A stretch of DNA of 51,178 nucleotides, from NCBI RefSeq assembly GCF_003860125.1, contig NZ_RQYL01000021.1, positions 1 through 51,178 of the forward strand, given 5' to 3'. A model generated the notes under the pieces. It was given only the letters and a program-made list of their open reading frames with translations. It had not been told where the DNA came from and searched no databases. The position numbers were made by a program, and so were the translations under genes. The DNA is from Fretibacterium sp. OH1220_COT-178 (GTDB lineage Bacteria > Synergistota > Synergistia > Synergistales > Aminobacteriaceae). Below, one piece after another: positions 1 to 51,178 of the stretch. Each line of letters begins with the position of its first letter. Within the stretch, counting starts at the first letter, position 1.

Positions 1-329
1 GATGCCGCCGCCGACGGAGCCGCAGGGGCGGGCGCCGACGGCTTGGGGGCCGGTGCCGGGGCCGCGGCGGCCTCCGCGGGGACGGCCTCGCCCGCGGCCC
101 CCAGGTACCCGATGGTGCCGCCGACGGGGACGTCCGCGCCGTCCTTGACGGTGATCGCCAGCAGGACTCCGTCCGCCGGGCTCTCCGCGTCCACCGTCAG
201 CTTGTCCGTGGCGACGACGAAGAGGAGCTCCCCCTTCCTGACCGTGTCGCCGACCTTCTTCTTCCATTCCTTCACCGAGCCGCTGGTCATGGTGAGACCC
301 AGCTTCGGCATCGTGATCGCAGTGGCCAT
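1..329 (-). CDS. acoC: 2-oxoacid dehydrogenase E2 subunit, lipoyl domain (partial, acoC-like)
   Basis: Only the N-terminal 109 codons are in the window; the gene continues past position 1. Residues 1-75 form a lipoyl domain that starts MATAITMPKLGLTM and carries the lipoylated lysine in TDKLT (K43). It is followed by an Ala/Pro-rich flexible linker, as in acyltransferase E2 subunits. In the complex the lipoyl-lysine accepts the acetyl or hydroxyethyl group from E1 and passes it to CoA. The gene starts 10 bp after acoB in the same direction, so it is the third gene of the operon. The catalytic acyltransferase domain and any E3 gene lie outside the window. Acetoin specificity is inferred from the E1 partners; a pyruvate or branched-chain complex is the alternative. 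Confidence 0.85.
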   Translation of the reverse strand, partial: MATAITMPKLGLTMTSGSVKEWKKKVGDTVRKGELLFVVATDKLTVDAESPADGVLLAITVKDGADVPVGGTIGYLGAAGEAVPAEAAAAPAPAPKPSAPAPAAPSAAA

Positions 330-339
330 GTCGAACCCC

Positions 340-1317
340 TTACAGGATCTTCCGGACGGCGTCGTAGATCGTGTCCGCGGTCACCTTGTAGGCCTGCTCC
401 AGCGGGCGGGCGAAGGGGACGGGGGTGAACGGCGCGCCCACGCGGGCGATGGGAGCGTCCAGATACTCCAGCCCTTCCTCGCAGACCGTCGCGACGACCT
501 CCGCCGCGAAGCCGCCCTGTTTGACGGCCTCCTGGGCGACGCAGAGCCGGCCCGTCTTGGCGACGGACTTCAACACCGCCTCCTTGTCCCAGGGCGAGAT
601 CGTGCGCAGGTCGATGAGCTCGACGCTGACGCCCTCGGCGGCCAGACGGTCCGCGGCCTTGGCCGCATGGTGCAGCATCATGGAGTAGGAGACGATCGTC
701 ACGTCCGTGCCCTCGCGGTCGATCCGGGCCTTGCCGATCTCCACCAGGTGCTCGCCCTCGGGCACGTCGCCCTTCATGGGGAAGAGCCCCTTGTGCTCGA
801 AGTAGAGGACGGGGTTCTCGTCGCGGATGGCGGCCTTCAGAAGCCCCTTGGCGTCGGCGGGGTTGGAGGGGATGACGACCTTCAGGCCCGGGATGTGGGC
901 GAACCACGCCTCGACGCTCTGCGAATGCTGCGCCGCCGCCTGGTTGATGATGCCGTCCGGCGCGCGCAGCACCAGCGGCACCGATTTCTGCGCGCCGAAC
1001 ATGTAGTAGACCTTCGCCATCTGGTTGAAGACCTCGTCCATGCACACGCCGATGAAGTCCGCGAAGTGCATGTCCGCCACCGGGCGCATCCCGGCAAGGG
1101 CCGCGCCCACCGCGGAGCCGATGATGGCGGTCTCGGAGATGGGGGTGTCGCGAACCCGGTCCGTCCCGAACTTCTCGGGAAGGCCGCGGAACTGGCCGAA
1201 GATGCCGCCCTGCCGGGCGATGTCCTCGCCCATGACGAACACGCGCTCGTCGCGGCTCATCTCCTCGTCCATGGCCTCCAGCGTCGCCTGGGAAAACGTG
1301 ATGTTCTTCACAGTCAT
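340..1317 (-). CDS. acoB: Acetoin/pyruvate-type dehydrogenase E1 beta subunit
   Basis: The 325-residue protein is the beta subunit of a thiamine-diphosphate-dependent E1 component, which with E1 alpha decarboxylates or cleaves the 2-oxo or acyloin substrate and reductively acetylates lipoyl-E2. Family landmarks are the GEDIA segment near residue 30, DTPISE, AAQHSQS and VIPSNPADAKGLL, which align with Bacillus AcoB. The C-terminal transketolase domain ends near PFTPVPFARPLEQ. I chose ATG 1317 because a GAGGTG ribosome site lies about 9 nt upstream; the in-frame GTG at 1329 overlaps that site. The gene sits 18 bp after acoA and 10 bp before the E2 gene, so the three are probably one transcript. 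Confidence 0.9.
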   Translation of the reverse strand: MTVKNITFSQATLEAMDEEMSRDERVFVMGEDIARQGGIFGQFRGLPEKFGTDRVRDTPISETAIIGSAVGAALAGMRPVADMHFADFIGVCMDEVFNQMAKVYYMFGAQKSVPLVLRAPDGIINQAAAQHSQSVEAWFAHIPGLKVVIPSNPADAKGLLKAAIRDENPVLYFEHKGLFPMKGDVPEGEHLVEIGKARIDREGTDVTIVSYSMMLHHAAKAADRLAAEGVSVELIDLRTISPWDKEAVLKSVAKTGRLCVAQEAVKQGGFAAEVVATVCEEGLEYLDAPIARVGAPFTPVPFARPLEQAYKVTADTIYDAVRKIL

Positions 1318-1335
1318 GGTATCCAGCACCTCGAA

Positions 1336-2343
1336 TCAGGCATAAATTCCGGTCATCAGCTCGGAGGCGTCCGGTTCCGGGGACTCCTGAGCGAACTTGA
1401 GCGCGGCGGCGATCAGGCCGTCCACCTTATCCTCGATGGCCTTGAGCTCCTTGGCGGTGTAGACCTTCGCCGCCAGCACCTTCTTCTTGAAGGCCTCGAT
1501 GGGGTCGCGCTCGTCGATGTTCTTCTGAACCTCCTCGCGCGTCCGATACTGCTCGGGGTCGCCGACGAAGTGGCCCTTCACGCGGTAGGTCTTGCACTCC
1601 AGGAACGCGGGGCCGTTCCCGGCCCGGACGTGCTCCACCAGCTTCTTCGCCGCCTCGTAGACGGAGAAGACGTCGTTGCCGTCCACGATGATGGCCGGCA
1701 TGTCGTGGCCGTAGGCCCTGCGGGAGATGTCCGCCACGGAGGTCGCCGTCAGGTAGGGCGTGGTGGAGGCGTACTCGTTCATCTCGCAGACGAAGAGGAG
1801 CGGCAGCTTCCAGACCGAGGCGAAGTTGGCCGCCTCGTGGAACGTCCCGCGGTTGCTGGCGCCGTCGCCGAAGAACACGGCGGAGATGTCCTTGCGCTTC
1901 TGCATCTTCTGCGCCAGGGCCGCTCCGGCCGCCAGGTTGTACCCGCCGCCGACGACCCCGTTGGCCCCCAGCATCCCGACGCTGAAGTCGGCGATGTGCA
2001 TGGAGCCGCCCTTGCCCTTGCAGCAGCCCGTGCTCTTGCCGTAGATCTCGGCCATCATCCGGTTCAGGTCCGCGCCCTTGGCCACCGTGTGCCCGTGGCC
2101 CCGGTGCGTGCTCTCGATATAGTCCTTGTCGGTCAGGTTCGCCATGACGCCCGTGGCGACGGCCTCCTCGCCGATATAGAGGTGGACGAACCCCGGGATG
2201 TTCCCGGCCAGGAAGTTCTCCTCCACCGTGCGTTCGAACTTGCGGATCTTGAGCATCGTCTCGTAGAAGAAATCGAGACGGCCCCTGTCGTAGTCCTTCA
2301 GGGGCACCTGCGCGGACATTCTGGTGATGTTCGGTGCATCCAT
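1336..2343 (-). CDS. acoA: Acetoin dehydrogenase E1 alpha subunit (TPP-dependent)
   Basis: The 335-residue protein is the alpha subunit of E1. The thiamine-diphosphate motif begins at GDGASN (159-164) and ends near the Asn at 189. STHRGHGH (78-85) and the KGKGGSMHIAD segment are typical of the AcoA branch rather than of classical pyruvate E1. The C-terminus (SPEPDASELMTGIYA) also matches AcoA. The likely reaction is cleavage of acetoin to acetaldehyde and acetyl-CoA together with AcoB and AcoC. The start at ATG 2343 follows a GGGGAGG site; a second in-frame ATG eight codons downstream is possible. It is the first gene of the operon, and a 19-bp inverted repeat lies just upstream. Substrate assignment rests on resemblance only. 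Confidence 0.88.
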   Translation of the reverse strand: MDAPNITRMSAQVPLKDYDRGRLDFFYETMLKIRKFERTVEENFLAGNIPGFVHLYIGEEAVATGVMANLTDKDYIESTHRGHGHTVAKGADLNRMMAEIYGKSTGCCKGKGGSMHIADFSVGMLGANGVVGGGYNLAAGAALAQKMQKRKDISAVFFGDGASNRGTFHEAANFASVWKLPLLFVCEMNEYASTTPYLTATSVADISRRAYGHDMPAIIVDGNDVFSVYEAAKKLVEHVRAGNGPAFLECKTYRVKGHFVGDPEQYRTREEVQKNIDERDPIEAFKKKVLAAKVYTAKELKAIEDKVDGLIAAALKFAQESPEPDASELMTGIYA

Positions 2344-2367
2344 CCTTGAACAACCTCCCCAAACTGA

Positions 2368-2386
2368 GTTTCAGAACACCTGAAAC
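2368..2386. promoter_or_regulatory. Inverted repeat upstream of acoA (candidate operator)
   Basis: GTTTCAG and CTGAAAC form perfect 7-bp arms around a 5-bp spacer, 25 bp before the acoA start. The position fits an operator or a 5' leader hairpin for the aco operon. No cognate regulator was identified; the GntR regulator at 2965-3663 has a different palindrome at its own promoter. Confidence 0.35.
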
Positions 2387-2438
2387 GCGTATCGAAAAAA
2401 CGAAAAACGATCCGGATCCCGCTTGGATAACTGGATAT

Positions 2439-2909
2439 CTATTCGATCGAGAAGACGGGCATGTCCGTCTCCTCGTCCACCGCCCGCGACAGGGCCACGC
2501 CGTCCAAGGCGTCGATCGCGACCTCGACCGTAACCGCCACCGGCCCGCCCAGGACATGTCCGCCGAAAACCCGGCCCTCGGGGTCGGTGAAGGCCGCGTG
2601 CAGGTGGACCACCGCCTCGCCGTCCTCCCTCATCTCCCCGATCGTCCCGGCGCCGCTCAGCAGCTCGACGGGGCCGTCCAGGACGATGGGGGCGCAATAC
2701 CTCAGGCCCGACAGGGCTTTGGAATCGGGCACGGGGTAGACGTAGCGCATCCACCGCAGGCTGCCCAGAAGCGTGGTGATCGCACCCGACCGGATGCCCC
2801 GCTCCACGCAGAACGTCCGGATGCCCTCCATGAGGTCCGTCCCCGGCCTGAGCCGGAGGATGAACGTGCGCACCCGGGCCTCGCGGCCCTCGAAGGGAAG
2901 TCTCTCCAC
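2439..2909 (-). CDS. PPC/DUF296 domain protein
   Basis: The 156-residue protein consists almost entirely of a PPC domain (plants and prokaryotes conserved, DUF296). The N-terminal FILRLRPGTDLMEGI segment, the VHLHAAF stretch and the following GGHVLGG are the usual family marks; the histidines of the LH and GH elements may bind metal in the trimeric family members. Bacterial members are single-domain and poorly characterised; DNA binding is known only for plant AT-hook fusions, so no function is claimed. Translation probably starts at GTG 2909 after an AAAGGGG site. The gene lies between the GntR regulator and acoA, all on the minus strand, so it may be co-transcribed with either. Confidence 0.75.
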   Translation of the reverse strand: MERLPFEGREARVRTFILRLRPGTDLMEGIRTFCVERGIRSGAITTLLGSLRWMRYVYPVPDSKALSGLRYCAPIVLDGPVELLSGAGTIGEMREDGEAVVHLHAAFTDPEGRVFGGHVLGGPVAVTVEVAIDALDGVALSRAVDEETDMPVFSIE

Positions 2910-2964
2910 AACGCCACCCCTTTCCCGGGATCGTATCGTACGGATGCCGCCGGACGGCGGCCCC

Positions 2965-3663
2965 TCAGTATTTCAGGCTCTGCGCGGCCCCCTCGAACTG
3001 TTCCCGGACGAAGTCCTCGCCCTCCATGGGGTCGACGGCACTGAGCAGGCGCGACTTGCCGAAGTTGATGTGGGCGTGCACCGCCGTGAGGGCGGCGGCG
3101 ACGTCCGCGGCCCGCACCGCCTCCATGATGGCGAGATGGCCCTGAAACGAGAGGCGCACGCTCTCGGCGTCCCGAAGGACCCTGAGCCCCACGCTCCTGA
3201 ACCGCTCGGAGATGGATCGGACGACCGCGGAGATCAAGGAGTTTCCGTAGAGCCCGACGAAGTAGTTGTGAAAGGCGGCGTCGTGCACCAGGTACTCCTC
3301 CACGTCGCCCGAGAGGCTGCACGGCCTCTGGAGCTCGATGAGCGCCTCCGCCTCGGCCAGCTGCGCTTCGTCGAGCGGCAGGCATGCCGCCATGACGTAC
3401 CCCTCCACCGCCGCACGCAACTCCAGAATCTCCCGCAGCGCCGTCGTGGTGAACCCCTGGAAACGGACGCCCTGCTTGGGATAGACCGTCACGAACCCCT
3501 CGTTCTGAAGCACCTGAAGGGCCTCGCGGACGGGCGTCCGGCTCATGGCGAGCGCGCGGGCGATCTCGTTCTCCGACAGCATCGCCCCGGGCAAAAACTT
3601 GCGGTTCAGGAACATCTCCTTGATCTTTTTGTAGGCCAGCTCTTTCTTCGAACCCGACTTCAC
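2965..3663 (-). CDS. GntR-family regulator with FCD domain
   Basis: The 232-residue protein has an N-terminal GntR winged helix (about residues 1-65, including LSENEIARALAMSRTPVREA) and a C-terminal FCD domain that normally binds a carboxylate and a metal through His and Asp residues (HDAAFH, FQGHLAIMEA, HINFGKSRL). It diverges from the dctP-dctQ-dctM transporter, and GntR/FCD proteins often control TRAP operons in response to the imported acid. I place the start at GTG 3663 because GGAGG lies six bases before it; the upstream TTG at 3678 would put that site inside the gene. A perfect palindrome inside its own promoter suggests autoregulation. Confidence 0.88.
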   Translation of the reverse strand: MKSGSKKELAYKKIKEMFLNRKFLPGAMLSENEIARALAMSRTPVREALQVLQNEGFVTVYPKQGVRFQGFTTTALREILELRAAVEGYVMAACLPLDEAQLAEAEALIELQRPCSLSGDVEEYLVHDAAFHNYFVGLYGNSLISAVVRSISERFRSVGLRVLRDAESVRLSFQGHLAIMEAVRAADVAAALTAVHAHINFGKSRLLSAVDPMEGEDFVREQFEGAAQSLKY

Positions 3664-3707
3664 GAAAGGCCTCCACAAAAATCAAAATTTGATATAATGT
3701 TAATGTG

Positions 3708-3735
3708 ATTATACAGCTTCTTGTATACAAGACAA
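3708..3735 (-). promoter_or_regulatory. Promoter of the GntR/FCD gene
   Basis: On the minus strand there is a -35-like TTGTCT (3730-3735), a 16-bp spacer and a perfect -10 TATAAT (3708-3713). The spacer and part of the -35 carry the palindromic operator at 3720-3731. A second TATAAT reads in the plus direction at 3693-3698 and could serve dctP, though no good -35 accompanies it. Confidence 0.6.
3720..3731. promoter_or_regulatory. GntR/FadR-type operator, perfect 12-bp palindrome
   Basis: CTTGTATACAAG is a perfect palindrome that contains the TTGTATACAA core typical of sites bound by FadR/FCD-type GntR regulators. It lies between the -35 and -10 of the adjacent GntR gene and in the divergent region before dctP. 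One repressor could therefore control both its own gene and the TRAP operon. Confidence 0.65.
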
Positions 3736-3896
3736 GATGTCCCCCCTCAGCAAGGGGAGCCCCTCCGATGGAGGAGGGCGGCGGCGCCCTCCCTCGGCGC
3801 GGTTTCTCGAAGCATCCCAGCAGCTTTGCATTCCATAATGGAACCTTTCCCGGCGCGGCCATCCGCACCGGGGTCAAATCAAGGAGGGTGTAAGCA

Positions 3897-4979
3897 GTGA
3901 AAAAGTTTGGGGTTCTCGCGATATCCGTTCTTCTGTGTCTGTCCCTTGCCGTTCCCGCCTCGGCGGCCTACAAGGCCGAGTACAAGCTGGACATCGTCCC
4001 CAGCATCACGACGGGATGGGGCATGGGGGCCCAGTATTTTGCGGACCTGGTCAAGGAGCGCAGCGAGGGGAAGATCAACATCAAGGTCTATCCCAACGCG
4101 CAGCTGACCACCGGCAAGCAGACCAACGCCTTCATGCTTCTGCGCAACGGCACCATCGATTTCGCCTGCCAGTCCACCATCAACTACTCCCCTCAGATCC
4201 CCGAGCTGAACCTCTTTGCCCTGCCGTTCTTCTTCGCGGCGCAGCCCGACCGCTACAAGGCGCTCGACGCCGTCACGAACGGCAAGGCCGGTGAGCTGGT
4301 CGCCAAGGCCATCGAGGCCAAGGGCGGAAAGTTCATCTGCTTCGGCGAGAACGGGTTCCGCGAGCTGACGAACAGCAAGCGCTCCATCGCGTCCCCCGAG
4401 GACCTGGACGGCCTGAAGATCCGCGTGGTCGGCAGCCCCCTGTTCCTGGACACCTTCAAGGCCCTCGGCGCCAACCCCGTGACCATGGTCTGGAGCGACA
4501 CGATGTCCGCCATTCAGCAGGGCGTCGTGGACGGGCAGGAGAACCCCATCAACACCTTCTTCCCCGTCAAGATCCACGAGTACCACAAATTCGTGACCAA
4601 CTGGCACTACGTTGCGGACCCCACGATGTTCGTCGCCAACCCCAAGGTCTGGGCCTCCTTCTCCCCCGAGGATCAGGAGCTCCTGACCAAGGCCGCCAAG
4701 GAGGCCGCAGCCTACCAGATCGCCCTGGCCCGCGTGGGGCTGGACGAGAAGGACGGCGGCAGGCACCTGGAGTTCCTGAAGAACATCGACCGCGTGCCGG
4801 AGATCACGGACTGGGCCGCGAAGCTGAGCGAGGTCGGCATGACCGCCACGGACCTGACGCCCGAGCAGATGAAGGTCTTCATGGACAAGACGCAGTCCGT
4901 CCGCGACGCCTGGCGCTCCAAGATCGGCGAGGAGCTCGTCAAGGCCGCGGAGGAGGACATGGCTGCGGCCGCAAAATAG
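3897..4979 (+). CDS. dctP: TRAP transporter substrate-binding protein
   Basis: The 360-residue protein begins with a Sec signal peptide (MKKFGVLAISVLL, cleavage near ASAA at 21-24) and matches DctP-type periplasmic receptors of TRAP transporters. The conserved arginine that binds the substrate carboxylate is in LKIRVVGSP, and the GQENP motif lies downstream. Family ligands are organic acids such as C4-dicarboxylates, keto acids or uronates; the specificity here is not readable. The start is GTG 3897, preceded by AAGGAGGG. The gene leads a dctP-dctQ-dctM operon and is separated from dctQ by a palindromic repeat and a terminator, which would favour excess binding protein over permease. The divergent GntR/FCD protein is the probable regulator. 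Confidence 0.92.
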   Translation: MKKFGVLAISVLLCLSLAVPASAAYKAEYKLDIVPSITTGWGMGAQYFADLVKERSEGKINIKVYPNAQLTTGKQTNAFMLLRNGTIDFACQSTINYSPQIPELNLFALPFFFAAQPDRYKALDAVTNGKAGELVAKAIEAKGGKFICFGENGFRELTNSKRSIASPEDLDGLKIRVVGSPLFLDTFKALGANPVTMVWSDTMSAIQQGVVDGQENPINTFFPVKIHEYHKFVTNWHYVADPTMFVANPKVWASFSPEDQELLTKAAKEAAAYQIALARVGLDEKDGGRHLEFLKNIDRVPEITDWAAKLSEVGMTATDLTPEQMKVFMDKTQSVRDAWRSKIGEELVKAAEEDMAAAAK

Positions 4980-5001
4980 CACACAGCGACGTACCCGTAT
5001 A

Positions 5002-5125
5002 ATTCCATTTCGAAATCATTCGTAGACGAGGCGGCTTTTGCGAGCCGTAGCGAAGACGTACAAAGAGGTACGTCGAGCAAGGCGAGTAAAAACAACGAAG
5101 TATACGAGTGACTTGGAATTGGAAT
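5002..5125. repeat. Long imperfect palindromic element between dctP and dctQ
   Basis: The outer parts (about 5002-5028 and 5095-5125) are imperfect reverse complements of each other, and at the centre GACGTAC and GTACGTC flank a 6-nt loop. The whole stretch could fold into one long hairpin. It has no open frame of note and resembles REP- or MITE-like intergenic repeats. Only one copy was noticed in the window. Confidence 0.55.
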
Positions 5126-5128
5126 AAG

Positions 5129-5156
5129 GGGAGAGGCCGCAGGGCCTCTCCCTTTT
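5129..5156 (+). terminator. Rho-independent terminator between dctP and dctQ
   Basis: GGGAGAGGCC (5129-5138) pairs perfectly with GGCCTCTCCC (5143-5152) around a 4-nt loop and is followed by four T. It lies between the receptor gene and the permease genes of one operon, so it probably acts as a partial terminator. Confidence 0.8.
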
Positions 5157-5190
5157 AACGCAAACCTCGACCTTTCAAGGGGGCTTTTTC

Positions 5191-5661
5191 GTGCTGAAAA
5201 AACTTTGCGACCATTTCGAGGAGCTGCTGGGGGCCCTCATCCTGTCGGTCATGCTGGTCGTGACCTTCGTCAACGTCGTCACCCGCTACCTCATCACCTA
5301 TCCTCTGGCCTTCACGGAGGAGATCACCATCAGCATGTTCGTCTGGATCGTGCTTCTGGGGACCTCCATGGCCTTTCGCCGCAACGCGCACCTGGCGATG
5401 ACCTTCTTCTACGACCTCATGCCGCGGGGGCTGAAAAAGTTCTGTTTCCTCCTCTCCACCGCCGCGTGCATCGCGTTCTTCGCCCTTCTGGGCTGGCTTG
5501 GGGCCCTTCAGGTGCTCGACGAATGGGCGCTCGGCGTCACCTCCGACGCCCTGGCCATCCCCGCCTGCATCTATTCCTCGGCGATCCCGATGTTCTCGGC
5601 TCTCATCATCGTCCGCATCCTGCAGTCCGCCCGGGTCACCCTGCGGGAAAAAACGTTCTGA
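5191..5661 (+). CDS. dctQ: TRAP transporter small permease
   Basis: The 156-residue integral membrane protein has four predicted hydrophobic segments (about residues 14-34, 45-65, 86-106 and 126-148). It has the DctQ pattern VNVVTRY, then a Glu-Glu pair (FTEEITISMFVW) and a conserved Arg-Arg-Asn before the second loop. It is the small membrane subunit that partners DctM in the Na+-coupled TRAP system. The start is GTG 5191 after AAGGGGG. It follows a terminator and lies 10 bp upstream of dctM, so the two permease genes are translated together. Confidence 0.9.
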   Translation: MLKKLCDHFEELLGALILSVMLVVTFVNVVTRYLITYPLAFTEEITISMFVWIVLLGTSMAFRRNAHLAMTFFYDLMPRGLKKFCFLLSTAACIAFFALLGWLGALQVLDEWALGVTSDALAIPACIYSSAIPMFSALIIVRILQSARVTLREKTF

Positions 5662-5671
5662 GGAGGCCCAC

Positions 5672-6973
5672 ATGATCGACTCCATCTTCAAGGACCCCGT
5701 ATTCTGGACCCTGGCGCTCTTCATCGTTCCCCTCATCGCCCGCATTCCCATCGCCGTCTCACTGGGCATGGCGACCATCTCGGTCGTCTGGTTCTGGGAC
5801 ATGGGCTATCAGATGCTCTCCTACAGCTTCTACGCGGGCATCGCCAAGGTACCCCTTCTGGCCATCCCCTTCTTCATCCTGGCGGGCATCATCATGGAGA
5901 AGGTCGGCATCGCCGCGCGCATCGTCAAGCTGATCAAGGAGCTGGTCGGCGACGTCACGGGCGGCCTGGCGATCGCCACGGTCATCGTCGCGGCATTCTG
6001 GGGCGCGGTCAGCGGCTCGGGCCCGGCCACCGTCGCGGCGCTCGGCCTGATCCTCATCCCCAGCATGGCCCAGGCGGGCTACGACAAGGCGTTCGCCACC
6101 GCGGTCGTCTCGGTCGCCTCGGGGCTCGCCATCATCATCCCGCCCAGCATCTCCTTCATCGTCTACGGGGACATCATGGAGCAGTCCGTGGGGACGCTCT
6201 TTGCGGCGGGCATCGTCCCGGGCGTCATCGTCGCCGGCTTCCTCTGCCTGGCCGTCTACCTCTACAGCCGGCTCCGCGGCTTCCGGGGCGAGCCCCGCGA
6301 GAGCCTGGGCGCGCTCCTCCGGGCGTTCTTCGACGCCTTCTGGGGGCTCCTGACCCCGGTCATCATCCTGGGCGGCATCTACGGGGGCGTCTTCACCCCC
6401 ACCGAGGCCGCCGCCGTCGCCGTGTTCTACGGCCTCTTCGTCGGCCTGGTCGTCTACCGCACCCTCACCCTGCGCGTGCTCTACGAGATCCTCAGCGAGA
6501 CCGTGGTCAGCACCGCCGTCGTCATGCTGGTGGTCGCCTGCGCCGGCCTCTACTCCTGGCTGGGCGCGACCGTGGGGATCATCGACAAGATCGCGGGCCT
6601 GCTGCTGGGCGTCTCCGACAACCCCACGGTGATCCTGCTGATGATCAACGTCATCCTGCTCTTCGCGGGGATGCTGCTGGACGCCAACTCCATCATGTAC
6701 ATCTTCCTGCCGATCCTGATCCCGATCATCCGGACGCTCGGCTGGGACCCCATCTGGTTCGGGGTCATGATGACCATCAACCTGGCGATCGGCCAGGTGA
6801 CGCCACCCGTCGCGGTGAACCTGTTCGTCGGCGCCCGGATCAGCGGCCTGACCATGGAGCAGATCGCACGGCCCGCCATCGGCCTGATCGCCGCGGCCAT
6901 CGCGGCTCTGGCCCTGCTGACGGCGTTCCCGATCCTGACGACGTTCCTGCCACGCCTGATGGGCCTGATGTAG
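5672..6973 (+). CDS. dctM: TRAP transporter large permease
   Basis: The 433-residue protein is the large, transport-catalysing subunit of the TRAP system, with roughly twelve hydrophobic segments. Landmarks include GAVSGSGPATVAALG near residue 115, the Pro-rich IIIPPSISFIVYG segment, FTPTEAAAVAVFYG, and the C-terminal QVTPPVAVNLFVG, all standard in DctM proteins. Translation starts at ATG 5672 after AGGAGG; the open frame extends upstream inside dctQ but without a start signal. Together with DctP and DctQ it imports an organic acid driven by a sodium gradient. A strong hairpin follows at 7039-7078. Confidence 0.93.
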   Translation: MIDSIFKDPVFWTLALFIVPLIARIPIAVSLGMATISVVWFWDMGYQMLSYSFYAGIAKVPLLAIPFFILAGIIMEKVGIAARIVKLIKELVGDVTGGLAIATVIVAAFWGAVSGSGPATVAALGLILIPSMAQAGYDKAFATAVVSVASGLAIIIPPSISFIVYGDIMEQSVGTLFAAGIVPGVIVAGFLCLAVYLYSRLRGFRGEPRESLGALLRAFFDAFWGLLTPVIILGGIYGGVFTPTEAAAVAVFYGLFVGLVVYRTLTLRVLYEILSETVVSTAVVMLVVACAGLYSWLGATVGIIDKIAGLLLGVSDNPTVILLMINVILLFAGMLLDANSIMYIFLPILIPIIRTLGWDPIWFGVMMTINLAIGQVTPPVAVNLFVGARISGLTMEQIARPAIGLIAAAIAALALLTAFPILTTFLPRLMGLM

Positions 6974-7038
6974 GGGAACGGGGGCCTTTGCCGCTCCCAC
7001 ATCGAGACGGATCGGCGGCATTTCTCCGGAAAAGCGCC

Positions 7039-7078
7039 AAAGCATCGGGACGGCCCCTCAAGGCCGCCCCGATGCTTT
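7039..7078 (+). terminator. Terminator after dctM
   Basis: A 17-bp stem (7039-7055 with 7062-7078, one mismatch) closes a 6-nt loop. The stem is flanked by A and T runs, so it could work in both directions. It lies 65 bp after the dctM stop. Confidence 0.7.
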
Positions 7079-7103
7079 ATGTAAGTTTCGCAACGGCCGT
7101 CGC

Positions 7104-7133
7104 TTGGCTATGGCAGGAACGATGAGCTACAAT
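7104..7133 (+). promoter_or_regulatory. Candidate promoter of the TIGR04255/PIN cassette
   Basis: TTGGCT (7104-7109) and TACAAT (7128-7133) are separated by 18 bp, about 55 bp before the first gene of the cassette and just after the dctM terminator. Confidence 0.4.
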
Positions 7134-7187
7134 ATCGCTATAACGAGGAAATTCGCGCAATGGGTCTCTTGACAGGAGGAGGACGAC

Positions 7188-7937
7188 ATGAACACCAAAA
7201 TTCCCGCCAGGCTCAAAAAGGAGCCCTTGCTCGAAGCGATATGGGAGATGCGCTTCTCCGGCAGCACGTCTCCGGTTGCCGACTTGCTTCCCGGAATACT
7301 TTTCAAATCGTTTTCCGGCAAATACGGAAGGGCGGGCAAACTGCCTGCCGCGGATATGCCTGCTCCCGTCGTTGAACAGGACCCCAATCTATGGTATCTC
7401 CCAAAAATGAGACTGGAAGGAGCCAATCAGTCCATCCAAATAGGAGATCGCGTCGTCTCCTTGAGTTGCCGTCGGCCTTATTCAGGATGGGCTCGGTTTT
7501 CCGCCGACATTCGAGAGCTTACCCAAGCACTGAAGGAAACCGGCTTGATCGAACGAATAGAAAGATTCTCTCTGAAATATATCGACTTGATCGACTTGAA
7601 AAAAAACGCCGATCTTCAACACCTTGATCTGAAATTGATGTTGGGGAAATACGACCTGGCGGCCAAACCCGTTCAATTGCGAACGGAGATCAGAGAAAAC
7701 GATTTGATCCATCTTGTTCAGATCATCTCGCCCGCAGAGGTGGATTTTCCGGGAACGGAAGGACGGCTTAAAGGCGTTCTTGTGGACATTGACAGCATCA
7801 AAACCGTAACGGGCGGTGAATCATGGGACTCGCTGGATCAAAGACTCGATGAGCTCCACGCTTCATGCAAGAGGATGTTTTTCAGCATCTTGAAGCCGGA
7901 AACCGTCGAAAGCCTGGAACCGGAATACGAGGTTTGA
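7188..7937 (+). CDS. TIGR04255-family protein
   Basis: The 249-residue protein matches the pattern of the sporadically distributed TIGR04255 family: an N-terminal EPLLEAIWEMRF segment, a central RFSLKYIDLID strand, and a C-terminal LDELHASCKRMFFSIL helix followed by LEPEY. The family has no established biochemical function; members are patchily distributed and turn up among accessory and defence-like genes. ATG 7188 is preceded by AGGAGGAGG. The gene is followed within 4 bp by a small protein and then a PIN nuclease, so all three form one operon. Its GC content is visibly lower than that of the neighbouring TRAP genes, which suggests acquisition. The family call is from recognition only. Confidence 0.7.
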   Translation: MNTKIPARLKKEPLLEAIWEMRFSGSTSPVADLLPGILFKSFSGKYGRAGKLPAADMPAPVVEQDPNLWYLPKMRLEGANQSIQIGDRVVSLSCRRPYSGWARFSADIRELTQALKETGLIERIERFSLKYIDLIDLKKNADLQHLDLKLMLGKYDLAAKPVQLRTEIRENDLIHLVQIISPAEVDFPGTEGRLKGVLVDIDSIKTVTGGESWDSLDQRLDELHASCKRMFFSILKPETVESLEPEYEV

Positions 7938-7941
7938 CAAG

Positions 7942-8295
7942 ATGGTTGGAACGATGACTCTGACGAATGAGATCTCAGGCCGCATGACCAGCAGCATCCT
8001 GTACCCGGTAAACTGGGAAAGCGGGCTGAACTGCGAGCTCCGGTCCTATGACCGTACCGACGGGATGGCGCTCCCTTTGGGGATAACCCTCATCTTCTCA
8101 GTGAGTAAGGAAAGAAGCACTTACCAGTCTACGGTGATTTCTCAAGAGGAAACCAGGTTCATTCCTCGGACGCCTTTGGGAGAGAAGCTTTGCGCCCTAC
8201 GGGCAAAGGCCATCCTCGCAGGAATGAGAGTGCTGTCCGAGGAAGAAATACTTGAAGAGATCAAACGGCGCCGGGGAGAGCTGGAAGAAAAATGA
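7942..8295 (+). CDS. Probable antitoxin of the downstream PIN toxin
   Basis: The 117-residue protein has a C-terminal half (RTPLGEKLCALRAKAI, then LSEEEILEEIKRRRGE) like the short helical tails of antitoxins encoded just before PIN-domain toxins. Its N-terminal half (residues 1-65) is not recognised. The stop codon overlaps the ATG of the PIN gene (ATGA at 8292-8295), the usual arrangement in toxin-antitoxin pairs. A GAGG site lies inside the end of the upstream gene, so translation of all three genes is coupled. An alternative start is the ATG four codons downstream. The antitoxin role is inferred from position and the tail sequence. Confidence 0.6.
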   Translation: MVGTMTLTNEISGRMTSSILYPVNWESGLNCELRSYDRTDGMALPLGITLIFSVSKERSTYQSTVISQEETRFIPRTPLGEKLCALRAKAILAGMRVLSEEEILEEIKRRRGELEEK

Positions 8296-8711
8296 AAAGG
8301 ACCTACATTGACGCGAATGTCCTCATCGCGGCGTTTCAAGGCGAAGAGCAAATCGCTCGACAAGCCATGGAGGTTCTTGACGACCCGACGCGTTTGTTGG
8401 TGGTGAGCGATTATTTGCGGCTCGAGGTTCTGCCGAAGCCGACATTCCATAAACAGCGGGAAGAAATTGAGTTCATGCAGGCGATTTTTGAAGGAGCCGC
8501 TGAAAATGTAATCACCTCTTCAAAGTTAACGGAATTCGCTCTTGATATGGCTTCAAAATATGACATGACGCCCGTTGACGCCCTGCATATAGGTGCGGCG
8601 ATGATCGCTGGCGTGGACGAATTTGTAACGATGGAAAAGCCTACGAAGCCGATATGCCGAGTTGAGGAAGTCAAGGTCGTCTCCATATATTCCAAAGGGG
8701 CGTCGACTTGA
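8292..8711 (+). CDS. PIN-domain ribonuclease, probable toxin
   Basis: The 139-residue protein is a single PIN domain. Acidic metal-binding residues are visible at D7 (YIDANVLI), E45 (LRLEVLPK) and D96 (TPVDALHIGAA), and the C-terminal DEFVTMEKP segment is where many PIN proteins carry a conserved Thr-x-Asp. PIN toxins of the VapC class cleave RNA with Mg2+ or Mn2+ and are held inactive by an antitoxin. The gene overlaps the preceding small gene by 4 nt and ends before a strong bidirectional terminator. The linkage to a TIGR04255 protein is unusual for a plain VapBC pair. Confidence 0.82.
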   Translation: MKRTYIDANVLIAAFQGEEQIARQAMEVLDDPTRLLVVSDYLRLEVLPKPTFHKQREEIEFMQAIFEGAAENVITSSKLTEFALDMASKYDMTPVDALHIGAAMIAGVDEFVTMEKPTKPICRVEEVKVVSIYSKGAST

Positions 8712-8761
8712 CCCAGGAAATCTTCCAGCGACGCTCCCCCCGGAAAACACAATAAAGCATC

Positions 8762-8805
8762 AAAAAAGTCCGTCCCGGACAGTTTCGCCGGGACGGACTT
8801 TTTTT
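8762..8805. terminator. Bidirectional terminator between the PIN gene and the surface-protein gene
   Basis: A-rich 5' arm plus GTCCGTCCCGG (8768-8778) pairs with CCGGGACGGAC (8788-8798), followed by seven T. The symmetrical A and T runs let it serve the plus-strand PIN operon and the minus-strand surface protein that converge here. Confidence 0.85.
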
Positions 8806-8896
8806 GACCAGGGAACCGCACTCGCCTCTTTCATGCTTGTGTCTCTTCACACGGACAGGGCGGTCCCAAAAGGCCTCTCTTACGACTATCGAGAAA

Positions 8897-11485
8897 CTAT
8901 ACCTTCCTCCGCAGGAAGGCCGCAGCAAGGGCCAGGGCAAGCACGCCCAGCCCCGCGTCGCATCCGCCGCCGCCTCCGCTCCTGCCCCTACCGTCGGGGT
9001 CCGGGATGTTGGGGCCCGAGTCGCCGGGTTTCCGCGGCATATCCTTGACCTTCTTGTTCACCGGGAGCGTCTTGACCGTCCCGTCGGCCTTCGTCACCAG
9101 CACCTCCTTGACGGCGGCGCCGGCCGCGACCTGGGCCCTCGTGACGTTGCAGGTCAGCACCAGCGTGTAGCTCTTCAGCGCGGCCGCCTCCACCGCCAGC
9201 ACCCTCCTGCCCGCACCGTCCAGGAGTTCGCATTTTGGGGCCGGCATGCCGATGACGTCCGCTGACACGGCCTTGGGCAGGCCGTCGTAAAACAGCCGCG
9301 TCCGGAGCTTCAGGGTCATGTTCCCCAGCTTGTCCTCCGAGACGATCTCCGCGGTCCACCCCGCATTGTCGATCCTGGGCTCGGCGGGTCCAGGGGGAGG
9401 GGTGATATCGGCCGACCCCGAGGTCAGAGTAAACTCCACCTCTCCATAGAGCGTGTTCGTCGCGCTCTTGGCCCGGACCTTCAGCGTCGCGCTCCTGAAG
9501 GTGCTCTTGACGTCCAGGCTGACGACGGCGCTCTTGGCCTGTTTGGAGACAAGCTCGAGGTCGGAGGACGCGATCACGCCGGCGGGATCCTGGCTCACGA
9601 CACTGACGCTCCAGGTCGAGGGGTCCACGTCGCCCGAGGCCAGCACCGTGCCATTGTACGTGCTTCCGGGGACGGCCTTCAGGACGGCAGGCGCGATCAG
9701 ATCGGGTTGAACAAGATCGATCTTGGCCGTGAGGACCAGCTCCTTCAGACCATTCCCGTCGTTGATCTCCTCGACCTTCGCCTCCGCGTCGTCGGCCGGG
9801 TCCCCCACGATCTTACCCGTGGTGTGCAAATCCACGGCGTCGGTGATCTTCAGGAGCGTGACCTTGTCACCGGCCTTCAGGGGGTTGGGCCAGGTCGTGG
9901 GGCGCGCGAACTTCAGCGTATGGGACGCATCGACGTCGACCTTCTTCACCGTCAGGAGCGGCGTAGCGACGGACGGCACGCTCGGGACCTTCAAAGTCGC
10001 GTTGTCCGTAATCGTCAGTTCGGTCGTCCCATAAGTCCCGCAAACCATATCCAGAGAGGCGACAGCAAGCGTCGCCTGGCTCCCCGCCAGCACGCTCGCC
10101 TTCTTCACGGCAAGCGTGGCGTTCCCGTCCAGCCCGAGGTGCCAGCCTGCGGCAAGACCTGCGCCATCCTCCACCTCGAGGGTCCCGGGACCGGTCACCT
10201 TCAGCTTGGGCTTGCCGGCCCCGGCCTTGAGGTTCAGGCTGGAGACCTTCAGCGTCTTCCCCGCGGGAATCGAGACCGAAACCCCGTCCCCAGTGGAGCT
10301 CTCGATATCCAGGGTCCCGACGACGGCGTCGGACGCCTCCCATTTCGCCTTGGCGTCGTTGGCAGTGCCCCGATCGAAGACAAGCGTTTTGACCGTCACG
10401 CCGTCGGCAAGAGCCAGCGTGTGCGTATGCGCGCTCGCGCCCTTGAACGTGACCTTTCCGTCGACGCTCTTCTGCAGGGTCGCCTTACGGTTCGCAGTGC
10501 CTGCGGAGAAATCAAAGACAAGCTCGCCACCCCCCTCCACGGTCGCTCCGATCGTTTGATCCGCATCAGCTTTGACGGAGAGCGTCTTGCCCGAGGCGAT
10601 TTTGACCCTAATCGAATAGTTGGGTGCGTTCAGACCCTTGACGGTGATATCGCCCTTCAGGTCGAGGGTGGCCGTTCCTCCAAGCGAGATGGTGCCGTCC
10701 GTCCCGTTTCCGATCTGGATACCGTCCTTGATCGTCAGGGTGCCCGTGTTCAAGATCCCTATCTCTTTGAGTCCGGCTTTCTGCGTTGCATTCAGGGTCA
10801 GGTCGCCCTTAGTGATATTCAAGGACGTCAAATTGTCATGAAAGGCGTTCGCCGTCCCCAGGATGATGCTGCCCCAAGTGATCGTCCTATGCGGAGACCC
10901 GCTACCGGCGAAGGCAGGCAGCTTTCCCAGCTTGAGCTCCAGGGTACCACCATGATCGATCTGCAGACCGTCGGCGACCAACACGTCCTTCTCCAGGATC
11001 AGCTTGCCCTTGCCCTCCAGGACCAAATCGGCGTTAGCCCCCGTAAGCCCATGCCCCTTCACAGTGAGGGAAGTAGCGTCCGCGATCTTAATGGTATTGG
11101 TCGTTTCAAAAGCGAAATCCGCTGCGTCGGCCACCGTCTCAATGACGGCGTTCCCGGACGAAACCTCAATGGCCTTGGCCTTGATGGCATGTCCTGCCTT
11201 AACCTTCAGCGTGACGCCTGCCAGTTTCAAATTGTCCAGGGGATTAGGCAAATCGCTCCCACCTGACACCTCCACCTCGGCATCGTTATTAAACGTTGCT
11301 GTATCATTCGGATCGCGTCCCGGGTAATTGGAACCTCCGTTCCAATTACCCGGTGTCTCCCATTTTCCACCATCTGAGGCCCCGCCAGTCCATGTGTACG
11401 TCGCCGCCACCGCAGCCCCCGCCGCGGCCCACACCAAAACCATGGCCAGGGCGGCCGTTCTCAAAAACCTGTTTCTCAAAGTCAT
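8897..11485 (-). CDS. Large secreted surface protein with Synerg-CTERM sorting signal
   Basis: The 862-residue protein starts with a signal peptide (residues 1-28, ending GAAVAA) followed by YTWTGGASDGGKW and a Trp-Asn/NYPG segment like the start of autotransporter-type passenger domains. Residues about 50-610 are Thr/Lys/Gly-rich repeating beta strands with many Leu-Thr-Val-Lys-like steps, consistent with a beta-solenoid. About 640-740 look like an Ig-type domain. The last 30 residues (GGGGGC, hydrophobic helix, RRK) match the Synerg-CTERM sorting signal, so the protein is probably anchored or processed at the cell surface. ATG 11485 is preceded by AAGGAGGA; the frame stays open upstream but has no support. 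Function is unknown; adhesion or a surface layer is a guess. Confidence 0.8.
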   Translation of the reverse strand: MTLRNRFLRTAALAMVLVWAAAGAAVAATYTWTGGASDGGKWETPGNWNGGSNYPGRDPNDTATFNNDAEVEVSGGSDLPNPLDNLKLAGVTLKVKAGHAIKAKAIEVSSGNAVIETVADAADFAFETTNTIKIADATSLTVKGHGLTGANADLVLEGKGKLILEKDVLVADGLQIDHGGTLELKLGKLPAFAGSGSPHRTITWGSIILGTANAFHDNLTSLNITKGDLTLNATQKAGLKEIGILNTGTLTIKDGIQIGNGTDGTISLGGTATLDLKGDITVKGLNAPNYSIRVKIASGKTLSVKADADQTIGATVEGGGELVFDFSAGTANRKATLQKSVDGKVTFKGASAHTHTLALADGVTVKTLVFDRGTANDAKAKWEASDAVVGTLDIESSTGDGVSVSIPAGKTLKVSSLNLKAGAGKPKLKVTGPGTLEVEDGAGLAAGWHLGLDGNATLAVKKASVLAGSQATLAVASLDMVCGTYGTTELTITDNATLKVPSVPSVATPLLTVKKVDVDASHTLKFARPTTWPNPLKAGDKVTLLKITDAVDLHTTGKIVGDPADDAEAKVEEINDGNGLKELVLTAKIDLVQPDLIAPAVLKAVPGSTYNGTVLASGDVDPSTWSVSVVSQDPAGVIASSDLELVSKQAKSAVVSLDVKSTFRSATLKVRAKSATNTLYGEVEFTLTSGSADITPPPGPAEPRIDNAGWTAEIVSEDKLGNMTLKLRTRLFYDGLPKAVSADVIGMPAPKCELLDGAGRRVLAVEAAALKSYTLVLTCNVTRAQVAAGAAVKEVLVTKADGTVKTLPVNKKVKDMPRKPGDSGPNIPDPDGRGRSGGGGGCDAGLGVLALALAAAFLRRKV
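11320..11353. repeat. Perfect inverted repeat inside the surface-protein gene
   Basis: CCGGGTAATTGGAA (11320-11333) and TTCCAATTACCCGG (11340-11353) are perfect 14-bp arms around 6 bp. The element lies about 130 bp into the coding region and encodes a GNWNGGSNYPG-like stretch, so the mRNA would form a stable hairpin near its 5' end. Confidence 0.75.
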
Positions 11486-12016
11486 CGTCCTCCTTCTCAA
11501 GGCTCGGCATCCACCTTTTTCCGAGTCCGAAATTCCGCGATGCAGACGCCGCATCCTTCCCAGCGCCGAGGCATCCTCCCTTCCGTGGGCCTGCTCCTCA
11601 TGCGGCAGCGAAGCACGCTCACCAATTAAACTCGCAACACACGAAAATTCTACCGAAAAGTGCGGGTGCTGGCAAGGAAAGAGGAGAAATGCCTCCTGGA
11701 AGCCCTGATCCCGTCCGGGTTCGGTTGCATGGCCGTCGCGGACCCCCTCCCCTCCGCCGCATCGTTTCCGGTACCCGAATTGGCGGAAAAGCCGATGCGG
11801 CGCGTGAAGAGCAGCGGTATACTTCCGCCCGGAAGGACAGCCCCCGCACATGCCGCATGAAAAGCACATTTATAGGACAGGACATTGACGCACACTCCTC
11901 CCTGTGTCCCCCGAAGGGGGACCGCTCGAACCCCTTCAGGGGGTAACAGCAGGACAAGACGCGGGAAATGACAAATGGAACACACCCCGGGAATGGGAAG
12001 GAGGAACAAAATTCTC
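11486..12016. other. 531-bp region between the divergent surface-protein and LRAT genes
   Basis: This stretch separates two divergent genes and must hold both promoters, but no clear -35/-10 pair was found. The only notable structure is a pair of short G/C hairpins at 11908-11924 (GTCCCCC/GGGGGAC) and about 11930-11943. Open frames here lack ribosome sites and recognisable sequence. Confidence 0.4.
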
Positions 12017-12616
12017 ATGGCAACCGACAAAAAGCGGACGAACTCCGGAAAACTCGAAAACGGCGATGTCGTCAGGGTGCGCAGAAAATACGGGGTTCTC
12101 CACTACGATCACTACGGAATCTACGTGGAGGAGGACAACAGCGTCATTCACTACAACGAGCCTGACGAGGACTCTCGAAGCCGCAGGGACTTTTGCGGAA
12201 AGGTTCTCCAGACCTCCCTGGACGAGTTCCTGGATGGCGCCGAAAGCCTTACCGTCTGCCGCTACCCCGAAGAGGCACCGCGCTACCCTCTGTGTTTTGC
12301 GAGAAAAACTTTCGAGGTGAGGCGCGACGAAATAGATGACAAAGGAGAGCCCTCCAATGAGGCCGATCCGGATTCTCCCGGCGCGAAGGCGGTCGAAGAG
12401 GCAAAGCGCCGAAAGGGAGAAAGTCGCTATCACCTGGTGCGGAACAATTGCGAGCACTTTGCCGTCGAGTGCCGATACAACTATCACGCCGCCGGGCAGG
12501 TGCAGGCCTGGGCTACGGTGCTGGGCCTGTCGGCCGTTGCCGTAGCCGTCGGCTTGCCCCTGGCCTTATCCGGCCTTGGAAAGGGAAAAGGGAAGGGGAG
12601 CCTTAGACAGTCCTGA
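12017..12616 (+). CDS. LRAT-domain (NlpC/P60-like) protein with C-terminal membrane helix
   Basis: The 199-residue protein has an LRAT/H-rev107 domain. The N-terminal GDVVRVRRKYG segment (16-26) leads to a catalytic-type histidine in HYDHYGIYV, and the active-site cysteine is in NCEHF (144-148, C145). This family of circularly permuted papain-like folds includes acyltransferases and thiol hydrolases acting on lipids or amides. A hydrophobic segment at about 166-188 followed by GKGKGKG suggests C-terminal membrane attachment, as in HRASLS proteins. I chose ATG 12017 after AAGGAGG; an ATG at 11975 lacks a site. Substrate is unknown. GC content is lower than that of nearby genes. The gene stands alone, divergent from the surface protein. 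Confidence 0.75.
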   Translation: MATDKKRTNSGKLENGDVVRVRRKYGVLHYDHYGIYVEEDNSVIHYNEPDEDSRSRRDFCGKVLQTSLDEFLDGAESLTVCRYPEEAPRYPLCFARKTFEVRRDEIDDKGEPSNEADPDSPGAKAVEEAKRRKGESRYHLVRNNCEHFAVECRYNYHAAGQVQAWATVLGLSAVAVAVGLPLALSGLGKGKGKGSLRQS

Positions 12617-12827
12617 CGCAACTGAAGGGGAGCACATCGCTCCCTCCCGGATGAATGCTAAACAGCCCGAGCGGCAGCAAGAAAAAACGGCATTCCGAAC
12701 ATCGCTTGAAGGCCATCGCCGACACGAAGGGAGAGAGGGCTGTTCTACACCTCTCTCTTATACATACGGTCCGGCCTCTTTTGAATAACGGAGCCCCCTC
12801 CCCGAGGGCCCGAGACGGCAAATGAGC

Positions 12828-12866
12828 GCGGAGCGTCCCTCCTCCGCCGGAGAGGGGACGCTCCGC
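12828..12866 (-). terminator. Candidate terminator hairpin after the methyltransferase operon
   Basis: GCGGAGCGTCCC (12828-12839) and GGGACGCTCCGC (12855-12866) are perfect 12-bp arms around 15 bp. It lies just beyond the stop codon at 12881 on the minus strand but lacks a good T run. The rest of 12617-12880 shows no gene. Confidence 0.5.
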
Positions 12867-12880
12867 AGCCCTGCCTTACG

Positions 12881-13633
12881 CTATGACTTGGTGCTGGCGA
12901 CGGCGATGTAGTTCAGGCGCTCCCGGTGCGCCCCGAAGAAGCCGGACATCCGCCTGAAGAATTCCCGATTCTCCGCCTTCCGTCCGTTCAGGAACACCCG
13001 GATCGCGCCCCAGAGCCCCTCGTCGTAGACCATTCCCCTGAAGGTCATCAGCGAAACGGGGCCGTGCCGAACCTGAAGACGGTCGAAGCCGCAGCCCTCG
13101 AAGACCTCCCGCCACCCCTCCTCCGTCAGAGGGTACACCCTCAGGTTGATCGCCCGGCTCAGCCCCTGGACGAGCTCCGGAGAGTCCTCCAGCAGCAGGA
13201 CGTCGTGCGTCAGCAGCATCCCGCCCTTCTTCAGCACGCGGAAATACTCCGAGACGGCCCTGGCCCGATTTTCGGGCGTCAGCATCGTCAGCATGGCCTC
13301 GTTGATCACGACGTCGAACCGTTCGTCGGGGAACGGCAGCGCCGTCGCGTCGCCCTCGACGAACGTGACGCGGTCGCCCGCCCCCGAGGCGGCGAGGTTG
13401 CGTCTTGCCTTTGCCAGGGCCTCGGGGTCCAGGTCCAGCGCCGTGACGCGACAACCGTATTGTTTGACGAGCTCCGCGGTCGTCGTGCCCATGTTGCAGG
13501 CGACCTCCAGAACCTCCGTCCCGCTGCGAAGGCAGGCCTTTTCGAGCAGCCAGTCGGTGGCCTCCCGTCCGCCGGGACGCAGCCGGCGCTTGCCGAGACG
13601 GGCCAGAAACGCGTGTCCCACCTCCATTGCCAC
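12881..13633 (-). CDS. Class I SAM-dependent methyltransferase (UbiE-like)
   Basis: The 250-residue protein has a Rossmann-type methyltransferase fold. Motif I is VLEVACNMGTTTAEL, the acidic residue that binds the SAM ribose is in VTALDLDPEAL, and motif III/IV is GDATALPFPDERFDVV. It resembles UbiE/COQ5-like small-molecule methyltransferases; the acceptor is unknown. A GAGGAGG site sits over the stop codon of the upstream methyltransferase and 8 nt before GTG 13633, so translation is coupled; ATG 13627 is the alternative start. It is the last gene of a three-gene operon headed by a periplasmic chelate-binding protein, which points to a metal-chelate or cofactor substrate, by inference only. 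Confidence 0.85.
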   Translation of the reverse strand: MAMEVGHAFLARLGKRRLRPGGREATDWLLEKACLRSGTEVLEVACNMGTTTAELVKQYGCRVTALDLDPEALAKARRNLAASGAGDRVTFVEGDATALPFPDERFDVVINEAMLTMLTPENRARAVSEYFRVLKKGGMLLTHDVLLLEDSPELVQGLSRAINLRVYPLTEEGWREVFEGCGFDRLQVRHGPVSLMTFRGMVYDEGLWGAIRVFLNGRKAENREFFRRMSGFFGAHRERLNYIAVASTKS

Positions 13634-13638
13634 AACGT

Positions 13639-14490
13639 TCACCTCCTCTTGAAAGTCGAGCCGGCAGGGTGTTCGCGCTCCTCGGTCCTCCAGGAGATCA
13701 GCGCCAGGACGCTCCTCCCCCTGATGCGGACGCCCCCGTTCTCCTCCCGCGCGCCCAGGAGCGACCGGAGTTCGACGCCCCGGTCCGAGGCCGCCCTGCC
13801 CAGGCTCATCGCGTAGCGGTCGAGGGCCTCGTCCATGGCGAGCGTGCGGTCCTCGTTCCGCTCCAAAAACGCCGTCCGGGGGAGAAAGCCGTCCAGCCAC
13901 AGCCGGTTGAAGATCGCCCAGGCGACGTCCCTGCCGTTATGGGGGTCGCCGCTCCGGTCCAGCCCCAGCTCCCCGGCCACGGACTCCATCAGGGAGTCCT
14001 CCATCGAGACGTACTGAGCGACGACGCAGGCTCCCCGGCTGGCCGCCGTCATCTTCGCCAGGCCCGAGGGGGTCCGAGCGGCCGTGCACATGCAGGCGAA
14101 CACCAGATCGAAACGTCCCTTCAGATCGCCGAGCGCCTCCAGCTCCCAGTCGTGCTTCCGCGTCCTCAGGTTGGAGGCGCCTTCCGCCTCGGCCCGCGAG
14201 GCGCACAGCTCCAGCATCCTGGAGGAGATGTCCGTGGCGGTCACTTCCCGCGCCACCGCCGCGAAGGGAAGGGCGTAGCGCCCGTAGGCGCACCCCACGT
14301 CCAGGACGGAGGCCTCGGGACCCAGCATCCCCCCATCGGCCAGGTAACGGACCACGCGCTCCGTCAGGCCCGTGCCGTAGGTCCGCTTGCTGGCCAGAAA
14401 GGGTTCGGCCCTCGCATCCCAGAACGCCTCCGACTCGGAGACGCCCTGACCCCGGCGGTTCAGAATCGCATCGAAGAGTTCCGTATCCAT
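13639..14490 (-). CDS. Second class I SAM-dependent methyltransferase
   Basis: The 283-residue protein carries a methyltransferase domain in its first half: VLDVGCAYGRYALP is motif I, VTATDISSRMLEL holds the acidic ribose-binding residue, and FDLVFACMC is the motif IV region. The C-terminal 100 residues (DVAWAIFNRLWLDGFLP onward) are not a common extension and may bind the substrate. ATG 14490 follows GGAGGAGG. The gene begins 32 bp after the substrate-binding protein gene and ends 5 bp before the next methyltransferase. It is not a duplicate of that neighbour, because motif I and the C-terminal parts differ. The reaction is unknown. Confidence 0.82.
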   Translation of the reverse strand: MDTELFDAILNRRGQGVSESEAFWDARAEPFLASKRTYGTGLTERVVRYLADGGMLGPEASVLDVGCAYGRYALPFAAVAREVTATDISSRMLELCASRAEAEGASNLRTRKHDWELEALGDLKGRFDLVFACMCTAARTPSGLAKMTAASRGACVVAQYVSMEDSLMESVAGELGLDRSGDPHNGRDVAWAIFNRLWLDGFLPRTAFLERNEDRTLAMDEALDRYAMSLGRAASDRGVELRSLLGAREENGGVRIRGRSVLALISWRTEEREHPAGSTFKRR

Positions 14491-14522
14491 CGAAAAATCC
14501 TCCTCCCGAAAATCCCGGCCCA

Positions 14523-15623
14523 TCAGAAGAAGTCCCGCCGCATCTCGGCGCCGGGGTTCAGAAGCCCCTCGACCTCCCCGTCCGTCAGCTCCATGCCGTA
14601 GAACCTGCGGTAGTATTCCTTCACCTTCAGCGGCATGTCCACGTCCCCGAAACGATCGGGGTAGACCGCCTTCGCGAACCACCACAGGGCCAGAGGCGTG
14701 TCGGTGGAGGGCGGCCACCAGCGGTGCATTCCCAGCGGGAACTTGTGGCAGTCCCGATTCCTCACGGCGGGAACGTGGCTCCAGTCGTGTCCGGGCCCGG
14801 CCGTGTTGTCGTAGAGATTTTGGGGGACCATCGCCGTGAAGGTGGTCAGGAACACCTTGTCGGGCGCCCAGTGGTAGATCTGCTCCATGTTGACGTTCTT
14901 CTTCCCGACGTCCAGCCCCACGTTGACGGCTCCCACCGCGTCGCACCAGTACTCCCCGAAGGTCTTTCGCCCCGAGACGCCGATCGCCGTATCGTTGTAG
15001 TTGCTCAGGATCAGGACCTTCGCCCGCTTCTCCGGGGGAATGTCCCGGACCCGCCGGGCTATTTCCGCCTCGACCTCCTTGCCGTAGGCGACGATATCCC
15101 TGGCCTTGTTTTCCCCTCCCAACACCTGCTCCATGAGGTCCAGCCACATCTCCAGCGTGCGCAGCGTGCTGGCCGAGCCGCCGATGTTGGGGTGGATGAA
15201 GGCCACCGCGGGGATCCCCGCCTTCTTGTACGTCTCCGTATGGACGGCGCCCGAGTAGAACACGACGTCCGGCCTCAGGTTCAGCAGCTCCTCGACGTTC
15301 AGGGCCCCTCCCCTGTAGAAGTCCCCGGACGCGGAGAGCAGCCCGGGCGCGTACTTCCCCAGCACCGAACGGCGCGCCGTGTTGATCAGATCCGGCGGTA
15401 TGCCCACCAGGTTTCCGACATCGCCTCCCTGGTACACGGCCACCACCGAGGCCAGCGGCAGCGGCCCCACCACCACGACCCTTTCGATCCTCTCAGGAAG
15501 TTCGACGTCCAGCCCAAGGTGATCCCGCACCGTCCGCGCCTCGGCCGCACCCAGCCACGCCGCCGCGGCGAAAACCGCAACGGCGGCCGCAAGCCCCGCA
15601 CGGAGCCTTTTGACCCTCTCCAT
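14523..15623 (-). CDS. ABC transporter periplasmic binding protein, FecB/BtuF class
   Basis: The 366-residue protein has a signal peptide (about residues 1-30, ending in AAEA) and a class III binding-protein fold (COG0614). The N-lobe contains RIERVVVVGPLPLASVVAVY, the linker helix lies near RTLEMWLDLMEQVLGG, and the C-lobe ends with PLALWWFAKAVYP and a conserved FYRRFYG-like helix. Such proteins bind ferric siderophores, heme, corrinoids or nickel chelates. ATG 15623 is 10 nt after GGAGG; an upstream TTG is too close. No permease or ATPase gene adjoins it; instead two methyltransferase genes follow. A DtxR-like palindrome upstream suggests iron control. Confidence 0.82.
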   Translation of the reverse strand: MERVKRLRAGLAAAVAVFAAAAWLGAAEARTVRDHLGLDVELPERIERVVVVGPLPLASVVAVYQGGDVGNLVGIPPDLINTARRSVLGKYAPGLLSASGDFYRGGALNVEELLNLRPDVVFYSGAVHTETYKKAGIPAVAFIHPNIGGSASTLRTLEMWLDLMEQVLGGENKARDIVAYGKEVEAEIARRVRDIPPEKRAKVLILSNYNDTAIGVSGRKTFGEYWCDAVGAVNVGLDVGKKNVNMEQIYHWAPDKVFLTTFTAMVPQNLYDNTAGPGHDWSHVPAVRNRDCHKFPLGMHRWWPPSTDTPLALWWFAKAVYPDRFGDVDMPLKVKEYYRRFYGMELTDGEVEGLLNPGAEMRRDFF

Positions 15624-15699
15624 CCTCAACCGACCTCCAGTCTTCTTTCAAAAAATCCGACACCGCACGAACGCGGACAAGACGGCGCCCGCACCCCTA

Positions 15700-15719
15700 A
15701 AGTTAGACTAAGCCAACTT
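15700..15719. promoter_or_regulatory. DtxR/IdeR-like metal box upstream of the binding-protein operon
   Basis: AAGTTAGACTAAGCCAACTT is an imperfect 20-bp palindrome with perfect 5-bp ends. It contains TTAGACTAA, which matches the TTAGsCTAA core of DtxR/IdeR sites except at the centre. It is 77 bp before the start codon of an iron/chelate-type binding protein. No DtxR gene is in the window. Confidence 0.45.
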
Positions 15720-15745
15720 CATGATGGATATTCTGACACGAAAGA

Positions 15746-15779
15746 CAAAAACAATCCGTTGCGTCCGCAACGGATTGTT
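15746..15779 (-). terminator. Terminator for the flavoprotein transcript
   Basis: ACAATCCGTTGCG and CGCAACGGATTGT form a near-perfect stem (15750-15779) with a very short loop. On the minus strand it is followed by TTTTTG. It lies 226 bp downstream of the flavoprotein stop and upstream of the binding-protein operon; the stretch 15780-16005 holds no gene. Confidence 0.7.
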
Positions 15780-16005
15780 GAGAGAGGTGAGATCTCGTCC
15801 AAAATTGTGCCGCACAAAGCGCCGGGAGAAAGAAAAGATCCTTGTGGCGAAATGGCCTGTTTTTATCGGGGGAGAAAACGACGCATCCGGATCGCCCTAG
15901 TGCCGCTTCCCCTGTCCTCGCGAAAGATTTCAGGTCCGCCGCGCATGGTCGGAGACGGATCGATTCGGGGCTCTCCGATCGGCGTTACCGATAGCAAATC
16001 CAGGC

Positions 16006-16665
16006 TCAATCCTGCGGCGCCGCTTTCCGGACCAACCGCTTCCCCAGCTCACGGGCGTTCCGAAGGTCGCGCGGGAACTGCTCCTCGCGCTGCCTGGCCT
16101 TGTCCTTTTCATTGAACATGGGGACGTCGTAGCGGGAGTAGTCGCTGAACTGATAGGTGTCGTAGGCGCAGAGCGTCTCGCTGTAGCCGAAGGTGCGCTC
16201 GAGGGCATCGGCATTGGCCCCCAGCAGGAGGGGATAATCGAGCTGATCCGCCAGTTTCTCCGGACAATTCATGGTGTAGATCATCGCAGTGGGTACGGTC
16301 TTCGCCAACAACCTCATCTCGCCGACCTTGTAGGCGAGCAAGGGGTACATCAGACGCTCCAGAAACGCACGCGCCGAGGCCGTGGGATATCCGAAATAGA
16401 CCGGACTGCCGACAACGATGACATCCGCCTCACGCGCCTTCTCCAGCGTCGGCGTCAGCGCGTCGCGAAAGGCGCAGAGGCCTTCGGTCCTGCCGTTCCT
16501 TACCTTGCAGGCGAAGCAGCTCACACAGCCCTTGAAGGCGGAATCGTAAAGATGCGCCAAATCGGGAACGGCCCCGGCCTCCGCGGCCCCCTCCATCGCG
16601 CTTTCCAGCATCTTGTGGGTGTTCCAGTTTTTACGCGGGCTTCCATTGACGAACAACGCTTTCAT
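16006..16665 (-). CDS. Flavodoxin-fold NAD(P)H:FMN reductase family protein
   Basis: The 219-residue protein begins MKALFVNGSPRKNWNT, the phosphate-binding loop for FMN in the NADPH-dependent FMN reductase/iron-sulfur flavoprotein family. A Cys-rich stretch follows (GCVSCFACKVRNG with a further Cys before AFRDALTP), and VVVGSPVYFGYPTASARAF contacts the flavin ring in this family. It probably acts as a cytosolic redox enzyme for quinones or similar electrophiles. ATG 16665 is preceded by a GGGGGTAAGAAG stretch. The gene diverges from an HxlR-type regulator across 117 bp, an arrangement common for redox or electrophile-responsive flavoenzymes. Confidence 0.85.
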   Translation of the reverse strand: MKALFVNGSPRKNWNTHKMLESAMEGAAEAGAVPDLAHLYDSAFKGCVSCFACKVRNGRTEGLCAFRDALTPTLEKAREADVIVVGSPVYFGYPTASARAFLERLMYPLLAYKVGEMRLLAKTVPTAMIYTMNCPEKLADQLDYPLLLGANADALERTFGYSETLCAYDTYQFSDYSRYDVPMFNEKDKARQREEQFPRDLRNARELGKRLVRKAAPQD

Positions 16666-16710
16666 TCTTCTTACCCCCGAATGTTGAATTTCCCTTTGAT
16701 ATCCCCCTCG

Positions 16711-16764
16711 GATCAGTGTATGATCAAAAAAAGAAAGAGACAAGTACGCAGTTTTTTCTTTCTT
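16711..16764. promoter_or_regulatory. Two dyads in the flavoprotein/HxlR divergent region
   Basis: GATCA-GTGTA-TGATC (16711-16725) is a 15-bp dyad, and AAGAAAG (16731-16737) faces CTTTCTT (16758-16764). Either could be the operator of the divergent HxlR regulator. No convincing -35/-10 pair was assigned. Confidence 0.35.
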
Positions 16765-16782
16765 AAAATTTTGGAGGCGGTC

Positions 16783-17160
16783 ATGAAGGCATCGAAGAAC
16801 ATAAAAACTCAGAACTACACGGACCGCTGTCCGTTGCTCTACGTGATGGAGCTGATAGGCTCCAAGTGGAAGCTGCCGATCCTCTGGTGCCTGAACGACG
16901 AGGACGGCCTGCATTACAACGAGCTGAAACGCCGCGTTCACGGGGTGACCAACACCATGCTGACAAAATGCCTCCGAGAGCTGGAGGAGAGAGGCCTGGT
17001 CTCCCGTCATTCGCGCGGAAGCGTGCCGCCCTCCGTGACCTATCATCTGAGGGAAGACGGACGAAGCCTCATGCCCGCTTTGGAAGGGTTGTGCAGATGG
17101 GGGATGGACTATCTGAAAAAGCACGAGGAGGGCGGCGGTACGTGTGAGGACAAAGGATGA
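16783..17160 (+). CDS. HxlR-family winged-helix regulator
   Basis: The 125-residue protein matches the HxlR/MarR-like family from end to end: an N-terminal cysteine in DRCPLLYVMELIGSKWK, then LPILWCL, HYNELKRRV, the recognition-helix region TNTMLTKCLRELEERGLV, and a C-terminal GLCRWGMDYL helix. The N-terminal cysteine may sense electrophiles or oxidants in some members. ATG 16783 is preceded by GGAGG. The divergent flavoprotein gene is the likely target. The upstream extension of the frame, through the flavoprotein start region, has no ribosome site and is not coding. Confidence 0.9.
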   Translation: MKASKNIKTQNYTDRCPLLYVMELIGSKWKLPILWCLNDEDGLHYNELKRRVHGVTNTMLTKCLRELEERGLVSRHSRGSVPPSVTYHLREDGRSLMPALEGLCRWGMDYLKKHEEGGGTCEDKG

Positions 17161-17208
17161 GCCCGCCGGAGGCGGGGACGGATTTTCATCGCCCGCGGGC
17201 AACCGCGC

Positions 17209-18069
17209 TCAGGTGGCCTCGAGGCTTTTGACGTACTGGCGGGGCGTGCGGCCCCGTTTTTTCCTGAAGAGCTGGATGAACCACGACAGGTCGGCGAAAC
17301 CGCATTCCTGGCACGCCCGCGTGACGGACCCCGTTTTCGCCAGCACCCGGCAGGCGTTGGAGATCCGGACGTCGTTCAGATAGTCGTTCCAGGTCGTGCC
17401 CGCATGGCGGCGGAACCAGCTGCAGAAGTAGTTCTTCGAGAGCCCCGCCACCGCCGCGGCGTCGGCCACGGAGACCTTCTCGCGAAAGTTGGCGGAGGCC
17501 CAGGTCACCACCGCCTTCAGCCTGTCGGAGCCCTCCCCCCTCCTCCCGACGGAGGGATTTTCCTCCCGGTCGGCGCAGCGCTGCAGGATCCCCGCCAGCC
17601 GCAGCAGCGCCCCCATCCGGGCGAAGAGGTCGCCGTCCCTCTCGATCAGCTCCATCACGCAGCCCCGCACCCCATCGAAATCCGGACAAACCCCGCAGAG
17701 CCCGTCGAGGCGGGCGCCCGTACGGCTCAGAAAGAAGGGGATGTCCATGAAGGCGCGCAGCTCCTCCAGGGAGACGTGAACGACGTAGACCCTTCCTTCC
17801 CCCTGCTTCAGCGTGACGGAGTGGACGGCATAGGGAGGGATCGCGACCACGGCGTCGCCGCAAACGGGGATGGTGCGTTCCTCGATGGTGACCGTTCCCG
17901 AAATATCACAACACAAAAGCACCTCTAGGGCGCTCGAGTAATGGAGGGGGGCGACGTCGTCGTTCCTCAGCTCCTTATACCGGACGGTATAAGGACAATC
18001 CGTATCGAAAAAGAGGCTCTCCTGAAAGGAGAGAGGCGTGTTCTTCCCGTAGAGGATCCTTCTGCTCAT
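17209..18069 (-). CDS. AraC-family transcriptional regulator
   Basis: The 286-residue protein has an N-terminal cupin-like sensing domain (about residues 30-120, with AIPPYAVHSVTL) and a C-terminal pair of helix-turn-helix motifs. These are VSVADAAAVAGLSKNYF with WFRRHAG, and VTRACQECGFADLSWFIQLFRKKRGRTPRQY, which is the AraC signature. It is divergent from eda-kdgK-tctCBA with 156 bp between start codons, so control of sugar-acid uptake and breakdown is a reasonable inference. ATG 18069 has no good ribosome site. It ends 48 bp after the convergent HxlR gene; a small GC hairpin at about 17162-17180 may separate the two. Confidence 0.9.
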   Translation of the reverse strand: MSRRILYGKNTPLSFQESLFFDTDCPYTVRYKELRNDDVAPLHYSSALEVLLCCDISGTVTIEERTIPVCGDAVVAIPPYAVHSVTLKQGEGRVYVVHVSLEELRAFMDIPFFLSRTGARLDGLCGVCPDFDGVRGCVMELIERDGDLFARMGALLRLAGILQRCADREENPSVGRRGEGSDRLKAVVTWASANFREKVSVADAAAVAGLSKNYFCSWFRRHAGTTWNDYLNDVRISNACRVLAKTGSVTRACQECGFADLSWFIQLFRKKRGRTPRQYVKSLEAT

Positions 18070-18225
18070 GCAAATCAGCTTAACAGAGCGGGCGTAATAT
18101 CACAACAGTTTTTCGTAAAATCGAGGCTTGTGTTTCTCCCCCGCAGACGGTAAGGTTTTATTGCAGTTCCATTCCGGAACACCGTTTTCCCGGATCTACC
18201 CCTAAGGACGAGAGGTGTTGTTTTC

Positions 18226-18873
18226 ATGACGACAAAGGAGTTCATCATTCGGCACAAGATCATAGCCATCTACCGGAAGATCTACGGAGACACGCTGAAG
18301 CGCCTGGCCGAGGCCCTCCAGGCGGGAGGGATCCGCATGATGGAGGTCACCTTCGACCAGCAGGACCCGGACTGCGTCGCCAAGACCGCCGAGTCCATCC
18401 GGATGCTTGCGGATACCTTCGGGGACTCGATGCAGTTCGGGGCCGGCACGGTCCTCACGACCGAACAGGTCCGGGCCGCCCGGGAGGCCGGGGGGCGGTT
18501 CGTCATCTCCCCCAACACGGACCCGGAGATCATCCGCCGAACCAAGGAGCTCGGGCTGGTCTCCATCCCCGGCGCCATGACCCCCAGCGAGATCATGACG
18601 GCCCACAACAGCGGCGCGGATTTCGTGAAGCTCTTCCCGTCGGGTGCCCTGGGCTTCCGCTACATCAAGGACATCCTCGCCCCCATCAGCCACGTGAAGC
18701 TCATCGCCACCGGAGGGGTGAGCGAGGACGACCTGGGACAGTACCTGGCGCTCGGCTTCGCCGGCGCCGGGGTGGGCGGGCGCCTGGCCGACAAGAAGCT
18801 GATCGCCGAGGGCAACTTCGCGGAGCTCACGGAGCGCGCCAGGAATTTCGTGGCCATCGCCCAAGGGGCCTGA
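18226..18873 (+). CDS. eda: 2-keto-3-deoxy-6-phosphogluconate aldolase
   Basis: The 215-residue protein is a class I KDPG/KHG aldolase, which cleaves 2-keto-3-deoxy-6-phosphogluconate to pyruvate and glyceraldehyde-3-phosphate. The Schiff-base lysine is K135 in FVKLFPSGALG, with MMEVTFD (E40) and FGAGTVLT as other active-site elements. Length is normal. ATG 18226 follows GAGAGGTG. It is the first gene of eda-kdgK-tctCBA and lies 9 bp before the kinase that makes its substrate. A weak promoter (TTGTGT at 18128, TAAGGT at 18151) and a GTTCC-5-GGAAC dyad (18166-18180) lie upstream. Confidence 0.92.
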   Translation: MTTKEFIIRHKIIAIYRKIYGDTLKRLAEALQAGGIRMMEVTFDQQDPDCVAKTAESIRMLADTFGDSMQFGAGTVLTTEQVRAAREAGGRFVISPNTDPEIIRRTKELGLVSIPGAMTPSEIMTAHNSGADFVKLFPSGALGFRYIKDILAPISHVKLIATGGVSEDDLGQYLALGFAGAGVGGRLADKKLIAEGNFAELTERARNFVAIAQGA

Positions 18874-18882
18874 GGCGCTTCC

Positions 18883-19911
18883 ATGGCCGGCAAGAAGTTC
18901 ATCGCATTCGGCGAGGTCCTGCTTCGTCTCTCGCCCGACGGGTTCCTGCGCTTCGCCCAGGCGGAGCGCTTCAACGTGAACTACACCGGAGCGGAGGCTA
19001 ACATGGCGGTCGCCCTGGCCCACATGGGGATGCCGACGGAGGTCGTGACCCGCCTGCCGGACAACGAGATCGGGCGCTGCGCCCTGCGCATGTTCCGCAA
19101 GTTCGGCGCGGGGACCGGCCACATCGCCTTCGGTGGCGAGCGTCTGGGGATCTACTACCTGGAGCGCGGGGCCTCCCAGCGCGCCTCCCAGGTGATCTAC
19201 GACCGCAGGCACTCCGCGTTCTCCGAGGTGCGGTACGAGGACTTCGACTGGGACGCGATCTTCGCCGACGCGGGGTGGTTCCACTTCACCGGCATCACCG
19301 CCGCGCTTGGCCCGGAGCTGCCGGACATCTGCCGGAGGGCCTGCGAGACGGCGAAGCGGCACGGCGTCACGGTGAGCTGCGACCTGAACTACCGCAAGAA
19401 CCTCTGGACGACCGAGCAGGCCCAGGCGGCCATGAAGCCCCTGATGCGCCACGTCGACGTCCTGATCGGGAACGAGGAGGACTCGGAGAAGGTCCTGGGC
19501 ATCGGAGCGGCGGGGACGGACGTCACGGCCGGGGTGCTGAACATGGACGGCTACCGCGACCTGGCCCAAAGGCTGACGGAGCTCTACGGCTTCAAAAAGG
19601 TGGCCTTCACGCTCCGCGAATCCCTTTCGGCGTCCGTCAACAACTGGTCCGGACTGCTCTATGAGGACGGCAGGCTCCACACCTCGCGCAAGTACACCAT
19701 GCAGATCGTCGACCGGGTCGGCGGCGGCGACTCGTTCGCCTCGGGCCTCATCTACGGGATTCTGAACGGCTTCGACCCGCAAAAGGCCCTGGAGTTCGCC
19801 GTCGGCGCGTCCTGCCTGAAGCACTCCATCGAGCTGGACTTCAACCTGTCCACGGTCAAGGAGGTCCTGAACCTCATCGGCGGCGACGGCTCCGGGCGCG
19901 TGGTGCGCTGA
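18883..19911 (+). CDS. kdgK: 2-keto-3-deoxygluconate kinase, PfkB family
   Basis: The 342-residue protein is a ribokinase-fold (PfkB) sugar kinase. The N-terminal FIAFGEVLLRLSPDG and GAEANMAVALAHMG segments contact the sugar, SCDLNYRKNLW is conserved in KDG kinases, and the C-terminal DRVGGGDSFASGLIYG holds the catalytic aspartate and anion hole. It should phosphorylate 2-keto-3-deoxygluconate for the adjacent Eda. The start lies 9 bp after eda with a GAGGCG site. Together the pair completes hexuronate or ketodeoxy-acid breakdown; the tct genes downstream may import the acid. Confidence 0.88.
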   Translation: MAGKKFIAFGEVLLRLSPDGFLRFAQAERFNVNYTGAEANMAVALAHMGMPTEVVTRLPDNEIGRCALRMFRKFGAGTGHIAFGGERLGIYYLERGASQRASQVIYDRRHSAFSEVRYEDFDWDAIFADAGWFHFTGITAALGPELPDICRRACETAKRHGVTVSCDLNYRKNLWTTEQAQAAMKPLMRHVDVLIGNEEDSEKVLGIGAAGTDVTAGVLNMDGYRDLAQRLTELYGFKKVAFTLRESLSASVNNWSGLLYEDGRLHTSRKYTMQIVDRVGGGDSFASGLIYGILNGFDPQKALEFAVGASCLKHSIELDFNLSTVKEVLNLIGGDGSGRVVR

Positions 19912-19941
19912 GCGGAGGCGCCGAGCGCGACGTTCCGGCAA

Positions 19942-19961
19942 TGAAAACAAAATCGTTTTCA
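19942..19961. promoter_or_regulatory. Inverted repeat TGAAAAC-6-GTTTTCA before tctC
   Basis: Perfect 7-bp arms flank AAAATC, 26 bp before the tctC start. It could be a LacI- or KdgR-like operator or a weak hairpin that tunes the ratio of catabolic to transport genes. Confidence 0.45.
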
Positions 19962-19987
19962 AAACCATTTCAAGGAGGTTTTCGAGT

Positions 19988-20947
19988 ATGAAAAAGGCAA
20001 TGCTCTCGTTCCTGTGCGTCTGCGTGCTCTTCGCGGCGGCCGGCCTTGGGGAGGCCGCGGATTTCCCCGGAAAGAAGCCCATCACCATCGTCGTCCCCTA
20101 TTCGGCGGGCGGCGCCTCCGACACGACGGCCAGGATCTTCGCGGCCGAGATGGAGAAGGTCCTGGGCACGAGCTTCATCGTGACCAACATCACGGGGGCA
20201 TCCGGCGCCATCGGCCTGGAGCACGCCCGAAGCCGCAAGCCCGACGGCTACACCCTGGCCTACATGCCCGTGGAGTCCACCATGCTGCGCGCCCTGGGAT
20301 TCACCGACCTCTCCTGCGCCGACTTCAAGTTCATCTGCCGGGTCATGACCATCCCCGCAACGGTGACGGTCCGCGCCGACAGCGAGTGGAAGACCTTCGA
20401 GGACCTTCTGGCCTACGCCAAGGCTCAGCCGGAGAAGATCCAGACGGGGAACTCCGGGACCGGCTCCATCTGGCACGTCGCCGCCGCCTCCCTGGAGGAG
20501 GCCAGCGGAGCCAAGTTCACCCACGTCCCCTTCGAGGGAGCCGCCCCCGCCGTTGCGGCCCTGGTGGGCAAGAACATACAGATGGTCACCGTCAGCCCTT
20601 CCGAAGTCAAGTCCAACGTGGATTCCGGCGAGCTCAAGATCCTGGCTGTCCTCGGCGAGGCCCGCAGCTCGGTCTTCCCCGACGTGAAGACCGCACGCGA
20701 GCTGGGCGTCGACCTGGCGCTCCAGGCCTGGGGCGGCTTTGCCGTGCCCAAGGGGACCCCGGAGGACGTGGTGAAGATCCTCGAGGACGCCGCCAAGACG
20801 GCCGCCAACTCCGAAGCCCTGAAGAAGCTGCTGAAGGAGCGCGGCTTCGACCACGCCTACCTCTCCGGGGACGAGATGGACAAGAGGGCGGCCGCCGAGC
20901 TGGAGCACTTCGGCAACCTGATCCCGAAGCTGGGCATCGCCAACTGA
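19988..20947 (+). CDS. tctC: TTT transporter periplasmic receptor (Bug family)
   Basis: The 319-residue protein has a signal peptide (residues 1-23, ending GEAA) and the Bug/TctC signature: ITIVVPYSAGGASDTTARIF, GASGAIGLEHARSRKPDGYTL (loop for carboxylate binding), GTGSIWHVAAASLEEASG, HVPFEGAAPAVAALVGK and WGGFAVPKGTPEDVV. These receptors feed carboxylic acids to TctAB. ATG 19988 follows AAGGAGG. It sits downstream of eda and kdgK and upstream of tctB and tctA, so the ligand is plausibly a sugar acid instead of citrate. This is inference from operon context. Confidence 0.93.
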   Translation: MKKAMLSFLCVCVLFAAAGLGEAADFPGKKPITIVVPYSAGGASDTTARIFAAEMEKVLGTSFIVTNITGASGAIGLEHARSRKPDGYTLAYMPVESTMLRALGFTDLSCADFKFICRVMTIPATVTVRADSEWKTFEDLLAYAKAQPEKIQTGNSGTGSIWHVAAASLEEASGAKFTHVPFEGAAPAVAALVGKNIQMVTVSPSEVKSNVDSGELKILAVLGEARSSVFPDVKTARELGVDLALQAWGGFAVPKGTPEDVVKILEDAAKTAANSEALKKLLKERGFDHAYLSGDEMDKRAAAELEHFGNLIPKLGIAN

Positions 20948-20995
20948 CCGCAGGCAGGCTCGACGCCCACCCAATTCCATCCCAAGGAGCGGGCC

Positions 20996-21448
20996 ATGCG
21001 CAATAACGACGTCATATCCGGCCTGTTCGCAACGCTCTTCGGCGCCGCCCTCTTCGTTGCGACATGGCTCGAACCGAAACTCACCTTCATAGCCAAGACC
21101 TCGGACGGGGTTCCGGGAGCGGGGTTTTTCCCCTACCTCATGAGCGGCTCGGTCGCGCTTCTGGGCACGGCCCTGACGGTAAAGGGGCTCGGGCGGCGGG
21201 ATACCGCCGCCGCGCCCATCCCCCGGGAGAACCTGAGGCTGCTGTTCGGGACCCTGGCGGGCCTGATCGGCTTCCTGGTCCTCTGGCCCCTGACGGGGCA
21301 TTTCTACCCGCTCGCCCTGCTGCTCTGTCTTTTTCTGAACCGACTTTTGAAGCGCTCGTGGCTTTTTGCCGTCGTCTACTCCCTGGGGCTCTGTCTGCTG
21401 GCCTACCTGGTGTTCACCCTGGGGTTTTCCGTCCAGTTCAACGCATGA
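20996..21448 (+). CDS. tctB: TTT transporter small membrane subunit
   Basis: The 150-residue protein has four hydrophobic segments (about residues 8-25, 45-62, 83-112 and 120-145) and the loosely conserved TctB layout, with GAGFFPYLMSG marking the start of the second helix. It supports the TctA permease. The gene lies 48 bp after tctC, is preceded by AAGGAG, and ends 21 bp before tctA. Confidence 0.88.
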   Translation: MRNNDVISGLFATLFGAALFVATWLEPKLTFIAKTSDGVPGAGFFPYLMSGSVALLGTALTVKGLGRRDTAAAPIPRENLRLLFGTLAGLIGFLVLWPLTGHFYPLALLLCLFLNRLLKRSWLFAVVYSLGLCLLAYLVFTLGFSVQFNA

Positions 21449-21469
21449 CGCGGAAGGGAGGATAAACGT

Positions 21470-22993
21470 ATGGGAACGGAAGTCTGGCTCTCCGCTTTGG
21501 ACTCCGTCCTGCAGCCCTCGGTCCTCTTCTTCCTCTGCGCCGGCGTGCTGATCGGGACGGCTATCGGGGCCCTTCCCGGGCTCTCGGCCACCATGGGAAT
21601 CGCCATCATGACCCCCGTCACCTTCTGGTTCGCCCCCGCGGACGGGTTCGCCATGCTCATGGGGCTCTGGAACGCCGCCATCTTCGCGGGCGGGATCTCG
21701 GCCATTCTGATCAACACCCCCGGGACCCCCGCGTCCATCACCCAGTCCTTCGACGGCTACCCGCTCTACCGCCAGGGCAAGGGCGGCCTGGCTCTGGGGG
21801 TCAATGTGGTCTTCTCGGCAATCGGGGGCATCTTCAGCATCCTGTGCCTCATGCTCTTCGCCGAGCCCATAGCGCGCTTCACCGTCTCCTTCGGCCCCAC
21901 GGAGTACTTCATGCTCGCCCTCTTCGGGCTTGGGATGATGGTCGCGGTCAGCGGCGCCTCCCAGCTCAAGGGGCTGATCCTCGGAGCGGCGGGAATCCTG
22001 CTCTCCTGCGTGGGGCTCGACCCCATCCTCGGGATGAGGCGTTTCACCATGGGTCAGGTCTCCCTTCTGGGCGGGATCTCCTTCATCCCCGTCATGATCG
22101 GGATGTTCGGCATCGGGGAGGTGCTCTTCCAGATCTACAGCCGGGACGCGAGGCAGGAGGCGGAGGAGAACGAGAGGCGGAAGGAGAACCTGAGGATCGG
22201 CAAGGTGCTGCCCCCGGCCCGGGATATCCTGAGGCTCTCCCCCCTCTGCCTTCTGGCCGCGGCGGTCTCCACCCTCGTCGGGGCAATCCCGGCGGCGGGC
22301 GGCGACATCGCCTCCATCATCTGTTGGGGCAACGCCAAGAAGCTGAGCCGCCACCCGGAGGAGTACGGAAAGGGCTCCATCGAGGGCCTGGCGGTCAGCT
22401 CCACGGCGAACAACGGGGTGCTGGGAGGGGCCATGACCACCATGATGACCCTGGGCATACCGGGCGACTCCGTGACAGCCATCCTGATCGGCTCCCTCAC
22501 CATGTACGGGATGCAGCCGGGAATCAAGATGTTCACGGAAAACGCGACCTTCTCGGCGACCATCATGCTGCTGATGCTCCTGGCGAACGTCGTCTTCCTC
22601 GTCCTGGGGCTGGCGACCGCGAAGGTGTCGGCAAAGTTTCTGTCCGTCACGCAGCCGACCGTCTGGGTGGCGGTCTCCCTGCTCTGCATCATCGGCTCCT
22701 TCGCCCTCAACAACAGCTATTTCGACGTCATCGTGATGTTCTCGGCCGGGGTCGCCGGGTTCCTGTTCAAGGTCTACGACTTCCCGACCGGTCCGTTCGT
22801 CCTGGGCCTGCTCCTCGGAAAGATGCTGGAGGCCAACCTGCGCCGCGCCCTGGTGATGTCGCACGGAAGCCTCATGATCTTCCTGGAGCGGCCCGTGACC
22901 TGCGTCTTTCTGGTCCTGATCCTCGCCACCTTCCTGTGGCCGCTGGTCCGGAGAAAAAGGCAGCCCCGACCGCTCGACAAACCGCAGCCCTGA
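21470..22993 (+). CDS. tctA: TTT transporter large permease
   Basis: The 507-residue protein is the multi-pass (about 11-12 helices) transport subunit. Family motifs include GALPGLSATMGIAIMTP (about 33-49), the NTPGTPASITQSFDGYPL loop and a second symmetric GVLGGAMTTMMTLGIPGDSVTAILIG region. The repeated Pro/Gly-rich loops form the substrate site in this family. The start at ATG 21470 follows GGAAGGGAGG. It ends the eda-kdgK-tctCBA series, with a GC-rich hairpin at 23013-23047 beyond it. Confidence 0.94.
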   Translation: MGTEVWLSALDSVLQPSVLFFLCAGVLIGTAIGALPGLSATMGIAIMTPVTFWFAPADGFAMLMGLWNAAIFAGGISAILINTPGTPASITQSFDGYPLYRQGKGGLALGVNVVFSAIGGIFSILCLMLFAEPIARFTVSFGPTEYFMLALFGLGMMVAVSGASQLKGLILGAAGILLSCVGLDPILGMRRFTMGQVSLLGGISFIPVMIGMFGIGEVLFQIYSRDARQEAEENERRKENLRIGKVLPPARDILRLSPLCLLAAAVSTLVGAIPAAGGDIASIICWGNAKKLSRHPEEYGKGSIEGLAVSSTANNGVLGGAMTTMMTLGIPGDSVTAILIGSLTMYGMQPGIKMFTENATFSATIMLLMLLANVVFLVLGLATAKVSAKFLSVTQPTVWVAVSLLCIIGSFALNNSYFDVIVMFSAGVAGFLFKVYDFPTGPFVLGLLLGKMLEANLRRALVMSHGSLMIFLERPVTCVFLVLILATFLWPLVRRKRQPRPLDKPQP

Positions 22994-23012
22994 CCCATCC
23001 CTGCCAGCGCGC

Positions 23013-23047
23013 AGGACGCCCCCGGCGAAGTTCGCCGGGGGCGTCCT
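23013..23047. terminator. Hairpin between tctA and the convergent lyase gene
   Basis: AGGACGCCCCCGGCGA (23013-23028) and TCGCCGGGGGCGTCCT (23032-23047) form a perfect 16-bp stem with a 3-nt loop. It lacks a T run, but its position between convergent genes fits a terminator. Confidence 0.65.
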
Positions 23048-23090
23048 CAAATCGAAGGCCCTCCATACGACCCAACGGCCCGAAAGCGTT

Positions 23091-23996
23091 TCAGTCCTCC
23101 CTGCCGTAGTCCTCCAAGATCTCCTTCAAGACGTTCCTCTCGATCCTGTCCAGGCTCCTGAAGGGCCTTCTGCATCGGTCCGTCGCGATGACGCCCTGCA
23201 TCGCCAGGAGCGCCTTCACCGCGGGAATGGCGGGAATCCCCAAAAGCCGCCGGTCGGTCTCGACCACCCGGCGCTGGAGTTCCCGAGCCAGCTCGACGTC
23301 CCCCTCCCTCCAGCTCTCGTAGAGCCTGACGAAACGTCTGCCGAACACCATCGCAGGGCCGGAGACCATGCCCGTTCCCCCCGTGAGCAGGCATTGGAGA
23401 AAAAGGCTGTCGCACCCGATGAGGACCTCCGTCCCCGCTTTGCAGGCAAGCAGGTAGTCCTCCACCCTCATCAGGTCCGGGACGCTGAACTTGATGCCCC
23501 GGACGTTGGCATGGCGGTCCATGACCTTCCTCAGGAGCCCCGGGGAGATGTCGTTTCCCGAACAGCCCGGAATGTTGTAGAGATAGGCGGGAAAGCCTTC
23601 CGGAGCCGCCGCCAGGACGTCGTCGTAGAATCGGAGCAGGCTCTCGCCGTCCATGGGAAAGAAGAAGGGGGTCATGACCCCGACGCCGTCGGCCCCAACA
23701 GCTGCGGCATGCCGGACATGAGCGCAGGTCTCCTCCGTGGTGGCCGCGGTGCTCTGGACATAGACGGACATGCGTCCGCCCCTTTGCCGGTTTCGGTCCA
23801 CGACGACCTCCGCGGCCCGCTGCCGCTCCTCGGGGCTCAGGAGCAGCCCCTCGCCGTTGGTGCCGTTGGGGTAGAGGCCGTTCACCCCGCAGGCGTCGAG
23901 ATGATCGCAGAGACGGCGCAGAGACGCCTCGTCCAGTTCGCCGTTTCCATCCAGGGGTGTGATCGTCGCGCAGACGACGCCGTGCAGCCTTTTCAT
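23091..23996 (-). CDS. DHDPS/N-acetylneuraminate lyase family aldolase
   Basis: The 301-residue TIM-barrel class I aldolase has the family's GTNGEG loop (45-50), the catalytic tyrosine in YLYNIPG (Y140) and the Schiff-base lysine in RGIKFSVPD (K169). Family members condense or cleave pyruvate-based keto acids: dihydrodipicolinate synthase, sialate lyase, KDG aldolase and others. The GTNGE form of the loop is common in DHDPS and KDG-aldolase branches; the proximity of eda-kdgK-tct makes a ketodeoxy-acid aldolase role possible. ATG 23996 follows AAAGGCGGG; an in-frame ATG seven codons upstream is an alternative. Substrate is not determined. Confidence 0.82.
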   Translation of the reverse strand: MKRLHGVVCATITPLDGNGELDEASLRRLCDHLDACGVNGLYPNGTNGEGLLLSPEERQRAAEVVVDRNRQRGGRMSVYVQSTAATTEETCAHVRHAAAVGADGVGVMTPFFFPMDGESLLRFYDDVLAAAPEGFPAYLYNIPGCSGNDISPGLLRKVMDRHANVRGIKFSVPDLMRVEDYLLACKAGTEVLIGCDSLFLQCLLTGGTGMVSGPAMVFGRRFVRLYESWREGDVELARELQRRVVETDRRLLGIPAIPAVKALLAMQGVIATDRCRRPFRSLDRIERNVLKEILEDYGRED

Positions 23997-24391
23997 GATG
24001 AACCCGCCTTTACGCATGGATTGGATACCCTCTATCGCCGTTCCATTGTAAACCCGACGGCCTCCGCCGTCGACAGGGATGCGGAGACTCCATCGACGAA
24101 ACGGCCCCGCCCAAGGGACGGGGTCGTTCGCGTACAAACGGTTTCCTGCCGTATCGTCACGGCAGCTATAGTCACTGTTATGGCGCCGGCTCGACAAAGA
24201 CAGCACGAAAGAACGCCATAAATTGCCAGGCGTATAGTCCCACGACTTCCACATGAATGAGTTCAGGCGAAACTTATCCCCAGCGTCCGAGCAATACTTG
24301 ACCAACTTTCCTGGATAAACCTCTTTTTTAAGAAAAATTATTCCCCTTTGATTCCTTGTTGCCTGACTGGAATTTCAAGGACGTGCCATTT
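23997..24391. other. Intergenic stretch with first copy of a 41-bp repeat
   Basis: No gene was recognised here. Positions 24090-24130 carry a sequence nearly identical to 24895-24935, including a 28-bp exact match with a CCCCGCCC/GGACGGGG hairpin. The rest turns steadily more AT-rich toward the small gene at 24392. Confidence 0.5.
24090..24130. repeat. 41-bp dispersed repeat, copy 1
   Basis: The core GGCCCCGCCCAAGGGACGGG continues into TCGTTCG and is identical to copy 2 at 24895-24935; the flanking 13 bp differ at about four positions. The core can form a short hairpin. Confidence 0.7.
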
Positions 24392-24748
24392 TCACCTCCC
24401 GGCAAAAGCGTAACCTTTCAAAAGAAGATCCTGAAACCAGCTACTTTCAATCTCTTCTTTATCTTTGATAACAATGCTGTGATTCCACCTCTTGGCACTC
24501 ACCTGACTGACATTGTGTATCCTGTCGTCCTTGATTTCTTCATCGAGCATAAGGGAAAGGTATAATATGCCGTCTCTGGTCTTCTCATAGGTCCACATCC
24601 ATAAAAATTTTCTTTTGACCTTGTAGGAAAGTTGAGATTTGTGCTCTTTACCGATATTCGGCAATTCTTTCAGATAGCTCTCTATTCTTTGACAGTAGGC
24701 CTCTGTTAAAGGTTTGTCCTCAAAATGGCCAATCATTTTGTTGCTCAT
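24392..24748 (-). CDS. Small AT-rich gene, DUF5655-like
   Basis: The 118-residue protein resembles the DUF5655 domain: MIGHFEDKPLTEAYCQRIE at the start, KVKRKFLWMW in the middle, LYLSLMLDEEI, VSAKRWNHSIVI and a C-terminal DLLLKGYAFAG helix. The domain is often found alone or at the end of defence-related proteins, and its function is unknown. ATG 24748 is preceded by GAGGAAG. Base composition is far more AT-rich than the flanks and the gene lies between two copies of a 41-bp repeat, both signs of recent acquisition. The family call is from memory of the pattern. Confidence 0.55.
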   Translation of the reverse strand: MSNKMIGHFEDKPLTEAYCQRIESYLKELPNIGKEHKSQLSYKVKRKFLWMWTYEKTRDGILYLSLMLDEEIKDDRIHNVSQVSAKRWNHSIVIKDKEEIESSWFQDLLLKGYAFAGR

Positions 24749-24894
24749 TTTATCTTCCTCATTTGATGGATTGTCAAGCTAAACGCAACGGATAAGGAGG
24801 AGAAAGAAAGCCTGTGGGGCGGATGTTACACACCTGCGCCGAAGGCTGCGTGAAGGAACGCCATAGAGGAACAGAGCGGGGCGCAGGCGGCACG

Positions 24895-24935
24895 CCATCA
24901 ACAAAAAGGCCCCGCCCAAGGGACGGGGTCGTTCG
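24895..24935. repeat. 41-bp dispersed repeat, copy 2
   Basis: Direct copy of 24090-24130, with the 28-bp core identical (24908-24935). The two copies flank the AT-rich gene at 24392-24748 in the same orientation. Confidence 0.7.
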
Positions 24936-24998
24936 TCCATATCCTCCGCTCGACGAGGCCGATACACCGAACGCCTCAGGGTGCGCAAAAAAGCCGTT

Positions 24999-25180
24999 CG
25001 CCTGCGCCCCAGTAGGCGCCGAACAACGAGCTAAGCCGGCCGCCTGCGCCTCGGCAGGCGCCGAACAACGAGCTGAGCCGGCCGCCTGCGCCTCGGCTGG
25101 CGCTGAACAACGAGCTAAGCCGGCCATCTGCGCCTCGGCAGGCGCTGAACAACGAGCTAAGCCGGCCGCCTGCGCCTCGA
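24999..25180. repeat. Tandem array of 42-bp units
   Basis: Unit starts GAACAACGAGCTAAGCCGGC recur at 25021, 25063, 25105 and 25147, an exact 42-bp period, with a partial unit to the left. Units differ at a few bases. Each unit includes a CGCCTG/CAGGCG hairpin. The period is a multiple of three, so frames stay open on both strands, but no gene is convincing. Further right, 25225-25244 forms a CCGCAGCC/GGCTGCGG stem-loop near the end of the PQQ gene. Confidence 0.85.
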
Positions 25181-25259
25181 CAGCGCAAACTGTTGCGCCG
25201 TCGAGATAGCGAACGGCACGCCATCCGCAGCCTAACGGCTGCGGAGAGGCGGCCGCCTG

Positions 25260-26315
25260 CTACATGATCGCGTACAGATTCCCGTCCGCGCTGCCCAGGT
25301 AGAGCACGCCGCCCGCAAAGGCCGGGGAGCCGTTGATACCCCCGCCCGTCGCAAAGGTGAAGCGCTCCCGGCCCGAGGCCGCATCGAGGACGAAGAGGGT
25401 CCCCTGCCCGCCACCGGCAAAGACCAACCCCTCGCCGAAGACCGGCTGGGCCGCCACGCTGCCGCCCTGCGTGTCGAAACTCCACAGGACGCTGCCATTT
25501 TTCTCGGCGAGCGCGGCGATCTTGCCGTTCGCCGTCCCCACGAAGACCTTGCCGCCGCCGATGAAGGGCGCCGTCGTCACGGGGTCGCCCACGTTGGCCT
25601 TCCACTGCGGCACCACGCCCTTGATCCGGACGCTCTGGACGGAGCCGTCCCAGCTGGAGAAGAAAACGTTGCCGCCGTTGACGGACGGGGTGTTGATGGC
25701 GCCGCCCGCGCCGCCGCCCCACAAACGCTTGCCGTTCTTGGGACTGATGGCGCTGAAGACGCCCCTCTGCTCGCCCAGCAGGACGAGCCCCGAGGCGAAG
25801 GCCGGCGCACTGCGCAGCTCCAGGCCGGAATCGTAGGTCCAGAGAACCTTGCCGTTGGCCGCGGAGATGGCGTAGAGCTTGCCGTCGCCCTTAACGAAGA
25901 AGGCCTTGTTCTCCCCCACCGCCGTCCCGTCGACCACCGTCTCGGCAGCGTAGCTCTCCTCCGGCGGGACGTACTGCCAGGCGACTTTCCCGCTCTTCAC
26001 GGCCAGGCAGGTGATCGTCCCGTCCGCCTGGGCGAAGATCACCTTGTCGCCCATGATCGAGGGCCGGCCGACCACCGAATTCGTCCCCTTGTAGGACCAG
26101 GCGAGCCGACCCGACGCCGCCTGGACGGCATAGAGGTTGCCCACGCTGTCCCCCGCCAGGACCAGGCCCCCGGCCACCGCCACGGAACTGGTGATCGGGG
26201 CGTCGGCCTTGAAGGTCCAGCCCAGCCTGCCGCTCCAGGCCCAGGCCGCGCCTCCCGAGAACAGGATCGTGCACGCGAGAATCACAAGCACTGCAACAGA
26301 AAAAGTACGCTTCAT
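25260..26315 (-). CDS. PQQ-repeat beta-propeller protein, exported
   Basis: The 351-residue protein has a signal peptide (residues 1-27, ending AAWA) followed by about seven PQQ-type blades. Each blade has an LYAVQAASGRLAWSY-like strand with the conserved Gly and Trp (for example LYAISAANGKVLWTY, IAALAEKNGSVLWSF, LFVLDAASGRERFTF). It resembles BamB-like or sensor propellers without an enzyme motif, so it may be a periplasmic scaffold. ATG 26315 follows AAGGGGGG. The frame reads on past the true stop in other frames through the tandem array, but the TAG at 25260 is clear. A GGGCATG-3-CATGCCC dyad lies upstream. Partners are unknown. Confidence 0.82.
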   Translation of the reverse strand: MKRTFSVAVLVILACTILFSGGAAWAWSGRLGWTFKADAPITSSVAVAGGLVLAGDSVGNLYAVQAASGRLAWSYKGTNSVVGRPSIMGDKVIFAQADGTITCLAVKSGKVAWQYVPPEESYAAETVVDGTAVGENKAFFVKGDGKLYAISAANGKVLWTYDSGLELRSAPAFASGLVLLGEQRGVFSAISPKNGKRLWGGGAGGAINTPSVNGGNVFFSSWDGSVQSVRIKGVVPQWKANVGDPVTTAPFIGGGKVFVGTANGKIAALAEKNGSVLWSFDTQGGSVAAQPVFGEGLVFAGGGQGTLFVLDAASGRERFTFATGGGINGSPAFAGGVLYLGSADGNLYAIM

Positions 26316-26344
26316 TCTCTGTTTCCCCCCTTGAAATAAATAAC

Positions 26345-26361
26345 GGGCATGGTGCATGCCC
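26345..26361. promoter_or_regulatory. Dyad upstream of the PQQ protein gene
   Basis: GGGCATG-GTG-CATGCCC is a perfect 7-bp dyad at 26345-26361. A TATACT -10-like element reads toward the PQQ gene just upstream (about 26373), so the dyad would overlap its transcription start. Confidence 0.35.
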
Positions 26362-26485
26362 TTGAAACCCAAAGTATAGCGTTTATTTTTTTATTAAAAC
26401 AGAAAAGGAGGACCGTGACCATGTTATAGTTACTGAAAGTGAAATTTTGCCGAAAGTATTTCATGGGAAAGAACGGAGATTTTTC

Positions 26486-27235
26486 ATGCACGTGAAGCTC
26501 GACGAGACGAGGCGCTGGTTCGAGGACTACGCGCGCGGGTTCGACCTGTCGGACCCCATGCTGGAGATGAAGTACGTCCACAGCCACGACGTGATGCGGA
26601 CGGGAGAGACGCTGACGCGGGCCCTGGGCTGGGCGCCCGCCGAGGCGGAGGTCGGAATCGCCGCCTGCCTGCTGCACGACACGGGACGGTTCAGCCAATA
26701 TCGGGACTTTCGTACCTACCACGACGGCGGGTCCGTCGATCACGGCGACCGCGGACACGCGGTGCTGACCGCGGAGTTCCCCCGGGACCTCGCCGACGGC
26801 GAGGGGCGAAGCGCCATCCTGGAGGCGGTGCGCTGGCACAACAAGAGGGAGCTGCCGGAGCGGCTGGACGAACGGATCCTTCCCTTCTGCCGGCTGGTGC
26901 GGGACGCCGACAAGCTGGACGTCTTCAGGCTGGTCCAGCGCTGCATGGCCGAGGGACGCGAGGCGGAGCTGCTGCCGCGCCACAGGGTGGACGCGCCGCT
27001 CTCGCCGGAGCTTCTGGACGAGGTGGAGAACACGGGGAGGGGCTCGTACAAAAACGCGCACTCCATGCTCGACTATCTGCTGATCCAGATGACCTGGACG
27101 CTCGACCTCAACTACGCGCCCTCCCGGGCCCTTCTGAGGGAGAGCGGCATCCTGGACCGGATTCGGGAGCGCTTTCCCCCCGGAGAGGTCCGGGTGCAGA
27201 GGCTCCTGGACCGCCTGACCCGGGCCTCGGCATAG
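26486..27235 (+). CDS. HD-domain phosphohydrolase
   Basis: The 249-residue protein is a metal-dependent HD-superfamily hydrolase. YVHSHDVMRTGE supplies the first His, CLLHDTGRFSQY is the HD pair, and the downstream RDADKLDVFRL holds the conserved Asp. An additional His-rich DHGDRGHAVLTAEF lies between. Such proteins hydrolyse nucleotide or other phosphate esters; the substrate is unknown. ATG 26486 has an ACGGAG site, and an upstream in-frame start has no ribosome site. It stands alone between the divergent PQQ gene and a clear terminator at 27260-27289. Confidence 0.85.
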   Translation: MHVKLDETRRWFEDYARGFDLSDPMLEMKYVHSHDVMRTGETLTRALGWAPAEAEVGIAACLLHDTGRFSQYRDFRTYHDGGSVDHGDRGHAVLTAEFPRDLADGEGRSAILEAVRWHNKRELPERLDERILPFCRLVRDADKLDVFRLVQRCMAEGREAELLPRHRVDAPLSPELLDEVENTGRGSYKNAHSMLDYLLIQMTWTLDLNYAPSRALLRESGILDRIRERFPPGEVRVQRLLDRLTRASA

Positions 27236-27259
27236 AGACTGAAACTCAAGAGGACCTCC

Positions 27260-27289
27260 AGGAGCGGATCTCATTCCGCTCCTTTTTTT
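27260..27289 (+). terminator. Terminator after the HD hydrolase
   Basis: AGGAGCGGA (27260-27268) pairs with TCCGCTCCT (27275-27283) around 6 nt and runs into seven T (27283-27289). It separates this gene from the IclR/liv operon. Confidence 0.9.
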
Positions 27290-27395
27290 GATCTGCCCCT
27301 TTTTCATTCATTTGCTGTATCTTTCGAAAAAAAATGATATAATGGCCTTGCTCATTTCAGGTCAAGTGTCCCATTTTTATGTCGGGGGCTTTTGC

Positions 27396-28139
27396 ATGGA
27401 TGCGATGGGTCGTCTTACTCGCCTTATGGAACTTTTGATGGAGGACGGTGGAGAACTGGGCATTCGTGAGATCGCCCAGCGGACGTCCATCCCCAAGAGC
27501 ACGGTTCAGCGGATGCTGGAAGCACTCGAGGAGTGCGGCTGGCTGGTGCAGGACGCGAGGACGCAGCGTTATCGTGTCGCCCTGCGGCTGCTCCTATTCG
27601 CGAACGAATGGCGTTTGCATCAGGAGCTGGTGCGGCAGGCCCAAGGGGTGATGCTGGACCTGTGCCGTGCGACGCAGCAGACGGTTCTTCTGCTGGTTCT
27701 TGAGGGACAGCAGGGAATCTGCCTCAACCGGGTGGAGCCCGAGAGGACCATCCGGCTGGTCGCCGAGACGGGCAAGCGTTTTCCCCTTCACGCCGCGGCC
27801 TGCGGCAAGGTCCTTTTGGCTTACTCGCCTCCGGACCTGCAACAGCGGATCCTCTCCACCCCCCTGGAGGCCTATACGGCGAGGACCATCACGGATCCTT
27901 GCAACTTGAGGGAGGAGATCGCCCGCATACGGGCCTGCGGTCTCGCCTACAGCGTGGAGGAGATGACCGTCGGGGCCGCGGAGGCCGCAATTCCCCTTTT
28001 TTTCAGAAAATCCGATCGCTTTGTGGCGGCTTTGAGTATCGCAGGGCCCTCCTTCGACCTCGAGGGCCGATTCGAGGAGTTCGCGCGTCTCCTCAAGGAC
28101 GCCCGAGAAAAAATTCTTGGGACAAAAGAGGTGGAATGA
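27396..28139 (+). CDS. IclR-family regulator
   Basis: The 247-residue protein has an N-terminal winged helix (IREIAQRTSIPKSTVQRML, then LEECGWLVQD) and the IclR effector domain with FPLHAAACGKVLLA and the conserved Cys/Glu region in GLAYSVEEMTVGAAEAAIP. These proteins usually bind small carboxylic or aromatic ligands and control adjacent genes. ATG 27396 has a GGGGGC site; a -10-like TATAAT lies at 27338-27343 without a clear -35. It ends 1 bp before livG, so it is the first gene of the liv operon, an arrangement that gives direct feedback control. Confidence 0.88.
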   Translation: MDAMGRLTRLMELLMEDGGELGIREIAQRTSIPKSTVQRMLEALEECGWLVQDARTQRYRVALRLLLFANEWRLHQELVRQAQGVMLDLCRATQQTVLLLVLEGQQGICLNRVEPERTIRLVAETGKRFPLHAAACGKVLLAYSPPDLQQRILSTPLEAYTARTITDPCNLREEIARIRACGLAYSVEEMTVGAAEAAIPLFFRKSDRFVAALSIAGPSFDLEGRFEEFARLLKDAREKILGTKEVE

Positions 28140-28140
28140 C

Positions 28141-28911
28141 ATGCTGGAGGCAAAGGGACTCTCCGTCCATTTCGGCGGGCTCAAGGCCGTCGAAAAGGTG
28201 GATCTGGAGGTACGGCAGGGGGAGATCCTCTCCCTGATCGGGCCCAACGGAGCGGGCAAGACGACATTTTTCAACCTCGTCAGCGGCTTCCTGCGGCCCC
28301 ATGAGGGCAGCGTCGTCTTCAAGGGGCAGGACATCACGCATCTTCCGCCGCACCGGATAGCCGCCCTGGGGCTGGTCCGGACCTTTCAGAAGACAAATAT
28401 CTTTGCGGATATCGACGTCGCCGAAAGCGTCAAGATAGGATTCTCCTCCCACCGTACCGCGGGCTTCCTCGACATTCTGCTGCACGGAAAACGGAGCCGC
28501 AGGGAGCAGATGGACGTAAAAGAACGAACCGCGGAGCTTCTTAGGTTCTCCGGACTTCTCGGCCTGAGGAGGGACCTCGTCAAGAACATCCCCTACGGCA
28601 AGCAACGTATGCTTGCCGTTGCCCTCGCCCTTGCGGCCGGTCCCGAGCTGCTTCTGCTTGACGAACCGGCAACCGGACTCAATCCCGTGGAGACGAGTGA
28701 GCTGAGAGATATGATTTTAAGGATCCGCTCCGAGCTGGGCATCACCATCTTCATGATCGAGCACAACATGAACCTGGTCGCGTCCATCTCGGACCGCGTG
28801 GTCGTGCTGAACCACGGAGAGAAACTGGCCGAGGGTCTTCCCCCGGAGGTCGCTCGAAATCCTCTGGTCATCGAGGCCTACCTGGGACGGGGGTATGCCC
28901 ATGCTTCTTGA
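28141..28911 (+). CDS. livG: Branched-chain amino acid-type ABC ATPase
   Basis: The 256-residue ATPase has Walker A GPNGAGKTTF, a Q-loop region in LVRTFQKTNIF, and Walker B LLLLDEPATGLNP; the H-loop is IEHNMN. The usual LSGGQ is replaced by the PYGKQRML signature typical of LivG. It energises import through LivH/LivM. The start lies 1 bp after the IclR gene with a GAGGTGG site. Its end overlaps the start of livF. The HAAT family also takes amides, urea and aromatic acids, so the ligand is uncertain. Confidence 0.92.
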   Translation: MLEAKGLSVHFGGLKAVEKVDLEVRQGEILSLIGPNGAGKTTFFNLVSGFLRPHEGSVVFKGQDITHLPPHRIAALGLVRTFQKTNIFADIDVAESVKIGFSSHRTAGFLDILLHGKRSRREQMDVKERTAELLRFSGLLGLRRDLVKNIPYGKQRMLAVALALAAGPELLLLDEPATGLNPVETSELRDMILRIRSELGITIFMIEHNMNLVASISDRVVVLNHGEKLAEGLPPEVARNPLVIEAYLGRGYAHAS

Positions 28912-29608
28912 GGTCGAGGGTCTTAATGCTCACTACGGCCGCTCTCAGGTGCTGCACGAGGTTTCCCTGAAGGCGGAGAAGGGCTCCATCGTCACCCTGA
29001 TCGGGGCCAACGGGGCCGGGAAGACCACCTTGATGATGTGTCTGTCCGGGGTGCTCCGTCCGACGGCGGGGACCATCCTCTTCGACGGCTGCAATCTGGA
29101 GGGCAGGGCTCCGGACTGGATCGTCGCTCGCGGCCTGTCCCAATGTCCCGAGGGACGCCGCGTCTGGCCCGGCATGACCGTCCTGGAGAACCTCGAGATG
29201 GGCGCCGTCTCCGTCCGGGATTCCTCGGCGATCAAAGAACGCCTGGAGTGGTCCTTCGAACATTTCCCCATTCTCGCCGAGCGACAGGGGCAATTGGCGG
29301 GGAGCCTGAGCGGCGGCGAACAGCAGATGCTGGCCATCGCACGGGCTCTGATGCCCCGGCCCAAGCTCCTGCTGCTGGACGAACCGTCTCTGGGCCTGGC
29401 CCCCATCATCGTGGAAAAGGTCATGGACATCATACGGACGATACGGGACGACGGCACGACGGTCATCCTGGTAGAGCAAAATGCCTTTATGGCGCTGTCC
29501 ATTGCGGACTACGCCTATGTCCTGGAGACGGGACGGGTCGCCCTTTCGGGAACGGGAGCCTCGCTCCTGAAGGACGAGGAGGTCCGCCGCTCCTATCTGG
29601 GAGTGTGA
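28895..29608 (+). CDS. livF: Branched-chain amino acid-type ABC ATPase
   Basis: The 237-residue ATPase has Walker A GANGAGKTTL, signature LSGGEQQML, and Walker B LLLLDEPSLGLAP, followed by an H-loop in ILVEQN, which is the LivF pattern. It pairs with LivG as the second ATPase subunit. The first ATG (28895) lies inside the end of livG; an ATG two codons later is also possible. Confidence 0.92.
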   Translation: MPMLLEVEGLNAHYGRSQVLHEVSLKAEKGSIVTLIGANGAGKTTLMMCLSGVLRPTAGTILFDGCNLEGRAPDWIVARGLSQCPEGRRVWPGMTVLENLEMGAVSVRDSSAIKERLEWSFEHFPILAERQGQLAGSLSGGEQQMLAIARALMPRPKLLLLDEPSLGLAPIIVEKVMDIIRTIRDDGTTVILVEQNAFMALSIADYAYVLETGRVALSGTGASLLKDEEVRRSYLGV

Positions 29609-29668
29609 CGGGCTTCGCTGCGGAATTCCGGTACGGGTTTTGTTCCATCAACTGAGGAGGTGTGCGAG

Positions 29669-30817
29669 GTGAAGAAAGTTTTTGGGCTGCATGCGACAAT
29701 GCTGGCGGTACTCTCTCTCTTTTTGGCCTCTGCGGGATGGGCCGGAGAGCCCATTCGCGTCGGGGTGGTCCTTCCGACCTCCGGCCCCATCGCCTATGAC
29801 GGCGGGCTGGCTCTGAACGGCATCAAGATGGCGGTGGACGAGATCAACTCCGCGGGGGGCGTCCTGGGTTCTCCCATCGAGCTCTTCGTCGAGGACAGTG
29901 CCGGAGTCCCCGCCACTGCGGTGGCCGCCATGGAAAAGCTGGTCGGAATGCAGAAAGTCGTGGCCGTGATCGGCGACTTCGGCAGTTCCTGCACGCTCGC
30001 GATGATGGACGTGGCGCAGCGGGCCCAAATCCCTCTCATCACGCCCGTCTCCCTCGCCCCCAAGATCACGGAGATGGGGAACATCTGGATGTTCCGCGGC
30101 TGCGACAACTCCGCCATGATCGCCAAGGCCTTCACGAAGTGGGCCGTGCAGGAAAAGAAGATCGACAAGTGGGCTTACATCGCCATCAACACGGACTACG
30201 GCCGTGGATCCGTCGACGCGTTCAACAAGGATCTGGAGAAGCTGGGGGCCAAGGTCGTGTTCACGGAGTACTTCAACCAGGGGGAGACCGACTATTATCC
30301 GATCGTCACCCGGCTCGCTGCCAGTGACGCCAACGGCCTCTGCCTCTTCGGCGAGACGGTGGACCTCTCACGGGTCGTCGCCCAGTACCACGAGATGGGG
30401 CTCGAGGACAAGATGCTCATCATGGACCCGACCAGCGGGACCTTCAACGCCAAGTTCCTGGAGCTCGCCAAGGAGAACGCGGATGGCATCGTGGGGGCCA
30501 CGCGCTTTGCCGCGGCCATCCCCACCCCCGAGGCGCAAAAGTTTGTCTCCGACTACAGGGGCCGCTACGGCTTCGATCCCGAAAAGTACGCTCAGGCAGG
30601 CTACGACTGTACCCGAATGATCGCCCAGTCCATCGACAAGGCTCAAGCCGCGGACCCCGCAAAGATCCGCGACGCCCTGGCCGGGATCCAGTATGAGGGA
30701 CCGCAGGGAAAGGCCCATTTCGACGACAAGAACCAGCTGATCATCAGCGAGTACATCGTCATGTTCCGGGACGGCAAACTGGAGATCGTCGCAGGGCCGA
30801 TCTCGACGGAGGATTAG
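29669..30817 (+). CDS. livK: Leu/Ile/Val-type periplasmic binding protein
   Basis: The 382-residue protein has a signal peptide (about residues 1-25, ending AGWA) and a type I periplasmic-binding fold with the LivJ/LivK pattern. IRVGVVLPTSGPIAYDG, GIKMAVDEINSAGGVLG, VVAVIGDFGSSCTLAMMDVA and DYGRGSVDAFN all match. GTG 29669 is 8 nt after GAGGAGG; an earlier GTG at 29660 overlaps that site. It lies between the ATPase and permease genes of one operon. The ligand is an amino acid or a related carboxylate; the GDFGSS contact differs from typical Leu-binding sites, so a different acid is possible. Confidence 0.9.
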   Translation: MKKVFGLHATMLAVLSLFLASAGWAGEPIRVGVVLPTSGPIAYDGGLALNGIKMAVDEINSAGGVLGSPIELFVEDSAGVPATAVAAMEKLVGMQKVVAVIGDFGSSCTLAMMDVAQRAQIPLITPVSLAPKITEMGNIWMFRGCDNSAMIAKAFTKWAVQEKKIDKWAYIAINTDYGRGSVDAFNKDLEKLGAKVVFTEYFNQGETDYYPIVTRLAASDANGLCLFGETVDLSRVVAQYHEMGLEDKMLIMDPTSGTFNAKFLELAKENADGIVGATRFAAAIPTPEAQKFVSDYRGRYGFDPEKYAQAGYDCTRMIAQSIDKAQAADPAKIRDALAGIQYEGPQGKAHFDDKNQLIISEYIVMFRDGKLEIVAGPISTED

Positions 30818-30860
30818 AGGACGGGGACGCAACGACCCTCCGGAAAAGAGGATTTTTCTC

Positions 30861-31730
30861 ATGATGACGGTTTTTTTTCAGCAGATGCTGAACGGCGTCA
30901 TTCAGGGCTGCATCTATGCCCTGATCGCCCTGGGGCTCTCCCTGATCTTCGGTATCCTGGAGATGGCCAACTTCGCCCATGGTGAATTCTACATGCTTGG
31001 GGCGTTCATGGCTCTTTTCTCCGTGCAGTTTCTTCACGTCCCCTTCTTCGTCGCCATGCTCATCGCCATGGGGGGCATGACGCTGTTCGGCATCCTGATC
31101 GAGCGCAGCGTCTTCCGTCCCATCGTAGGCAAGCCGCTGATCAACAGCATGTTGCTCTCGTTCGGCCTGTCGACGGCATTGGCGAATGCGGCCCTCTTCT
31201 TCTTCGGTGCGGACCCGCAGAAGATCGAGTCGGGCCTGGCCCGAATCCGCTTTCGGACGTTCGGGCTCCACATCACCGGGGAGCGCCTTGCGATCCTCGT
31301 CCTGAGCATCGTGCTGGTCCTTTTGCTCGCCTGGTTCATCCAGTACACGAGGACGGGCAAATCGATGCGGGCCATCGCCCAGGACAGGGTGGCGGCACAG
31401 CTCGCCGGGATCAACGTGGGCCGCATCTACGCCATCACCTTCGCGGTCGCGGGAGCCCTCGCCGCCGCAGCCGGAACCATGGTCGGCGCCATGTTCTTCG
31501 TCTCTCCCGAGATGGGGCTCTCCGTGGTCCTGAAGTCCTTCGTGATCGTCATCCTGGGAGGCTTCGGCAACATCAGGGGCGTCATCTTCGCCGCCATCCT
31601 CATCGGACTTCTGGAAAGCCTGGGGGGCGGCTACATCAGCTACGCCTATAAAGACGCCTATCCCTTCCTGCTGCTGGTCGTGCTCTTCATCCTCAGGCCG
31701 CAGGGGCTGACGGGAGGTGGACGGTCATGA
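30861..31730 (+). CDS. livH: HAAT-family ABC permease
   Basis: The 289-residue permease has the LivH pattern: GCIYALIALGLSLIFGILEMANFAHGEFYMLGA at the N-terminus (read in parts), a central MRAIAQDRVAAQLAGINV cytoplasmic loop that contacts the ATPases, and VILGGFGNIRGVIFAAILIG near the C-terminus. It pairs with LivM. ATG 30861 has only a weak AAGAGGA site. Its end overlaps the livM start by 4 nt. Confidence 0.92.
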   Translation: MMTVFFQQMLNGVIQGCIYALIALGLSLIFGILEMANFAHGEFYMLGAFMALFSVQFLHVPFFVAMLIAMGGMTLFGILIERSVFRPIVGKPLINSMLLSFGLSTALANAALFFFGADPQKIESGLARIRFRTFGLHITGERLAILVLSIVLVLLLAWFIQYTRTGKSMRAIAQDRVAAQLAGINVGRIYAITFAVAGALAAAAGTMVGAMFFVSPEMGLSVVLKSFVIVILGGFGNIRGVIFAAILIGLLESLGGGYISYAYKDAYPFLLLVVLFILRPQGLTGGGRS

Positions 31731-32710
31731 GGACTCCCCTGCCGCGTACGGCGGCCTTTCTGGCACTGATCGCCGCCCTCTGCGCCCTGCCTCGTCTGTT
31801 CGCGATGGATTATTACCTGCACATCTTCGTGATGTCCGAAATCTATGCGGTCCTGTCGCTCTCCCTCGCCCTGATCGTGGGCTTCTCCGGCCAGGTTTCC
31901 ATGGGCCACGCCGCCTTCTACGGCATGGGCGCCTACACCGCGGCCCTCGCCAGTACGCGCCTCGGGCTATCCTTCTGGTGGACGTTCTGGCTGGGCGGCC
32001 TTTTCGCAGGGGTGATCTCGTACCTCCTGGGCATCCTGGTGCTGCGCCTCAGAGGCCATGTTCTGGCCATCACGACGGCCTTCTTCGGACTGCTGGTCAC
32101 CGTGGTCCTGAACAACTGGATCCCCGTAACCAACGGCCCCATGGGAATCGCAGGGATACCGCGCCCCACTCCCCTCACCCTGCCGGGCGTTACCCTTGTC
32201 TTCGAATCGCGCACTCACTATTACTACCTGGGGCTGGTGATGGTCCTCGGCGTCGTGTGCTTTCTCCGGCGCATAGTCAACTCGCGTCTGGGAGACTCCA
32301 TGATCGCCGTACGGGAGAACGAGGAGCTGGCCCTGTCGATCGGGGTCGACTCCATGCGGACCAAGGTTCTGGCCTTCACGATAGGCGGAACGCTCGCCGG
32401 CATGGCGGGGGCCTTCTACGCCCATTACATCCTCTTCGTCAGCCCGGTGACCTTCACCATCAACGAGTCCATCAACCTGCTGGTCATGATCATCTTCGGC
32501 GGCATGAACACTCTGGCAGGTCCCATCTTCGGAGCCGTCTGCCTGACCATCCTCCCCGAATTCCTTCGGGTGGCGGGCTCGCTTCGCCTCGTCATCTACG
32601 GCATCGCACTGATGTTCTTCATCATCCGCCTTCCGTCGGGAGTCTGGGGGTCGTTGAAACCCCTGCTGATCTCCCGTCTCTCCAAGCCGGACGAAGAGCT
32701 GCCGGCGTAA
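31727..32710 (+). CDS. livM: HAAT-family ABC permease
   Basis: The 327-residue permease has the LivM pattern: AVLSLSLALIVGFSGQVSMG, GHAAFYGMGAYTAALA, the EAA-like loop with AVRENEELALSIGV, and IIFGGMNTLAGPIFGA. It starts at ATG 31727, overlapping livH (ATGA), and ends the liv operon. A GC-rich hairpin follows at 32735-32763. Confidence 0.92.
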   Translation: MRTPLPRTAAFLALIAALCALPRLFAMDYYLHIFVMSEIYAVLSLSLALIVGFSGQVSMGHAAFYGMGAYTAALASTRLGLSFWWTFWLGGLFAGVISYLLGILVLRLRGHVLAITTAFFGLLVTVVLNNWIPVTNGPMGIAGIPRPTPLTLPGVTLVFESRTHYYYLGLVMVLGVVCFLRRIVNSRLGDSMIAVRENEELALSIGVDSMRTKVLAFTIGGTLAGMAGAFYAHYILFVSPVTFTINESINLLVMIIFGGMNTLAGPIFGAVCLTILPEFLRVAGSLRLVIYGIALMFFIIRLPSGVWGSLKPLLISRLSKPDEELPA

Positions 32711-32734
32711 CCGTACGTCCGTTTCCCAAAAGTG

Positions 32735-32763
32735 CGGGGCGCCCCCGGTCCGGGGGCGCCCCG
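32735..32763. terminator. Hairpin between livM and the convergent aldolase gene
   Basis: CGGGGCGCCCCCG (32735-32747) and CGGGGGCGCCCCG (32751-32763) form a perfect 13-bp stem with a 3-nt loop. Four T follow on the minus strand, so it best suits the aldolase transcript, and it may also stop the liv operon. Confidence 0.7.
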
Positions 32764-32785
32764 TATCTCGCCGATACCGCGTGCG

Positions 32786-33850
32786 CTACGCGATCGTGAC
32801 CTCCTTGGTCAGATACACGTCCTGCACGGCGTTGATGATCTGGACGCCCTCCTTCATCGGGCGCTGGAAAGCCTTGCGGCCCAGGATCAGCCCCATGCCG
32901 CCCGCGCGCTTGTTGACCACCGCGGTGCGCACGGCCTCCGCCATGTCGGTCTCGCCGCCCGACGCCCCGCCGGAGTTGATCAGTCCCGCCCGGCCGGCGT
33001 AGCAGCTCAGAACCTGATAGCGCGTCAGGTCGATGGGGTGGTCCGTCGTCAGCTTCTCGTAGACGAGCTTCGAGGTCTTCCCGAAGGACAGCGTCGTGTA
33101 GCCGCCGTTGTTCTCGGGCAGCTTCTGCTTGATGATGTCCGCCTCGATCGTGACGCCCAGGTGGTTGGCCTGGCCCGTCAGGTCCGCGGAGACGTGGAAA
33201 TCCTTCTCCTTGGTCTTGAACGCGGAGTTGCGCAGGTAACACCAGAGGATGGTCGCCATCCCCAGCTCGTGGGCATGGTGGAACGCCTCGGAGACCTCCT
33301 GGATCTGGCGCGTGGACTCGTCGCTGCCGAAGTAGATCGTCGCGCCCACGGCGACGGCGCCCATGTTCCAGGCCTGCTCCACGGACGCGAACGGAACCTG
33401 GTCCGCCTTGTTGGGATAGGAGAGCAGCTCGTTGTGGTTGAGCTTCAGAACGAACGGGATCTTGTGCGCGTAGCGGCGCGCGACCGCCCCCAGAACGCCC
33501 AGCGTGCTGGCCACGGCGCTGCACCCCGCCTCGATGGCGAGCTTCACGATGTTCTCGGGGTCGAAGTAGATCGGGTTCGGGGCGAACGAGGCCCCTGCGG
33601 AGTGCTCGATCCCCTGATCCACGGGCAGGATGGAGATGTACCCCGTGTTCGCCAGACGCCCATGCCCAAACAGCGCCTGCAGCGAGCGCAGGACGGGGAC
33701 CGGACGGTCCGAGACCGACCAGACGCGGTCCACGAAGTCAGGCCCCGGAAGGGACAACATCCCGGCGTCCACCGTCTTGCACGCGTGCCCCAGCAGAAAC
33801 TCCGCGTCCTTGCCCAAAAGCTTTTCGATCTTTTCCATTTCCCTGCTCAT
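32786..33850 (-). CDS. fbaB: Class I fructose-bisphosphate aldolase (FbaB/DhnA type)
   Basis: The 354-residue protein is a DhnA-type class I aldolase, which forms a Schiff base with fructose-1,6-bisphosphate and splits it to DHAP and glyceraldehyde-3-phosphate. Landmarks are [15 protein letters not shown], the lysine-rich strand [15 protein letters not shown], and the phosphate-binding [17 protein letters not shown] and [19 protein letters not shown] 33850 follows GGAGG. It stands alone on the minus strand. A metal-dependent class II enzyme is ruled out by the absence of its motifs. Confidence 0.92.
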
Positions 33851-33977
33851 AACCCTACCTCCTTCGAAACAAGCCCGATCTTCTCTCCCCGGAGGAGCAA
33901 AGCGCCCTTCCGAAGGAGCGTCCCGTCACGACTCCATCCCGAAGATACCACATTATCCGGATGGCGTCATGCCGCAA

Positions 33978-34496
33978 TCACATGAAAGTCCTGCGCGCCT
34001 CGATCAGGATCAGGACCCCTGAGACCACCAGGGTGCTCCCCATCATGAGGGCGACGGACACGCCGCCCACGAAGGGGGAGGCGGCCATGGCGAAGGCGCA
34101 GAGCACCAGAAGCAGGCCGTTCAGGAGCATCCACCACCATCTCCTGAGCCCCAGGGACCGGAGCCGGAAGGAGGTCGCGACGCGGACCAGGCCGGTGAAG
34201 CAGAGCCAGGCGGCCACGAGCATGGGGATCATAAAGGCGGTGAGCCCGATGCGCGTCAGCATCACGACGCCGATCACCAGGTCCAGCAGCCCCTGGAGCA
34301 TCATCCAGCGCGGACACATGGGGTCCCCGCGCAGGGAGAAACAGGGGACCAGGTGGTTGAGCCCCGCGACGACGAAGCCGATCCCCAGGAAAAAAGCCAG
34401 AGACATCAGAGCCTCCACGGGATAGGTCATCGCCCAGAGCCCCAGCACGACAAGGAGCCCGCCGGTGAAGTAGAGCGTCCAGCGCATCGTCTTCAT
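33978..34496 (-). CDS. HdeD-like membrane protein (DUF308)
   Basis: The 172-residue protein has about six hydrophobic helices in three pairs and follows the HdeD/DUF308 layout: an early LYFTGGLLVVLGLWAM segment, then QGLLDLVIGVVMLT and a late LIEARR. E. coli HdeD is linked to acid resistance; the molecular function is unknown. I use ATG 34496 (MKTMRW); a GTG six codons upstream is possible, and neither ribosome site is strong. It diverges from the orphan transporter at 34708. Confidence 0.75.
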   Translation of the reverse strand: MKTMRWTLYFTGGLLVVLGLWAMTYPVEALMSLAFFLGIGFVVAGLNHLVPCFSLRGDPMCPRWMMLQGLLDLVIGVVMLTRIGLTAFMIPMLVAAWLCFTGLVRVATSFRLRSLGLRRWWWMLLNGLLLVLCAFAMAASPFVGGVSVALMMGSTLVVSGVLILIEARRTFM

Positions 34497-34707
34497 GGAG
34501 TCCAAATTCCCCACATCCTCTCGTTCGGTTTGCGGCCCCCTCCGCGCCTCGGGAACCCCGGCCGGAAAAGCCGCATTTCTATTCTACACTCCCCGCCCGC
34601 CGGTGCCGCGAATGGAGAGAGAAAATCCGCCGTTCTCCGCATGACATGCGCTATAATCTTGCCGTGCCGCCGCACTTCGGCAAATTCGTTCGAGAGGGGT
34701 TTTGTGC

Positions 34708-35922
34708 ATGTCGGTGATCATGAGCTTCTTCGTCGTGCTCCTCATCCTGGCCATCGGAGACATCGTCTCCACGAAAACGAAGGCCTTCGTCCCGTCCGTC
34801 TTCGTCGCCGCTCTGCTGTTCGTCCTGGGGTTCTGGTACGGCTGGTTCCCGCTGGACGTCGTGGAGAAGGCGGGCATGACCGGACCCATCGTCTCGATAT
34901 CCATGTACGTGATCATCGTCCACATGGGCACGCTGATGAGCATCCGCGAGCTCTGCGCCGAGTGGAAGACCATCGCCATCGCCGCAGCCGCCCTGGCCGG
35001 CATGGTGGGCATCCTCGTCACGGTGGGGCGTATGCTCATCGGCTGGGACGCCGTCGCCATCGGCACGCCGCCCCTCTCCGGAGGACTGGTCGCCGCGATC
35101 ATGATGGCCGAGGCCGCCACCAAGAAGGGGCTGCCGGCTCTCGCGGTGCTGGGGACCGTCATCTACGTCGTCCAGGGCTTCGTCGGCTATCCTCTGACCG
35201 CGCTCTGCCTGAAGTTCGAGGGCAAACGCCTGCTCCACCTCCGAAAGACCGACCCCGAGGCGCTGCCCCACGCGACCGCATCCGCCGGCGCGACGCAGCG
35301 CAAGGGCCTTCTGCCCCCGCTGCCCGACAAGTATCAGACGACCTTCACGCACCTGGCGACGATCGCCCTGGTGGCGTGCGTCTCCGACTACGCCGCGGCC
35401 GCCTTCAAAAGCTGGCTGATCGGCATGAACCCCGCTTACGGGGCCTACGCGCTGCACCCGCTGGTGGTCTGCCTGATCTTCGGCGCAATCGCCGCGGAAC
35501 TGGGGATCGTCGAGCGCCGTCCGTTGATCAAGGCAGGGTCCTTCGGCTTCATGCTGACGGCGATCATGGGCTTCATCATGGGCATGCTGAACAAGGCCAC
35601 GCCCGAGATGATGACCGAGATCCTGTTCCCTCTGGCCGTCGTCGTGGTCGTCGGAGTCTCGGGCCTCCTGATCGGCGCGTTCCTGATGGGCAAGCTGCTG
35701 GGCTACACCGGCCCGATGGCCATGGCGCTCTCCCTCACCGCGCTCTACGGCTTCCCGCCCAACTACATCCTGACGGACGAGGCCTCGAAGGCCCTGGCGG
35801 AGAACAAGGAGGAGTACGACTTCCTAATGGACCAGATGCTGCCCAAGATGCTGGTGGGCGGGTTCGTCACGGTGACGATCACCTCCGTCATCCTGGCCGG
35901 GATCTTCATCAATTTGTTGTAG
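34708..35922 (+). CDS. Unassigned multi-pass transporter-like membrane protein
   Basis: The 404-residue protein has 10-12 hydrophobic segments with two similar halves: a GTPPLSGGLVAAIMMAEAA loop near residue 120 and a C-terminal MGKLLGYTGPMAMALSLTALYG segment. The overall shape recalls Na+-coupled carboxylate or glutamate symporters (GltS/CitS-like inverted repeats), but I do not recognise the family and make no substrate claim. ATG 34708 follows GAGAGGGG. It is followed by a 23-bp stem hairpin at 35936-35984. It lies immediately left of the acquired nan island. Confidence 0.6.
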   Translation: MSVIMSFFVVLLILAIGDIVSTKTKAFVPSVFVAALLFVLGFWYGWFPLDVVEKAGMTGPIVSISMYVIIVHMGTLMSIRELCAEWKTIAIAAAALAGMVGILVTVGRMLIGWDAVAIGTPPLSGGLVAAIMMAEAATKKGLPALAVLGTVIYVVQGFVGYPLTALCLKFEGKRLLHLRKTDPEALPHATASAGATQRKGLLPPLPDKYQTTFTHLATIALVACVSDYAAAAFKSWLIGMNPAYGAYALHPLVVCLIFGAIAAELGIVERRPLIKAGSFGFMLTAIMGFIMGMLNKATPEMMTEILFPLAVVVVVGVSGLLIGAFLMGKLLGYTGPMAMALSLTALYGFPPNYILTDEASKALAENKEEYDFLMDQMLPKMLVGGFVTVTITSVILAGIFINLL

Positions 35923-35935
35923 CTCCAAGCTTCCG

Positions 35936-35984
35936 CACATGAAAACGGGCCTCACGCTTCCAGCGTGGGGCCCGTTTTCATGTG
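35936..35984. terminator. Long-stem terminator after the orphan transporter
   Basis: A 23-bp stem (35936-35958 with 35962-35984, one G-T pair) closes a 3-nt loop. Symmetrical A and T tracts inside the arms could let it work in both directions. It marks the left edge of the low-GC island. Confidence 0.8.
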
Positions 35985-36299
35985 CTTCGCATAACAAAAA
36001 ACACTAAAAAATCAAAATTAAAACCATACAGAATTAACCATCGAATTGTTTTCCTTTCCTTACTTCTTACTGATGTGATACTTGGTTTCATGTCACGCTG
36101 AAGGTTCCTCAACCTGACTGTTTCAGGAGAAACCAAAAAAACTTGTCTGAAATTATCTTCAAACATCTTGACTATTTATTTTAAAAAGTGCATTATGCTT
36201 AAAGCCTTACCTGTTAAAAACATGTCGAGCCATTCACGGTCATGTTTTAGGCAACCTAAAACTTGTCTGTTTTTTGGGGGGGTGAAGGAGGGCATTCGC
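35985..36299. promoter_or_regulatory. AT-rich leader of the nan-island regulator with nested hairpin and direct repeats
   Basis: This stretch holds no gene. TTGGTTTC (36082-36089) pairs with GAAACCAA (36129-36136), and CTGAA (36098-36102) pairs with TTCAG (36122-36126) inside it. At the tip, GGTT (36103-36106) and AACC (36111-36114) can close a loop over CCTC (36107-36110). AAAACTTGTCTG occurs twice (36138-36149 and 36258-36269). A TTGACT at 36168-36173 with CATTAT 17 bp on is a candidate promoter. These are plausible operators or an attenuating structure for the island. Confidence 0.45.
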
Positions 36300-37388
36300 T
36301 TGAGCAAATATCGATCTTTTAAAGAAAAGATTCTGCTTGAGATGAGCAACCTACAGGCATACACAAAAATGCCTTCACGCCCTGCGCTCAGCCGAAAATA
36401 CAATCTTTCCCGTGCAACTGTAGATAAGGCTTTTCGAGAACTCGTTGCCGATGGCCTCCTCTATACGGTCAAAGGAAGCGGTACTTTTATTGCTCCTGAT
36501 GCCTCTGGCGGCAAGCTAAGCAATAAAGGGGGGGTTGCTAACTGGGGAGTAATCGTTCCCAATATCATGTATGACATCTGTCCCGTTTTTCTGCGCGGTA
36601 TTGAAGATTACACGCAGCAATACGATATCAACATCATCATTTGCAATACGGACAACGATGTCCTCAAAGAACGGGACCACCTGATGCGTTTGGCAAGATC
36701 AGGCATCGCAGGGGTGATTATTATCCCTGCAATTTCAGGACTCAATGAGCCCTCTGGCTTTCAGGAGCTCAAAACCCGGCGGATTCCCTTCGTCTTCTGC
36801 AATCGCGGGCTGGACTCGATGGGAGAGACGCCTTTGATCACCTCCAATGACTTTTATGGTGGGTATATCGCCACTAAGCATCTTATTGAAAGAGGTTATC
36901 GCAACATCGGTTTTATTTCCCGATACCGTTACCGCACCAGCATGAATCGCTTTTACGGCTACGCAGCCGCCCTGCAGGAATCCTGCTTGCCGATCAATCG
37001 TTCCATCATCAGCACACAGAACAATGGGACGGATAGCACTCTTATGGATATTATCGTCAAGATGCTCACAGCCGATGAGCCGCCGGATGCTTTTTTCTGC
37101 CATAACGATGAAATTGCCTGTTGCACCTATAATGCAGTGCTTGCCGTCGGCAAAAGGGTCTCGAAAGATGTGGGCATTGTCGGATACGACAACACAACCG
37201 TTTGCGAGACATTGGACACAAAACTTACCTCGGTCTCGTTTAAAAGCTATGAAATTGGCAGTAAAGCAGCACAGATTTTACAAAATATGATCCTTGGGCG
37301 GCCACTTGCCGGCGCGAATGTTTTTATGTTCCAACCGGAGTTGGTCGATCGGTCCAGTAGTTTGGGGCCAGGCACCCTTCCCGTCTGA
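36300..37388 (+). CDS. GntR-type regulator with LacI/periplasmic-binding effector domain
   Basis: The 362-residue protein has an N-terminal GntR winged helix (about residues 1-67: LSRKYNLSRATVDKAFRELV and the GSGTFIAP wing end) joined to a LacI/GalR-like sugar-binding domain (GVIVPNIMYDICPVFLRGI, AGVIIIPAIS, FCNRGLDSM, GIVGYDNTTVCETLDTKLT). This is the AraR-type fusion. The start is TTG 36300, 7 nt after AAGGAGGG; the frame extends upstream without a site. It is the first gene of the low-GC island and probably represses the transporter and nan genes in response to a sugar or amino sugar. Confidence 0.85.
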   Translation: MSKYRSFKEKILLEMSNLQAYTKMPSRPALSRKYNLSRATVDKAFRELVADGLLYTVKGSGTFIAPDASGGKLSNKGGVANWGVIVPNIMYDICPVFLRGIEDYTQQYDINIIICNTDNDVLKERDHLMRLARSGIAGVIIIPAISGLNEPSGFQELKTRRIPFVFCNRGLDSMGETPLITSNDFYGGYIATKHLIERGYRNIGFISRYRYRTSMNRFYGYAAALQESCLPINRSIISTQNNGTDSTLMDIIVKMLTADEPPDAFFCHNDEIACCTYNAVLAVGKRVSKDVGIVGYDNTTVCETLDTKLTSVSFKSYEIGSKAAQILQNMILGRPLAGANVFMFQPELVDRSSSLGPGTLPV

Positions 37389-37453
37389 CGGCGTAATTTG
37401 CGTTGGCGTGTGTAGGCTTATTATGGCGATGTTATGACAAGGAGGCGTTCGGA

Positions 37454-38284
37454 ATGAAAAAAGTGCTGGTTCTTATCCTGATTGTCGTTTTTGCATTTGT
37501 GCTTGGGAACGGCAACGAGCAGTTCGCCAATAAGGCTTTTGCCGATACTCCGTCGAGCAACCTGACAAAAGTGCTTGAAAAAGGTGTTCTTGTCGTGGGC
37601 TGCTCCCCTGTCATCGAAGGCGTTTGCTTTCAGGATCCTCAGTCCGGTGAGTTCATTGGAATGATCCCCGATCTGATCAACGGCTACGCAAACTCGCTGG
37701 GCATCAAAATTCGCTGGGAACCACTGGAATGGTCGACATTGATCGCTGCGGCCAACACTGGTAAAGTGGATATGATCGCCGCTCATATGACGATGACGAT
37801 TCAGCGCACCGCAAACATAACCTTCTCCGCTCCATGGATCACAGACTGTTCCATGGCTTGCGTTCGTACCGATTCTCCATTCAAAACCCTGGCGGACTTG
37901 AACCATCCCGACGTGAAAATCGGATCCGGAGAAGGCAGCTCCTACAACGAGCTCATTCCGCAGCTCTTCCCCAAGGCCCAGCTCGTCATCCTTCCCACCA
38001 CGGCCTGGCAGGACGCGCTCAAGACGGGGCGTATCGACGCGATGTACGACGACAGCATCTCTTTTCCCGGCCCTATCGCCCGCAGTAAGGGAAAGCTGCG
38101 CCTGATCAACGAACGCCAAGGAGCATTTCTGTATGGCTTTGGCGTTCCGCTTGGTGACACCATCTTTAAGGATTCCCTGGACGTATACCTGGCTACCATC
38201 AAAACTGACGGGACCTATGGCAACATCTACAAAAAATGGTTTGGTCTCGATTGGAGCCCCAATGCCTATGGATCCAGCTTTTAG
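37454..38284 (+). CDS. Polar amino acid-type ABC binding protein (SBP family 3)
   Basis: The 276-residue protein has a signal peptide (about residues 1-30) and the SBP_bac_3 fold. The carboxylate-binding arginine is R118 in MTIQRTANITFSAPW, the anion loop is GSGEGSS (157-163), and the acidic residue that meets the alpha-amino group is in GRIDAMYDD (D199 or D200). Keeping both residues suggests an amino acid ligand, or at least one with an alpha-amino-acid end. ATG 37454 follows AAGGAGG. It is followed by two permeases and an ATPase of the same family, then an aminotransferase and nan genes. Confidence 0.85.
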   Translation: MKKVLVLILIVVFAFVLGNGNEQFANKAFADTPSSNLTKVLEKGVLVVGCSPVIEGVCFQDPQSGEFIGMIPDLINGYANSLGIKIRWEPLEWSTLIAAANTGKVDMIAAHMTMTIQRTANITFSAPWITDCSMACVRTDSPFKTLADLNHPDVKIGSGEGSSYNELIPQLFPKAQLVILPTTAWQDALKTGRIDAMYDDSISFPGPIARSKGKLRLINERQGAFLYGFGVPLGDTIFKDSLDVYLATIKTDGTYGNIYKKWFGLDWSPNAYGSSF

Positions 38285-38380
38285 CTCATTCGGGCTGAGG
38301 TCAAATTTTTGCAGGCCTTTCAAGCCCTCACCCCCTCGATAACTCGGAGCTATAGCCGCTTGGGGAATCCAGGGCAATCC

Positions 38381-38423
38381 CTGCCCTCAGGCCGAACCTG
38401 AGGGCAGCGGAATGCTTTTTTTT
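38381..38423 (+). terminator. Attenuator-like hairpin after the binding-protein gene
   Basis: CTGCCCTCAGG (38381-38391) pairs perfectly with CCTGAGGGCAG (38397-38407). Eight T follow, but 8 nt away (38416-38423). It lies between the receptor and permease genes, as in the TRAP operon, and may leave the receptor in excess. Confidence 0.6.
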
Positions 38424-38690
38424 CGCGCAAGGCAAAACGGCACGAGGTCCACGGATACATTGCCGCTTGCAGCGTGATTGACGCCAATGAGACCGCCGTC
38501 CCGGGGAAAGCGTGTATCGAGGCCGACGAATGGATGGGGAAACGATCTCTACGATCGAGCTCGTGTCGGGACGGAGGAACATCCTTTTGGCTTGGTGGCC
38601 GATCTCCGGATGGTCAATGTCGTATTTCAAGGTCACCTTATCTTCGGCGTTTGGCCGACAGGTAAGCTATCCTGCTCGGGGAGGAAAAAC
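38424..38690 (+). pseudogene. Probable gene remnant with frameshift between receptor and permease genes
   Basis: About 270 bp with coding-like third positions but no intact frame. One frame encodes HEVHGYIAACSVIDANETAV and on to a Glu-Ala-Asp-Glu-Trp-Met-Gly segment; near 38540 the reading shifts to YDRARVGTEEHPFGLVADL and ends near the permease. Joined, the two pieces look like one protein fragment. I do not recognise the family. It interrupts an otherwise compact operon. Ordinary non-coding DNA remains possible. Confidence 0.4.
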
Positions 38691-38696
38691 GCTTCG

Positions 38697-39362
38697 ATGT
38701 CGTTCAAACTTTACGTTTTGGAAGCAACACTCCCACAGTTCATAGCCGGTACACTGGTTACGCTGCAATACACACTCGTTGCAGTCGTCCTCGCCATCAT
38801 ATGGGGAATCCTGATTGGCTCGCTCACCTACAAACGGATTCCTGTCCTGAGCCGCCTCTGTCGCTGGTATGTGACATTCTTTCGTGAAACACCACTCCTG
38901 GTGCAAATATACGTCATTTTTTACGGGCTTCCCCAGTTGAACCTGCTGCTCTCGGCCGCGACCTGCGGCGTCATGGCGCTTGTACTCAATGACGGAGCGT
39001 TTATCGCCGAAATCATCCGCGGCGGGCTGCAAAGCATTGAGACCGGGCAGTTGGATGCGGCCGCCAGCTTGGGGTTCAGCCCCTTGCAGACCTGGCAGTA
39101 CTTTCTTCTTCCTCAAGCCTGGAAAAAAGTGACCGAGTCGATCATCGGCATGATTTCCATCATCCTCAAAGACACATCTCTACTCGCCCTGATCACGATT
39201 GTCGAGCTGACCGCCGTGGCACAAAAGGTCAATGCGCAGCGTTTCGAACCGACCACAGCATTCCTCACGGCAGGAACTCTGTATTTATTGATGTTTCTTT
39301 GCCTCGAAGGGATCAAAAAGCTTGTCATGAGGAGGCGGCGGTATGAGCCTACAGGATCATGA
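38697..39362 (+). CDS. Polar amino acid ABC permease, first subunit
   Basis: The 221-residue permease belongs to the HisM/GlnP family. It has five predicted helices, the TLQYTLVAVVLAIIWG start, FFRETPLLVQIYVIFYGLP, and the ATPase-contact EAA loop at QLDAAASLGFSPLQTWQYF. It pairs with the following permease as a heterodimer. ATG 38697 follows GGGGAGG. The frame is open upstream into the remnant, but the ribosome site fixes the start. Its end overlaps the next gene by 20 nt. Confidence 0.88.
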   Translation: MSFKLYVLEATLPQFIAGTLVTLQYTLVAVVLAIIWGILIGSLTYKRIPVLSRLCRWYVTFFRETPLLVQIYVIFYGLPQLNLLLSAATCGVMALVLNDGAFIAEIIRGGLQSIETGQLDAAASLGFSPLQTWQYFLLPQAWKKVTESIIGMISIILKDTSLLALITIVELTAVAQKVNAQRFEPTTAFLTAGTLYLLMFLCLEGIKKLVMRRRRYEPTGS

Positions 39363-40002
39363 GACCGCAATTGTAGCCCTACTTCGCTTCGGCCTACCGC
39401 AAACGCTGAAGCTGATTGGCGTCTGTGTGATCCTTGCACTTGCCATCGGCATCGCCTTGGGGATCATCCGCAGTTTCCGCATTCCGGTCGTCGATCATAT
39501 TCTTGGGGCCTATGCCATGATTTGCCGCGGCGTTCCCGTCATGGTCATCCTTCTGTTCGTATATTCCTCTCTGTTCCTCGGCACTCCCTACTGGACCGCC
39601 GTAGCCACATTGACCTTCTCCGAAAGCGCCTATGTCATGGAGATCGTCAAAGGCGGGCTGTGGTCCATCGACAAGGGGCAATGGGAGGCCGCAGACTCTC
39701 TTGCATTGCCCAAAACCTATACCCTGTTTAAAATCATCATCCCGCAGGTGTTTCTGATTACCCTACCCGCCCTGTTCGGCCAACTCGTCCTGCTGGTCAA
39801 AGGAACGTCTGTCGCATCGACAGTAGGTGTCATCGAACTGACGAAGCAGGGACAATTTTTGCTTTCGAGCTACTCTCAACCCATCGTGATCTATGGCTAT
39901 GTGCTGCTTATCTTTTTTATCCTGTGTCATACGCTGACCTCGATCAGCGACAGGCTCGAAAAAAATATACGGCGCAAGATTCTTGGAGAAGGCCATGAAT
40001 GA
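39343..40002 (+). CDS. Polar amino acid ABC permease, second subunit
   Basis: The 219-residue permease has the same family pattern as its neighbour: RFGLPQTLKLIGVCVIL, ICRGVPVMVILLFVYSS, and the EAA loop at QWEAADSLALPKTYTLFKII. It would form the transmembrane heterodimer with the preceding subunit. The start at 39343 overlaps the end of that gene, and its own end overlaps the ATPase start by 8 nt. Confidence 0.88.
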   Translation: MSLQDHETAIVALLRFGLPQTLKLIGVCVILALAIGIALGIIRSFRIPVVDHILGAYAMICRGVPVMVILLFVYSSLFLGTPYWTAVATLTFSESAYVMEIVKGGLWSIDKGQWEAADSLALPKTYTLFKIIIPQVFLITLPALFGQLVLLVKGTSVASTVGVIELTKQGQFLLSSYSQPIVIYGYVLLIFFILCHTLTSISDRLEKNIRRKILGEGHE

Positions 40003-40741
40003 CAAAAACGGCAACGTGATCCTCAAACTGGAGCACCTGGTAAAAAAATTCGGCAACCACTTGGTTCTGGACGATGTTTCTCTTGATGTGTGCGAGCACG
40101 ACATCATCGTGCTGTGCGGACCCAGTGGAGGAGGCAAGAGCACACTGATCCGTACCATCAACGGGCTTGAAAACCTGGACAGCGGTTCCATTATCTATCG
40201 CGGTACCCCCGTTACGCCCAAGACCGTCCACAAAATACGGCGTCATATTGGCATGGTTTTTCAGCAATTCAATCTTTTTAAAAATTTAACGGTTCACGAT
40301 AACTTGGCCATTGCCCCGGTCAAGGTACTCAAACGGGACAAGAAAACCGTACGACAAAAAATGGAGGAGTATCTGGATATTTTCGGCATCGAAGATAAAA
40401 TCGGCCATTATCCTCATCAACTGTCCGGCGGACAGAAGCAACGCGTCGCCATTGTCCGTTCGCTGCTTATGGATCCGGACATCATGCTCTTCGACGAACC
40501 CACCAGCGCCCTTGACCCCGAGATGATCAAGGAAGTCCTCGACGCCATGCGTCGTCTCTCATCCATGGGGATGACCATGATCGTCGTCACGCACGAGATG
40601 GGCTTCGCCAAGGAAGTGGCCAATCGCGTGTGCTTCCTGGACAATGCCCGGATTCAGGTCAACGAGGAAACGGAGGTATTTTTCAACAACAGCACCAATC
40701 CCAGACTCCAACAATTCCTTTCAATGATCCTGGATCACTGA
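39995..40741 (+). CDS. Polar amino acid ABC ATPase (GlnQ/HisP type)
   Basis: The 248-residue ATPase has Walker A GPSGGGKSTL, Q-loop MVFQQFNLF, signature LSGGQKQRV, Walker B IMLFDEPTSALDP and H-loop VVTHEMGFA, all in the GlnQ arrangement. ATG 39995 overlaps the previous gene and follows GGAGAAGG. It completes the importer of the island; the aminotransferase gene follows after 52 bp. Confidence 0.92.
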   Translation: MNDKNGNVILKLEHLVKKFGNHLVLDDVSLDVCEHDIIVLCGPSGGGKSTLIRTINGLENLDSGSIIYRGTPVTPKTVHKIRRHIGMVFQQFNLFKNLTVHDNLAIAPVKVLKRDKKTVRQKMEEYLDIFGIEDKIGHYPHQLSGGQKQRVAIVRSLLMDPDIMLFDEPTSALDPEMIKEVLDAMRRLSSMGMTMIVVTHEMGFAKEVANRVCFLDNARIQVNEETEVFFNNSTNPRLQQFLSMILDH

Positions 40742-40793
40742 AAGGCACTGTCGATTCAAAAACCGTTTTCTCTCTGCCAAGGAGGAAATCACG

Positions 40794-41960
40794 ATGATTA
40801 CGAGCCCGCTGCTTACTGCAGATGTATTGACCAAGCCGATGATCAATGTCGTATCGTTTCTCAAGCGGATGCGCCTCGAAAGCGATTCGGAACTGATAGA
40901 CCTCTCGGTCGGCAATCCGGATCTGCCCCCCCATGCATCCGTCATCGACGAACTCATCAAGTGCTCCCAACGCGAGGATATCCATGGGTATGGCAACTTT
41001 GATGGTCAGCCGGTGCTGCTTGAAAATATTCAGCGTTATTACCGCAAGCGTTACCAAGCGGAAGTCGCGAAAAATCAGATTCATGTCATCCGAGGAGTGC
41101 GGAACCTGCTGTTTTCTATAGCCTATATCTTTGTGGCTCCGGGGGAAACCGTCCTCATCCCGAGCATCGGCTATCAATCCTATTACCTGGCCACCTTGTT
41201 CAATCATGCCGAACCCTACCTTGTTCCTATGCAGCCGGAAGCCAATTACGTTCCGGAAGTTTGGACGCTTCCCGAAGACGTGCTTGCACGCGCAAAACTT
41301 TTATACCTCAACTACCCCAACAATCCCACCGGGAGCCAGATCACCAGGGAACAGCTCACCCGTATCGTGGAGGTCTGTCGCAAGTACGGCATCCTGCTCT
41401 GTTACGACAACGCCTACAATGAAATCGTTTTTGACGGTCTTTCGCCTATCAGTCTTTTTGAAATCCCCGGTGCATGGGAAATCGGAATCGAGATCACGTC
41501 CATGTCCAAGCTGACGAGTCTTGCCGGCTGGCGTATCGCTTTTTGCGTCGCCAACGAATCCATCATCAACTATATCTGGAACTACAATGCTGTAACCGAC
41601 AGTGCCGTATACGACGGCTTTCAGATTGCCGGGGCAAAGGCCTTGGCCCACGTGATCGAGCATGACGACGGCAAGCGCCTTGCGTCCATCTATCGAAAGC
41701 GGCGCGACATCGTTATGTCAGGCTTTGATACTGCTGGCATCACCTACTACAAGCCTCAAGGCGGGTTTTATATGTGGTTGAATGTGCCGGAGGGGAAGAC
41801 CGATATGGATTTTGCCGCAGAGATCTGCCGCAAAGCCCAAGTGCTTTTGACCCCCGGCTCCTACTATGGAGAGAGCGGCGCTCATAATGTCCGCCTATCC
41901 CTCACCGCCAGCGAGGATCGGCTTCAGACCGCAGCGGATCGCATTGCCGGTTTGATTTAG
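40794..41960 (+). CDS. PLP-dependent aminotransferase (class I/II)
   Basis: The 388-residue fold-type I aminotransferase has the cofactor lysine at K239 in SMSKLTSLAGWR, the NYPNNPTG motif (173-180), the pyridine-binding Asp/Tyr pair in YDNAYNEIVF (D205, Y208) and the carboxylate-binding arginine near NVRLSLT. It most resembles the AspC/LL-diaminopimelate aminotransferase branch. It would convert an imported amino acid to a 2-keto acid, perhaps with pyruvate as acceptor. ATG 40794 follows AAGGAGG. Its place between an amino-acid importer and nanA is unusual for sialate operons. Confidence 0.88.
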   Translation: MITSPLLTADVLTKPMINVVSFLKRMRLESDSELIDLSVGNPDLPPHASVIDELIKCSQREDIHGYGNFDGQPVLLENIQRYYRKRYQAEVAKNQIHVIRGVRNLLFSIAYIFVAPGETVLIPSIGYQSYYLATLFNHAEPYLVPMQPEANYVPEVWTLPEDVLARAKLLYLNYPNNPTGSQITREQLTRIVEVCRKYGILLCYDNAYNEIVFDGLSPISLFEIPGAWEIGIEITSMSKLTSLAGWRIAFCVANESIINYIWNYNAVTDSAVYDGFQIAGAKALAHVIEHDDGKRLASIYRKRRDIVMSGFDTAGITYYKPQGGFYMWLNVPEGKTDMDFAAEICRKAQVLLTPGSYYGESGAHNVRLSLTASEDRLQTAADRIAGLI

Positions 41961-41990
41961 GGCGGATTTTTCAAGGGAGAACAATCCAAC

Positions 41991-42911
41991 ATGACAGATA
42001 AAAATCGTTTTCGGGGTGTTATTCCTGCATTGATCACTTGTTTCGACAGCAAGGGGTCTTTTGACGAAAAACGTATGCGCCTGGTCGTACGCGACCTCCT
42101 GGCACAAAACGTGCAAGGATTGTATCTGACGGGCAGCACGGGTGAAGCCTTCCTGATGACGCTGGAAGAGCGCAAGCGGGTCGTAGAGGTCGTCGCCGAT
42201 GAAACCGCCGGCCGTGTCCCTCTGATCGTTCACGTGGGAGCCATCTCAACCCGGCACAGCACCGAACTGGCCTTACACGCCAAAGATGTGGGCGTCGACG
42301 CGATCTCGTCTGTTCCACCATTTTACTGGAAATTTTCTGAGAAAGAGATTTTCTCCTATTACGAGACACTCTGCAGTTCCGTCGACCTGCCCGTGGTCGT
42401 GTACAACGTCCCCTTGGCAGGGCTCATGAGCCTCTCGTTTATCGAGCAGCTTTACAAGATCCCCAACGTCTGCGGCGTCAAATACACGGCTACGACACAT
42501 TATGAGATTGCACTGCTCAAGAATACTTTGGGGCCGGATTTTTTGGTGTTCTCCGGCTGCGACGAGATGGCCATCTCCGGTCTGCTGTTCGGTGCAGACG
42601 GCCTCATAGGCTCTTTCTACAACCTCATGCCCGAGGTCTTCCTGGACATCTATCGTCTGCAGAGACAAGGCGACCTGCAGGCAGCGACACGACGCCAGCG
42701 CGAGGCCGATCTCATCATTCTAAAGGCTCTTGAATACAGCTATTATGCGGTGATCAAGCTCGGCATGAAATGGTCCGGCGTCGATGCCGGTTATTGCCGC
42801 GCCCCTTTCACCAATTACACCGACAAAGAAGAGATGTTCCTCCGGCAAACCTTCCGACTGTTGCGGGATACGAACCGTATTGTTGGCGTTCGTTTCCTGG
42901 ACGCGCTATAG
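41991..42911 (+). CDS. nanA: N-acetylneuraminate lyase
   Basis: The 306-residue class I aldolase fits the sialate-lyase branch of the DHDPS/NAL family. It has the GSTGEAFLMTLEER loop (GSTGE, 48-52), the catalytic tyrosine in YNVPL (Y138) and the Schiff-base lysine in CGVKYTATTHYE (K164). It should cleave N-acetylneuraminate to pyruvate and ManNAc, or a related 2-keto acid. ATG 41991 follows AAGGGAG. It is followed immediately by nanE and nanK. Compared with the lyase at 23091, this one carries the sialate-type KYTA motif. Confidence 0.88.
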   Translation: MTDKNRFRGVIPALITCFDSKGSFDEKRMRLVVRDLLAQNVQGLYLTGSTGEAFLMTLEERKRVVEVVADETAGRVPLIVHVGAISTRHSTELALHAKDVGVDAISSVPPFYWKFSEKEIFSYYETLCSSVDLPVVVYNVPLAGLMSLSFIEQLYKIPNVCGVKYTATTHYEIALLKNTLGPDFLVFSGCDEMAISGLLFGADGLIGSFYNLMPEVFLDIYRLQRQGDLQAATRRQREADLIILKALEYSYYAVIKLGMKWSGVDAGYCRAPFTNYTDKEEMFLRQTFRLLRDTNRIVGVRFLDAL

Positions 42912-43627
42912 TGACAAAACTTTATGCCATGACGACAACTTTCGATAAAATTCGCGGCGGGTTGATTGTATCCTGCCAGGCCTTGCCCAATGAGCCCCTG
43001 CACTCGTCCTTTATTATGTCTCGCATGGCCCTCGCCGCTGAACGTGGCGGTGCCGTTGGTATTCGAGCGAACTCCGTCACAGATATCCTGGCCATCCGAG
43101 AGATAGTGAAGCTCCCCATCATAGGTATCATCAAAACCGTGTTCAAGGACAGTCCCGTATGCATCACCCCGACACAAGCACAGGTCAGTGCACTTGTAAA
43201 GACAGGTGTCGAGATCATCGCGATGGATGCCACGGACCGCATCCGTCCCGATGGACATACATTGAAAACTCTGTTTCCTGCGCTTCGATCAGCCTATCCG
43301 GAACAACTTTTTATGGCGGATTGCTCCTCCTTCGCAGATGCCGCCGAGGCTGAAAAGCTTGGCTTTGATTGTGTGGGAACTACGCTGGCCGGCTATACCG
43401 ATGCCACCCGTGGCAGTCCTATCCCGGACTTCACACTGCTCCATCAGCTATGCCAGAAACTTTCGGTGCCGGTGATCGCCGAAGGCGGTATCCGCACACC
43501 TGAAGAACTTCGTCAAGCCATCGACATGGGTGCCTGGTGCGCCGTCGTCGGCGGCGCTATTACCAGGCCCATGGAGATCACACAGCGCTTCGTTGCGGCA
43601 CTTAGAGGCAATCGATGTCCATCTTGA
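42911..43627 (+). CDS. nanE: N-acetylmannosamine-6-phosphate 2-epimerase
   Basis: The TIM-barrel protein (238 residues from GTG 42911) matches NanE: GGLIVSCQALPNEPLH, GAVGIRANSV, IIGIIKTVFKDSPVCITP, EIIAMDATDR, FMADCSSFADAAEAEKLG and VIAEGGIRTPEELRQAID. It converts ManNAc-6-P to GlcNAc-6-P. GTG 42911 shares one base with the nanA stop; ATG 42929 is the alternative, and neither has a strong ribosome site, so coupling is likely. The end overlaps nanK by 13 nt. Confidence 0.9.
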   Translation: MTKLYAMTTTFDKIRGGLIVSCQALPNEPLHSSFIMSRMALAAERGGAVGIRANSVTDILAIREIVKLPIIGIIKTVFKDSPVCITPTQAQVSALVKTGVEIIAMDATDRIRPDGHTLKTLFPALRSAYPEQLFMADCSSFADAAEAEKLGFDCVGTTLAGYTDATRGSPIPDFTLLHQLCQKLSVPVIAEGGIRTPEELRQAIDMGAWCAVVGGAITRPMEITQRFVAALRGNRCPS

Positions 43628-44511
43628 CCCTGGATATCGGCGCAACGGCAGTAAAATATGGTCTTTTTGACCCCAATGGCATTCTGTTTAAGCAAGGAGA
43701 TTTTCCCACGCAAGCCCAAAACGGCGCACATTCACTTTTTGTACGACTCACCGCCTGGATCCAAAATTTGCCTGAGACGATATCCGCCATTGGAGTAAGC
43801 ACATGCGGTCAGGTAGATCCATCGACAGGAAACATCATGTATGCGACAGACAACCTGCCAGGATACACGGGGATGCAGGTTCGGTCCTATCTGGAAGAGA
43901 CGTTCTCTGTTCCCGTAGCAGTCGAGAACGATGCCAACGCCGCAGCAATCGGTGAGGCGTATTTTGGTTCTGCCAGAGGAATGCCCGATTTTCTTTGCAT
44001 TACGTATGGCACCGGCATAGGAGGCGCCATCATATCGGATAACAGCATTTATCGTGGAAAGAACGGCTCCGCCGGCGAGTTTGGACATATCATCACTCAT
44101 GCAGGCGGCCTTCCCTGTACCTGCGGAGGAAAGGGTTGCTATGAAACATACGCTTCCGTGAACGCTCTCTGCCGTCGCGTACGCGCTGTCACGGGGCAAA
44201 CGCTCAGCAGCCACGAGATCATGATGCGCATTCAGGAAGACTCCATTGCAAATGCTTTGAAAGACTGGGTTTACGAGGTCGCCATTGGTCTTTCCAGTCT
44301 TATTCATGCCCTCAATCCTTACTGTATCATACTCGGCGGGGGTATTATGGAAAACCCTCGGCTGCTTCACCTCCTTCGAAAAGAAACCTTGGAACTTGTC
44401 ATGCCTAACTTTCGAGGCACACTTATCTTTGGAGCGGCCCTTGGCAATCAGGCGGCCCTTTACGGTATGTTCCACTTTTTGAGGGATTCCGTCACAAAAG
44501 GCGATCCGTAA
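43615..44511 (+). CDS. nanK: N-acetylmannosamine kinase, ROK family
   Basis: The 298-residue sugar kinase has the ROK pattern: ATP loop TLDIGATAVKYGL, catalytic aspartate D106 in ENDANAAAIGE, GTGIGGAII, the substrate-binding GEFGH (154-158) and the zinc site CTCGGKGC (168-175). Placed after nanA and nanE it should phosphorylate ManNAc, though a related hexosamine is possible. ATG 43615 is inside the end of nanE. Its stop ends at 44511, directly against the opposing stop of the CDF gene. No nagA or nagB is in the island. Confidence 0.87.
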   Translation: MSILTLDIGATAVKYGLFDPNGILFKQGDFPTQAQNGAHSLFVRLTAWIQNLPETISAIGVSTCGQVDPSTGNIMYATDNLPGYTGMQVRSYLEETFSVPVAVENDANAAAIGEAYFGSARGMPDFLCITYGTGIGGAIISDNSIYRGKNGSAGEFGHIITHAGGLPCTCGGKGCYETYASVNALCRRVRAVTGQTLSSHEIMMRIQEDSIANALKDWVYEVAIGLSSLIHALNPYCIILGGGIMENPRLLHLLRKETLELVMPNFRGTLIFGAALGNQAALYGMFHFLRDSVTKGDP

Positions 44512-45396
44512 TCAACTCTCCTCCGCCTCGGGGTGGATGACGCAGCTGATGCGCAGGCCCAGGCGTTCGTTCAGCAGGGCCTCCAGGCGGTGCGTCATGG
44601 CATGGACGTCCCGCAGCCGCATCTCCGGGTCGCACTGCACGTGGAAGTCCGCGTAGATCAGGTCCCCCGAACGCCGGGAGCGAACCTTGTGCACGCCCCG
44701 GACGTCGGGGTCCGTCCGCACGACCTCCGCGATCCGCTGCGGGTCGATCGCGATGTGGTCCGTCAGCTCGTCCGAGGCCTCCCGGAAGATCGCGTAGGCC
44801 GCCTTGAATATGACCAGCGCGATGACCAGAGAGACCGCAGAGTCCACCCAGAGCGGCGCCCCCAGAAAGGTGATCAGGGCCAGGGAGACCAGCACGCCGC
44901 AGGTGACGTAGACGTCGGACAGGGTGTGCCGCGCATCCGACCGCAGGATGGCCGAGGAAAGCCGCTTCCCGGCCCGATCCTCCAGCCGGGCGACGACGAC
45001 GTTGAAGACCAGCGTCGCCGCCACCACCGCGAACTCGCCGCGCGAGGGCACGCGAAAATCGGGCTCGAAAAGGTTGCGGACGCTCTGCACCAGGATCGTG
45101 ATACCCAGGTAGACCAGCAGCGCCACGATCGCGAGGCTCGCCAGGGTCTCGTATCGGGAGTGCCCGTAGGCGTGCCCCTCGTCGCAGGGCCGCCCGGCGG
45201 CCTCCACCCCGACGAGCCCGATGACGTTCGAAAAGCCGTCGGTGAGCGAATGGTAGCCGTCCGCCAGCACGGACTGCAGGTTCGTCATCAGCCCGACGGC
45301 GATCTTCGCCACCGAGACCAGCAGGTTGCAGAACAGCACCGCCAGGAGAACCCGCTGGACCCGCCCCCTCTTCTCGCTTGCCTCGCCCCTGCTCAT
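44512..45396 (-). CDS. Cation diffusion facilitator family exporter
   Basis: The 294-residue CDF protein has six predicted helices and the metal-site motifs DGYHSLTDGFSN on helix 2 and SDARHTLSDV on helix 5, plus HAYGHSRYE. The C-terminal cytoplasmic domain (DPDVRGVHKVRSRRSG, ADFHVQCDPEM, HRLEALLNE) is the usual ferredoxin-like dimer domain. It would export Zn2+, Fe2+, Mn2+ or similar by proton exchange. It starts 3 bp after the M20 gene and is probably co-transcribed; the ATG has no ribosome site of its own. Its stop abuts the nanK stop. Confidence 0.88.
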   Translation of the reverse strand: MSRGEASEKRGRVQRVLLAVLFCNLLVSVAKIAVGLMTNLQSVLADGYHSLTDGFSNVIGLVGVEAAGRPCDEGHAYGHSRYETLASLAIVALLVYLGITILVQSVRNLFEPDFRVPSRGEFAVVAATLVFNVVVARLEDRAGKRLSSAILRSDARHTLSDVYVTCGVLVSLALITFLGAPLWVDSAVSLVIALVIFKAAYAIFREASDELTDHIAIDPQRIAEVVRTDPDVRGVHKVRSRRSGDLIYADFHVQCDPEMRLRDVHAMTHRLEALLNERLGLRISCVIHPEAEES

Positions 45397-45399
45397 CGG

Positions 45400-46575
45400 T
45401 CAGCGCGCCAGCGTATCCAGGGCAAGAGCGGCGAGGCCGGCGACCCCCATGGAGAACCCCGACTCGTCGGCGTAAAAGTCCGGGGAGTGCAGGGGATGGG
45501 CCGTTCGCCCCTCCGCCCCGACCCCGAGCCGGAAGTGCGCGCCGGGCACGTGCTCCAGGAAGAGCGCGAAGTCCTCGCCCCCCATGGAGGGCTCGGGCAG
45601 AGTCCTGACGCGGTCGGGCCCGAACAGATCCTTAAAGGTCCCGACCATGCGGTCGAACAGCGCGTCGTCGTTCACCACCGGCGGCAGGCCTTCCGAGGTC
45701 TCCAGGACCGCCGAGCCGCGCAGCGTCGCCGCCGTCCCCTCGACGATCCGGCGGGCGGACTCCAGGATGCGGGTCCCCACGTCCTTCGCGAGGGCGCGCA
45801 CCGTGCCGTCGATCACGACCTCCTCGGGGATGATGTTCCCGGCCGTGCCGCCGTGGATCTGCCCCAGGGTCAGGACCCCGGTCTCGAGCGGGGGGAGCTC
45901 ACGGGCCACCACCGACTGGAGCGAGCAGACGATGTGCCCGGCGATCAGGATCGGGTCGATGCAGCGGTGCGGATGGGCCGCATGGCCCTGCCGGCCCGTG
46001 ATGCGGATGCGGATGGACTGCGCCCCGGCCAGGACGGCCCCGCGGCGGATGCCGACGGTCCCCGCCGGCAGGTCGGGCCAGACGTGCAGCGCGAAGACGG
46101 CGTCCATTTTGGGTTCGTCCAGGGCCCCGTCGGCGATCATCCGCGCCGCACCGCCCGCCCCCTCCTCGCCGGGCTGAAAGATCAGCTTGACCGTCCCCGA
46201 GAACGCGTCCCGCATGCCGTGCAGCAGCTCGGCGGCGCCCAGCAGGCAGGCCGTATGGACGTCGTGCCCGCAGGCATGCGCCCGTCCGGGAACGGTCGAG
46301 CGGAACGGCAGATCGCCGCGCTCCTCCACCGGCAACGCGTCCATGTCCGCCCTCAGCCCCACGCACCGGTCCCCCGGACGCCCCTCGATGCGGGCGACGA
46401 CCCCCGTCCCGGCGCAGCGGCGAACGTCCGCAACGCCGATCTCCGCGAGCGCCCGCTCCACGAAGGCGGCCGTCCCCTCGGTCTCCATGCCCAGTTCGGG
46501 GTGCGCGTGGATGTGCCTGCGCCACGCCTTCACCTTTTCCTCGAGCCGACGCGCCCGTTCCAATACCTCCGCCAT
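45400..46575 (-). CDS. M20D-family amidohydrolase
   Basis: The 391-residue peptidase-fold hydrolase has the M20D zinc or manganese site: HACGHDVH (100-107), QPGEEGAGG with the general-base Glu (about 137-138), HAAHPH in the lid domain and the C-terminal MGGEDFALFLE. Members cleave N-acyl or N-aromatic amino acids (hippurate, IAA-conjugates, N-acetyl amino acids). ATG 46575 follows GGAGGAGGG. It precedes the CDF exporter by 3 bp; the pairing may reflect control of metal for the enzyme, but that is speculation. Substrate unknown. Confidence 0.88.
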   Translation of the reverse strand: MAEVLERARRLEEKVKAWRRHIHAHPELGMETEGTAAFVERALAEIGVADVRRCAGTGVVARIEGRPGDRCVGLRADMDALPVEERGDLPFRSTVPGRAHACGHDVHTACLLGAAELLHGMRDAFSGTVKLIFQPGEEGAGGAARMIADGALDEPKMDAVFALHVWPDLPAGTVGIRRGAVLAGAQSIRIRITGRQGHAAHPHRCIDPILIAGHIVCSLQSVVARELPPLETGVLTLGQIHGGTAGNIIPEEVVIDGTVRALAKDVGTRILESARRIVEGTAATLRGSAVLETSEGLPPVVNDDALFDRMVGTFKDLFGPDRVRTLPEPSMGGEDFALFLEHVPGAHFRLGVGAEGRTAHPLHSPDFYADESGFSMGVAGLAALALDTLAR

Positions 46576-46642
46576 CGAAATCCCTCCTCCGCGGGAGAGC
46601 CGGTGCGAACACACCGCCCCCCGCAAGCTCTCTAAAGTATAA

Positions 46643-46674
46643 CGCCGGCCGGGGGTATTCTGCCCCGGCCGGCG
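46643..46674 (-). terminator. Terminator after the TusA-like gene
   Basis: CGCCGGCCGGGG (46643-46654) and CCCCGGCCGGCG (46663-46674) form a perfect 12-bp stem. On the minus strand TTATACTTTA follows. It separates the yedE-tusA pair from the M20 gene. Confidence 0.6.
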
Positions 46675-46702
46675 CACAACTCTTTATGGAATCCGGATCC
46701 TC

Positions 46703-46921
46703 TCAGCGCTCCAGAACGACCCGGTACCCTCCGTCGCGCGGCTCCTTCCTCACGCGCCAGCCCTTGTTCTCCGCGAACCGGGCGACGTTGTCGCGCGAGG
46801 TCGCCGTGTCCACCAGAACCTCGACACAGCCCGACTCCAGGCCGGACAGCGCCTTTTTCGTCTCCATCACGGGCTGCGGACAGGAGAGCCCGGAGGCGTT
46901 CACCGTAATGCGCTCGCTCAT
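46703..46921 (-). CDS. TusA/SirA/YedF-like sulfur-carrier protein
   Basis: The 72-residue protein has the family motif GLSCPQPVMETKKAL, where the cysteine carries a persulfide or acts in sulfur or selenium transfer. The remainder (EVLVDTATSRDNVARFA, GWRVRKEP) follows the TusA fold. ATG 46921 follows GAGGAGG. It starts 19 bp after the YedE-like gene and is co-transcribed with it. The pair recurs in many anaerobes, with either thiosulfate or selenium suggested as substrate. Confidence 0.88.
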   Translation of the reverse strand: MSERITVNASGLSCPQPVMETKKALSGLESGCVEVLVDTATSRDNVARFAENKGWRVRKEPRDGGYRVVLER

Positions 46922-46940
46922 GACCAACACCTCCTCAGGC

Positions 46941-48023
46941 CTAGGCCGAGCGGGTCCGACAGGCGAACCCGACGGCCAGACAGAACACGAGCCCGACGAT
47001 CGTCGCCGGGATCCCCGCGGGCCCGACGCCCGCCCCGCTGCTCGCCGTGGAGAAGTTGTGGGCCAGCGCCGCGCCGGTCAGCATCCCCAGGACGAACACG
47101 GCGGCGTCCCCGTCGCCCTCGCCCGTCATGATGAGCTGGCGGCCCGGGCAGCCGCCCGCCAGCGTGAAGGCCAGGCCGGAGAGCACCATGCCCATGAAGT
47201 TCCAGAGCGACTGGGTATGGGCCACGGGCTGCTTCTCGAAGCCGGGATGGAAGTAGCCCAGCGCGTAGCTCGCGGCGAAGGCGGCCAGGGTGAAGGCGAC
47301 GATGCCCTTGAACAGGTGCCCGTCCCCCATCATGAGGAGGTCCCGCAGGGCCCCGACGGTGCAGAAGCGGCTGCGCTGCGCCAGCCAGCCCACGAGAAGC
47401 CCCGCCGCCAGCGAGACGAGCAGGGGCGCGTGCTGCGCTCCCGGCCCCTTCTCGGAGAAGAAGATGGGGCCCGTCCCCTCCGGCCCGAACAGGGGCTTGA
47501 GGACGACCAGGGCCAGCAGCACCAGGGCGATGAACGGCATGACCAGGCCCGACGCCCTCGGGCTGCGCTCGGCGGCGCCGAGGCTGAAGCCGTTCCAGAG
47601 GAAGGCGATGCCCATCAGGACCCCGACGATCAGGCCCCCGATGCCGTAAAGGGCGTTCCAGTCCCCGCCCGCGAGGCGCAGATAGGCCCTCCAGGGGCAC
47701 CCCAGAAAGACCAGCGCGCCGAACATGGCGCACACGCCGAGAAAGAAGCGCACCACGGGCGAGGAGCCGCTGCGCGGCGCGTACTCGCCGAAGGCGAGGG
47801 CCGAGAGGAACGAGCCCAGGATGAACGCCGGGATCTCCGGCCTCAGGTACTGCACCACGGCCGCGCGGTGCAGGCCCAGCGCGCCCGCGATGTCCCGCGT
47901 GAAGCAGGCCACGCAGAACCCCATGTTGCCGGGGTTGCCCAGCCTGACGAGCAGGACGGCGACGAGCCCCAGAATTCCGCCCGTCACCCAGGGCCCGTGG
48001 CGGGACGTCAACAACCTATCCAT
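46941..48023 (-). CDS. YedE/YeeE-like membrane protein
   Basis: The 360-residue protein has nine to ten hydrophobic segments and the conserved Cys-containing motifs of the YedE/FdhT branch: NMGFCVACFTRDIAGALG, FLGCPWRAYLRLAGGDW, SRFCTVGALRDLLMMGD and AGGCPGRQLIMTGEGDGD. YeeE imports thiosulfate, and YedE is associated with selenium metabolism. ATG 48023 follows GGAGG, whereas an ATG six codons upstream sits over that site. With the TusA-like gene it forms a two-gene operon. Which element is moved is not readable. Confidence 0.85.
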   Translation of the reverse strand: MDRLLTSRHGPWVTGGILGLVAVLLVRLGNPGNMGFCVACFTRDIAGALGLHRAAVVQYLRPEIPAFILGSFLSALAFGEYAPRSGSSPVVRFFLGVCAMFGALVFLGCPWRAYLRLAGGDWNALYGIGGLIVGVLMGIAFLWNGFSLGAAERSPRASGLVMPFIALVLLALVVLKPLFGPEGTGPIFFSEKGPGAQHAPLLVSLAAGLLVGWLAQRSRFCTVGALRDLLMMGDGHLFKGIVAFTLAAFAASYALGYFHPGFEKQPVAHTQSLWNFMGMVLSGLAFTLAGGCPGRQLIMTGEGDGDAAVFVLGMLTGAALAHNFSTASSGAGVGPAGIPATIVGLVFCLAVGFACRTRSA

Positions 48024-48041
48024 GTCGAAATCGACCTCCAT

Positions 48042-48353
48042 TCAAATCAAAAGGGAAGCGGCGGCGGCAGGACTCGCCCCCAAAAGGCAGGGCCGCCGCA
48101 CACGAAAAGGACGCAGGGGCAAACGGTCGAGCGGAGAGCGACGCCCTCCGTCAAGGCCGCGTCAGACGGCATCCGAACATCAGGTCATGCGGGCCACCTC
48201 CCCTGCACAGCTTCGCTCCATTCCCGTTCGAAACGGCCATTCCCGACAGGACCGGCAAACGCGCCTCAATTGTATCAGGTCTTAGACGCGCCGGGGGCGG
48301 AGCCCGGCGCGGCCCGCGTTATTTTTACCGAGCTTCGGCCCCGCAGGATTCCC
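48042..48353. other. Intergenic region upstream of the YedE-like gene
   Basis: This stretch between divergent genes holds no convincing gene. A GCGCCGGG/CCCGGCGC hairpin lies at 48288-48310. I looked for a known riboswitch on the minus strand and did not recognise one. Confidence 0.4.
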
Positions 48354-48381
48354 TTGTCCCCGGCGGATCCGGCGTTAAAAT
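48354..48381 (+). promoter_or_regulatory. Promoter of the DUF3298 gene
   Basis: TTGTCC (48354-48359) and TAAAAT (48376-48381) are 16 bp apart. The resulting leader of about 100 nt can fold a hairpin between GCGAAGGGTC (about 48388) and GGACCTTTCGC (about 48430). Confidence 0.6.
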
Positions 48382-48485
48382 GGATGTGCGAAGGGTCAGC
48401 CCGTTCCTCAGCTCCAAAGGACCTTTCGCGGTTCTCTCTTCATCGGTAGATAACTCACAGTTCCGTTTCGAAAGGGGTTTTTTCA

Positions 48486-49247
48486 ATGGAAGTTTTTTCT
48501 ATGAAGAAGGTCGTAAGGAATTTCAAAGTCATGGCGGTCCTGCTGGCTGCGGCGGCATTCTCTTTCTCCGCCGGGGCGGGGTATGCCGCGCAGGTGACGC
48601 CCGAGGCCGGGAAGGCCAAGGCTGAGCCGCAGCTGGCGTTCTCCACCATCACACACCAGGAGGAGGCCTTCGAGGCCTCCATCCAGGTGCCGATCCTTCG
48701 CGGCACGGGCAACGCCGAGCTGGAAAAGCGGCTGAACGAACGGTTCCTCGAGGACGCCGTCGCCGTCTACAGGAGCTTCGTTCTCAGGATGGGCGAGATG
48801 AAGAACATGGGGGCCGGCTACTTTTCCATAGCGACCGCCAGCAGGATTGCGGCGCACGGGAACGGCCTCTTGTCCCTGGAGCATCGGGTCACCGAGACGA
48901 TGGCCTCGTCCGGGACCCTCGTCCGTTTCGACAACATCGACCTCGGGACCGGCCGGGAGATCGCGCTTTCGGACCTGTTCAAGGACGACCGCTACACCAA
49001 GCCCCTCACCAAGATCGTCAAGTCCCTCATGAAAGAGGAGATGAAAAAGGACAAGGCGACGGCCTACTTCCTGGAGGAGGTCCCCGAGGTCCGGAAGGAT
49101 CAGCCCTTCTACATCGAGGACGGCAAGCTCGTCCTGGTCTTCGACCAGGGGACCGTGGCGCCCTATTCCATGGGAGCCCGCTCCTTCGTCATCCCCACGA
49201 AGCCGATCAAGGGCCTGCTGGCCCCCTCGCAGAGCTACCTGAAATAG
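48486..49247 (+). CDS. Secreted DUF3298/RsiV-like protein
   Basis: The 253-residue protein has a signal peptide (cleavage near GYAA, residues 32-35) and a DUF3298 domain. Typical elements are NAELEKRLNERF, the LSLEHRVTE strand, GREIALSDLFKDD and the C-terminal FYIEDGKLVLVFDQ, then APYSMGARSFVIP. In RsiV this domain senses lysozyme, but here there is no transmembrane anti-sigma part, so the protein is a periplasmic or exported domain of unknown role. ATG 48486 follows AAAGGGG; an ATG five codons on is possible. A terminator hairpin lies at 49264-49301. Confidence 0.82.
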   Translation: MEVFSMKKVVRNFKVMAVLLAAAAFSFSAGAGYAAQVTPEAGKAKAEPQLAFSTITHQEEAFEASIQVPILRGTGNAELEKRLNERFLEDAVAVYRSFVLRMGEMKNMGAGYFSIATASRIAAHGNGLLSLEHRVTETMASSGTLVRFDNIDLGTGREIALSDLFKDDRYTKPLTKIVKSLMKEEMKKDKATAYFLEEVPEVRKDQPFYIEDGKLVLVFDQGTVAPYSMGARSFVIPTKPIKGLLAPSQSYLK

Positions 49248-49263
49248 CGTACATCAAAGCCAG

Positions 49264-49301
49264 GGAGGGGCCCCGGCTGCGGGACCCCTCCTTACTTTCT
49301 T
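49264..49301 (+). terminator. Terminator after the DUF3298 gene
   Basis: GGAGGGGCCCC (49264-49274) and GGGACCCCTCC (49281-49291) form an 11-bp stem with one mismatch. TTACTTTCTTT follows. Confidence 0.75.
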
Positions 49302-49357
49302 TCCATGCGGCAGCCCCGGCAAGGAAGCCGGATCTGCCCCGATTTTCCGCAAAACGG

Positions 49358-49517
49358 CTACAGCCCGCCCTTGTAGACCTTCAGGCCCGCATAGAGCAGC
49401 CCGACGACCGCCAGCCCAATGAGCAGCACCTTCACCAGGGCGGGAATGGCCTGGACGACAAGGGAAACCACCACCAGGGCGATGGCCCCCAGCACGACCA
49501 AAGTCATGATCGACATT
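49358..49517 (-). pseudogene. Small hydrophobic ORF with a +1 frame break
   Basis: A ribosome site (AAGGGGG) and ATG 49517 begin MSIMTF, but that frame becomes unlike protein. One base out of frame, from 49501 to the stop at 49358, the sequence encodes a very hydrophobic run (VVLGAIALVVVSLVVQAIPA, then a second helix and a basic KVYKGGL tail). Removing one T from the four-T run (49500-49503) would join the two into a 52-residue two-helix membrane protein. It could be a genuine frameshift, a sequence error or programmed slippage. Family unknown. It lies between the YkvI-type gene and the DUF3298 terminator. Confidence 0.45.
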
Positions 49518-49612
49518 CCGCAAACATCCCCCTTCGTTTGAGATCGCTCGATGCATCGGATCCATTTTAGCCCGACCGGGCTCCCCTCGAAAGCGTACTC
49601 CTGCGGTCCTCT

Positions 49613-50770
49613 CTATCCCTCGGCCGCCACCGCCGGCGTCCGGGCCGTGCGCAGGCCGCGCCACAGGGCCACCAAAAGGATCGGCGCGACGATCAGGGGG
49701 GCCGACATCATACCGACCCAGGCGTAGCCCTTGGCGATCAGGGGGATCAGCCCGTAGCTGGCGACGCACCAGGAGGCCGCGACGTAGACGGCCGAGGCGG
49801 CGACGTCCACCCTACGGGACGCGGGCGCTCCGGTGCGCTTGCTCCACCATGTGGTGATGCGGCGGGCGCTCCCGTAGATCAGGCCGACGCCGGTCGAGAC
49901 CACGGCCAGCAGGATGATCCCGGAGACCAGCATCACGCCGAGCGCCCCTCCGCCTCCGTGCTGAGTGATGTACGTGATCGGGGCCTTCTCCGAGAGGATG
50001 ACGGGATAGTGCAGCAGCGCCCCCACGCTGGCGAGGGTCAGCATTCCGGCGTTGACGCAGAAGCCCAGGGCCGTGGTCCGGTTGACCTCGCGCAAGGTCC
50101 TGAGCCCGTCCGCCACCGCCGTATAGGCCCCGACCAGCGAGCACTGGAGCGCCGCGTACTTGACGCTCTGCCACAGGGCGGCCCAGAACCCTCCGTTGGC
50201 CGAGGGCATCTCCCGAACCACCTGCAGGAGCCGCGGGAAATTGACGACCAGGTTGGCGCTGTAGATGATCAGCATCCCCGCGATGATCAGCAGGGACATG
50301 ACCGTGGCGGCCCGACGCACCGTCCCGGAGCCCCAGATGGTGAGGGAGAGGATCAGGAGGGCCAGCCCCACGGTGCCCGCGTGGTAGGGCACGTGCGGCA
50401 GCATGTGGTTCAGCACCGTCCCGCCCGTCGCGAAGGCGACCCCCGTGGCGAGCAGAAGGATGATCAGGTACATGGCCTCGATCAGCATGGAGAAGACCGG
50501 CTCCAGGAAGCCCAGGGGTTCGAAGTAGCGGACGCTCCAGCTATGGTAGTCGTACGCCCCGTGCCGGACCGCGAACTGCCAGGCGCACCAGAGCACCAGC
50601 GCGATGATCCCCACCGACAGGATCGGCGTGAAGAGCGCGTACCACCCGTACTTCACGTAAAAATCGACCAGCTGCCTGCCGCTGGCGAACCCTCCGCCGA
50701 AATGGGTCGCAAACCACACGAACGCGACGGACCAACACGTACCCCACCTGGAACCCGAATCTCCCGACAT
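49613..50770 (-). CDS. YkvI-family membrane transporter
   Basis: The 385-residue protein has about ten hydrophobic helices. It begins with the family-typical ATHFGGGFASGRQLVDFYVK, a glycine-rich unwound first helix like that of LeuT-fold APC transporters, and contains YHSWSVRYFEPLGFLEPVFS and LVGAYTAVADGLRTLREVNR further on. ATG 50770 follows GGAAGGGG. The substrate is not known for the family. Upstream lie a strong promoter, a leader peptide rich in Val, Leu and Ile and a terminator, which suggests control by branched-chain amino acid supply and therefore a related substrate. That last step is inference. Confidence 0.78.
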   Translation of the reverse strand: MSGDSGSRWGTCWSVAFVWFATHFGGGFASGRQLVDFYVKYGWYALFTPILSVGIIALVLWCAWQFAVRHGAYDYHSWSVRYFEPLGFLEPVFSMLIEAMYLIILLLATGVAFATGGTVLNHMLPHVPYHAGTVGLALLILSLTIWGSGTVRRAATVMSLLIIAGMLIIYSANLVVNFPRLLQVVREMPSANGGFWAALWQSVKYAALQCSLVGAYTAVADGLRTLREVNRTTALGFCVNAGMLTLASVGALLHYPVILSEKAPITYITQHGGGGALGVMLVSGIILLAVVSTGVGLIYGSARRITTWWSKRTGAPASRRVDVAASAVYVAASWCVASYGLIPLIAKGYAWVGMMSAPLIVAPILLVALWRGLRTARTPAVAAEG

Positions 50771-50841
50771 CCCGATACCCCTTCCGTTCTCGGCGCGTCC
50801 CGGGCAATACCCCGCGCGCCCAAAATCTCCTGCAAATGCAA

Positions 50842-50871
50842 AAGGCCGGCACCCTTTCGGGTCCCGGCCTT
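50842..50871 (-). terminator. Leader terminator (attenuator) upstream of the YkvI-family gene
   Basis: AAGGCCGGCACCC (50842-50854) pairs with GGGTCCCGGCCTT (50859-50871) with one mismatch and a 4-nt loop. On the minus strand the stem runs into TTTTGCATTT. It lies 22 bp after the leader peptide stop and 71 bp before the transporter start. Confidence 0.75.
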
Positions 50872-50893
50872 GGAGTTCCTGCGACAACGGCGC

Positions 50894-50983
50894 CTAAACG
50901 CCGACCGCTCCCAAGGAGGACCCGCGAACAGAGTGCCGAATAATGATGACGAGGGCAAGAACACGGCAAACACCATGGAACAT
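50894..50983 (-). CDS. 29-residue leader peptide, Val/Leu/Ile-rich
   Basis: The peptide starts MFHGVCRVLALVIIIRHSVR and ends with GAVGV. Codons 8-15 are Val-Leu-Ala-Leu-Val-Ile-Ile-Ile, with three consecutive Ile codons, as in ilv leader peptides. A strong AAGGAGG site (50995-51001) lies 11 nt before the ATG. RNA segment 50913-50923 (GGGTCCTCCTT) after the Ile codons can pair with the 5' arm of the downstream terminator, forming an antiterminator, and its CCTCCTT can alternatively pair with the ribosome site. This is the classical attenuator layout. Confidence 0.6.
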   Translation of the reverse strand: MFHGVCRVLALVIIIRHSVRGSSLGAVGV

Positions 50984-51036
50984 CGTTGCGAGAACCTCCT
51001 TTCGGGGACGCGGCTGCGCCCGCTTAATGGTGAAGT

Positions 51037-51065
51037 ATTTTAAAGACCCGAAACAGTTCTGTCAA
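51037..51065 (-). promoter_or_regulatory. Strong promoter of the YkvI-family leader
   Basis: A consensus -35 TTGACA (51060-51065), an exact 17-bp spacer and -10 TAAAAT (51037-51042) read on the minus strand. Transcription would start near 51029, about 45 nt before the leader peptide. Confidence 0.8.
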
Positions 51066-51178
51066 GCCCCGCCTCCGCTCAGTGTCGCCGGACTGTGATA
51101 ATGTCATCCCTTAGCGGGACCGAGAGAATGTCCCCCCCTCAGGACAGGAGCCTCTTGGATAATGGAGGCATGAGGAAT
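51066..51178. other. Right-edge non-coding stretch
   Basis: No gene is recognised. Positions 51128-51165 resemble 3737-3775 (both begin ATGTCCCCCC, then TCAG, AGGAGCC or GGGAGCC and a GGAGG), a possible short dispersed repeat. Confidence 0.3.

Follow-up and report, generated by a model that had tools for sequence, protein, structure and literature searches.

A putative branched-chain amino acid attenuator before an orphan APC-fold transporter, and its relatives across the Synergistota

The window considered here, which is the whole stretch of DNA that was analysed, comprises 51,178 nucleotides from the Synergistota bacterium Fretibacterium sp. OH1220_COT-178 (contig NZ_RQYL01000021.1). Its minus strand carries an open reading frame for a 385-aa membrane transporter (49,613–50,770), for which a structure model predicts a LeuT-type fold of the APC superfamily, and this gene is preceded by a leader that is the subject of the present report. 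Among the other genes of the window, those at 46,703–48,041 of the minus strand encode a putative selenium transporter of the YedE type (TIGR04112, E 1.5e-143) and, after it, a TusA-like protein (PF01206), and a 253-aa protein with a DUF3298 domain, whose best NCBIfam match (RsiV) lies below its cut-off, is encoded at 48,486–49,247 of the plus strand.

Read along the minus strand, the leader begins with a sigma-70-type promoter sequence (51,037–51,065), in which TTGACA (51,065–51,060) and TAAAAT (51,042–51,037) are separated by a 17-nt spacer, and continues with the ribosome binding site AAGGAGG (50,995–51,001) of a 29-codon open reading frame encoding the peptide MFHGVCRVLALVIIIRHSVRGSSLGAVGV (50,894–50,983). 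This peptide contains the run Val-Leu-Ala-Leu-Val-Ile-Ile-Ile (50,939–50,962), and 8 of the 12 codons scored in this leader specify Ile, Leu, or Val. The end of the reading frame overlaps the 5' arm of an antiterminator, GGGTCCTCCTTGG (segment 2; 50,911–50,923), and a hairpin, CGGCG-TTTAGG-CGCCG (50,888–50,903), whose loop contains the stop codon of this reading frame. Downstream, CCAAGGCCGGGACCC (segment 3; 50,859–50,873) serves both as the 3' arm of the antiterminator and as the 5' arm of a terminator, which is completed by GGGTGCCGGCCTT (50,854–50,842) and a T run (50,843–50,840), so that this last element spans 50,840–50,854. The terminator hairpin is strong and GC-rich, with a GAAA loop followed by TTTT; the U run of the window's copy is short (TTTTGC). 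Every element named in a preliminary description of this DNA was found again on the minus strand at the positions given there, in the sequence and in the list of open reading frames. The antiterminator, described there as GGGTCC followed by CCTT, is indeed present and proved to be longer, pairing GGGTCC with GGACCC and CCTTGG with CCAAGG. The same description had the ribosome binding site pair with CCTCCTT (50,919–50,913); this candidate protector pairing (segment 1 with segment 2) does appear in the predicted fold of the window, but its CCTCCTT letters belong to the window's copy only, and in the calculation the antiterminator is still favoured when no ribosome is present. No known Rfam family was found in the window at gathering scores.

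In the enterobacterial ilvL, ivbL, and leuL systems, a leader peptide rich in Ile, Val, and Leu is combined with mutually exclusive antiterminator and terminator structures, and the logic of the present leader is the same, with branched-chain amino acid (BCAA) codons placed before an exclusive antiterminator and terminator. We hold it to be highly probable, as the preliminary description had proposed, that the leader acts as a ribosome-mediated transcription attenuator, responding to the supply of Ile, Leu, and Val and controlling the APC-fold transporter; comparison with relatives strongly supports both the attenuator and its specificity. In the cell, a ribosome would translate the 29-codon peptide during transcription of the leader by RNA polymerase. 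A shortage of charged Ile-, Leu-, or Val-tRNA would make this ribosome stall at VLALVIII and leave GGGUCCUCCUUGG free to pair with the emerging CCAAGGCCGGGACCC, a pairing that would block the terminator and allow the transporter to be transcribed. When the supply is good, the ribosome would reach the stop codon and cover or disrupt segment 2, and the terminator would form. The transporter, presumably working in the direction of uptake, would in turn supply BCAA or their carbon skeletons.

That the position of the ribosome governs the fold is borne out by calculation. For transcripts ending before the 3' arm of the terminator, we computed how probable a pairing of segment 3 with segment 2 would be, and the value for the window was 0.82 when the ribosome stood near the Ile codons but 0.00 when it stood at the stop codon; a separate calculation comparing a ribosome at Ile14 with one at the stop gave a similar outcome. 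Over 117 leaders of the same kind, the mean was 0.65 in the stalled state and 0.25 at the stop, against 0.10 in a shuffled control, and a preference of more than 0.2 for the stalled state was seen in 87 leaders and the reverse in 2. Unlike in the classic trp model, calculations without a ribosome likewise yield the antiterminator (0.81 in the window). In other words, an untranslated leader is predicted to read through, and tight shut-off may need efficient translation.

Searches of 83 genomes from the family to which the organism belongs, and of a public collection of contigs, yielded 11 distinct transporter sequences of 60–100% identity, the window's included, and at this level of at least 60% identity the leader is retained in 10 of the 11, again counting the window's (examples are SLLLVIIVTLIRGSSVWVVGV, SLLLVIIIVSLIRGSSVWVVGV, and GLLLVIVISLLIRGSSVRVVGV). 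The ten share the Ile/Leu/Val codons, the C-terminal pattern of the peptide, the antiterminator arm, the stop-codon hairpin, and the terminator. The alignment across relatives that had been proposed as a check thus shows both the regulatory codons and the two alternative structures retained. One ortholog (L005) has no leader upstream, a transporter clade of 54% identity lacks one directly upstream, and in another ortholog (L013) the leader is weakly of the BCAA type (4 of 12 codons) with a low antiterminator score. Within segment 2, the first 11 bases of the antiterminator core, CGCGGGTCCTC, are identical across the ten orthologs, and the pattern of pairing with segment 3 is kept, with 96.7% of antiterminator cells paired. 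The A of GGGACCC, which pairs with the U of GGGUCC, is kept in 10 of 10 orthologs and is mismatched in the terminator in 5 of 10, as is expected if the antiterminator partner holds it in place. It should be mentioned that a MAFFT alignment of both classes of transporter leader (BCAA and aromatic, see below) sets the aromatic stop hairpin two columns out of register, and the pair counts were therefore taken from alignment A2 and from a model-based alignment.

To look beyond these orthologs, a covariance model of the RNA core, with the leader codons excluded, was searched in the family, rebuilt from 42 matches, and run on 188 Synergistota genomes. Matches at E <= 1e-4 occur in 123 of the 188 genomes and in 53 of 63 genera. 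The genome of the window has a single copy of the RNA, found with E = 1.7e-14 by model R2, whose training included that copy, and the next match there stands at 0.126. Among the 42 sequences, both sides have changed in 14 of the 15 pairs of the stop hairpin and terminator (5 of 5 and 9 of 10, respectively), and the covariation score is 0.415, compared with 0.171 after shuffling and at most 0.109 when the structure is slid, figures that come from a model-fitted alignment leaning towards its own structure. The alternative pairing also behaves as the preliminary description implied, since native antiterminator arms pair at a mean of -27.1 kcal/mol and swapped arms at -20.7 kcal/mol, the lowest mean among 2000 arm permutations being -21.9 kcal/mol; in L003, L004, and L008, the native arms are no better than ortholog swaps. 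A promoter-like hexamer pair (at most three mismatches) precedes 101 of 115 leaders and occurs in 28 of 375 control stretches. Eight low-scoring hits (L074, L082, L090, L091, L093, L098, L100, and L101) were judged by eye to be tRNAs or ordinary terminators and were rejected as false. Genus g10, with 43 genomes (G021–G063), yields almost no match to either model, and may have lost the element or may regulate otherwise.

For a wider comparison, 125 leaders were collected, 112 from the model searches and 13 from transporters, and the downstream genes were named by NCBIfam and Pfam. Where the gene could be identified, Ile/Leu/Val codons stand before ilvN, with 25 leaders scored, and before ilvD, Leu codons before leuA, and Ile codons before ilvA (threonine dehydratase) and the gamma subunit of a 2-oxoacid:ferredoxin oxidoreductase. 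Met codons stand before metY, metN, and metQ, Thr/Met codons before aspartokinase and homoserine dehydrogenase, and Phe/Tyr/Trp codons before a PaaK-like ligase. The resemblance to ilv and leu operons drawn earlier for the window is accordingly found within the Synergistota themselves, the same RNA preceding ilvN, ilvD, leuA, and ilvA with fitting codons. Of 66 leaders that were scored, 62 have codons agreeing with the gene if either Met or Thr is accepted for lysC and hom, the expectation for PaaK having been set after its leaders were seen and the others taken from known pathways. The strict match is 61 of 66 and the maximum in 20000 permutations is 38, although agreement is partly inherited among related leaders, so that the permutation figures overstate independence. 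In the ten transporter orthologs, 12 codons each, Ile/Leu/Val make up 71% (22/33/16), and in the ilvN leaders 75% (20/31/24); of all the evidence, this likeness in make-up argues most strongly that all three BCAA would be sensed by the leader of the window. A short reading frame could of course stand by chance before an ordinary terminator, leaving the transporter unregulated by it, and frames of similar size are common in mechanical lists; the leader's retention in different genera and families, its covariation, and the match of codons to genes make such a coincidence extremely improbable.

These codons also bear on the nature of the signal. A terminator-bearing leader before a transporter might instead be a T-box or another riboswitch, binding tRNA or a metabolite, that happens to overlap a small open reading frame, and some copies do have GGGTGG-like letters. 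T-box riboswitches sense tRNA aminoacylation and control amino acid genes by termination, and need no leader peptide or ribosome; the Synergistota RNA is like them in the tRNA aminoacylation that it would sense and in its control by termination, but has a putative leader peptide. With the T-box covariance model there was no match at the gathering score, nor when E was allowed to reach 5, and other Rfam models gave none at gathering scores and weak unrelated hits at E 0.04–0.2. What changes with the downstream gene is, moreover, the codons of the reading frame and not an aptamer. A T-box or known Rfam leader was rejected for want of a match, and we consider a riboswitch of any such kind hardly credible.

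Within the BCAA class, RGSS and VGV of the leader peptide are well conserved, as they would be if the C-terminal RGSSxxVVGV were an arrest peptide and the codons incidental. Leaders of the same build with aromatic codons, which precede distantly related Synergistota transporters (L022, L023, L024, and L154), read the core CGYGGGTCC in another frame, as SVGPSPGVDA, and the codon class follows the gene class. Since the core is read in two frames, it is the RNA and not the peptide that is conserved; we therefore rejected the arrest peptide as very improbable and retain the attenuator. A further attenuator-like match (L028, 1226–1313; E 3.3e-6) with aromatic codons (LWFVYFGF) lies before a distant transporter paralog and lacks an in-frame stop at the usual place.

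Sequence searches of Pfam, NCBIfam, and the PDB gave no match for the transporter itself, and the YkvI-family label of the preliminary description was not confirmed by any curated Pfam or NCBIfam model. Searches bearing on this name, with no B. subtilis YkvI sequence among those compared, gave weak plasmid hits annotated as hypothetical or membrane proteins and a weak match to a "membrane protein" of Bacillus velezensis (E 8e-4). An AlphaFold model (pLDDT 85.7, pTM 0.85) gives Foldseek matches of probability 1.00, the best in the PDB being AdiC, BasC, LysP, and SLC7 transporters. The predicted fold resembles that of APC-superfamily permeases (AdiC, BasC, LysP, and LAT1) with a TM-score of about 0.6–0.7 on the query, at 12–16% sequence identity, and the protein is thus predicted to be an amino acid transporter-like member of this superfamily.

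As for what it carries, the regulation does tie the gene to BCAA demand, and the hint of substrate that the preliminary description took from the leader is borne out in part; the step to BCAA as the substrate is less secure than the attenuator. A clostridial homolog of the transporter (L201) was examined for a T-box that might independently indicate the substrate, and none was found. The genome of the window (99.96% complete) has no ilvN match and an ilvC match below threshold, with ilvD above its cut-off; this makes the acetolactate route to BCAA look incomplete, and the organism probably depends on imported BCAA or precursors. The second possibility has support from gene neighbourhoods. The attenuator could be just as proposed and the transporter could carry branched-chain 2-hydroxy acids (2-hydroxyisovalerate, 2-hydroxyisocaproate) or 2-keto acids, since oxidation of the hydroxy acids gives keto acids, from which transamination yields Val, Leu, and Ile; a BCAA shortage would then induce uptake of precursors in place of BCAA. 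The link to EtfB-EtfA-GlcD occurs in several genera. Downstream of the transporter, EtfB, EtfA, and a GlcD-type FAD 2-hydroxyacid oxidase are encoded in G068 and G076 and a LarAH10-type racemase in G070, while in G074 and G075 the contig breaks off after EtfB or EtfB-EtfA. Upstream of it lie EtfB-EtfA-GlcD in G001, G002, G018, and G019, and GlcD directly in G005, G013, and G015. In G071 (L066 / L216), a BCAA-type leader precedes a gene of the lactate permease family (PF02652) and a LarAH10-type racemase. The hydrophobic 2-hydroxyacids accepted by enzymes of the LarAH10 group include 2-hydroxyisovalerate and 2-hydroxyisocaproate, although linear ones are preferred (PMC11770544). Against such a substrate, the predicted fold resembles amino acid permeases, the window's transporter gene stands alone in a genome with no GlcD match (though a LarAH10-like gene is present), and the GlcD-linked clade of 54% identity has no leader directly upstream. 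These EtfB-EtfA-GlcD and LarAH10 neighbours make 2-hydroxy acids a serious alternative, to which, together with keto acids, we give somewhat under an even chance; BCAA themselves and their 2-hydroxy or keto acids are about equally likely as substrates, and the attenuator is untouched by the choice.

The window's leader is very probably a member of a family of switches that runs through the Synergistota and is undescribed in the papers that could be searched. No attenuator in this phylum was described in the literature covered, which included few subscription papers, and Rfam has no family matching the leader RNA. Leader-peptide attenuation itself has long been known; what distinguishes the present leaders is a single core with exchangeable codons and a stop-codon hairpin set within the antiterminator loop. 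The Synergistota leaders differ from ilvL, ivbL, and leuL in both respects, their one conserved core serving several amino acids, and in the present case also in the target, an orphan transporter in a different phylum. Outside the Proteobacteria, BCAA leader peptides with alternative hairpins have been described for Corynebacterium ilvBNC and other actinobacterial attenuators (PMC11857589, PMC1262725); the sharing of one core across amino acids sets the Synergistota leaders apart. Candidate his attenuators of the Firmicutes were likewise predicted by comparison, as leader-peptide attenuators of amino acid genes, and for the Synergistetes the same study reported HisR repressor sites and not attenuators (PMC9413887).

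The Synergistota use one attenuator design in common for several amino acids. Since the amino acid that is needed can be read from the regulatory codons, such attenuators can be used as an annotation tool, and for the orphan transporter they offer a testable functional clue. They point to BCAA supply for the transporter, to Ile supply for the 2-oxoacid:ferredoxin oxidoreductase, to aromatic amino acids for the PaaK-like ligase, and to BCAA for a set of small proteins. It is an evenly balanced question whether all this amounts to a phylum-wide attenuation regulon, in which one RNA core has its codon cassette swapped among BCAA, Leu, Ile, Met, Thr, and aromatic amino acids and in which, besides classic biosynthesis, the BCAA and aromatic arms govern the salvage of amino acid carbon skeletons through the uptake and oxidation of 2-hydroxyacids, through 2-oxoacid:ferredoxin oxidoreductases working reductively, and through aryl-CoA ligases. 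If so, the codons would expose anabolic roles of genes usually called catabolic, the transporter included.

Some of these leaders deserve mention in their own right. A PorC/VorC-type gamma subunit of 2-oxoacid:ferredoxin oxidoreductase is preceded by leaders in which Ile codons number four or five (L136, L138, L144, L145, L147, and L149), which suggests a reductive, Ile-making role for the enzyme, and leaders with Phe/Tyr codons lie before a PaaK-like aryl-CoA ligase (L137, L141, L146, L161, L165, L168, L174, and L181), which suggests that aromatic amino acids are supplied from aryl acids. In many Synergistota genomes, BCAA-type attenuators are followed by proteins of about 50–75 aa with WRGPFEG[YLVMH]R at or close to the C-terminus, a motif that some of them carry in two copies (L068, L070, L071, L079, L084–L089, L127, L128, and L131; also L119–L122). 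The motif is absent from the window, and in these small reading frames the third codon positions vary, so that conservation lies at the protein level.
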